Positions 1 through 30,721 of a DNA stretch of 30,721 bases are shown here, piece after piece. Within the stretch, counting starts at the first letter, position 1, and every line of letters begins with the position of its first letter. The notes beneath the pieces are model-generated. The model was not told the origin of the DNA and made no database searches. It worked only from the letters and a program-made list of their open reading frames with translations. Where the stretch lies: IMG/VR virus record IMGVR_UViG_3300044655_000748, positions 1-30,721 of that record; one strand, given 5' to 3'. The stretch comes from a virus. Made by a program: the position numbers and the translations under genes.

Positions 1-475
1 AAGACTCAAAGCAAACACGGTCAACATTTGAATTGACAATGTCAAAATAGTCGTACTCAAATTTTTTATAAAATTCTTTAAATACTTTCGGATGGGTTTC
101 CTTAGTCAACTGATCACTTACTTTTATAACCCCTTTTATTCCTTTACCACTTGGAGATATAAATAAAAGTAAAAAGTGAGGGTTGGACTTAAGCAGCTCC
201 AGTTGTTCATACATTACCTCGGTACTTGGGTACTTGTCAAAGTCGACGACCATAAGTCCCGAATGCTTTTGCAGTGAGTTTGAGTTTCGCTCGGTAAACG
301 TACCCGCAAAAATAATACAGGGCAAATTGTTTTTGAGCTTGTCGTTGCCGTTTCTGATTTGTTCGACAAGTTCTTTTGATGTTCCCTTTTGAATTCTCTT
401 GACAATCTTATCAAGTGGAACGTGAAAGGGTACGTCTTTGGACTTATATAAGTCCTTGAAAACTGATACTATCAT
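1..475 (-). CDS. Primase-helicase N-terminal fragment (second allele, cut by the window edge)
   Basis: An ATG at 475 opens a frame that runs off the left edge after 158 codons. It encodes the first fifth of the primase-helicase found complete at 28328-30658. Compared with that copy I see five residue changes: S66N, V85T, H89Y, E122Q and D126E. All other nucleotide differences are silent. The conserved VVDFD motif (about residues 76-80) and the SPSGKG motif (107-112) of BT4734/VirE-like primase N-termini are intact. The fragment is incomplete only because the sequence ends, so it should not be called a pseudogene. The terminator-like hairpin at 489-538 sits directly upstream. Confidence 0.9.
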   Translation of the reverse strand, partial: MIVSVFKDLYKSKDVPFHVPLDKIVKRIQKGTSKELVEQIRNGNDKLKNNLPCIIFAGTFTERNSNSLQKHSGLMVVDFDKYPSTEVMYEQLELLKSNPHFLLLFISPSGKGIKGVIKVSDQLTKETHPKVFKEFYKKFEYDYFDIVNSNVDRVCFES

Positions 476-488
476 TTGATTTTGTTTT

Positions 489-538
489 AAAAAATAAGGC
501 CCGATTACCAGCGGTGGTAGTCGCGTGGTAATCAGACC
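489..538 (-). promoter_or_regulatory. Terminator-like leader hairpin upstream of primase (left copy)
   Basis: On the minus strand the arms 526-538 and 498-510 pair over 13 bp (11 Watson-Crick and two G-T pairs), with a 15-base loop that can form further GCG/CGC pairs. The tract TTATTTTTT follows immediately. This has the form of an intrinsic terminator, yet it lies only about 13 bases before the primase start codon at 475. It could end transcripts coming from the SSB side, or act as an attenuator in the primase leader. The whole element is identical in the right copy. Confidence 0.7.
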
Positions 539-577
539 TATAAATAAGTTATTTAATGGCTACCACTCCATTGGGTA

Positions 578-611
578 CAAATATAAAACAAAAAAATTTA
601 CAATCCGCAAC
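578..611 (-). promoter_or_regulatory. Candidate Bacteroidota-type promoter for the primase operon
   Basis: On the minus strand TATATTTG (578-585) fits the -7 consensus TAnnTTTG. GTTG (608-611) lies 22 bases upstream as a -33 element, near the upper end of the usual spacing. A transcript would begin near 570 and carry a leader of about 95 bases that includes the hairpin at 489-538. The -33 match is only partial. Confidence 0.45.
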
Positions 612-624
612 ACATGCAACACAT
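607..624. repeat. Tandem 9-bp repeat in the primase upstream region
   Basis: The unit GCAACACAT occurs twice head to tail. It overlaps the putative -33 element of the primase promoter. It could be a protein-binding site or chance. The rest of 539-711 contains no gene that I can support. Confidence 0.5.
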
Positions 625-711
625 TTTTTTGCAAAAAGTAGACCCCCCTATCAATTTTATTTTTTTATTCTCTAAGGGGTATATAGGAAAGGGTTAAAAT
701 GTGTACTTTGA

Positions 712-744
712 GAATAAAAAAAGCGATCCGAAGACCGCTTTCTC
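712..744 (-). terminator. Intrinsic terminator after the SSB-like gene
   Basis: On the minus strand AAAGCGGTC (741-733) pairs with GATCGCTTT (728-720) over 9 bp, including one G-T pair. The loop is TTCG, an especially stable tetraloop, and a run of seven T follows (722-716). It lies about 20 bases after the SSB stop and should end the accessory operon. Confidence 0.9.
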
Positions 745-765
745 AACTATTTAACCAAATCAAAA

Positions 766-1440
766 TCAAAAATCAAAATCGTCTGTGTCGACCTCAACTT
801 CAATCTCGGCTATAACTGGCTCCGATTTCGTGAGGTAACTTTTTAAATAAGCCTCCAAAGTGTTAAACGCTTCGTCGGCAAGATCGGCTTCGGCTCCATC
901 AAGTGAGCAAAGGTATCCGAACTTTGGCGTTGTGTATTTAACGCTTCCTTTTTTAGCCTCGTCAAAGCCAACCACGCTAACCCACTCGTCAACGAGTCGG
1001 CTTTTACTCTTTGCGGTAAAATCGCCCCACGTTTGACAGGCTGCACCTTTGAGTTGAATGTTTGCAATCTCGCCACCCTCAAGCATTATATAAATACTTT
1101 TAACGTAGTGACCTCCTGCGGCCTTTGCCTTCTCTTTGATGTCTTTGTAAAGACCTCGAGCGATTTCGTTGCCTTTAAACGGCTTAACAATCATTTCATC
1201 CTTTGAGATATATTTAACCTCATTAGAATAAATACCGCTCTCGGTTGCGTCGTTCCAACCTTTTACGGTGTGCAGTTCGTCAAGAACTAAGAATTTAAAC
1301 GGAAGCTCAACGCTCACGTTTGTCTTTGTCTCTTTGTCGTAGTAAGCAAACGTTTTCTCGTTGCTTTTCCACTCGAAAAATTTTGTTGCTGGGTTTGTTG
1401 TTGGCTGCGAGAATGCAGCGCGTCTGTTTGAAGTAATCAT
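766..1440 (-). CDS. Probable phage single-stranded DNA-binding protein
   Basis: This 224-residue protein ends in an acidic, phenylalanine-terminated tail (DTDDFDF, residues 218-224), like the protein-docking tip of SSB proteins. The body is mixed alpha/beta with several aromatic and lysine-rich stretches, compatible with an OB-fold core, but I cannot confirm the fold by eye. Similar proteins in Bacteroidota phages are annotated as SSB. Its likely role is to coat single-stranded DNA during replication by the primase-helicase and recruit partners through the tail. It is the last gene of the accessory operon and is followed by a strong terminator at 712-744. The ATG at 1440 follows an AT-rich leader without Shine-Dalgarno. 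Confidence 0.72.
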   Translation of the reverse strand: MITSNRRAAFSQPTTNPATKFFEWKSNEKTFAYYDKETKTNVSVELPFKFLVLDELHTVKGWNDATESGIYSNEVKYISKDEMIVKPFKGNEIARGLYKDIKEKAKAAGGHYVKSIYIMLEGGEIANIQLKGAACQTWGDFTAKSKSRLVDEWVSVVGFDEAKKGSVKYTTPKFGYLCSLDGAEADLADEAFNTLEAYLKSYLTKSEPVIAEIEVEVDTDDFDF

Positions 1441-1506
1441 AATATTATTGTTTTTTGTGGCACGAAATGAAGCAGCTCGAGCCTTGCTGCGGTTATTATG
1501 ATAGTG

Positions 1507-1638
1507 CTAAATTACTGATTTATATTTATCTGACAAAATTTTTCTATATAAATCGTTCACTCGTTCCGAATTTACTCCACGATTGTAGTAAAATCGCATT
1601 ACTCGTTTGATTCTCGTTAAAGGTGTGATATTAGCCAT
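1507..1638 (-). CDS. Small basic protein of unknown function (43 aa)
   Basis: The frame runs from ATG at 1638 to TAG at 1507-1509 and begins MANITPLTRIKRV. It is rich in Arg, Lys and Tyr, and I do not recognise it. It overlaps the end of the preceding small membrane-protein ORF by 22 bases. That fits the tight overlaps in this operon and fills most of the otherwise empty stretch before the SSB gene. The remaining 1441-1506 holds a short GCAGC/GCTGC inverted repeat in the SSB leader. The call rests on position and composition only. Confidence 0.45.
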   Translation of the reverse strand: MANITPLTRIKRVMRFYYNRGVNSERVNDLYRKILSDKYKSVI

Positions 1639-1727
1639 GCTATTGCGGTTATAATTAATAATAATGCAGCCGCCTCAATTGCAGCTCGCGTCACAAAGAT
1701 CAACTCTTTTTTGTTTTGTGGTTTCAT
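1617..1727 (-). CDS. Small single-pass membrane protein (36 aa)
   Basis: The frame starts with ATG at 1727 and ends with TAA at 1617. A charged N-terminus (MKPQNKKE) is followed by a continuous hydrophobic segment (about residues 15-35, including ALLLIITAIAWLI) that would span the inner membrane. It overlaps the 3' end of the DnaA-like gene by 53 bases in another frame, which weakens the call. The clear membrane segment and the neighbouring chain of overlapping small ORFs support it. The function is unknown. Confidence 0.45.
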   Translation of the reverse strand: MKPQNKKELIFVTRAAIEAAALLLIITAIAWLISHL

Positions 1728-2100
1728 AATTGTCGATTAAATTTATTATTTGTTGCATTAGTTCCTCGTCGTTTATTGGATTTACTCTTTTAAGCATCAT
1801 AAAATAAGGCGAGTACTGATTAATTAACTGAAGTCTTAACTCCTCCAGGTCGGGCCTTCTAAATCTTACATCGGAGGCGTACAATTTAACGTTATACAAT
1901 ACCGTTGCGTGATCATAGGGCCTATATTCTCGAATAATGTCCCGAATGTCAACTACCTTGTACTTTAAATCTATTCGTAAAATGTAGCAAAATAACGCTC
2001 GTACATCAACGACTGGCAGCGTGCGCCCATTCTCGAACACGTCGATATTTGTGGCGTGTTCGATGTTGGCTGCTATCTCTTTGGCCCTACGAAAGCTCAT
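1675..2100 (-). CDS. DnaA domain IV-like DNA-binding protein
   Basis: This 141-residue protein (from ATG at 2100) carries DHATVLYN at residues 63-70. That closely matches the DnaA signature (DHTTVLHA type) in the helix-turn-helix domain that binds DnaA boxes. The preceding helices (RTLPVVDVRALFCYILR and VVDIRDIIREYR) fit the rest of domain IV. No AAA+ ATPase motifs are present, so this is the DNA-binding module alone. It may mark the phage origin or compete with host DnaA. I chose 2100 because a longer frame from 2148 would overlap the upstream gene by 62 bases and adds a hydrophobic stretch that is not DnaA-like. I saw no full DnaA box (TTATNCACA) in the window. Confidence 0.7.
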   Translation of the reverse strand: MSFRRAKEIAANIEHATNIDVFENGRTLPVVDVRALFCYILRIDLKYKVVDIRDIIREYRPYDHATVLYNVKLYASDVRFRRPDLEELRLQLINQYSPYFMMLKRVNPINDEELMQQIINLIDNYETTKQKRVDLCDASCN

Positions 2101-2296
2101 ATAAATCGCTATAACGGTATGAATTTGTAAAGCCACCCCAGTCAACAACTACTGGAAGCTCAAACGTTCTGCGTTTGTCCTTTGACTCGTTGCCTATTTC
2201 GACAACCGTTCCGTACTTGTCGCGTGGGTTGTGTCGGTCTTCCAGTGCTGCGAAAATACTTGTCTCTCTTAATCTTACTTTTTGTCCTACTTCCAT
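2087..2296 (-). CDS. Small protein, possibly SH3/KOW-like (69 aa)
   Basis: The ATG is at 2296 and the 3' end overlaps the DnaA-like gene by 14 bases. The sequence (start MEVGQKVRLRE, then KYGTVVEIG, then VVVDWGGFTNSYRYSDLYEL) suggests a small beta-barrel of the SH3 or KOW kind, with a 'G-V-V-E' strand and a conserved-looking 'DWGG' turn. That is inferred from pattern only. I cannot assign a function. Confidence 0.65.
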   Translation of the reverse strand: MEVGQKVRLRETSIFAALEDRHNPRDKYGTVVEIGNESKDKRRTFELPVVVDWGGFTNSYRYSDLYELS

Positions 2297-2300
2297 AATC

Positions 2301-2522
2301 TTATTTGTTTTTAAATTGTTCTATAATATCTAAGCATTGAGCATACGCTCTTTTTGAAAATCCAGTTATATGCTCGTTGTCGTGCAATTCTTTGATTTGA
2401 TTATAAATTTGTTCTTGTTGCCATTTAGCACCATTTATAAAATCTTCAATAGCAAATTCATTTTGACTTACAAACTGTGAATTATATTTTTCAGCAGCTT
2501 CTTCAAGTGTTTCTTGTATCAT
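2301..2522 (-). CDS. Conserved small phage protein of unknown function (73 aa)
   Basis: An acidic, helical protein starting MIQETLEEAAEKY, with FINGAKWQQEQIYNQIKEL in the middle. Many Bacteroidota phage and prophage genomes carry short proteins with a 'GAKWQ' core and an N-terminal 'TLEEAAEKY', always of unknown function. It lies 4 bases after the next upstream gene at 2525, and 4 bases separate it from the one below. Its bases are visibly more AT-rich than the neighbouring genes, so it may be a recent arrival. Confidence 0.75.
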   Translation of the reverse strand: MIQETLEEAAEKYNSQFVSQNEFAIEDFINGAKWQQEQIYNQIKELHDNEHITGFSKRAYAQCLDIIEQFKNK

Positions 2523-2524
2523 AA

Positions 2525-2974
2525 TTAAAATTTTAATGTTATACTTGATTTGCGAGGCGTTACCGATACTTGAGGCACCTCGTTACCATACGCGTCGAAA
2601 ATTGTTTGAGTTTGTTTAAGAGCCAATTTAAGCAGCTCCTCGCGCTCTTTAAGGTCTGCCTTAAGATTTTGATATATTGGATCGTCTCCAAAGTTTATCG
2701 TCTCCCCTCCGTTTACTGGTGTGAACTCAACGCCGTAGCAGGTCATTTTTTCCTCGGGCAAGTGCTTACGCATTTCCGCGTCGGCTGAATTGACCACCTC
2801 TTTAAGTCGGCAAATGTTTGCCATAAACATGTGTTTGTCCACGTTGCCCTCGTTGATAACGTTGTCAACCATTCGTTTTCCTGTAAGGATTGCGTCTTTT
2901 TTTGTAAACGATGGCTCGTACATCGTGATAAGTTCCTCTGAATTCTCAAGGAATAGTTTTGCGGTTGCTCCCAT
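2525..2974 (-). CDS. Conserved hypothetical phage protein (149 aa)
   Basis: A soluble protein with an N-terminal helical part and a charged helix from about residue 98 to 120 (PIYQNLKADLKEREELLKL). It ends in a basic beta-like tail, VTPRKSSITLKF. I have the impression of a conserved Bacteroidota phage family with this 'PRKSS-I-L-F' ending, often close to replication genes, but the function is not known to me. It sits in a run of co-directional genes with gaps of only 2-4 bases. Confidence 0.75.
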   Translation of the reverse strand: MGATAKLFLENSEELITMYEPSFTKKDAILTGKRMVDNVINEGNVDKHMFMANICRLKEVVNSADAEMRKHLPEEKMTCYGVEFTPVNGGETINFGDDPIYQNLKADLKEREELLKLALKQTQTIFDAYGNEVPQVSVTPRKSSITLKF

Positions 2975-2976
2975 TT

Positions 2977-3480
2977 TTAGTTAAGTTTAATATTAAACTT
3001 GTCAATCGATATATACTTTCGTACAATGTCTGCCGTTTGTTGTTGGTTTTCTTTTTTTGCAGCAGCATCAGCAGCAGCAGCATAAGCAGCAGCAGCAGCA
3101 TCAGCAGCAGCATAAGCAGCATAAGCAGCAGCATCATCAGGATAAGCAGCATAAGCAGCAGCATAAGCAGCAGCATAAGCAGCAGCAGCATCAGCAGCAG
3201 CAGCATCTAATTCGTCTTTAGTAATCTCACTTAATCCGAACGCTATTGCAGCATCTACAGCCTTAATACTTCGTTCGTCTTTCATTAGGTGTCTAACTGT
3301 ATTAGCGCAATGGCCTTTCGCTAAAGTCAGCAATTGCAAATCGTCAGGATTTGTTTTTCTGAATAACCAAAGCAACCAATCGCCACGATGGCAAGTGTTG
3401 TAAACTTCTTCCCAGCTCTTATCGGCTGCCCATTCTCTTGCTTCTTCGCAAGCGTTTAATTTTTTTAATAAATCTTTCAT
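2977..3480 (-). CDS. Ala/Tyr/Asp-rich repeat protein, phage family of unknown function
   Basis: This 167-residue protein has a structured N-terminus (residues 1-90) containing NACEEAREWA and RGDWLLWL. A long low-complexity stretch (about 92-141) made almost only of Ala, Tyr and Asp follows, then a short basic C-terminus. I know this layout (Cys-x-x-Ala, GDW-x-LWL, then an Ala-rich helix) as a widespread phage/prophage family, sometimes labelled 'putative immunity protein'. That label is weak, and no activity follows from it. The repeat is encoded by near-identical codons, so its length may vary between strains. Confidence 0.75.
   Translation of the reverse strand: MKDLLKKLNACEEAREWAADKSWEEVYNTCHRGDWLLWLFRKTNPDDLQLLTLAKGHCANTVRHLMKDERSIKAVDAAIAFGLSEITKDELDAAAADAAAAYAAAYAAAYAAYPDDAAAYAAYAAADAAAAAYAAAADAAAKKENQQQTADIVRKYISIDKFNIKLN
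3059..3207. repeat. Trinucleotide-type coding repeat (GCA-rich)
   Basis: On the plus strand this is a run of GCA units interspersed with GCAT and AGCATC words. It encodes the Ala/Tyr/Asp stretch of the minus-strand gene. It creates long artificial open frames of Met/Leu and of Ser/Ile on the two strands, which are shadows. The repeat is prone to slippage and recombination. Confidence 0.9.
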
Positions 3481-3484
3481 AGTT

Positions 3485-3610
3485 TTAATTTAATTTTAAG
3501 TATGCGTTAGTCATTTTTTTGTGATCGGAATAATAAACCGACTTAACGGTTTTTTTCATCCACTTGTCAAACTTTTTAGCCTCTTTGAGGTTTATTTTTT
3601 TCTCATCCAT
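3485..3610 (-). CDS. Small basic protein (41 aa)
   Basis: The frame runs from ATG at 3610 to TAA at 3485 and begins MDEKKINLKEAKKFDKWMKK. It is lysine-rich and probably helical. Its start lies inside the last codons of the upstream RHH-like gene (19-base overlap), which suggests translational coupling. Its stop is 4 bases before the start of the Ala-rich gene. I do not recognise it. Confidence 0.55.
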   Translation of the reverse strand: MDEKKINLKEAKKFDKWMKKTVKSVYYSDHKKMTNAYLKLN

Positions 3611-3741
3611 TTTAAAATAATTTTATCGATTGATTGTTTTACCTCGTTCTCCGAGTCTATTGGTATTAATTTGTGAAGTATTTTTGTTTGTGTGCCTTCT
3701 ACAAATTTAGTTTTACGGCCTGCGCCTCGTTCGTTTCTCAT
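3592..3741 (-). CDS. Small ribbon-helix-helix-like protein (49 aa)
   Basis: It begins MRNERGAGRKTKFVEGTQTK and continues into a beta-like strand and two short helices ending KIILKWMRKK. 'GAGRKTKF-EGTQTKIL' followed by a strand and an Ile/Leu-patterned helix is typical of small ribbon-helix-helix DNA-binding proteins of Bacteroidota phages, so a regulatory role is plausible. The ATG at 3739-3741 overlaps the upstream gene's TGA (ATGA overlap), a strong sign of real coupled genes. The assignment to the fold is inferred from pattern. Confidence 0.6.
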   Translation of the reverse strand: MRNERGAGRKTKFVEGTQTKILHKLIPIDSENEVKQSIDKIILKWMRKK

Positions 3742-3911
3742 CGTTTGTGTCTAAATGGTAATTCCTCAACGCGCCAAACGCGCTTGCAAACTATTGAGGA
3801 TTGATTAAAAATAAGTATTGCCTCAGCGATGCTGCTGGCTTCGATGTCCATGTCGTAATCAAAACATTCATCGTAGTGCTCGGTGTAGTAATATAGTCTA
3901 TAAGTTCTCAT
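3738..3911 (-). CDS. Small protein of unknown function (57 aa)
   Basis: The frame runs from ATG at 3911 to TGA at 3738-3740. It begins MRTYRLYYYTEHYDE, with a middle part DMDIEASSIAEAILIF and a basic end. The layout (strand, acidic turn, helix, strand) looks like a small compact alpha/beta domain that handles residues through 'A-S-S-I-A-E-A'. Its start overlaps the upstream gene by 14 bases and its stop overlaps the next start as ATGA. I do not recognise the family. Confidence 0.6.
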   Translation of the reverse strand: MRTYRLYYYTEHYDECFDYDMDIEASSIAEAILIFNQSSIVCKRVWRVEELPFRHKR

Positions 3912-4113
3912 ACATTCGGGCCAATCTTAGGCCGATATTAAAGTTAGCAATCATTCGTTGTTTGTTCCAGTCTTGCACATCCAAACCAAATAAACGCTCG
4001 TTACGTTCAATTCGACTTTTGTGGTCATTAAAGCGGCGGTCGCTTTCTTTGAACGCCTCAAGTATTTTAATAGCGCGTTCGTGTTTTTTAATTTCAAGTT
4101 CTAAGTTTTCCAT
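3898..4113 (-). CDS. Coiled-coil small protein (71 aa)
   Basis: A highly charged, helical protein (start MENLELEIKKHERAIKILEAF) with heptad-like hydrophobic spacing over its first half. It ends in a second helix (MIANFNIGLRLARMYENL). No motif identifies a function. The ATG at 4111-4113 overlaps the TAA of the upstream 30-residue ORF as TAATG. The gene belongs to the chain of coupled small genes 4205-3485. Confidence 0.7.
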   Translation of the reverse strand: MENLELEIKKHERAIKILEAFKESDRRFNDHKSRIERNERLFGLDVQDWNKQRMIANFNIGLRLARMYENL

Positions 4114-4205
4114 TATGATCTAAAGATTAGTTGACCGATAAAATAGGCGGCCATAATTAAACAAAAAATGTACTGCGGTTTGCGATGTTGTAAAAAGTAT
4201 TTCAT
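4113..4205 (-). CDS. Very small membrane protein (30 aa)
   Basis: The frame begins MKYFLQHRKPQYIF and continues into a hydrophobic segment (CLIMAAYFIGQLIF). It therefore has a positively charged N-terminus and one membrane span. Its TAA overlaps the next gene's ATG by one base (TAATG). Length alone would not support it. The overlap and the membrane segment do. The function is unknown. Confidence 0.5.
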   Translation of the reverse strand: MKYFLQHRKPQYIFCLIMAAYFIGQLIFRS

Positions 4206-4220
4206 AGTTTTAATTATTTA

Positions 4221-4430
4221 TTATTTTAACCAATTTTTACAATCTTTTAATGACTTAGCAAAAAAAGCTCTATTAATTTCGTCAGTTCCTAAACCGAAAA
4301 CAACTTGCCAAGCTTTTGATAAACAATTATCGTTTGGTTGATATATAATATTACCCTCGATAAATTTTCCTGTCCAAGTATCTAAACCTTTAAATTCGTA
4401 GTTTCCGTTTGATAATTTAGTGTAAGTCAT
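4221..4430 (-). CDS. Small protein of unknown function, first gene of the accessory operon (69 aa)
   Basis: It begins MTYTKLSNGNYEFKGLDTWTG, a beta-rich N-terminus, and ends in a helix (INRAFFAKSLKDCKNWLK). It is AT-rich relative to the virion genes. The ATG at 4430 follows an A-rich leader about 30 bases downstream of the clearest promoter in the window (4466-4496), so it is probably the first gene of the transcript running to 766. I cannot name a family. Confidence 0.65.
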   Translation of the reverse strand: MTYTKLSNGNYEFKGLDTWTGKFIEGNIIYQPNDNCLSKAWQVVFGLGTDEINRAFFAKSLKDCKNWLK

Positions 4431-4465
4431 AATGTTTGTGTTTTTATTTGTTGTTATTTCTTCAG

Positions 4466-4496
4466 CAAATATATAACAAGAAATTAATTAAACAAC
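4466..4496 (-). promoter_or_regulatory. Bacteroidota-type promoter of the accessory/SSB operon
   Basis: On the minus strand GTTG (4493-4496), 19 bases, then TATATTTG (4466-4473), match the Bacteroidota consensus TTG-N17-23-TAnnTTTG. It lies in the AT-rich 111-base gap between the lysis cassette and the gene starting at 4430, with about 30 bases of leader. The rest of this gap shows no clear terminator for the lysis genes. Confidence 0.75.
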
Positions 4497-4541
4497 AAAA
4501 AATTAAAAAAAGTTTAGTTTTAATGCTTATTTATACAAATT

Positions 4542-4997
4542 CTAAATAAAACGGGAGATAAAAAAGCGGCGGTAAATGTAGAGAATAACCGCAATAATAA
4601 GGATCAACCACAACCAACCGAACGACTCTTTGCGCTCAACGTGTTTTTCGCTTGCTTTGGTCGATTGTGTGGTAGTTTTTTTAGTTTTGCGTGTATTGTG
4701 TACGCTTTGAGATTTTAACGCTTTAAATCGGCTTATTTGCGTTCGTTTCTTAATACGGCCGTTTTTAATTGTAGTCTTTTTGCCTTGACTATCTATAATA
4801 ACAATCGGTTTAAGTGTGTCGACTGGCGTGATTTCAAACTCATCGGTGCAAATTGTGCTACTTGAATCCGTAAAAGTTACAACTTTTGTGGAATCAATTA
4901 CCGATATTTCGCTTTTTGTCTCGGTCTCGGTTGTGCTTTTGTTTATTTTACGCGCCCCGCAGCTCACGAGTAATAGCAATATAAATAAATATCTCAT
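4542..4997 (-). CDS. Candidate unimolecular spanin (lipoprotein plus C-terminal membrane segment)
   Basis: This 151-residue protein starts MRYLFILLLLVSCGARK, a lipoprotein signal with the acylated Cys at residue 13. A hydrophilic, Thr/Ser/Lys-rich periplasmic stretch follows. The C-terminus is a membrane segment (about residues 127-142, WLWLILIIAVILYIY) followed by RRFF. An outer-membrane lipid anchor at one end and an inner-membrane span at the other define u-spanins such as phage T1 gp11, which fuse the two membranes in the last step of lysis. Its place at the end of the lysis cassette, 2 bases after the metallophosphoesterase, fits. No sequence similarity to known spanins is visible, but spanins rarely show any. 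Confidence 0.75.
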   Translation of the reverse strand: MRYLFILLLLVSCGARKINKSTTETETKSEISVIDSTKVVTFTDSSSTICTDEFEITPVDTLKPIVIIDSQGKKTTIKNGRIKKRTQISRFKALKSQSVHNTRKTKKTTTQSTKASEKHVERKESFGWLWLILIIAVILYIYRRFFISRFI

Positions 4998-4998
4998 T

Positions 4999-6000
4999 TT
5001 ATCGGATTTTATTTTCTACAATTCGCAAATTATTCACCTCGTAATCGCCGTTTTTTTCAACGTGAATGTGGGCAAAGCCGTTGTTCCAATTGTTATAGGG
5101 CTGATATTCCGGGCTTAATCCACAAAGCGCACCGACTGACCAAGTCGTTGTAACCTCTCCGCTAAGATTAACCTCCGTGTGTTCGCTTGTTCGGTGGTGG
5201 TGTCCAATAATACAAGACTCTTTGGCTTTCATATAAAGACCTCGCGCTGGGTTAACAGGCGGAGCAAAGCCACTAAAAAATTCGTGTCCGTGCAATAGTG
5301 GCAATTTGCCTGCCTTTGCGATTTGTTTTGACTTAACCTCTTGCACACCGAATTCGCCAAAGCGCAAAATCGTTGCAAGTTCAAAGTCAGGAATACCCAA
5401 CAACTCAGGAGCCTGCATTTTAAGGAAATTTTGCCAACGGTCCTCGTGGTTGCCTATCTTAAAATAAATCGGGCATTGAAAGTGATCCTGCAAATTCTTT
5501 AAAAAGTTGCGCGTCATCTCCAACTCATCGGCCATATTTCGCAAACGGCGATCCTTTATGAAACGCGATAACATATACATGTCGATAGTGTCCCCATTTA
5601 AGTAAACGCAATCCACGTTCTCAGCCTTGCCGTAGTCGATAGCAAGTCTAAGCGCGTCGTTGTTTTGGTAGGGGAAATGTATATCCGTTAAAAATAGGAT
5701 ATTTTTGTTTGGAACGATGACCGTGCCTTGCTTCTCGTAGTCGCTTTCGGGTAACTCAAATTCTTTACTCATAAATTGTTTCTTTTCTTTTTCAGTTCGT
5801 TCTCCGATTGAGTTTTTCTCTTGACGGTCTGAGCGTTCGTTGCGATGTGTTCGCACTATGCCACGCGCATTGTCAACGCTTGTAAAATCAATCGGGAAAT
5901 CTTGGTGCAATAGTCTTGAGATTGCCATCGTTGATGACTTTGGAAACTTTGCGATATACTCGCGGGCGATTTCGCCCTTGTATGTGATTTTACTCTCCAA
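4999..6000 (-). CDS. Calcineurin-like metallophosphoesterase
   Basis: The 333-residue protein carries all metal-site motifs of the family: TDIH (105-108), GDTID (136-140), GNHED (183-187), HGHE (237-240) and GHHH (266-269). These bind a two-metal centre that hydrolyses phosphodiesters or phosphomonoesters. The natural substrate cannot be told from sequence. Residues 1-55 (EIAREYIAKFPKSSTMAISR and on) look like a small helix-turn-helix domain, so a DNA-related target is possible. The first codon is TTG at 6000, overlapping the endolysin by 11 bases. No in-frame ATG exists upstream, and the downstream Met codons at residues 25 and 77 would cut the N-terminal domain. It sits inside the lysis cassette. 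Confidence 0.88.
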   Translation of the reverse strand: MESKITYKGEIAREYIAKFPKSSTMAISRLLHQDFPIDFTSVDNARGIVRTHRNERSDRQEKNSIGERTEKEKKQFMSKEFELPESDYEKQGTVIVPNKNILFLTDIHFPYQNNDALRLAIDYGKAENVDCVYLNGDTIDMYMLSRFIKDRRLRNMADELEMTRNFLKNLQDHFQCPIYFKIGNHEDRWQNFLKMQAPELLGIPDFELATILRFGEFGVQEVKSKQIAKAGKLPLLHGHEFFSGFAPPVNPARGLYMKAKESCIIGHHHRTSEHTEVNLSGEVTTTWSVGALCGLSPEYQPYNNWNNGFAHIHVEKNGDYEVNNLRIVENKIR

Positions 6001-6439
6001 AATATATGTCGGCTTCGGCTTTGCGTCGGATTGTGAGACCTTTTAAAACGTTTCCGCCTGCCTTGTTCCATTTTAGGAACTCGGCCCGAATTGACGGATC
6101 AAAGTGATTAAAGTTGACCTTACGCAATAGCGTGGATTTTTCAAAGTTGGCAGGGCCTATGTTGTACATTAATGAAACCAGCGCGTTGAATTGTCCTTGA
6201 TCAAGTGGCGCGGTAACTAATTTACTCACTCTTGCAGCGAATTTATCGGCTATAACTTTAAACATCTCAAAGGCTTCGAGTTCCGTGATTGGCTTATCGA
6301 GTAAAGTGACGCGTTTCGAATTTAGGTAGTAAGTATTTCCATAACCTATGGTCGGCACTTTTGCGCTGCAAAGGTACGGCTTAGAACTAAACCCCTCAAA
6401 TTTACAAATCAGTCGATATCCCGCGTTATTTAGTTTCAT
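5990..6439 (-). CDS. Endolysin, GH24 lysozyme (T4 lysozyme-like)
   Basis: This 149-residue muramidase cleaves the peptidoglycan glycan backbone. The catalytic pattern Glu-8-Cys/Asp-5-Thr is visible: E15 (in KFEGF), C24 and T30 (in PTIGYGNT). The second site residue is Cys rather than the Asp of T4 lysozyme, as in some other GH24 endolysins. Later family features include NALVSLMYNIG and the final GLTIRRKAEADIYF. There is no signal peptide or SAR anchor, so release should depend on the holin at 6726-6923. It overlaps the XhlA-like gene by 4 bases and the metallophosphoesterase by 11. Confidence 0.95.
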   Translation of the reverse strand: MKLNNAGYRLICKFEGFSSKPYLCSAKVPTIGYGNTYYLNSKRVTLLDKPITELEAFEMFKVIADKFAARVSKLVTAPLDQGQFNALVSLMYNIGPANFEKSTLLRKVNFNHFDPSIRAEFLKWNKAGGNVLKGLTIRRKAEADIYFGE

Positions 6440-6729
6440 TTTGCAAATGCTTTAAATAATAACGTTACAAGCGCAGCGGTAAACGCTACGGCAATGACTT
6501 TTGCTTGTTTGATGTACACCTTAAGCTCGGCATCGTTCTCCTCCAGGTCAATCACTCGCGTGTCAATGTCCGATATTTTCCAAACAAGTCCACGAAATCC
6601 GTTGAGGTCGTTCCCGAGTAGGGCCTGCTTAATTTCCTTTATGTCATTTGAGCGAATCTCGCTATCGAGTTTCAATTGCTTAAGGTGTTGCTCAATGCGA
6701 TCCAGTCGCTCGCTTTCAATGTTGCTCAT
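6436..6729 (-). CDS. XhlA-like coiled-coil membrane protein of the lysis cassette
   Basis: The 97-residue protein has an acidic/charged coiled-coil N-terminal half (start MSNIESERLDRIEQHLKQLK). One C-terminal membrane span (about residues 75-95, VIAVAFTAALVTLLFKAF) follows. This layout is that of haemolysin XhlA-type proteins, which are coded beside holins and endolysins and help membrane permeabilisation. Overlaps of 4 bases on each side (with the holin and with the endolysin) indicate one translational unit. The family is inferred from topology and position. Confidence 0.7.
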   Translation of the reverse strand: MSNIESERLDRIEQHLKQLKLDSEIRSNDIKEIKQALLGNDLNGFRGLVWKISDIDTRVIDLEENDAELKVYIKQAKVIAVAFTAALVTLLFKAFAK

Positions 6730-6923
6730 GAGTTAAATTTGTTTGGCTGCGAAAGGTATAACTTTATCCCTCCCAATACTATAACTAAAATTTTTAGGAT
6801 TGTTCCAAAATAATCGGGCAATCCTAACTGGCTAATTAAATCAACAAGCAAGTGAGTCGTTTGGTCTAAGATTCCCAAAACGATTAAAATAATCGGCAGT
6901 AAATGCTCCTTAATTTGCTTCAT
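6726..6923 (-). CDS. Holin
   Basis: A 65-residue protein with two hydrophobic segments (about 8-25, LLPIILIVLGILDQTTHL, and about 40-58, FGTILKILVIVLGGIKLYL) separated by a short acidic loop. It has a short basic N-terminus. Size, topology and position just before the XhlA-like protein and endolysin are those of a class II holin, which forms the inner-membrane lesions that let the endolysin out. Sequence alone does not name the family. Confidence 0.75.
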   Translation of the reverse strand: MKQIKEHLLPIILIVLGILDQTTHLLVDLISQLGLPDYFGTILKILVIVLGGIKLYLSQPNKFNS

Positions 6924-7032
6924 CGATTTCCTCTTCTACAATAATATAATTTCCGTGTGCTTGCGCTTCGGCTAAATTTAATGTTTCAATGTAACCATCT
7001 TTGGTTATCATTCGGTATTTGGTTAGTATCAT
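6910..7032 (-). CDS. Small conserved phage protein between fibre and holin (40 aa)
   Basis: The frame runs from ATG at 7032 to TAA at 6910 and begins MILTKYRMITKDGYIETLNL, with an acidic end (VEEEIDEAN). Its ATG overlaps the fibre gene's TGA (ATGA), and its 3' end overlaps the holin start by 14 bases. These overlaps and the protein-like composition support a real gene. Short proteins with a 'KDGYIETLN-EEAQ-HGNYI' pattern are familiar from other Bacteroidota phages, function unknown. Confidence 0.68.
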   Translation of the reverse strand: MILTKYRMITKDGYIETLNLAEAQAHGNYIIVEEEIDEAN

Positions 7033-8888
7033 CTCAAAGTAGTTAAATTATTTTCATAAAATAAATAGTCGCAATAAACAAATCTATTTAATATACCTAC
7101 TGTTTTTGCTAATTTCTGCAATACTTTTATTCTTGTTGTAAACACAGGTATATTTGTAGTATGCGTGGCTACTAAAGTTCCATCTATATAAAATTTAACT
7201 TCGGTTGCGGCTGCATTTATAATAATTCTTAATTTTGTCCAAGTGGTTGTAACGGGTACAGATGTTGTTGTTAATGTACGAACAGCTCCAACAGTAGTTA
7301 CACATTGCCAATTAGCACTTGCGGCTGTTCCATTTGCAGTTGCGCCTAAATCATAAGTAAAAAATACACCGTTTACCTCTCCTGCTGCGGTAGAAACATT
7401 TCCAAATCCGCTTGTGAATCTAAATCCATCAGTTGCGTCTGACAAAGTATCTACTTCTATATAACTTTCATACATCCAAGTACCACCACCCAACTGAAAT
7501 TGTTGTGCATTTGCAGAAGCCTCCGTTATGTGCATTGCAAATCCCGTAATGCTCGTTCCTGTTTGGTACTGCGCTATTCCTATTTGGTTTGCGGTTTGAT
7601 TTGGTACGTTGTTGTTTAATCTATTTGTAGCAGCAGCAACACCTCCAATAACAGCTACAAAATTATCAAATGAACTTGAGCTATCAAAATCAGTAAAAAA
7701 TTGAACACCACCTAAAGACCTATTATAAAAAGAGCTATTTTTCCAAAGAGAATCTGAACTATCGTAAGCTAATAAATCACGATTTGCAGGCGATGTTATA
7801 GACACGTTGTGAAGCTCATCAAGCTCCCATCCGTTCATAATCTTAACGTAAATCTTGCCGTGTACTGCGTGAGCATATTCAACATAACCCATTACAACAA
7901 TATGCCCTGTTGCGCCTGTTGGTTTTATATTAGTCAATCTCCCTGCCGTTGTAGGCGATAAATATAGTACATCGCCATCCGCCCACGTTTCGCCCTGTAA
8001 ACTACCTGTTGTATTAATCTCCTCTAATTGGCCAACGGTTAAAATAAAACCTTCTTGGTTTGTCGCTATTGTTTCGCAAACAATTCCAATTGTATCGGCT
8101 GAATTGTTATCGTTATTCGCTTGAGCGTATGCAACGGCCAATCGTTGACCTTGCGCCCCGCTTATTCTTACCGCTTGATACGCTGCCTTTGTGAGCGTTG
8201 TGTTTGGCGTTACTTTGTTTACTACTCGAGCAACTAAATCAACACCATTTTTTAAAACTACGCTGCCACCTTTTAAAGTCGTTTGGGTGCTTCCGATTGT
8301 ATCGTTCCATCGTGTTGTCGCAACCGCTGCCGTGCCTGTTGGCGACGTGTCAAGTGTAACTTGTCCCGCTTTTAGTTCGTATTCGCCCAAGTCAACGTTT
8401 GACGTTGCTCCAGTGTAAGGAACAAATCCCGTTACTGGAGGAATATCGGCAGCCGTTATAAATGGATAAACGCCATTCTCGCCATCGTTTATAAGGTCGC
8501 TTGTTTTTGTAACCGCCGCAGGGATTGTCGGCTTGTTTATCAAATCGTTATAACTGCCACTTGTTGCAACGGTTGCCAAAGTGGGCTTGTTAAGTATTTG
8601 AGCAACCCCAGTCGTTGCGTCCCAATCGGAATTGACTTGAGCCGCAGGAATTGTAGGCTTGTTTTTTATGTAGTCGGGAGCTTGGTTGTCAGTTTGTGTC
8701 CAATCCGACTGCACTTGCTCGCCAATAATTCGGTTGATATTTACAACGTAGTTATTTGGATTGGCTACGATGTCAACCACATCGACCGCAGCTTGTACGT
8801 TGATGTCGATTGTCTCAACTACTATGGCTGCATTTACTACGATGTCGTTGATCGTGTCTTGTACTATAATGTTAACGTTATCCGCCAT
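7029..8888 (-). CDS. Tail fibre / receptor-binding protein
   Basis: The 619-residue protein opens with a Val/Ile/Asn-rich segment. Repeated units of the type 'DW..T...PDYIKNKPTIPAA' follow (about residues 58-135). These are common in phage fibre shafts. Then come a PYTGAT motif, a central region with DGDVLYLSPTTAGRLTN, and from about residue 365 a C-terminal domain. That domain has lectin-like features: GGGTWMYESYIEV, NGVFFTYDL, TTWTKLRIIINAA and VKFYIDGTLVA, resembling a concanavalin/laminin-G jelly roll that could bind host glycans. The DNA for this last domain (about 7030-7790) is clearly more AT-rich than the rest, suggesting exchange of the host-range tip. The gene follows the BppU-like gene by 2 bases. 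Confidence 0.85.
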   Translation of the reverse strand: MADNVNIIVQDTINDIVVNAAIVVETIDINVQAAVDVVDIVANPNNYVVNINRIIGEQVQSDWTQTDNQAPDYIKNKPTIPAAQVNSDWDATTGVAQILNKPTLATVATSGSYNDLINKPTIPAAVTKTSDLINDGENGVYPFITAADIPPVTGFVPYTGATSNVDLGEYELKAGQVTLDTSPTGTAAVATTRWNDTIGSTQTTLKGGSVVLKNGVDLVARVVNKVTPNTTLTKAAYQAVRISGAQGQRLAVAYAQANNDNNSADTIGIVCETIATNQEGFILTVGQLEEINTTGSLQGETWADGDVLYLSPTTAGRLTNIKPTGATGHIVVMGYVEYAHAVHGKIYVKIMNGWELDELHNVSITSPANRDLLAYDSSDSLWKNSSFYNRSLGGVQFFTDFDSSSSFDNFVAVIGGVAAATNRLNNNVPNQTANQIGIAQYQTGTSITGFAMHITEASANAQQFQLGGGTWMYESYIEVDTLSDATDGFRFTSGFGNVSTAAGEVNGVFFTYDLGATANGTAASANWQCVTTVGAVRTLTTTSVPVTTTWTKLRIIINAAATEVKFYIDGTLVATHTTNIPVFTTRIKVLQKLAKTVGILNRFVYCDYLFYENNLTTLR

Positions 8889-8890
8889 GC

Positions 8891-9214
8891 TTATCGTGTA
8901 ATATCGTCGGTTACTGTAAATAGTCCACTAATCCAAGTGTCAACCTCGCCACTCGATTGCGTGATTTGAATGTCATATTTGTAAGTGCAAGCCTGTATAT
9001 TTATGATTTGCTCATCAATACAAAACTCTCCATTTGTAGCGTCAAAAATAGTAATCGGCACCTCAAGCGCAACGACACCGCCTGCCTCTTTACGCAATTG
9101 CATTTTGACATCGCCATCAGTTAGGTCAAGTGGTGCCTCGTTAACGTTTATTTGAAAGTCCGTTTGTTTGAACGTGTCCCCTCTTTTGGTCGTGAAATTT
9201 AATGTCGATGCCAT
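8891..9214 (-). CDS. BppU-like baseplate/fibre-attachment protein
   Basis: A 107-residue beta-rich protein. The pattern KRGDTFKQTDFQIN, then PLDLTDGDVKMQLRKE, then YKYDIQITQSSGEVDTW and a final GLFTVTDD matches the N-terminal domain of BppU-type upper-baseplate proteins. Those anchor receptor-binding proteins to the tail tip. Here the domain stands alone, directly before the fibre gene, so it may join the fibre to the tail. The call is by pattern, not by alignment. Confidence 0.62.
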   Translation of the reverse strand: MASTLNFTTKRGDTFKQTDFQINVNEAPLDLTDGDVKMQLRKEAGGVVALEVPITIFDATNGEFCIDEQIINIQACTYKYDIQITQSSGEVDTWISGLFTVTDDITR

Positions 9215-9275
9215 TTTTTAAAAATAGTTTTAATTTTTTGATGTTTTCCTCAGTTCGTTTGTCTACTTTTCTCAT
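9141..9275 (-). CDS. Possible small basic protein overlapping the BppU-like gene (44 aa)
   Basis: The frame runs from ATG at 9275 to TAA at 9141 and begins MRKVDKRTEENIKKLKLFLK. It would fill the 64-base gap between the connector and BppU-like genes but shares 74 bases with the latter in another frame. The N-terminal half looks like a natural charged helix. The part inside the next gene may be chance. This is a weak call. Confidence 0.3.
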   Translation of the reverse strand: MRKVDKRTEENIKKLKLFLKNGIDIKFHDQKRGHVQTNGLSNKR

Positions 9276-9278
9276 ATT

Positions 9279-9788
9279 TTAGTAAGGTCGATCAAGCCAC
9301 CATTTGCCACAAATTAAACGCGAACGCAAAGGGTTGACGATGTTATTGGAATTGCTTACATACTCAGGTAAATGGAATTTATTAAGCCAACGAAGTAATC
9401 GGTCTTGATACATCTCGCTTTTTAATCGCATATTATTAACCAAATAATCTACCTCAGTTTTATCAATTGCCACCGAGTTGTCGGGTTGTGACTTAAATAT
9501 ACCGTTGTTATTTACTTTATACGCCCCGATTAGGAGGTATTCTACCGCGCTTGCAGCGATTAAAAAAGGTTTGATGTAATCTTCGTACAAAATTAAATAA
9601 TCGTCGACCAAATCGTCGTTATCGAAGTCCTCGCAAATTTTATCGTATAATGTCTCGCCTAAAATCTCCTCTAATCGGGTGCGCTGAGCGTCTGCAATGC
9701 AAGGAATATATAAATCAATGTCAATATTACCCCCGAGTAGGGTGTTTTTAGTGAGTTCGTTTTCTTTTAAAAGTATAATAGTTGCCAT
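9279..9788 (-). CDS. Probable head-tail connector/adaptor protein
   Basis: The 169-residue protein is mostly helical: DAQRTRLEEILGETLYDKI, then a long helical segment LIAASAVEYLLIGAYKV, then LVNNMRLKSEMYQDRLLRWL. Its length, composition and place right after the portal fit the small adaptor proteins that close the portal (gp6/gp15-like), in the DUF6712-type family of Bacteroidota phages. The family name is recalled from context and not proven by a motif. It starts at an ATG 3 bases beyond the portal stop. Confidence 0.6.
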   Translation of the reverse strand: MATIILLKENELTKNTLLGGNIDIDLYIPCIADAQRTRLEEILGETLYDKICEDFDNDDLVDDYLILYEDYIKPFLIAASAVEYLLIGAYKVNNNGIFKSQPDNSVAIDKTEVDYLVNNMRLKSEMYQDRLLRWLNKFHLPEYVSNSNNIVNPLRSRLICGKWWLDRPY

Positions 9789-9791
9789 AAA

Positions 9792-11684
9792 TTACATGTC
9801 GTGAGGCGCAATGTACGCTTTAGGGTTATTTGTTGGAGCAATTTCTCCCGCTTTTCTAACTTCAGCTGGAGTTGATGGTTGTGCGGCGGTATTTTTACCT
9901 GTTCCTATTTTTCTATACATTTCGCGAACCCAAAAATGTTTACATGTTCCGAATGGAAAAGCCTCACTTTGTAAGCCTCCACCTTTCCAAAGGAAGATAT
10001 CATAAGGCTGATTTGGGTTTGGATGCATCCCAAATCCAGGGTTAACGTTTCTTGTACTCATTAACTCAATATCCTCTTTTCGATACAATTTATTTGCTTT
10101 TATCATTGCTTTGCAAAATGCTCGTTCTGGATTTGGGTTTCCGCTATAACGATAACGAGTAATATACAATTTTGTGTCTTGCTCAGATACGCTTTTAGTT
10201 CTCGCTACACCTGTTGAAACGCTATCTAAAGCGACTTTCATTAGTTTAGTACTAACGTTATTTAAACGCTCAACCTCAGCGTCAAGCTCGGCCTCCTTAT
10301 CGTAGTCCACCGCTTCTGCGCTTATAAGTTCCCATTCGTTTAAATCAATGTCCTCGCCTAAGTCGTCAAAGCCTTGGTTTGACAACTGCGTAACCGCTGC
10401 GGCCTGTTGCGAAAATAACGCTTGAGCCACTTGAGCGGGAATGTTTAAGAATTGAACTAAGAAAACAATCGCTTGCTCGGTTGTTAAAATACCCTCTTTT
10501 ACTTTGGCGAATATGTCAATTGCTGACGAAATTTGTGCGCCGTTGTAAGAAACTGCCGCGTCGCTTGTTGCTTTATCAAGGCCGCCATCAGTTACGGCAA
10601 CTACATCCTCAGCTCTTAACGATTCAAATTGTAAGTCCAAAGTAATGCCATTAACGGCAAAAATCTCCATCAATCCGTCGAGTATAATCTCTTGCTTTGG
10701 TCTGATTACGTTGATCATTAACTCCTCAAATCCAACTTTAATTTCCTCAGCGTTTGAGCTAAACCCGCTCGATTCTTTTACTCCTACAAGCATTGGCGAT
10801 GTAAGTTTGTGAGCCGTGCAAAGTTGTTGTCTTGCCTCAGTACTTAAATAGGCATATTGTTGGTGTGCGTCGCTAACTTCCAAAGCGGAAATTGTAATCT
10901 CGGAGTCTTTGTTGTCGTTCCAATTTAAAAAGAATGCACCCGCGTTTTGTGATCCTGTTAAGTGGTTACGGATTTGGCGTGTATTCTCTTGGATTGTTTC
11001 AATTGACTCTTGTACTCCAGCGTTCATGTTAATAATATGGCCGAAGCTCAACCCTTTTTGAATATGGTTGATTGAGTAGTTTGAAATTTCCTCCTCCATT
11101 TTGGCCCAACTAATCCCCGACACATACGAAGGATTTGAATAGTAAAACTGCCCAACTTGGTAATCACGAATAATGTAAATTTCTGAGCGTTCGCCCATTC
11201 CTTCGCCGTATCCAAATGCGTCGATTCGTTCGGGTTTATATTTGTTTACGTTTGCAAAGTCGTAGCTATAATAGTATCCTGTTATATCGCCCTCCTCGTT
11301 TGCAACTTCTGGAGCAATTCGTTGTTTGGCTACGTGAAAACATCTTTGGATTTTGCCATTTAAATATTTTACTTCCAGTGAAGCCTCTCCAAACATCTCG
11401 AAATCCTTGCATATTTTACGTAAATCTTTTTTTGAAACGAGCGAAATGATCGCCGCCCATTCTGATGGCTTGCGTGACTTGTCTTTTGAGGTCAATCCTT
11501 TACCATAAATGAACTGCGAATAACTATCAATAATCGCCGAGTTTGTAGGCGATCCGTTATAGGCGTCAATAATGACTTGATAAAACGAGTTTTTGTCTCC
11601 ATTTAATACCCACTTTTTACCCGACACCTCTTTAATCTCGGGGCGAATGTAATTCGATAGGTTTATAATTTGTAATTTTTCCAT
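9792..11684 (-). CDS. Portal protein with C-terminal extension
   Basis: The 630-residue protein has the build of siphophage portals. The N-terminal part includes SPTNSAIIDSYSQFIYGKG and an alpha/beta wing. A helical crown follows, with STEARQQLCTAHKLTSPMLVG and NAEEIKVGFEELMINVIRPKQ, the usual stem region. Portals form the dodecameric DNA gate at one capsid vertex. From about residue 520 there is an extra domain (YITRYRYSGNPNPERAFCK, then FPFGTCKHFWVREMYRK) with Cys/His residues, like domains of minor head proteins fused to portals in this phage group. The gene lies downstream of the capsid and tail-tube genes, whereas portals usually precede the capsid gene. Confidence 0.82.
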   Translation of the reverse strand: MEKLQIINLSNYIRPEIKEVSGKKWVLNGDKNSFYQVIIDAYNGSPTNSAIIDSYSQFIYGKGLTSKDKSRKPSEWAAIISLVSKKDLRKICKDFEMFGEASLEVKYLNGKIQRCFHVAKQRIAPEVANEEGDITGYYYSYDFANVNKYKPERIDAFGYGEGMGERSEIYIIRDYQVGQFYYSNPSYVSGISWAKMEEEISNYSINHIQKGLSFGHIINMNAGVQESIETIQENTRQIRNHLTGSQNAGAFFLNWNDNKDSEITISALEVSDAHQQYAYLSTEARQQLCTAHKLTSPMLVGVKESSGFSSNAEEIKVGFEELMINVIRPKQEIILDGLMEIFAVNGITLDLQFESLRAEDVVAVTDGGLDKATSDAAVSYNGAQISSAIDIFAKVKEGILTTEQAIVFLVQFLNIPAQVAQALFSQQAAAVTQLSNQGFDDLGEDIDLNEWELISAEAVDYDKEAELDAEVERLNNVSTKLMKVALDSVSTGVARTKSVSEQDTKLYITRYRYSGNPNPERAFCKAMIKANKLYRKEDIELMSTRNVNPGFGMHPNPNQPYDIFLWKGGGLQSEAFPFGTCKHFWVREMYRKIGTGKNTAAQPSTPAEVRKAGEIAPTNNPKAYIAPHDM

Positions 11685-11687
11685 AAA

Positions 11688-11996
11688 TTATACTTTTAGA
11701 ACTCCGTTATTGAGTTCAAAATTCTCTAAGTCAGTCTGAGCCGTTGCGTAAGCCTTGCCTCTATAAATTAAATTGTCATCCTCGTTGATTGTAACTTCAA
11801 ACGATTGGCCCTCCTTCATGATCGGCTCGTCAAATACCAAAACTAACACGTTATTTTGGTAATATACGCCAGTAACGGCGATTTCGTGAGTGATGTCTCG
11901 CGTTTCATCACGCAATAAAAACGTGATTTCGCCACTATCGTAGCCTCTCGGAATGCATCGGAATTGATAAGGCGCAGTTAAATTGAATATCCACAT
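11688..11996 (-). CDS. Beta-rich virion-associated protein of unknown function (102 aa)
   Basis: The protein (start MWIFNLTAPYQFRCIPRGYD) is made of predicted short strands with acidic turns (FLLRDETRDITHEIAVTGVYY, then VLVFDEPIMKEGQSFEVTI). It lies between the tail-tube terminator and the portal, so a structural role is likely. It might be a small baseplate or decoration protein, but I do not recognise the family. Its start codon is preceded by the shared leader motif (12004-12026), as for the chaperone and protease genes. Confidence 0.6.
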   Translation of the reverse strand: MWIFNLTAPYQFRCIPRGYDSGEITFLLRDETRDITHEIAVTGVYYQNNVLVLVFDEPIMKEGQSFEVTINEDDNLIYRGKAYATAQTDLENFELNNGVLKV

Positions 11997-12003
11997 ACTA
12001 TAT

Positions 12004-12026
12004 TAACTGAAAAATAGTGTTTTGTA
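12004..12026 (-). promoter_or_regulatory. Shared structural-gene leader motif, copy B
   Basis: On the minus strand the 23 bases read TACAAAACA, then CTATTTTT, then CAGTTA, and end exactly 7 bases before the ATG at 11996. The same element stands 7 bases before the starts at 21898 and 14660. Here it follows directly after the terminator at 12028-12054, so it may hold a promoter with a very short leader. Confidence 0.6.
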
Positions 12027-12027
12027 A

Positions 12028-12054
12028 CAAAAAACGCCCCAATAAGGAGCGTTT
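12028..12054 (-). terminator. Intrinsic terminator after the tail-tube gene
   Basis: On the minus strand AAACGCTCC (12054-12046) pairs with GGGGCGTTT (12040-12032) over 9 bp with one G-T pair. The loop has 5 bases, and the T-run continues to about 12029. It lies about 22 bases after the tail-tube stop. Confidence 0.9.
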
Positions 12055-12076
12055 AATGACAAAACTATGAAAAGAA

Positions 12077-12601
12077 TTAAGAAACAACGTCTTCAGAAAC
12101 TAACGCATAAAGCGCAGTTATCATCGCTGAATTTAAAAATGGAGATAAGTTTGACTCCTCAGCAGCGATAGTCAAAGTGTAACCGCTTAAATCGGCTCCA
12201 GCTCCTCCGCTTACTTTTGTGCAGTTTGACATTGTGCCATTTGTGGCACCAATTAACATTATATTTCCGTTATAGTCTTCAACGAAAACTTGAGGTCTAC
12301 CAGCGCAAATCAATTGGATTTGAGCTTGCAAGTCAGCACCTAATTTCGGAAGCGTAACGGCCAAAGATTGGGCGTTCAAAAATGTTCCGTTATCCTCTGA
12401 ACTTGTACCAGTTTCGGTCAAGGCGTTTGTTGTAGCCTTTACCTCGTATTTGAAAACCTCAGCAAGGTCTCCAAGGTCGGTCAATACTTGAGCTGCAATC
12501 GTGTAACCATAATCGGCATAATTTGCAAAATACAAATTTTTAATTCCACCGCGTTGGTCTTTGCAACCCAATAATTTACCCTTTGTTATTAAACAGGCCA
12601 T
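12077..12601 (-). CDS. Probable major tail tube protein
   Basis: The 174-residue protein starts MACLITKGKLLGCKDQRGG and continues with IKNLYFANYADYG, EVFKYEVKATTNALTET, LPKLGADLQAQIQLICAGRP and FVEDYNGNIMLIGA. This order of elements is that of tail-tube proteins in Bacteroidota siphophages: a beta-sandwich subunit with a long inner loop that stacks as hexameric rings around the tape measure. It is flanked by its own intrinsic terminators upstream (12615-12646) and downstream (12028-12054). That is fitting for a protein needed in many copies. Confidence 0.75.
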   Translation of the reverse strand: MACLITKGKLLGCKDQRGGIKNLYFANYADYGYTIAAQVLTDLGDLAEVFKYEVKATTNALTETGTSSEDNGTFLNAQSLAVTLPKLGADLQAQIQLICAGRPQVFVEDYNGNIMLIGATNGTMSNCTKVSGGAGADLSGYTLTIAAEESNLSPFLNSAMITALYALVSEDVVS

Positions 12602-12614
12602 CTATTTTTTAGGT

Positions 12615-12646
12615 ATTTAAAACCGCCCCACTTAAGAGGCGGTCTT
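12615..12646 (-). terminator. Intrinsic terminator after the major capsid gene
   Basis: On the minus strand AAGACCGCCTC (12646-12636) pairs with GGGGCGGTTTT (12629-12619) over 11 bp including G-T pairs. The loop is 6 bases. The T-run is short (TTTTAAAT), so read-through into the tail-tube gene is likely. It begins about 9 bases after the capsid stop. Confidence 0.82.
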
Positions 12647-12654
12647 TATTAGTA

Positions 12655-13557
12655 TTATGCTTCGTAAGTCAAGTAAACAATTTCCTCAGCGTTGTAGTAT
12701 CCAACACCAACGTTGTAAACTACCTTGCCGCGAACTTTACCAGTCAATAGACCGATTTCGTCTTCGTCTACCAAAGCAACTTGATTGTGGTCAGCAGTTA
12801 AACCAGTAGCGAATACTAAGTTTTTACGCTCGTAAATAACTACGGTGTTTGCAGGCAATCCGTTTAATACGGTCATTGTGTGACGTCCGAAAGTTAAAGC
12901 GAAGTCAGTATTTCCGTTTCCGTAAACGATACCTTGAGTTGACAAGTAGAAAGCATAGTATTGAGCAACGTCAGGAGATACTGCAAATACTAAATCTTTA
13001 TTTCTCAAAGCGATTGGCACGGCAGCTAAAGCAGGTTTCAAATACTTAGCCAAAACGTTTGACTCAGAAACAACAGCGTCAGCAGTTGGCTTGTTTACGT
13101 CATCATCGTCAGCAAATAAAGTTAAGAAACCGTCGAAATTTGTTGATGACTGCCAAATGTCAGTTTCCAATTTCTCTCCGATAGCACCCAAAACCTCAGC
13201 TTGGATAGCGTCCATGATGTCAGAAGGAGCGGTAGGGTTTGCAGCACCTGCGCCCATGATTCCATCAGACCAAGTAGCACGGAAATCTTCTTTACAAACG
13301 TCAAAATCGTTTTTGAATTTGAAAGGCTCGATTAAGTTTTCGTTTAATACGATTGTCCCAGCAGGAGCAAATCCGCAAGTGTATGCAGTTGTTCCGTCAG
13401 TATAAGCGATTTTACGCAAAGACAATTTGTAGTTTACATTTTCAGCGATAGTTACCGCATTTTTTTCGATAGTGTCAATCGTTTTGAACGCTTGACCAAT
13501 AATTACGCCCGCATCGCGGCCAGCATAATTTGAACTTACTGTAGTTGTAGTAGGCAT
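12655..13557 (-). CDS. Major capsid protein
   Basis: The 300-residue protein lies directly after the maturation protease and is followed by a terminator, as expected for a highly expressed shell protein. It has an N-terminal arm-like segment (MPTTTTVSSNYAGRD), an Ala/Asp-rich middle part (DIMDAIQAEVLGAIGEKLETDIW) and a central ALAAVPIALRNKDLVFAVSP stretch. The C-terminal strands include YERKNLVFATGLTADHNQVAL and VRGKVVYNVGVGYYNAEEI. These fit an HK97-type coat subunit in length and order, but no single invariant motif defines the fold. The start ATG shares its last base with the protease stop. Codons are more regular than in the neighbours, a mark of strong expression. Confidence 0.82.
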   Translation of the reverse strand: MPTTTTVSSNYAGRDAGVIIGQAFKTIDTIEKNAVTIAENVNYKLSLRKIAYTDGTTAYTCGFAPAGTIVLNENLIEPFKFKNDFDVCKEDFRATWSDGIMGAGAANPTAPSDIMDAIQAEVLGAIGEKLETDIWQSSTNFDGFLTLFADDDDVNKPTADAVVSESNVLAKYLKPALAAVPIALRNKDLVFAVSPDVAQYYAFYLSTQGIVYGNGNTDFALTFGRHTMTVLNGLPANTVVIYERKNLVFATGLTADHNQVALVDEDEIGLLTGKVRGKVVYNVGVGYYNAEEIVYLTYEA

Positions 13558-14660
13558 TAGTTTAAGTTTTTAAGATTATTTTGAATTTTTTGTGTTCTTG
13601 TCAATTTGACATTTGAATTTGAAACCTCTTTAACTTCGGGTTTCGCTTTTGTTGAAGCCTTAACCTCAACTTGAGAAGTTTTAACCTCAGCGATTTGTGA
13701 GCTTAACTCAGTTCTTACCGCTTCGATTTGTTTAGCAACTTCAACGCTCATTGATGTAACGATTGATTTTACTAACTCCGCGAATTGATCCTCTTTGGAC
13801 ATTTCAACGTCAGCCTCAACAGTCACTTCAACTTCGGTCTCAGCCTCCATTTCTTTTATTTCGGCGATCATACCTTCTTCGGTAATTACCAAAATTCTAC
13901 CGTCTTCAAGTTCGTGTTCTCCGATTGGAGCAGGAACTTTGTCTCCGTTTTCAGCCACAATAAAAACAGGTTGCCCCGCTTCAAATGATTCAGCCTCCAA
14001 AACGGTAACACCATCTTTGAGCATCATGGTCGACATAGTCACTTCCACTTGCTCAGTCTCGTTCGATAACTTTACCGAAGCGAAACCGTCTTTTATCGCG
14101 TTAACGATTTCATTTAAATTCATACTATATTCACTTTTTAAATTTACTTTCTCCATATCAAAAACCCCATCAATTGAGAAGCCTTTGACTTTGCCTGTTT
14201 TAACGTAGTTGTTCCAAATGTCCTCGTTGTTTACTTTCATAGCAGCAAACCACGTTCCAACTGGTTCGTTAAATCCGTACATCGTTGATTTGTCGTGTAC
14301 CTCGTCTTCTTTTATCCACGTTTCAACAAAAGTTACATCCTCGATTTGTGTACCCGAATGCTCAATCGTTGAGTTGTTCTGATATCCTTGACGACTGAAA
14401 TTTTGTTGCACTTGCTTAATCGTTTCCGCAGGGAATACGATGTTAAATTCGTGGCCGTCTTGGTTGCGATAGATTGGTTGGTTTGGTATCAATACCGCGC
14501 CTAACAAAATACGCTGCTCCTCGTTTATGGTTGCGAGTTGTATCTCTTTTTGTTGTGACAAAGTGATAAACTGCACTCCAATTGCAGGATCGGATACGAG
14601 TGAAACGGCATAAACGCCCTCGTTATCTTCCTCATTAAACATTACTTTGTAAGTGTCCAT
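13557..14660 (-). CDS. Prohead maturation protease (XkdF-like) fused to a scaffold-like tail
   Basis: Residues 1-165 resemble XkdF-type phage serine proteases. The start (YKVMFNEEDNEGVYAVSLVSDPAI) is typical. The likely catalytic His is H101 (STIEH) and the Ser is S162 (VKGFSIDG). Such proteases cut the scaffold and coat N-termini during head maturation. Residues 170-367 are acidic and then coiled-coil and Lys-rich (MEAETEVEVTVEADVEMSKE, then ELVKSIVTSMSVEVAKQIEA), the composition of a scaffolding protein, so protease and scaffold seem joined in one chain. The ATG at 14660 is preceded by the shared leader motif at 14668-14690. Confidence 0.82.
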   Translation of the reverse strand: MDTYKVMFNEEDNEGVYAVSLVSDPAIGVQFITLSQQKEIQLATINEEQRILLGAVLIPNQPIYRNQDGHEFNIVFPAETIKQVQQNFSRQGYQNNSTIEHSGTQIEDVTFVETWIKEDEVHDKSTMYGFNEPVGTWFAAMKVNNEDIWNNYVKTGKVKGFSIDGVFDMEKVNLKSEYSMNLNEIVNAIKDGFASVKLSNETEQVEVTMSTMMLKDGVTVLEAESFEAGQPVFIVAENGDKVPAPIGEHELEDGRILVITEEGMIAEIKEMEAETEVEVTVEADVEMSKEDQFAELVKSIVTSMSVEVAKQIEAVRTELSSQIAEVKTSQVEVKASTKAKPEVKEVSNSNVKLTRTQKIQNNLKNLN

Positions 14661-14667
14661 ACCCTAA

Positions 14668-14690
14668 TAACTGATTTTTAATTGTTTGTT
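14668..14690 (-). promoter_or_regulatory. Shared structural-gene leader motif, copy C
   Basis: On the minus strand the element reads AACAAACA, then ATTAAAAAT, then CAGTTA, exactly 7 bases before the ATG at 14660. It is the most diverged of the three copies, but the CAGTTA core and the spacing are kept. Confidence 0.5.
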
Positions 14691-14706
14691 ATAAACTTTT
14701 TTTCGT

Positions 14707-14726
14707 TTTCAATCTTTAGATTGAAA
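14707..14726. repeat. Perfect palindrome upstream of the protease gene
   Basis: TTTCAATCT and AGATTGAAA form 9-bp arms separated by 2 bases. No T-run follows, so it is not a good terminator. An operator is possible. Its near edge is 46 bases before the start codon. A second palindrome (21944-21964) stands at almost the same distance before the chaperone gene. Confidence 0.6.
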
Positions 14727-14761
14727 TACTTAACCCTTTTTTCAACTTTTAAATTGACTTT

Positions 14762-16654
14762 TTACCCCCCAAGCGTTGCGCTTTGAATGATATTACGGTC
14801 TAAACTTTGGGCCGTTGTCACATTATTTGCAACGACATACGCTTGAACTGGAGCCGCCTCTCGATTGCCTATAGCGCCCGCTAATTGGTTGACACCTGTT
14901 GAGCCAACAACGTTGAATTGAGGAGCATTTGCACCTGCTGCGCCGCCGCCGCCGCCGCTATCTCCGCCTGATGCGCCACCGCCGCCGCTTGTTATCGATG
15001 CGGCTTGTCCAATCCCCGCTGCTAATATAGAAGCGATTGATGTCCCCGCGGTAAGTTTAGTTAATAAAATACTTTTTGCCGCAAGTTTAGCGTTTATTGC
15101 AAACGAAGGGTTTACAACACCAGGGGCTAAAAATGGAGGGTTTAAAGGAGTTGGAGCTGCTGAGGCCGTTGCTGCTGCGATAGACTTTGAGGCTCCAACA
15201 ATTACGTCGGCAATTGCTAATCCCTTTTGAATAGCAATAATACTCAATGCAATTGTTTTATTTTTACCCGCAAATTGCATCAAAATATTTAAAGCTGTAT
15301 CTAACGCCGCACGTTTTGCATTTGTTATTGCAATATCCAAAGCCATTTCTCTATCTGCAAATTCTTTTTTTTGTGCTTCAGATAAAATATAGGCGTTAGT
15401 TTCAATTTCATTTTCTTTTGCTAAAAATTCTTCTAAAGCATCCAATCTATTTTGTCGCTCTTGCGCTTCGGCTTCAATGGGTGCGTTTCTTAAACGAGTC
15501 ATAAAATCCGACTCGTCTTGTATTTGTTTATTTCTCGCTTCGGTTGCTTTTTTAGCTTTTTCGGCGTCTTCTTTTATTTTATCGTCTGCCTTTTTTTGCT
15601 CCTCCTCTTGTTCTTTTTGTATTTTCTCTCTATTTTTTTTGCGATCAGCCTCCCGCTCTTTGTCTATTGCTGCCAATTCTCTATTTAAACGCTGACCTAA
15701 AGCGGCTACATTTGCGCCGTCTTCTTTTATCGCTTCTAAATATGCATTTTTGGCGGCTATTTTTTTGGCGGTGTATTGGTCGACTTGATCGCCATGCTCT
15801 TGCATAAACCTTTTATTCAGTGCCAAAGTAGCATCGGCCTCAGCTTTTAATCTATCAAGTGCGCGACTCGCGTCAGAAGTTGCTCCAACAAAATCAGTAA
15901 CGGAATTTATTACATTACCGACAAATTCGCCAATGTCTGCTAATCCTGGTAATAAATTTAACACAGCCTCTTTTACTTTGTCAAAATTTTGATACAATGC
16001 AACGAGTCCAATAACTAAAGCTCCTACACCTGTGCCAATTATTGCAAGTCTAAAAAGTTTTAAACCTAAAGTAGCCGTTCCAGTAGCGGCAGTTGATGCA
16101 GCGGTTGCAGTTGTAAGCGCAGCGGTTGCCGCAGCGTCTTGAGTTTTGGCTAAAGTGTTGGCTCTTACCAATCCTATTTGCCCTGTCTCAATAAAATTAA
16201 ACGCTAATTTTACAATGTTAAGCTCTTTTATCACTGCGCCTAATTGTTTAAACGAGTCGAGGCTTTCTCCAACCGCTTGCAATCCTTGCGACAAAGCCAT
16301 CGCGGATTGAACTTTTAAAAGCGTAGCCTCTACATTTTCAGACTCAACACCTACTAAAGCCATTCCTCCTTGCACCGCAGCAAAGCCTCCCGCAACACCC
16401 GACAAAGAAGCCGTTAAGGCCTTAAATTTAGCATCGGGATTGAACGCGTCAGTCAACGCCTTAGCGTCTCCGATTTGATCCTTTAATTCTGCGGCACGTC
16501 TTGCGGCTTGCGCTGCTTCTGCTGACGTTGCCCCAAATTTATCCGATAACGCAGCAACTTCCGCTTGCGCTTGTCTTAATTGTGAGCGTAAAGAGCCAAC
16601 CGCCTCGTTGACGTTGCCTTGTACTTTTATATCAATTACCTTCTCTATTGCCAT
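14762..16654 (-). CDS. Tape measure protein
   Basis: The 630-residue protein sets tail length and is threaded inside the tail tube. Its layout is typical. An N-terminal coiled coil (SLRSQLRQAQAEVAALSDKF) comes first. A hydrophobic segment near residues 200-225 (LAIIGTGVGALVIGLVALY) follows, and a long Glu/Lys-rich coiled coil (about 290-420, DKEREADRKKNREKIQKEQE). After it come a second hydrophobic Ala-rich region and a Gly-rich linker (SGGGGASGGDSGGGGGAAG). At this length the tail should be short, near 0.1 micrometre by the usual rule of about 1.5 angstrom per residue. The ATG at 16654 lies inside the end of the small upstream gene. Confidence 0.92.
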   Translation of the reverse strand: MAIEKVIDIKVQGNVNEAVGSLRSQLRQAQAEVAALSDKFGATSAEAAQAARRAAELKDQIGDAKALTDAFNPDAKFKALTASLSGVAGGFAAVQGGMALVGVESENVEATLLKVQSAMALSQGLQAVGESLDSFKQLGAVIKELNIVKLAFNFIETGQIGLVRANTLAKTQDAAATAALTTATAASTAATGTATLGLKLFRLAIIGTGVGALVIGLVALYQNFDKVKEAVLNLLPGLADIGEFVGNVINSVTDFVGATSDASRALDRLKAEADATLALNKRFMQEHGDQVDQYTAKKIAAKNAYLEAIKEDGANVAALGQRLNRELAAIDKEREADRKKNREKIQKEQEEEQKKADDKIKEDAEKAKKATEARNKQIQDESDFMTRLRNAPIEAEAQERQNRLDALEEFLAKENEIETNAYILSEAQKKEFADREMALDIAITNAKRAALDTALNILMQFAGKNKTIALSIIAIQKGLAIADVIVGASKSIAAATASAAPTPLNPPFLAPGVVNPSFAINAKLAAKSILLTKLTAGTSIASILAAGIGQAASITSGGGGASGGDSGGGGGAAGANAPQFNVVGSTGVNQLAGAIGNREAAPVQAYVVANNVTTAQSLDRNIIQSATLGG

Positions 16655-16782
16655 TTGATTGCCTTTTTAAATAGTTGTAAATAGTTGCGCGTGTATTCGT
16701 AACGGCCTTTTGCAATTGCAATAGTCTCGTTGTTCTCATATTGCTCCGCGATTTGGAGCATTTGTAGTATGTTATTAAGCAT
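16645..16782 (-). CDS. Small protein upstream of the tape measure (45 aa)
   Basis: The frame runs from ATG at 16782 to TAG at 16645 and begins MLNNILQMLQIAEQYENNET. It is helical with a basic C-terminal half (YTRNYLQLFKKAIKWQ). It overlaps the tail-tip gene by 8 bases and the tape measure by 10, fully occupying the gap, which argues for a real coupled gene. Its place invites a tail-assembly role, but no motif proves it. Confidence 0.68.
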   Translation of the reverse strand: MLNNILQMLQIAEQYENNETIAIAKGRYEYTRNYLQLFKKAIKWQ

Positions 16783-19090
16783 TTTGATAAACTGGTATTT
16801 TAACTTCGGTTTCTACTCCATTTAAATAGTACTGCAACGCGACTGAGTCCTCTCTATATACGCCTGTTGTGTTCGCTGAAATTGTCAGTTTTAAAATTAT
16901 GTCCGTGTCGTTGTTTGATGTCAACGGATAACTTAAAAACCCACCCGACGCAACCACATTAAAATAGTCGTAGTCGATTCGATACAATTGCACCTCGATA
17001 TTTTGGGCCGTATTGTCAAGCTCAAGACCTTGAATGTTTGAGTAACGTCTCGCAACGGCTCCTTGAATATCTCTAAAATCATTAATCAACTCGAAATCGA
17101 CTGCGCCTGTTGTGAGGTCGGTTGTCATCGTGTTGATTAAATAGCGTTTATTTGATACCACAATACGATCATTCAATTTTAACGATGTGAGCCAATAGGT
17201 GTCGAGCTGCGCTTTCGCTTTTATTACTCGCGTTCTTTGGTTGTAAATGTTAAAAATTGAGTTTTGATAGTATCTTTGAAATAAACCACTTGGCGCACTA
17301 CCTAAAAACCACGTTGATATTTCTTCGCCCCAGTTTAGCGTTTGCAAATAGGACAAATCACTACCGCCTGCTCCAAGTTCATTTGTAAAACGAGGGTAAT
17401 CTAAATACAAGGATGGAGTCGTTCCGTCAGTGTAGTAAATATTGCCATCACTCAACTCTTGAATTCCGTTATAATACATTAAAATAGGCTTCGGTACGTA
17501 GGGCTGAAGGTTTATATTCCAACAAGTGGCCGTGATAAAATCATAACCAGTATAACGCTCCCACATGATATTTTCAAACGGCAATTTAACCTCGTAATTT
17601 GTAGTATATGCCGAGTTAGGATTGTCGTATGTTAAATCGCCATAGTCACGATTGAAAGTATTTCTAAAATTCGTATTTAAAACGTTGTCCGATTTCTCGT
17701 ATTTGAATGAGATTTGTCGAAATAGATTTGGCCTGTTTACCTCTATGTCTTCGGCGTGAATGTACTCGCTTAAATCCACAACTCTGCCCTCTTGATAAAA
17801 AGCCTCAAGCGGTTGAAATTCAAAAGTATTTTCGTTGATTGGAATTACAACCAAATTCAACGCTTTTACTATTGAGGTTACAAAAGCCTCAACAGTCAAG
17901 TCTGGAATGTATTTGCGAATTTGTAAATCTCCCGACGTGGTGTTTGAGTAAGAGTTTGCCGTTCTATAAAAGAAAGTAGTAGCACTTCCATAATTACGTT
18001 TTAAATTTACAAATGCGTCGTAAGTCATTGGAAGCTCTGAGCTGATTTTATAAGTAAATCGACGCGTCACATATTGGCCGTTTATTGTGTTCTCTTGTTG
18101 TCTATACTTGCTATAATATCCTAAATCGCTATCGCCTTCGATGTCTTCGTAAGTCGCGTATAGTACATCGTTGTCAAATATTTGAACGGTGTATTTAATT
18201 GTCGGATCAGTTGGGTATACTTTTATCCATGACTCTAATCGTAAAGCGTCGGGATCAAGTCCAAATGATACGGTGCATTGGTCAAGCGCTAAATTAAATT
18301 CGGGGAAACTTGCAGGAGTGGTTGATGTAAAATTTGGACTTTGAGGCTCTCCATAAAAATTGAATTCTTCCGAGTTTTTACAAAATAAAAATAACTCTTT
18401 GAATAAAGCATAATTTAAAAAATCCCCTACAAAATTTAAGTCGTATGTGCTTTCGATAAAATCAAAGATTTTGCTCACTCGAATTGCAGGAAATAACTCG
18501 GTATAAGGTATCGCTCCAGCGGTTGTAGTTACATCGCTTGACGTTCCTGTCTCAAATTCAAATCGACGCGTTGAAGCAATAAGCGGAAACTTTATATTTG
18601 GATAGGCCCCATCAATTACATTGGTAAAATTATACTCAAAATTTAAAGACTCATATCCTTCAAGAACGTTCAATTTGTCCTCCTTAAATTTGTCTTTAAG
18701 TTGCACCAAATTACCTACAAAATTAATCGTATAGCTTTCAATAAAATTATTTTTCTTATTGGCCTTTTGCATTAAGAATTTACCATCACGAAATGGGATT
18801 GAGTCAATCTCGATGTAGCCGTAGTATTTTATCCTGTGATCAAAAGCGAAATCCACGTCTAGCGGATCTTCATCGCTTGTAAGTCCAACGGCTGACTCAT
18901 ACCAGTGTTTGAAAATGGTATTATTGTGCTTACTCGCTGGGACTGTAAACGTCTGAGAATAGTCGGTAAATAGGCTTCCAAGATTGTTGAAATTAGTGAT
19001 ACTTGAAACCACCGAAATTTTCTCATCGTTAAATAACTCAATTCGGTTGACCGCTTGGCCGTCGAAGTCGTAAATGTATAATGCAACCAT
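16775..19090 (-). CDS. Large tail-tip/baseplate protein
   Basis: The 771-residue protein begins MVALYIYDFDGQAVNRIELF and carries near its start LFTDYSQTFTVPASKHNNTIF. I know this pattern from large proteins coded next to the tape measure in Bacteroidota siphophages. It is rich in beta strands, Tyr and Asn, with no transmembrane segment. Members are taken to form the tail tip or baseplate hub, but the biochemical role is open. The gene follows the 366-residue gene without a gap and precedes the tape measure, whereas tail-tip genes usually follow it. Confidence 0.65.
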   Translation of the reverse strand: MVALYIYDFDGQAVNRIELFNDEKISVVSSITNFNNLGSLFTDYSQTFTVPASKHNNTIFKHWYESAVGLTSDEDPLDVDFAFDHRIKYYGYIEIDSIPFRDGKFLMQKANKKNNFIESYTINFVGNLVQLKDKFKEDKLNVLEGYESLNFEYNFTNVIDGAYPNIKFPLIASTRRFEFETGTSSDVTTTAGAIPYTELFPAIRVSKIFDFIESTYDLNFVGDFLNYALFKELFLFCKNSEEFNFYGEPQSPNFTSTTPASFPEFNLALDQCTVSFGLDPDALRLESWIKVYPTDPTIKYTVQIFDNDVLYATYEDIEGDSDLGYYSKYRQQENTINGQYVTRRFTYKISSELPMTYDAFVNLKRNYGSATTFFYRTANSYSNTTSGDLQIRKYIPDLTVEAFVTSIVKALNLVVIPINENTFEFQPLEAFYQEGRVVDLSEYIHAEDIEVNRPNLFRQISFKYEKSDNVLNTNFRNTFNRDYGDLTYDNPNSAYTTNYEVKLPFENIMWERYTGYDFITATCWNINLQPYVPKPILMYYNGIQELSDGNIYYTDGTTPSLYLDYPRFTNELGAGGSDLSYLQTLNWGEEISTWFLGSAPSGLFQRYYQNSIFNIYNQRTRVIKAKAQLDTYWLTSLKLNDRIVVSNKRYLINTMTTDLTTGAVDFELINDFRDIQGAVARRYSNIQGLELDNTAQNIEVQLYRIDYDYFNVVASGGFLSYPLTSNNDTDIILKLTISANTTGVYREDSVALQYYLNGVETEVKIPVYQNA

Positions 19091-20191
19091 TTAAATCACG
19101 TCGTTAATTAAGTTATACGAGTACTCGAAATCAATTGTATAATTGATATTTTTATCTTTGATTCGAGTCTTAAGATTGGTCGATTTTGTCTTCACGTTTA
19201 CTGGTTTGTTATCCAATAAAACAGTTTCGCTCAACATCAAATCCGTGATTACATTCGCAAAGTTTTCGTCAACCCAACCTGTATTAAGTGTCACGCTTTG
19301 CTTACCGCTAAAATTGAACGATTGGAATTGGTTGCGTTGTGGGTTATAATCTAACTCGTCGGGCAATAAATGAAAGGTTGAGTTTTCAGTTTGCAAACTA
19401 TTTGTTTGCGCTTTGAAAAACGTAAGGAATTGCCACCCTCCAAATCGGTTTAAAAACTCGCACACTACTGGCGTGTATTTGCCCTCGCAAATTGGTATCA
19501 TTGTGACGGTCGGTTGTATCGTTTCAACCAGCTCGCTCTCGATTATGATGTCATTGCCGAAATTATGGTTTGTAATGTCTGCGTTTTTTGCAGGGATTTT
19601 AAACATATAAATATCAGCGTCGTTGCTTCCATCCAAAAGAGTGAATGTACTTGAGGACAAATTTCTACGATTTGTCCATTTAACCTCCGTAAGTGAGTCC
19701 CCATCGTGATCAATTAAAACGTTAAAATAAGGTAGATCTGCTTGAGCTAAATCCTCATCAAAATAATACTTAATATCGGGATTTGTCAAATATGCAATTT
19801 TGCCGTCGGTGATTTGATTGTAGCCACCCATGTAAGAAGTGAAACCGCTAACGCCTACGAAATTAAACTCGCGATCAGCATACCACGTTTTGTCGTCTGC
19901 GATTTGGTAGTAAGACTCCGCAAAGACATATACCCAAGCGTCGTTATTCTCCTGGTCGGGATAAATTTCGGTATAGGCATCAATCGGATTGATTTGTTCG
20001 GCAATAAACGGCGCGATGTTAAACACAATCTCATAATCAGTCGGAGAAGGTATTTTTTTCTCAAGATAGTATGTCGGTTGCGCTGGTTGCGTTTCGCCTT
20101 TGTGCCAAATGTAAAGCCGTATTTGTGCAGCGACTTGAGTCTCCTCGCGCACTTGTAAAAAATAGGGACTTCTAACGTTTAATATTTTCAT
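19091..20191 (-). CDS. Tail-associated protein, possibly distal tail (366 aa)
   Basis: A beta-rich protein: MKILNVRSPYFLQVRE at the start, TYYLEKKIPSPTDYEIVFNIAPFI next, and a final TKSTNLKTRIKDKNINYTIDFEYSYN. A first domain of about 110 residues with two Trp/Tyr-rich strands precedes a region with CEGKYTPVVCEFLNRFGGWQFLTF. The Phe-Gly-Gly-Trp-Gln element recalls tail-tip proteins of this phage group. Placed between the HK97 gp10-like protein and the large tail-tip protein, it is likely a distal-tail component. Its start overlaps the upstream gene by 20 bases. The family is not firmly recognised. Confidence 0.55.
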   Translation of the reverse strand: MKILNVRSPYFLQVREETQVAAQIRLYIWHKGETQPAQPTYYLEKKIPSPTDYEIVFNIAPFIAEQINPIDAYTEIYPDQENNDAWVYVFAESYYQIADDKTWYADREFNFVGVSGFTSYMGGYNQITDGKIAYLTNPDIKYYFDEDLAQADLPYFNVLIDHDGDSLTEVKWTNRRNLSSSTFTLLDGSNDADIYMFKIPAKNADITNHNFGNDIIIESELVETIQPTVTMIPICEGKYTPVVCEFLNRFGGWQFLTFFKAQTNSLQTENSTFHLLPDELDYNPQRNQFQSFNFSGKQSVTLNTGWVDENFANVITDLMLSETVLLDNKPVNVKTKSTNLKTRIKDKNINYTIDFEYSYNLINDVI

Positions 20192-20702
20192 TTACTACGT
20201 ATTTTAAAAATGATTCTAAGTCTAAGCCGTATTTTTCGGCTATAACTTGGTCAAAGTTTTGGTATTCTAAATCAAATGCCGAGCGGAAAAACTTCGTCTC
20301 GGGTGTTCCTGTTTTATTTATCGAGCGAGTTATCTCTGCGACCAAAGATTTGCGGCTTGTAAATTGACCGCTTGCGCTTCGGGTGCCTTTCAATCCTTTA
20401 CGAACAACCCACTTATCAATTGCACCTGTTGACGCATTGGCCTTGTATGGCGATTTTGGTGCCTTTCTACTCGATTGGCTTCCTGTTGTTCCATAATCTA
20501 ATAGCTTCCAGTAAGACTCGGCAAAGAAATCAAACTCTAAGGAGTTCGGGTTTATCTTTGTTTTAAACGTGAGCGACCTCGATAGGTTTCCGCTTGCGTT
20601 GTGCGTGCCATATTTACCACCTCGTTTTAAATTGGCTTGCGCTCGCTGAACAACTAACGCGCCAAAATCATTGAGGGCCTGTTGAACTATTTTAGTTTCC
20701 AT
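20172..20702 (-). CDS. HK97 gp10-like head-tail joining / tail completion protein
   Basis: The 176-residue protein matches the HK97 gp10 pattern. An N-terminal helix carries VVQRAQANLKRGG, followed by ASGNLSRSLTFK, the 'Asn-Leu-x-x-Ser-Leu' of the family. It continues with FFAESYWKLLDYGTTGS ('Tyr-x-x-x-Leu-Asp-Tyr-Gly-Thr') and a basic GAIDKWVVRKGLKG segment. Such proteins sit at the head-tail interface or tail end. It overlaps the genes on both sides by 11-20 bases. Confidence 0.82.
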   Translation of the reverse strand: METKIVQQALNDFGALVVQRAQANLKRGGKYGTHNASGNLSRSLTFKTKINPNSLEFDFFAESYWKLLDYGTTGSQSSRKAPKSPYKANASTGAIDKWVVRKGLKGTRSASGQFTSRKSLVAEITRSINKTGTPETKFFRSAFDLEYQNFDQVIAEKYGLDLESFLKYVVNENIKR

Positions 20703-21156
20703 CGCAGCAAACTGAGAATTGATCGTTTGGAACGCTTAACTCAATATCACACTTCCAACCGTCGAGCGCATTTGTGAAAGCCATAAATATCGGCTGCAAA
20801 TTTGGCTCGTTTAAAAGTTCGATGTCGTTCTCGTTGCGTCTGAGCTGCATTTTCGTGATCATGTAGTTGAGTATCGCGTGGCACGTGTTTAGGTTGTCGA
20901 GTTCGTTGTCGTTGCCTAAAAATTTGTCCTTGATTTGCACCTTTGACATATTGCGAATGTCAACCACTGCCACCTCAAACGTGAAAGTCACAACACCAGT
21001 ACTAACGACTGACGATAGTACGTTGATGTGAGCTAAGGGAAATATATTCTTTTTTACGTTGTCGATTATGTCCGTGCCTTGAGTAATTGTGTTCAAAAGC
21101 GGCGCACTTTCGAGCGTGGTTTTTATGTAGTCTATTGCTTGGTAAAATGTTCGCAT
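20692..21156 (-). CDS. Probable tail terminator/completion protein
   Basis: The 154-residue protein starts MRTFYQAIDYIKTTLESAPL and contains a strand-rich centre (HINVLSSVVSTGVVTFTFEVAVVDIRNMSKV). A helical NTCHAILNYMITKMQL and a C-terminal WKCDIELSVPND follow. This alpha-beta build is that of gpU-like tail terminator proteins that cap the tail tube. The start ATG overlaps the stop of the -1 frame of the chaperone gene (TAATG), supporting both. The family is inferred from fold pattern and context. Confidence 0.6.
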   Translation of the reverse strand: MRTFYQAIDYIKTTLESAPLLNTITQGTDIIDNVKKNIFPLAHINVLSSVVSTGVVTFTFEVAVVDIRNMSKVQIKDKFLGNDNELDNLNTCHAILNYMITKMQLRRNENDIELLNEPNLQPIFMAFTNALDGWKCDIELSVPNDQFSVCCDGN

Positions 21157-21413
21157 TATTTCATTTGTTTTTTAATTTGCTTGGCTTCCTCCAAAGACTC
21201 GTCGATTAGGTAAGATAGTAGCGTGAGTGATTCATGAAGAGGCTCTTTTCCCACATCTCGAACGTGGATTCTAAGTTCACGCGACAATCGAACAAAGCTT
21301 TGATACCAACCCCAGCGTTCTCCAAAATTTCCTCCAAATTCAGTCCCTCCCTCGCTGCTTTGTCCTCCAAATGCGATAGGGTATTGCTCAACAATTCCTT
21401 GTTTAAAGTCCAA
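21156..21413 (-). CDS. Second frame of the tail assembly chaperone (made by -1 frameshift)
   Basis: The frame continues from the T-run at 21412-21420 in the -1 register relative to the 230-residue ORF. Its first codons read TTG GAC TTT AAA, and the 85-residue product contains ERWGWYQSFVRLSRELRI and KEPLHESLTLLSYLIDES. That Trp-Tyr, then Leu-Ser-Tyr-Leu pattern is common in frameshift extensions of tail chaperones. Its TAA overlaps the ATG of the tail terminator gene. It probably has no start of its own but is expressed as a 247-residue fusion (162 + 85 residues), the counterpart of lambda gpGT. The alternative is a homopolymer sequencing error. Confidence 0.65.
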   Translation of the reverse strand: MDFKQGIVEQYPIAFGGQSSEGGTEFGGNFGERWGWYQSFVRLSRELRIHVRDVGKEPLHESLTLLSYLIDESLEEAKQIKKQMK

Positions 21414-21898
21414 AAAAAAAGCATCGAGCCAACCACAACATCCATTGTGACATCCTTATAAAAATCAGCCTTGCTTTCGTCGCCATCGTACTCTTCAATT
21501 TCATAAAATTCGCCTGCCTTTCGTTTAATTGGTCTATAAAGTACCGACATTAAAAGCGGTATGTTTTCGTCAGTTCCGAGAAGCGTGTCAATCGTTGCGT
21601 GTTCGCCGAGTGTAATCTTATCAAAATTTGGTATAAATCCGTAGTGAACGCCATTCATTTTGAACGTGCGAACGAGCTTTGGCTTTTGATCCAAAACTTT
21701 TGCAAGAGTCTCAATAATATCAGTAAAATCATTAACAGGTATTTTCATTACATCGGCAACAGTTAGGTTGCAAAATATCGCCACCATTTGAATGCAAACG
21801 AAGGTCTCATCGTCTAAATTGTCCTTTAATACCTTTTGATAACGTTGGTATTGCGATAATTTTATCTCGCTTAGTGATGTTGGGATTACTACTCTCAT
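21206..21898 (-). CDS. Tail assembly chaperone (zero-frame product)
   Basis: The 230-residue protein starts MRVVIPTSLSEIKLSQYQRY, followed by QMVAIFCNLTVADVMKIPVND. This 'PTSLSEI-L-QYQ' opening is usual for tail chaperones of Bacteroidota phages, which coat the tape measure before tube assembly. At codons 160-162 the gene crosses CTT TTT TTT TGG, a perfect T-TTT-TTT slippery site, where a -1 shift gives the longer product. Unusually, the zero frame stays open for 68 more codons (WTLNKELLSNTLSHLEDKAA and on) inside the second frame. The ATG is preceded by the shared leader motif (21906-21928). The gene follows the large terminase, with a 168-base gap holding repeats. Confidence 0.75.
   Translation of the reverse strand: MRVVIPTSLSEIKLSQYQRYQKVLKDNLDDETFVCIQMVAIFCNLTVADVMKIPVNDFTDIIETLAKVLDQKPKLVRTFKMNGVHYGFIPNFDKITLGEHATIDTLLGTDENIPLLMSVLYRPIKRKAGEFYEIEEYDGDESKADFYKDVTMDVVVGSMLFFWTLNKELLSNTLSHLEDKAAREGLNLEEILENAGVGIKALFDCRVNLESTFEMWEKSLFMNHSRYYLT
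21411..21421 (-). other. Programmed -1 ribosomal frameshift site
   Basis: On the minus strand nine consecutive T (21420-21412) follow C21421 and precede GGAC. In the zero frame the codons are CTT TTT TTT TGG, so the heptamer T TTT TTT is in register for -1 slippage into TTG GAC TTT. No strong stimulatory hairpin is visible just downstream. Confidence 0.65.
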
Positions 21899-21905
21899 AC
21901 TTATA

Positions 21906-21928
21906 TAACTGAAAAATGTTGTTTTGTT
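21906..21928 (-). promoter_or_regulatory. Shared structural-gene leader motif, copy A
   Basis: On the minus strand it reads AACAAAACA, then ACATTTTT, then CAGTTA, exactly 7 bases before the ATG at 21898. It matches copy B at 19 of 23 positions. It has no TAnnTTTG element, so it may be a phage-specific promoter or a translation element. Confidence 0.6.
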
Positions 21929-21943
21929 TATTTTTTAAGTGAT

Positions 21944-21964
21944 AATCAATTTTTATAATTGATT
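21944..21964. repeat. Inverted repeat upstream of the chaperone gene
   Basis: AATCAATT and AATTGATT form 8-bp arms around 5 bases. There is no following T-run in either direction, so an operator is more likely than a terminator. Its near edge is 45 bases before the start codon, the same layout as the palindrome at 14707-14726. Confidence 0.55.
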
Positions 21965-21970
21965 TTCATA

Positions 21971-22064
21971 CCCTATCGGGTGTCATTTTCGGAAAAATTC
22001 ATGCACTTGTACCATATCGGGTGTTTGCTATTGTATGCAAAATTTGGAAAAATTCATGCACTTG
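21971..22064. repeat. Two-part direct repeat just downstream of the large terminase gene
   Basis: The word GGAAAAATTCATGCACTTG (19 bases) occurs at 21991-22009 and 22046-22064. Each copy is preceded by a second shared word, CC(C/A)TATCGGGTGT (21971-21983 and 22012-22024), with 7 and 21 bases between the parts. No gene covers this stretch. Possible roles are a packaging (cos/pac) site, a binding site for the small terminase, or an operator for the tail genes. Confidence 0.85.
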
Positions 22065-22066
22065 CC

Positions 22067-23230
22067 CTACGTTATGATAACTTTTCTCGATTTTCTTATC
22101 GATAGGCCCATCATTGCAAAATAGCGCATCGCATCGATGGCGTGATTGTATTCTCCGATTGGGACATTTAGTCGCTTGCCTGTTTTGTCGGTGTCCCAAG
22201 AGTAGTTGCGCAGCTCTTTTATTAGGTTGGTGCTTTGCTTAGTAACTAATAAGTTACGTTCCTGCAATACTGAAATCCCGAAATTGATTGAGTCTGCACC
22301 CTTTACCACTGGCTTGATATTGAAACCCGCTCGGCGTATCTCCTCGATTGACTTTGGCTCGGCTGAGTCGGCCCAAATTGGGAGGCGTTTGTCTTGTTTC
22401 ATTAATCGAATGATGTCCGAGTTTAAAAGTGAGGTCGAGTAAATCATTTCATCGGCTATTATTTTGCCGTTGTACTCGTATATTCCAATCAAAGCGGATG
22501 GGTCGTTCGAGTAGCCGAAATCGAGGCCACAACCTAAGAATTTCGCCTCTTGAGGTATTGTGTCTATTTGTTCCCAATTCGGGAACACAACGCCCTCAAG
22601 TGATCCGAGTTGACCTAAGCCGTAAACGTTATACCAGTTCGCCCAAAAAGTTGAGGTCTTGGCTTTCTCTTTTGCTTTGAGAATAAAATTTAAGGCAGAT
22701 TCGGGGCAGGCCTCGTTGTCCTCGTAGTTCACAATTAAAAAGTCGACGTCGTGGTCGTTCATCAAATCGGTATGAAACCAAAACTCGTTGACGGGATTCC
22801 AATCCAAATAGACGCCTTTTTTAGTTCTCGAGGCGAGTTCGGTGTAAGCGTGAAAGGTCATATTGTTGGCCTCGTTCATGTACAAGTAATCACGTCTTGC
22901 ACCTCGAAGCTTTGAGTCGTTCTCTGCACTAAAAAATTCGATGGCTGAGTTGTTTGCGAATGTGTATTTAAAGTCGGTCGCGTTCCATCTTTGCGGATTC
23001 CATCGACCTGTTAACACCATTATTTTTTTGAAGTCTTTTATTGCCCCTCTTTTTAAGTGGGGTATCGACTCCGCTACAACCGAAATCTCGAGGAGTTCGG
23101 TTTTGCAGCATAAGTCAATAAGTATTGGAAGGATTCCGAAGGTCTTGCCCGCTGAGGTGCCTCCTTGTATTCCTTTTGTGAATTTTTTAAGTCCTAAGAC
23201 TTTATTAATTACTGTTGTTCGTACAAACAT
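22067..23230 (-). CDS. terL: Terminase large subunit
   Basis: From the ATG at 23230 the product has 387 residues. Motifs are the Walker A-like GGTSAGKT (23-30), the Walker B-type YLYMNEAN (115-122), and the RNase H-like nuclease residues in GLDFGYSNDPSA, PIWADSAEP and the final YNHAIDAMRYF. These fit the Terminase_3 (PBSX-like) family. The enzyme drives DNA into the prohead and cuts it. A longer frame starts at 23314, but its 28 extra residues lie within the small-terminase gene and are not terminase-like. MFVRTTVINKVLGLKKF looks like the true start and leaves a 26-base overlap. Confidence 0.93.
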   Translation of the reverse strand: MFVRTTVINKVLGLKKFTKGIQGGTSAGKTFGILPILIDLCCKTELLEISVVAESIPHLKRGAIKDFKKIMVLTGRWNPQRWNATDFKYTFANNSAIEFFSAENDSKLRGARRDYLYMNEANNMTFHAYTELASRTKKGVYLDWNPVNEFWFHTDLMNDHDVDFLIVNYEDNEACPESALNFILKAKEKAKTSTFWANWYNVYGLGQLGSLEGVVFPNWEQIDTIPQEAKFLGCGLDFGYSNDPSALIGIYEYNGKIIADEMIYSTSLLNSDIIRLMKQDKRLPIWADSAEPKSIEEIRRAGFNIKPVVKGADSINFGISVLQERNLLVTKQSTNLIKELRNYSWDTDKTGKRLNVPIGEYNHAIDAMRYFAMMGLSIRKSRKVIIT

Positions 23231-23618
23231 CGGGGAAAAGTGGTTGCTCTTGGTGCGTTGTGATGTCTTGATACACTCTATCGGAGTACTTCTTTGGGTG
23301 CAATTTTGCAACAATCCATTTGCGAGCGTCGATTTTTAAGCGATCACGTTGCACCACATTTGCTCCAGTGAATGGTGTATGGTCTTCGTCGGAGTGATCC
23401 GCGATGTCAATAATGTCCTCGAATATCACGTCAGCTCGGATTTCGCACGCGCGCACGTATCTTTTTGCTTTGTCTTCGTCTGCTTCCAACCACTGATAAA
23501 ACGTTGCAGTACTTGGGAATTCTTTACGTCTTAAAATCGAGATAAGTGAGTTTCCTTGCTCGATTTCTCTTAAGATTTCGTCGAAAGTGTCGTCTATTTG
23601 TTGCTGGGAGTAAGCCAT
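23205..23618 (-). CDS. terS: Terminase small subunit
   Basis: The 137-residue protein shows the pattern of small terminases with an N-terminal helix-turn-helix (DEILREIEQGNSLISILRRKEFPSTATFY). A central helical part (KRYVRACEIRADVIFEDIIDIAD) follows, and then RDRLKIDARKWIVAKLHPKKYSDR. The last element is very typical of the phage family that recognises the packaging site and feeds DNA to TerL. It starts inside the upstream gene (25-base overlap) and overlaps TerL. Confidence 0.9.
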   Translation of the reverse strand: MAYSQQQIDDTFDEILREIEQGNSLISILRRKEFPSTATFYQWLEADEDKAKRYVRACEIRADVIFEDIIDIADHSDEDHTPFTGANVVQRDRLKIDARKWIVAKLHPKKYSDRVYQDITTHQEQPLFPDVCTNNSN

Positions 23619-23809
23619 TGTCCTATAATTACTTGGTTAACTGGTATATTTTCGTCGGTTTGTATCTTAAAATCGCGGTATTCCTTGAGTTTTAAAATAT
23701 CAAATAGGTTGGGAGATAGCCAAAGCTCGTTATGAGTAACGTCTTCGGGTTTGTTGTCGATTAGTTTGTCTAAAAATTCACACAATAGACCGAATTCGTT
23801 AGCCTCCAT
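23594..23809 (-). CDS. Small acidic protein of unknown function before terS (71 aa)
   Basis: It begins MEANEFGLLCEFLDKLIDNK and contains HNELWLSPNLFDILKLKEY and a final VNQVIIGQWLTPSNK. It has alternating helices and strands, no membrane segment and no metal motif. It overlaps the genes on both sides (11 and 25 bases) and so belongs to one translational unit with terS. I do not recognise a family. Confidence 0.7.
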   Translation of the reverse strand: MEANEFGLLCEFLDKLIDNKPEDVTHNELWLSPNLFDILKLKEYRDFKIQTDENIPVNQVIIGQWLTPSNK

Positions 23810-24173
23810 AATTTGATAGTTTGTTGAGGTCTTTTATTATTTGCTCGTGTACCTTTGAACAGGTTGGGCAGTTGCTATTGTCTAAACCAAAGTATTTGAG
23901 ATATAAGGCGTTTAAATAGGTCACGTCGTCTAAGTTTAACTCAGTACGTTTTCCATCGAGTACGCGTTGCCCTTTAGGCTCAAGGAATGTTTTAAACGAT
24001 TCTTTGTCTTCTGCTGACATCTCGCTTTTAACTCTTTTGAAGTTAAATAAACGATTCAGTCCAAATTGACGCTCTTTGCAACCTTGACAAGGCTCAATAC
24101 CAACTGAGTTGGTTATGTTAGCGATTACATCGCCAAGACCTTGAATTTCTTTTTTAGTCCTTCTTTTTGCCAT
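23799..24173 (-). CDS. Four-cysteine (zinc-binding) phage protein
   Basis: The 124-residue protein has two CxxC pairs, C29/C32 (EPCQGCKERQ) and C102/C105 (SNCPTCSKVH), likely joined around one zinc ion. Its N-terminus is basic (MAKRRTKKEIQGLGDVIANI). I know the element 'GIEPC-GCKERQ--LN' from small proteins in Bacteroidota phages next to terminase genes, of unknown function. A role in DNA binding or packaging is a guess. It overlaps the sigma-like gene by 20 bases. Confidence 0.72.
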   Translation of the reverse strand: MAKRRTKKEIQGLGDVIANITNSVGIEPCQGCKERQFGLNRLFNFKRVKSEMSAEDKESFKTFLEPKGQRVLDGKRTELNLDDVTYLNALYLKYFGLDNSNCPTCSKVHEQIIKDLNKLSNYGG

Positions 24174-24585
24174 AAATTTTTGATTTTACCATCTTATTGA
24201 TCCGATGGATTGTTTGAATATGTATGCCTGTTTGTCGGCTGAGTTCACGTTGACCGACTAAAGTTGAAAGCTCAAACATTGTGCGCTCATACCAAGTTAA
24301 GCCTTTTATAAGGGCCTTGTAATCGATTGGCTCGATATAGTCTCCATCGTCTAAGATTTCGATATTACTAAAATCGATTATTAAATCCTTTTGCTGCTTA
24401 GTATAGTCATAGAATAAGTTTCTTAAAACTGTATAAATATAACCATCTTTGATTAGATTGGTATTTTGATACAATTTAAGATACATTTCCTGTACTAACT
24501 CGTCAGCCAAGTCCTTGTCTTTGCATATTTGGAAAGCCATCTTGCGCCATTGTGCGTCTTTTTTGGCTAACTCTGCCAGTATCAT
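24154..24585 (-). CDS. Sigma-70-like RNA polymerase sigma factor (phage)
   Basis: The 143-residue protein has a region 2-like helix (DKDLADELVQEMYLKLYQN, about 24-42) and a region 4-like helix-turn-helix (VGQRELSRQTGIHIQTIHRIN, about 110-130). The linker is acidic. Length and layout are those of ECF-type sigma factors, but shorter. Such proteins could redirect host RNA polymerase to phage late promoters. It lies just upstream of the packaging and virion genes and is the natural candidate to read the shared leader motif at 21906, 14668 and 12004. It overlaps its neighbours by 4 and 20 bases. Confidence 0.75.
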   Translation of the reverse strand: MILAELAKKDAQWRKMAFQICKDKDLADELVQEMYLKLYQNTNLIKDGYIYTVLRNLFYDYTKQQKDLIIDFSNIEILDDGDYIEPIDYKALIKGLTWYERTMFELSTLVGQRELSRQTGIHIQTIHRINKMVKSKIYGKKKD

Positions 24586-24815
24586 AACCGCATTGGATTA
24601 AAATACTCAGACAAAAACAAGAGCAAAGCGTCGTTGTTCTCGACATAGTAAACCGTTCCTTGAATGACTAAGCAAATTTCGCTTTCGTTCTCGATCCAGT
24701 AGCCGTTGATTGCGTCAACCATTACCCGAAATTCGACAAAGCTCCCGCCCATTCCAAGAGTGTCATCCTCTTGCTCAAGCCACATCTGCGTACTTATCGT
24801 GTGTGGTTTTACCAT
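24582..24815 (-). CDS. Small protein of unknown function (77 aa)
   Basis: It begins MVKPHTISTQMWLEQEDDTL and has a beta-rich centre (SFVEFRVMVDAINGYWIENE, then ICLVIQGTVYYVEN) with a hydrophobic helix near the end (ALLLFLSEYFNPM). It is not long enough for a membrane span. It overlaps the sigma-like gene by 4 bases. I do not recognise it. Confidence 0.68.
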   Translation of the reverse strand: MVKPHTISTQMWLEQEDDTLGMGGSFVEFRVMVDAINGYWIENESEICLVIQGTVYYVENNDALLLFLSEYFNPMRL

Positions 24816-24819
24816 ATCG

Positions 24820-25011
24820 CTACAAACCTACTAAATATTTTGATACTAAGTTACTTTTTATCTCAATTATTTCCCCTGTATCTATATAACGGCAAAAAGC
24901 GGTATTGTAACACAATCCACTTATATAAAACTCACGCCCTTGCTTATTGATGTGGATCGGTGCGTTAATTGGCACCTCAAGTCCTTTATATATTTTCGAG
25001 CCTGCTCTCAT
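24820..25011 (-). CDS. Small protein of unknown function (63 aa)
   Basis: It begins MRAGSKIYKGLEVPINAPIH and looks like a compact beta-structure of the SH3 kind, with EFYISGLCYNTAFCRYIDTG and EIIEIKSNLVSKYL. Its start overlaps the upstream gene by 4 bases (ATGA type). No function can be named. Confidence 0.65.
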   Translation of the reverse strand: MRAGSKIYKGLEVPINAPIHINKQGREFYISGLCYNTAFCRYIDTGEIIEIKSNLVSKYLVGL

Positions 25012-25208
25012 TTTTTATAAGTATTATTATAATACTCCTCAGGTAAGTCGTCAAAAGATTCATATTTATAACCTCGCTCATTATAAGCCTCCATTATTTG
25101 CTGCTTCTCCATTTTTTTTGCTTGTAAAAACCATTTATTTATATTATCTACAAAATCATCGGTTGATGATTTAAATAATTTTTCTTCTAACCATTCAACT
25201 GCAGTCAT
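25008..25208 (-). CDS. Conserved small phage protein (66 aa)
   Basis: It begins MTAVEWLEEKLFKSSTDD and contains AKKMEKQQIMEAYNERGY, ending in EYYNNTYKK. This 'TAVEWL ... A-x-x-MEKQQIM-AY ... YYN-T' layout is very common in Bacteroidota phages and prophages, with no known function. It lies one base after the DUF3310 gene. Confidence 0.8.
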   Translation of the reverse strand: MTAVEWLEEKLFKSSTDDFVDNINKWFLQAKKMEKQQIMEAYNERGYKYESFDDLPEEYYNNTYKK

Positions 25209-25209
25209 A

Positions 25210-25431
25210 TTACTTAAATTTTAGTTTAGCCTCGTGGTGTATGATTTCGCGGTCGAGGTAGTGCATCGCTTTGCGCAGGTCTTCCAGGTGTGCGCCTTTG
25301 CGTCTTGCCCTTACGATGTACTTGACTGCATTACCCTCGTTAAAATTTAGGTCGTAGTCCTTAATGATGTCGATGACGTCATATTGCTGCTGGTTGTCGT
25401 AGTGTTTTGGTGTCATATTATTTAAAATCAA
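25210..25431 (-). CDS. DUF3310-family protein
   Basis: The 73-residue protein holds the DUF3310 core: HYDNQQQYDVIDIIKDYDLN, then FNEGNAVKYIVRARRKG, then DLRKAMHYLDREI. The family occurs in many phages close to nucleotide or replication genes. It has been linked to nucleotide kinase-like proteins, but its activity is unsettled. The start overlaps the upstream gene by 14 bases. Confidence 0.88.
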   Translation of the reverse strand: MILNNMTPKHYDNQQQYDVIDIIKDYDLNFNEGNAVKYIVRARRKGAHLEDLRKAMHYLDREIIHHEAKLKFK

Positions 25432-25627
25432 AATATGGGTTTTCCATGTAATAAATAGTATTTTCTTTTATTCTGCCATCAAAGTATATTTGTATTCCTT
25501 TATAAGCTATTATTTTACATTCAAAAGATTTAGAACAAACAAAAACATAATCAATAAAATCAAAGTCTTTTGGTATTTCATTAAGTATTTTATCGAGTTC
25601 AAATATCAGTTTCTCTTTTGGTGTCAT
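25418..25627 (-). CDS. Small AT-rich protein of unknown function (69 aa)
   Basis: It begins MTPKEKLIFELDKILNEIPK. A strand-rich remainder follows (DYVFVCSKSFECKIIAYKGI, then YFDGRIKENTIYYMENPYF). The gene is clearly more AT-rich than the DUF3310 gene it overlaps and may be a later arrival. The 81 bases upstream (25628-25708) are very AT-rich and hold no gene. They may contain a weak promoter (TTTG near 25690 with TAAAATTTT at a spacing of about 23). Confidence 0.65.
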   Translation of the reverse strand: MTPKEKLIFELDKILNEIPKDFDFIDYVFVCSKSFECKIIAYKGIQIYFDGRIKENTIYYMENPYFDFK

Positions 25628-25708
25628 AAAAAGTGTATATTAAAGCACTATTTTATAAAAATTTTAGTTTTTATACTTTAAATACTTTACAAAGTGCAAT
25701 ATAAGGCA

Positions 25709-25963
25709 TTATTTAAAATCAGTATCAAAGTCAGTCCATATTTTTACTATTGCCCCTGCGGCTTTTAGCTCCTCAATGCGCAGCTCTTGAATTGGCGATA
25801 GCTTCCCGCCTTCGCGTTTCACTTCTATAAACATCGCCTTGCCGTATTTGATTGCCAGTAGGTCGGGAATTCCGTTGGTAGATGTCTTAATCAGTTTCGT
25901 GACATACCAACCCCGCTCAATCAGTTTGCGTTTAATTTTCGTTTGAATCTGCTGCTCGGTCAA
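25709..25963 (-). CDS. VRR-NUC family nuclease
   Basis: The 84-residue protein is a complete stand-alone VRR-NUC domain. GIPDLLAI (31-38) and FIEVKREGGKLSPIQ (45-59) give the Asp, the Glu-x-Lys and the Gln of the PD-(D/E)XK-like site. Phage members are thought to cut branched or structured DNA. The start codon is TTG at 25963. No in-frame ATG lies upstream before a stop. The TTG overlaps the TGA of a small upstream ORF (TTGA), which supports it. Confidence 0.88.
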   Translation of the reverse strand: MTEQQIQTKIKRKLIERGWYVTKLIKTSTNGIPDLLAIKYGKAMFIEVKREGGKLSPIQELRIEELKAAGAIVKIWTDFDTDFK

Positions 25964-26046
25964 AGTCGTGATATTATGTAGTGGAACAATCGAATTAAAT
26001 ACGGCCTAAGCATTTCGTATATTAAAAAAATAAGTATGTATTTCAT
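25960..26046 (-). CDS. Possible tiny hydrophobic leader peptide (28 aa)
   Basis: The frame runs from ATG at 26046 to TGA at 25960. The product starts MKYILIFLIYEML and is hydrophobic with several Arg. Its TGA overlaps the TTG start of the VRR-NUC gene. It may be a small membrane peptide or a coupling leader that delivers ribosomes to the weak TTG start. Only position supports it. Confidence 0.4.
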   Translation of the reverse strand: MKYILIFLIYEMLRPYLIRLFHYIISRL

Positions 26047-26072
26047 AAGTGAATAATCAAATAATAAAAACA

Positions 26073-26146
26073 AACACCCCTCAATTGACCGCCAAGTGCA
26101 AAAGAAGGGTGTTGTTAGTTGTGTGTTTTCTCTTGGCGGTGGTCAA
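26073..26146. promoter_or_regulatory. Two interleaved inverted repeats after the helicase gene
   Basis: Pair A is AACACCC (26073-26079) with GGGTGTT (26107-26113). On the minus strand it is followed by TTGTTTTTATT, so it looks like an intrinsic terminator with a long loop. Pair B is TTGACCGCCAAG (26085-26096) with CTTGGCGG-TGG-TCAA (26132-26146), 12 bp with a 3-base bulge. One arm of B lies inside the loop of A, so RNA could form alternative hairpins or a pseudoknot. Confidence 0.7.
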
Positions 26147-26175
26147 ATATAATTAAAGTTTTTTAAATATCGCAA
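26144..26175 (-). promoter_or_regulatory. Candidate Bacteroidota-type promoter for the VRR-NUC to terminase genes
   Basis: On the minus strand TATATTTG (26144-26151) matches TAnnTTTG, and TTG (26173-26175) lies 21 bases upstream. It overlaps the end of the helicase gene. The transcript would start close to 26138 and enter hairpin A before reaching the first gene. Confidence 0.5.
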
Positions 26176-27439
26176 GTGTAAAGTCTTTTTTTTGTTGCAC
26201 GGTCTTATAAATATCGTATTCAATGCCTCCTTTTGAGAATATCCAAAAGACCTCGTTCTCTTGTCGCTGCATTGTGGTCATGCGATCACGGCTTTGCCAG
26301 TAACTCGTTGCACTAAAATCGATGTTATAGTAGACGAGATACTTTGCATTTTTTAAAGACACCCCTTCCCTGCCGGAAAGTATCTGAAGCGCGATGTTTT
26401 TATTGGTTGCGTCAAACTCCTCGACTGAATTTGTCAAGTAATCGGCTCCAAATACTTGAAGGAGCGCGTCCCATTCAGCCTTGAATTTATAAAAGATTGC
26501 GATTTTCTCGCCTTGAAACTTATCCTTTATAAACTTAGCCTTTGAGTCGTCTATTACTTTACTGCTGCCGTCCTCAAACTTACAAGTCCCGCTTGACAGT
26601 TGGTGCATTTTTTGCATCAACTTAACGCCTGTATCGCCTAAAATGACCTGCCCTTGTCCGTTGCGAACGATTAAGTCCTTTTTAAGTCGTCGAATGACCT
26701 CGTATGTGATTGGCTGCATCTCGCACTCCAGCACCATCTCGTTGACGCTTGTAGTAAAGCCTGCCTCTTTTTGTGTAAAAGTTATAATATACGGCCGTGT
26801 GGATCTTCGAATAAGATTCTCTTTTGCGTTTGAGTAGTCCTTAACAATGCCATGCCCTAAGCGTTTCTCTTTAATGTCGACGTACTCAGCGGCCCACTTA
26901 TAAAAGTTAGCATAGTTTTTATAAGGCGAGTAATCACTTACCCAAAATTGATGAAACCATTGTGAGTATGACTCAGGCGTTGGCGTACCGCTTAGGAATA
27001 TCATAGGCAGTTTACTAAATCGCTTTTTAAATTCCTTAGCCGTTGCGTTCGGTTTAGGGAATGCACCAAAACGGTGGTGTTCGTCATGTATGATTAAATC
27101 AAACTCCCCATTTACTAAATGTAAACTCTCATCGTTTATGATTGTTAAATCAAACGTAAACCCGAAGTTGTCGTAGTCCCATTCAATACTGGAGATTGCT
27201 TTCTTTTTTGTTAAAAACAACACTCGCTTGGCTCCATAAAGTTGGGCCGTATTTAAAGCGGTTAAACTTTTGCCAGTGCGCACCTCCATCGCGAGGTAAA
27301 CGATTTTTTTATTTCGCAAAATCTCAACCGCCTCGGCTGAGATTTTTGTTTGGTATGGTCGTAATTTCATTACAGGATCTAAAAATACACTGCCTAAGTG
27401 TTTTTGTTCATCGTATAAAATATCTTTCCAATCTCTCAT
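26153..27439 (-). CDS. SF2 helicase (DEAD/SNF2-like)
   Basis: The 428-residue protein carries the SF2 motifs in order: a Q-like LRPYQ (26-30), motif I EVRTGKS (52-58), Ia FLTKKK, motif II HDEHH (118-122, a DEAH-type box), motif III LSGTPTP (149-155), motif V ILSGREGVSL, and motif VI QSRDRMTTMQRQ. It uses ATP to move on or unwind DNA. Without a fused nuclease or methylase domain it is most likely a replication or recombination helicase. It is 10 bases after the PAPS reductase-like gene and 189 bases before the next recognised gene. Confidence 0.9.
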   Translation of the reverse strand: MRDWKDILYDEQKHLGSVFLDPVMKLRPYQTKISAEAVEILRNKKIVYLAMEVRTGKSLTALNTAQLYGAKRVLFLTKKKAISSIEWDYDNFGFTFDLTIINDESLHLVNGEFDLIIHDEHHRFGAFPKPNATAKEFKKRFSKLPMIFLSGTPTPESYSQWFHQFWVSDYSPYKNYANFYKWAAEYVDIKEKRLGHGIVKDYSNAKENLIRRSTRPYIITFTQKEAGFTTSVNEMVLECEMQPITYEVIRRLKKDLIVRNGQGQVILGDTGVKLMQKMHQLSSGTCKFEDGSSKVIDDSKAKFIKDKFQGEKIAIFYKFKAEWDALLQVFGADYLTNSVEEFDATNKNIALQILSGREGVSLKNAKYLVYYNIDFSATSYWQSRDRMTTMQRQENEVFWIFSKGGIEYDIYKTVQQKKDFTLAIFKKL

Positions 27440-27449
27440 AGTTTAAATT

Positions 27450-28325
27450 TTAAAGTCCACAATATCCGCTATCGCATTCGTTGAAATCATCATCAAACAT
27501 TTCAAATTGAAAATTATAAGATTTAATTTTTTCATAAGAAACTTTTAAATTCCAACTTCTGTCGTTATAAACTTTTCGAGATTCAATTTCTCTATCAATA
27601 AACCATTGAAATTTATTTGGGTGTTTGTCTGACATAAATTTTAAAAAATGAACTTCTCTATGAAAACAACCTATGCAGTTATTATGAACTGCAAAAGTAA
27701 CTGGCTTTCCTTTCCAATATTCAATAACATTGTCTTTAAAAATAGCGTCTTTAATTAACGGAAAAGATGGTTTTTGCCACTCAACGTTTTTCCATTTATT
27801 TCTTCCATTAGATGATTGACCTACAATAGTTTTAAATTCACTTAAACCATTTTTATTTAATTTATCAATCATATTTTTTGCTCTTGACTGCTCATTTGCT
27901 CTAAATCCAATTCTAAATTCAGCAGGTTCATTAATTTTATTGTGCCACCAATCAAAAATTGGTTTTAATTTCATTTCAGTTGTGCAAAACCTCATAGTTG
28001 GATTTGGAATATATACTACTTTATCTCCATTTTGTCTTGGTTTTCTTTCAATAACCTTATCAAATGATTTTCCTGCAACCCAATCTATTTTATAGCCTAT
28101 AAATTGTTCAAGTTCAATAATAGTTTTAATTATTAAATCATCCTCTAGAGTACCTATAAATTCCTTGCCTATTTTATCACTTACCATTTGTCTGACTTTT
28201 GCATCGGGATATTGACATTTAATATCGTCAGTAGTTACTAAAGCAAAAACATTGTAATCCGCTGGATAGTTTGCAGCGATAAAAGCTGAGGTCTGACCTC
28301 CAGAAATGCTATTTACTGTTTTCAT
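27450..28325 (-). CDS. PAPS reductase-like PP-loop ATPase
   Basis: The 291-residue protein opens with the PP-loop SISGGQTSAF (6-15) of the adenine-nucleotide alpha hydrolase superfamily. It has MRFCTTEMKLKP, typical of PAPS/APS reductase-like proteins. It adds NNCIGCFHRE and a C-terminal CDSGYCGL, two Cys pairs that could hold a metal cluster. Phage members are linked by analogy to sulfur chemistry or DNA modification (DndC-like), but the substrate here is unknown. The gene is strikingly more AT-rich than the helicase and primase on either side, a sign of recent acquisition. It lies 2 bases after the primase gene. Confidence 0.8.
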   Translation of the reverse strand: MKTVNSISGGQTSAFIAANYPADYNVFALVTTDDIKCQYPDAKVRQMVSDKIGKEFIGTLEDDLIIKTIIELEQFIGYKIDWVAGKSFDKVIERKPRQNGDKVVYIPNPTMRFCTTEMKLKPIFDWWHNKINEPAEFRIGFRANEQSRAKNMIDKLNKNGLSEFKTIVGQSSNGRNKWKNVEWQKPSFPLIKDAIFKDNVIEYWKGKPVTFAVHNNCIGCFHREVHFLKFMSDKHPNKFQWFIDREIESRKVYNDRSWNLKVSYEKIKSYNFQFEMFDDDFNECDSGYCGL

Positions 28326-28327
28326 GT

Positions 28328-30658
28328 TTAAAAAAATATTTCGTCGTTGTTATCGACTTGGTTAGTATCAGTTTTAATTGTAAACCAACGGAAGCCGTTT
28401 GAGTTTCCGCTTAGGTATTCGGCCCCTATAAAGTTGCAGTATTTCTGCACCCAAATGTTAAACTTTTTATTTGTGAGCCATTTTTTAAAGTCTTGATATT
28501 CATTTGTAAAATTGATATAATACAAAGACTTCTCAAGCCTATCGTTGTGAGGTACGTTTTCGATGTCTTTTATCCATTCTAAAAATTCCATTGAAGTTTC
28601 GGCTATAAATTTCCTCATCTTAATGTTTTTAGCGTTTTGAGGTACAAGTCCGAGTTTTAAGTAGCACTGCAAACAATAAACCATATAATTATCAAAGCGT
28701 TGGAAGTCGTTAAGCTCCCAGTCATCAAACAACTGGCGGTCGAACTCATCGTAAGGCGTCAAGGCTTTACCGTAGTATTGAGCGAATTCAATCTCAAAGC
28801 GTCTTCGGTCATGCGAATTGCCCTCGCCTTTAATTGCGTAGTTAGTCGATATTACAAGTTTCGGACTTTCCTCAACTTTTAATTTAATAGCGTCTTTGTT
28901 TTTACGCTCCAAAGTCATTCCTTCGGTTACCAAACTAAATTTGCTTTCAAAGTCAAAGTTTTGTTTGACGTCGTCAAATACCAGTACTTGCGTTTCGGGG
29001 CTGACTGTTTGATAAGGGAATGACTTTTTATCGTCGAACGTCTTACCATCCAATATACTCACTTTACGAATTTGTCTAAGGCCCTGCACAAATAGTCCTT
29101 TACCTGTTCCGCCTTCAGGATTTTCACTTATAACCTCATCATTTAAGATTATTGCCTTATTATTCATTTTATTTTTATAAGTACTCAAAAGATAGCCTAT
29201 AACGCACTCAATTGGCAGCGGCTCATTATTACTTATATTTTTAATAAAAGTAGCGTATTCGTTCTCGTATTGCTCCAAATGGACATAATCACGCCCAATA
29301 ATCTGAGACTTCCAAACGTAGCCATCCACATCGATAAAATCAACTAATCGGGTTGTGTCTTTGGTAACTTCTAAAATGCCGTTTTCAAATGCGATGTAAG
29401 ACTTTGTTTTAGTGTCTTGGAGCATTAGAAGCTCGACGCTTTCAATCATGGATAAATAAGTCTCGCTGAAAATGTTTTGAAACGAGGCGCAGTAATTCCA
29501 AACATCCCACTCGTTACGTTCCAATAAATAATTTAACACAAAGTCCTTAATTTTTTCGGCTGAGGTCTCCACAACTTTGTTGGAGCTGACATAAATCCAA
29601 GAGGCTTTTTGAGCGTCGCTTTGGAAGTACTTTTTAAAACCGTTTCGCTCCAAAAATAATTTATACTTAAGATTGTCAATCTTTAATTTATTTTTATCCG
29701 TATAACACCAAAAGTCGTCGTGTTCTGCTACTTCCTTTATTTCGTCGAAAGTACCCTCCGTGATACCGTATTTCTCTATTACTTCCTTTTTACCCCTTTT
29801 TAAATCAACTTTAATACTATTTATTTTCTCATAGTTCTCAAAGTATTTGGTATCAAAATTGCGCTTTTTATATGCGCTTTTAATTGTGGTCTTTGCCTCC
29901 TGTTCTGAAAACTCGCCAATTACTACATTGTTTAAAATATACATCTCGCAATTGTACTGGCTTATTCCGTACTCGCAAAATGCACCCGCTAAATCAAAAA
30001 TATAAGAGTTGCGTTCTCCTTCAACAAAATCCTTTGACCAATTCCACGACATTATTTTCGCAATTATTTTGTCCTCGTCAGTAATTGGAACAAGTGGCGT
30101 TCTCTCGCTTACATTAAAACCCTCGTCTTTTAAAATTGGCTCAAAGGTTTGGGCCTCCATATTGACATAGATATTTGGATCGTAAGACTCAAAGCAAACA
30201 CGGTCAACATTTGAATTGACAATGTCAAAATAGTCGTATTCAAATTTTTTATAAAACTCCTTAAATACTTTCGGGTGTGTGTCCTTAGTCAACTCATCAC
30301 TAACTTTTATAACCCCTTTTATTCCTTTACCACTTGGGGATATAAATAAAAGTAAAAAGTGAGGGTTTGACTTGAGCAGCTCCAGTTGTTCGTGCATTAC
30401 CTCAACGCTTGGATACTTGTCAAAGTCGACGACCATAAGTCCCGAATGCTTTTGAAGTGAACTTGAGTTGCGCTCGGTAAACGTACCCGCAAAAATAATG
30501 CAGGGCAAATTGTTTTTGAGCTTGTCGTTGCCGTTTCTAATTTGTTCGACAAGTTCTTTGGATGTCCCCTTTTGTATTCTCTTGACAATCTTATCAAGTG
30601 GAACGTGAAACGGTACGTCTTTGGACTTATATAAGTCCTTAAAAACTGATACTATCAT
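28328..30658 (-). CDS. Primase-helicase (BT4734/VirE-like N-terminus, D5-like helicase)
   Basis: The 776-residue protein combines two activities. Residues 50-165 form a BT4734/VirE-like primase domain with VVDFD (76-80), SPSGKG (107-112) and the Asp in NVDRVCF (151-157). Residues 195-265 look like a PriCT-type linker. Residues about 470-700 are an SF3/D5-like helicase with Walker A ENPEGGTGKG (512-521), Walker B VLVFDD (558-563), sensor ISTN (603-606) and an Arg-rich DRRRF (617-621). It should prime and open the phage DNA, handing synthesis to host polymerase. The ATG at 30658 follows a conserved hairpin leader. A second allele of its first 158 codons occupies 1-475. Confidence 0.93.
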   Translation of the reverse strand: MIVSVFKDLYKSKDVPFHVPLDKIVKRIQKGTSKELVEQIRNGNDKLKNNLPCIIFAGTFTERNSSSLQKHSGLMVVDFDKYPSVEVMHEQLELLKSNPHFLLLFISPSGKGIKGVIKVSDELTKDTHPKVFKEFYKKFEYDYFDIVNSNVDRVCFESYDPNIYVNMEAQTFEPILKDEGFNVSERTPLVPITDEDKIIAKIMSWNWSKDFVEGERNSYIFDLAGAFCEYGISQYNCEMYILNNVVIGEFSEQEAKTTIKSAYKKRNFDTKYFENYEKINSIKVDLKRGKKEVIEKYGITEGTFDEIKEVAEHDDFWCYTDKNKLKIDNLKYKLFLERNGFKKYFQSDAQKASWIYVSSNKVVETSAEKIKDFVLNYLLERNEWDVWNYCASFQNIFSETYLSMIESVELLMLQDTKTKSYIAFENGILEVTKDTTRLVDFIDVDGYVWKSQIIGRDYVHLEQYENEYATFIKNISNNEPLPIECVIGYLLSTYKNKMNNKAIILNDEVISENPEGGTGKGLFVQGLRQIRKVSILDGKTFDDKKSFPYQTVSPETQVLVFDDVKQNFDFESKFSLVTEGMTLERKNKDAIKLKVEESPKLVISTNYAIKGEGNSHDRRRFEIEFAQYYGKALTPYDEFDRQLFDDWELNDFQRFDNYMVYCLQCYLKLGLVPQNAKNIKMRKFIAETSMEFLEWIKDIENVPHNDRLEKSLYYINFTNEYQDFKKWLTNKKFNIWVQKYCNFIGAEYLSGNSNGFRWFTIKTDTNQVDNNDEIFF

Positions 30659-30721
30659 TTGATTTTGTTTTAAAAAATAAGGCCCGATTACCAGCGGTGG
30701 TAGTCGCGTGGTAATCAGACC
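30184..30721. repeat. Right copy of diverged terminal direct repeat
   Basis: It is the counterpart of 1-538 at a constant offset of 30183, without insertions or deletions. The window ends exactly at the outer edge of the hairpin stem (30709-30721 is the outer arm). Confidence 0.93.
30672..30721 (-). promoter_or_regulatory. Terminator-like leader hairpin upstream of primase (right copy)
   Basis: The arms are 30709-30721 and 30681-30693, followed on the minus strand by TTATTTTTT. It is identical to the left copy over its whole length. Confidence 0.7.

Follow-up and report, generated by a model that had tools for sequence, protein, structure and literature searches.

Our results indicate that the late operons of this phage are probably driven by a phage-encoded ECF-like sigma factor, and that their mRNAs would be leaderless or nearly so, with predicted leaders of 0–2 nt. 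The analysis started from a stretch of viral DNA of 30,721 nt (IMG/VR record IMGVR_UViG_3300044655_000748, hereafter the window), in which a two-block element stands directly in front of three genes. We propose that this element is a late promoter used by the host RNA polymerase together with the protein encoded at 24154-24585, the C-terminal domain of which would contact a -35-like ACAAA/AACAAA block while its region 2 would contact a -10-like (A/C)GTTATA block, and that the RNA would begin on the first base of the ATG or no more than about 2 nt away. As the -10 block keeps a distance of 7 nt (rarely 8) to the start codon, an RNA start at or near this A is expected; the absence of a leader and the exact +1 are thus predictions from position, and the lateness of the promoters is suggested by the content of the genes behind them.

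All three elements lie on the minus strand. Element A (21899..21931) has ACAAA at 21923-21927, within ATAAACAAAA, AGTTATA at 21904-21910 and a T at -1 (21899), with the predicted +1 at the A of the ATG, 21898. Element B (14661..14696) has ACAAA at 14685-14689, within GTTTATAACAAA, AGTTATT at 14666-14672 and a T at -1 (predicted +1 at 14660, the first base of the ATG), and element C (11997..12031) has ACAAA at 12021-12025, within TTTTTTGTTACAAA, AGTTAAT at 12002-12008 and a T at -1 (predicted +1 at 11996, again the first base of the ATG). The initial annotation had described these elements as 23-base copies at 21906-21928, 14668-14690 and 12004-12026, and we confirmed all three, on the minus strand and exactly 7 nt from the ATG. 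Its consensus, AACAAAACA-N8-CAGTTA, is exact at 21906-21928 and inexact at the other two copies, with one mismatch in the 12004 copy (TACAAAACA) and two in the 14668 copy (AACAAACAA). By our recount the 21906 and 12004 copies agree at 20 of 23 positions rather than the 19 given earlier, and the 21906 and 14668 copies are identical at 15 of 23. The Bacteroidetes housekeeping promoter element TAnnTTTG (consensus taken from PMC6847099), looked for at -7, was not found in any of the three window elements, as that annotation had noted. The T-run that it had seen next to the 12004 copy belongs to an intrinsic-terminator-like hairpin of 9 pairs (12032..12054, minus strand), of which it forms the tail; this tail enters element C and overlaps the TTTTTTGTTACAAA that holds its -35-like block, so that the end of one operon and the start of the next would lie within about 60 nt.

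Several other features were observed around these elements. Upstream of element A, at 21960-22066 on the minus strand, there are direct repeats, namely two copies of AGTGCATGAATTTTTCC and two of ACACCCGATA followed by GGTA. In the window and its relatives, elements A and B are repeatedly preceded at close range by inverted repeats of varying sequence, for example TTTCAATC-TAAA-GATTGAAA ahead of the window's element B and ATTGTACG-TAATAA-CGTACAAT ahead of element A in the related genome L134, and these are possible terminators or binding sites. Elsewhere in the window a host-type promoter-like TATATTTG (4466-4473, minus strand) is separated by about 35 nt from the start codon at 4430, which would make this a leadered unit in the same genome.

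Gene A (21206..21898, minus strand; 230 aa) belongs to phrog_32199, of unknown function, and heads a putative late operon that extends to about 14762. Gene B (13557..14660, minus strand; 367 aa) encodes a prohead-type serine protease (PF14550, Peptidase_S78_2) and is followed by a member of phrog_11320 (12655-13557), which has the position and family of a putative major head protein. Gene C (11688..11996, minus strand; 102 aa) belongs to phrog_31097, also unknown, and the portal gene (9792-11684) comes next downstream. The ATG is the true start of these genes, since variation at third codon positions sets in directly after it, from codon 2 on, clearly for B and more weakly for A and C. Under the proposed mechanism, the leaderless or nearly leaderless units would run from 21898 to about 14762 for A, would cover the protease and head genes for B, and would cover gene C, the portal gene and the following genes for C. 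The element appears to be lost at gene A of one relative, L210, in which a further gene, of 74 aa, stands ahead of gene A; this loss is only apparent, as the element stands before the new first gene instead, and the element thus marks the operon head and not gene A itself. In two further relatives, L068 and L120, gene B has another ATG in frame and upstream of the element, which draws the automatic ORF caller to an earlier start, and starts in this phage group may be misplaced in annotation, the promoter then falling inside the gene.

Loose patterns carry little weight in the window alone. The literal pattern with three mismatches occurs 6 times against 2.9 expected, which is not significant, and neither is CAGTTA-N7-ATG with one mismatch; a longer pattern searched in the own genome had no match, and a scan for sigma-70-type promoters found no more sites than in shuffled sequence. 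Significance was instead drawn from the relatives and from the two-block form of the element. There are exactly three matches to ACAAA-N10..14-CAGTTA in the window, every time 7 nt before an ATG, and in 200 dinucleotide shuffles the same pattern was met 0.22 times anywhere and 0.01 times with an ATG at 6 or 7 nt.

Orthologues of genes A, B and C were collected from IMG/VR and from the Nonlabens phage P12024S, and the motif singled out by the initial annotation proved to be shared: the same bipartite element is present in about 60 related freshwater phages, in front of orthologues of the same three genes, nearly all at the same distance, and reaching down to 57% protein identity or lower. Within the window family the spacing of the two blocks is constant, and clustering of all hits limited the full element in the window group to exactly three gene families, A, B and C. 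Among 2114 distinct upstream stretches, 137 bipartite matches were found before ORFs, with 97 at 7 nt and seven, all of them B-type elements, at 8 nt; the other 33 are at scattered distances, and some of these may be ORFs with their first ATG further upstream, as in gene B of L068 and L120. Host-type TAnnTTTG, by contrast, is spread across many distances in these stretches. [AC]GTTA gives a single sharp positional peak, with 85 instances at 7 nt over a scattered background. In L077, TGTTA lies 7 nt before the protease gene, and the sigma region 2 match of this genome is only partial.

With the A of the ATG numbered +1, the core of the element in the window family consists of ACAAA at -29..-25, a T/A tract at -19..-14, (A/C)GTTATA at -12..-6 and a T at -1, which is present in 99% of cases; A and C at -29 and -28 reach 99% and 95%. 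The P12024S type has an A-rich, AAC-containing block at about -34..-27, in which the AAC at -32..-30 is conserved at 100%, 100% and 81%, CGTTAATA at -12..-5 and, mostly, a T at -1. G-11 and T-10 are found in 100% and T-9 in 87–100%, the GT partly by construction, as sites were chosen for GTTA, GTCT or GTTT at this distance. ECF sigma factors recognise AAC in the -35 and CGT in the -10 element (PMC4153023), and sigma-H promoters have GGAAYA at -34..-29, a 17-bp spacer and a required G-11 T-10 T-9 (PMC6411747). If the register is as in sigma-H, the GTT at -11..-9 places +1 on the A of the ATG, and with this +1 the AAC of the P12024S type falls at -32..-30, as in sigma-H. The -35-like block of the window family, at -30..-28, is 2 bases nearer than in sigma-H and P12024S, so either its spacer is shorter or its register slightly different.

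The same sigma factor might also start transcription a few bases off, which would give a short leader or a start slightly inside the gene, and this variant is unlikely. The distance from the -10 element to the start varies by a base or two among sigma factors, and both this general variability and the seven B elements at 8 nt would suit a shifted start, as would the purine that is common at -2 in the window family. However, the fixed 7 nt and the near-invariant T at -1 point to the A as +1, and a shift of more than 1–2 nt would move the GTT out of the sigma-H register. We therefore prefer a start on the A of the ATG or within 2 nt of it. The initial annotation had foreseen a very short leader if the element is a promoter, and the leader predicted here, of about zero, comes even closer to the start codon.

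The two blocks differ in how they vary. The surroundings of the -35-like block vary by gene (ATAAACAAA, GTTTATAACAAA and TTTTTTGTTACAAA) and are kept across clades, and the -10-like block varies by clade and is common to the three sites of one genome. When the -10 blocks were sorted into the classes CAGTTA, wAGTTA, CGTTA, AGTCT and CGTTT, with CAGTTA and wAGTTA pooled, 98 of 106 within-genome pairs agreed in class, against a mean of 57 and a maximum of 71 in 2000 shuffles; a few genomes mix AGTTA with AGTCT or CGTTA. Such concordance is as expected of one trans-acting reader, and supports one without proving it, being partly confounded by shared descent.

The candidate reader is a protein of 143 aa encoded at 24154..24585 on the minus strand, with sigma-70 region 2 (PF04542) and a C-terminal domain of helices where region 4 would be expected. 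PF04542 is matched above the cut-off (E 2.2e-6), and was also found in gp33 of P12024S; in addition, the protein matches a phage sigma family and, by profile, the sigma factor chain 5uxx (E 3.8e-4). In its structural model a linker of low confidence connects two helical domains (mean pLDDT 75.8, pTM 0.39, so that the domain arrangement is uncertain), with C-terminal helices at residues 98-110, 112-119 and 123-141 (pLDDT 78-92) in a part where region 4 is unmatched in Pfam. The top Foldseek matches of the model are ECF sigma factors, at a probability of 1.00 and an E-value of only about 2.5e-3. Judged by the model, the make-up of the protein would be that of ECF (group 4) sigma factors, with the places of regions 2 and 4 only and neither region 1.1 nor region 3 within its 143 aa. 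The sigma gene itself has no element upstream; this, together with its position upstream of the late block, fits earlier expression, and we propose that the sigma factor is made earlier, from other promoters.

The protein also accompanies the element in other genomes. A scan of IMG/VR with the motif only recovered several multi-hit contigs, and the sigma protein was found in three of the nine tested (G022, G023 and G028; E 1e-35 to 6e-47), the other six records being only 4–16 kb long; P12024L, a multi-hit record, has it as well. It was found in none of 19 single-hit records of 21–159 kb. Motif-bearing contigs in which no sigma gene was detected exist, and all of them are fragments. A sigma relative also occurs in the more distant records L080 and L074 (E 1.7e-13 and 6.2e-12), and an alignment-based sigma scan of IMG/VR yielded no loci beyond those already in the set. 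In L074, a record of 29,551 bases, the sigma relative is present and the protease gene lacks the element; GAGTTATTT precedes the ATG of two genes there, which start at 12723 and 23058 on the minus strand, GAGTTA stopping 8 nt short of the ATG, and is perhaps a further variant of the element.

The promoter might instead be used by a sigma factor of the host, ECF or other, or with the help of another phage activator, the phage sigma serving elsewhere, and we consider this improbable. Bacteroidota hosts have many ECF sigma factors, and the sigma function of the 24154-24585 protein is deduced from its fold and co-occurrence. However, it is the phages with multiple motif hits that have the sigma factor, which long single-hit records lack, and the bacterial genomes scanned for the protein gave just one weak match of 45 residues, in Caulobacter. 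The suggestion of the initial annotation that a late promoter is read by the phage sigma-like protein is supported by the conserved two-block spacing, the placement at operon heads, the concerted variation of the -10 block at three distant sites, the co-occurrence with an ECF-like sigma and the ECF promoter register.

The other option raised in that annotation, a translation-initiation signal in the mRNA leader that replaces Shine-Dalgarno pairing, is a weak rival with very little probability. The fixed distance to the ATG would suit it, and Bacteroidota are without Shine-Dalgarno signals and rely on upstream A-rich context (PMC6847099), their translation depending on features such as an A at -3 (PMC6847099). 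However, A at -3, a known determinant in Flavobacterium johnsoniae, the member of this bacterial group that has been studied, is present in just 53% of the elements, which stand only at operon-head genes and go with the operon head in L210; a -35-like block lies 25–29 nt ahead of the ATG, and both blocks match ECF promoter elements. A translation signal explains none of the spacing, the operon heads, the joint -10 change, the sigma co-occurrence and the ECF register. Chance resemblance, or a shared AT-rich context, is compatible with the loose patterns of the single window, but is made untenable, with virtually no probability left, by the shuffles, by conservation in about 60 genomes and by the independent recovery in the motif-only scan.

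The sigma protein and the element can be followed into the Nonlabens phages P12024S and P12024L (Inhavirus), which share with the window a homologous sigma factor (gp33 in P12024S), the protease (gp01) and the element. They differ in their -10 block, CGTTAATA, in a -35 block 2 bp further upstream, in a higher number of copies, and in the divergent small genes that adjoin several elements. In P12024S the element precedes seven genes, gp01, gp05, gp08, gp35, gp41, gp44 and gp45, with gp35 at 6 nt, and when nothing is assumed, the 5-mer that ranks first in this genome for a fixed distance is CGTTA, at 7 nt. Host-type -7 elements (TATATTTG, TAGATTTG) were also observed in P12024S (L081) at 2997, 5389, 23939 and 26760 (minus strand), on the opposite strand to the late elements of gp05, gp08, gp41 and gp45, which they overlap or abut, and right past the first three of these sites are the starts of gp04, gp07 and gp40, which are small and divergent. 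Such overlap could make early divergent and late transcription mutually exclusive; opposite-strand host-type overlap was not found at the three elements of the window.

The compact late switch proposed here would, if true, serve widespread freshwater and marine Bacteroidota phages, and would provide naturally leaderless mRNAs from a phylum without Shine-Dalgarno signals. The way in which the -10 block varies together with clade would likewise be a natural data set on specificity change in ECF-type sigma factors. F. johnsoniae transcripts have leaders of 33 nt on average, and of more than 10 nt in 87% (PMC6847099), so phage late units would enter the ribosome differently from the usual host mRNAs. 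A broader reading, on which we are evenly divided, is that the late regulon of the whole group consists of promoter-plus-start-codon modules, in which the phage ECF-like sigma makes only leaderless mRNAs of virion genes in hosts that normally translate leadered mRNAs without Shine-Dalgarno signals, late synthesis being set apart by both promoter and ribosome entry. As P12024S and P12024L are cultured, mapping of 5' ends would be direct.

Regulons of phage sigma factors have been described, as have phage mRNAs that lack a leader; the fixed fusion of such a promoter to the start codon appears undescribed in the open-access literature. In that literature we found no papers on promoters of this phage group, and the promoters of P12024S are apparently not treated in the papers that name this phage. 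The middle and late transcripts of the Thermus phage phiYS40 are leaderless. The late mRNAs proposed here would share this lack of a leader with phiYS40, an unrelated phage of an unrelated host, which directs its host to translate leaderless mRNAs, with IF2 up and IF3 down (reviewed in PMC3594737), and leaderless phage mRNAs are the subject of a general remark in the AR9 paper (PMC5312081). The passages considered on phiEco32 and 7-11 (PMC4331800) describe, similarly, a phage sigma that sends host polymerase to a few conserved structural-gene promoters, the middle and late promoters of this sigma having been found by comparison of intergenic regions; these are other phages in other hosts, they also encode an anti-sigma factor, and those passages report neither a fixed start-codon fusion nor an absence of leaders.

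Among cellular genes, the leaderless genes of Actinobacteria and Deinococcus-Thermus also have a -10 element set so that transcription starts at the start codon, although the -10 there is Pribnow-like, and leaderless genes were detectable in just 1 of 37 Bacteroidetes/Chlorobi genomes (PMC3160421). ECF promoters, such as those of M. tuberculosis sigma-H, have the same AAC-type -35 and CGT/GTT-type -10 at an equal distance from +1 (PMC6411747, PMC4153023). ECF-type promoters have a rigid spacer near 16–17 bp; the spacer of the P12024S type fits that of sigma-H, whereas that of the window family is about 2 bp shorter but constant. Finally, ECF promoters serve cellular regulons, whereas the elements of the phage are tied to a start codon.
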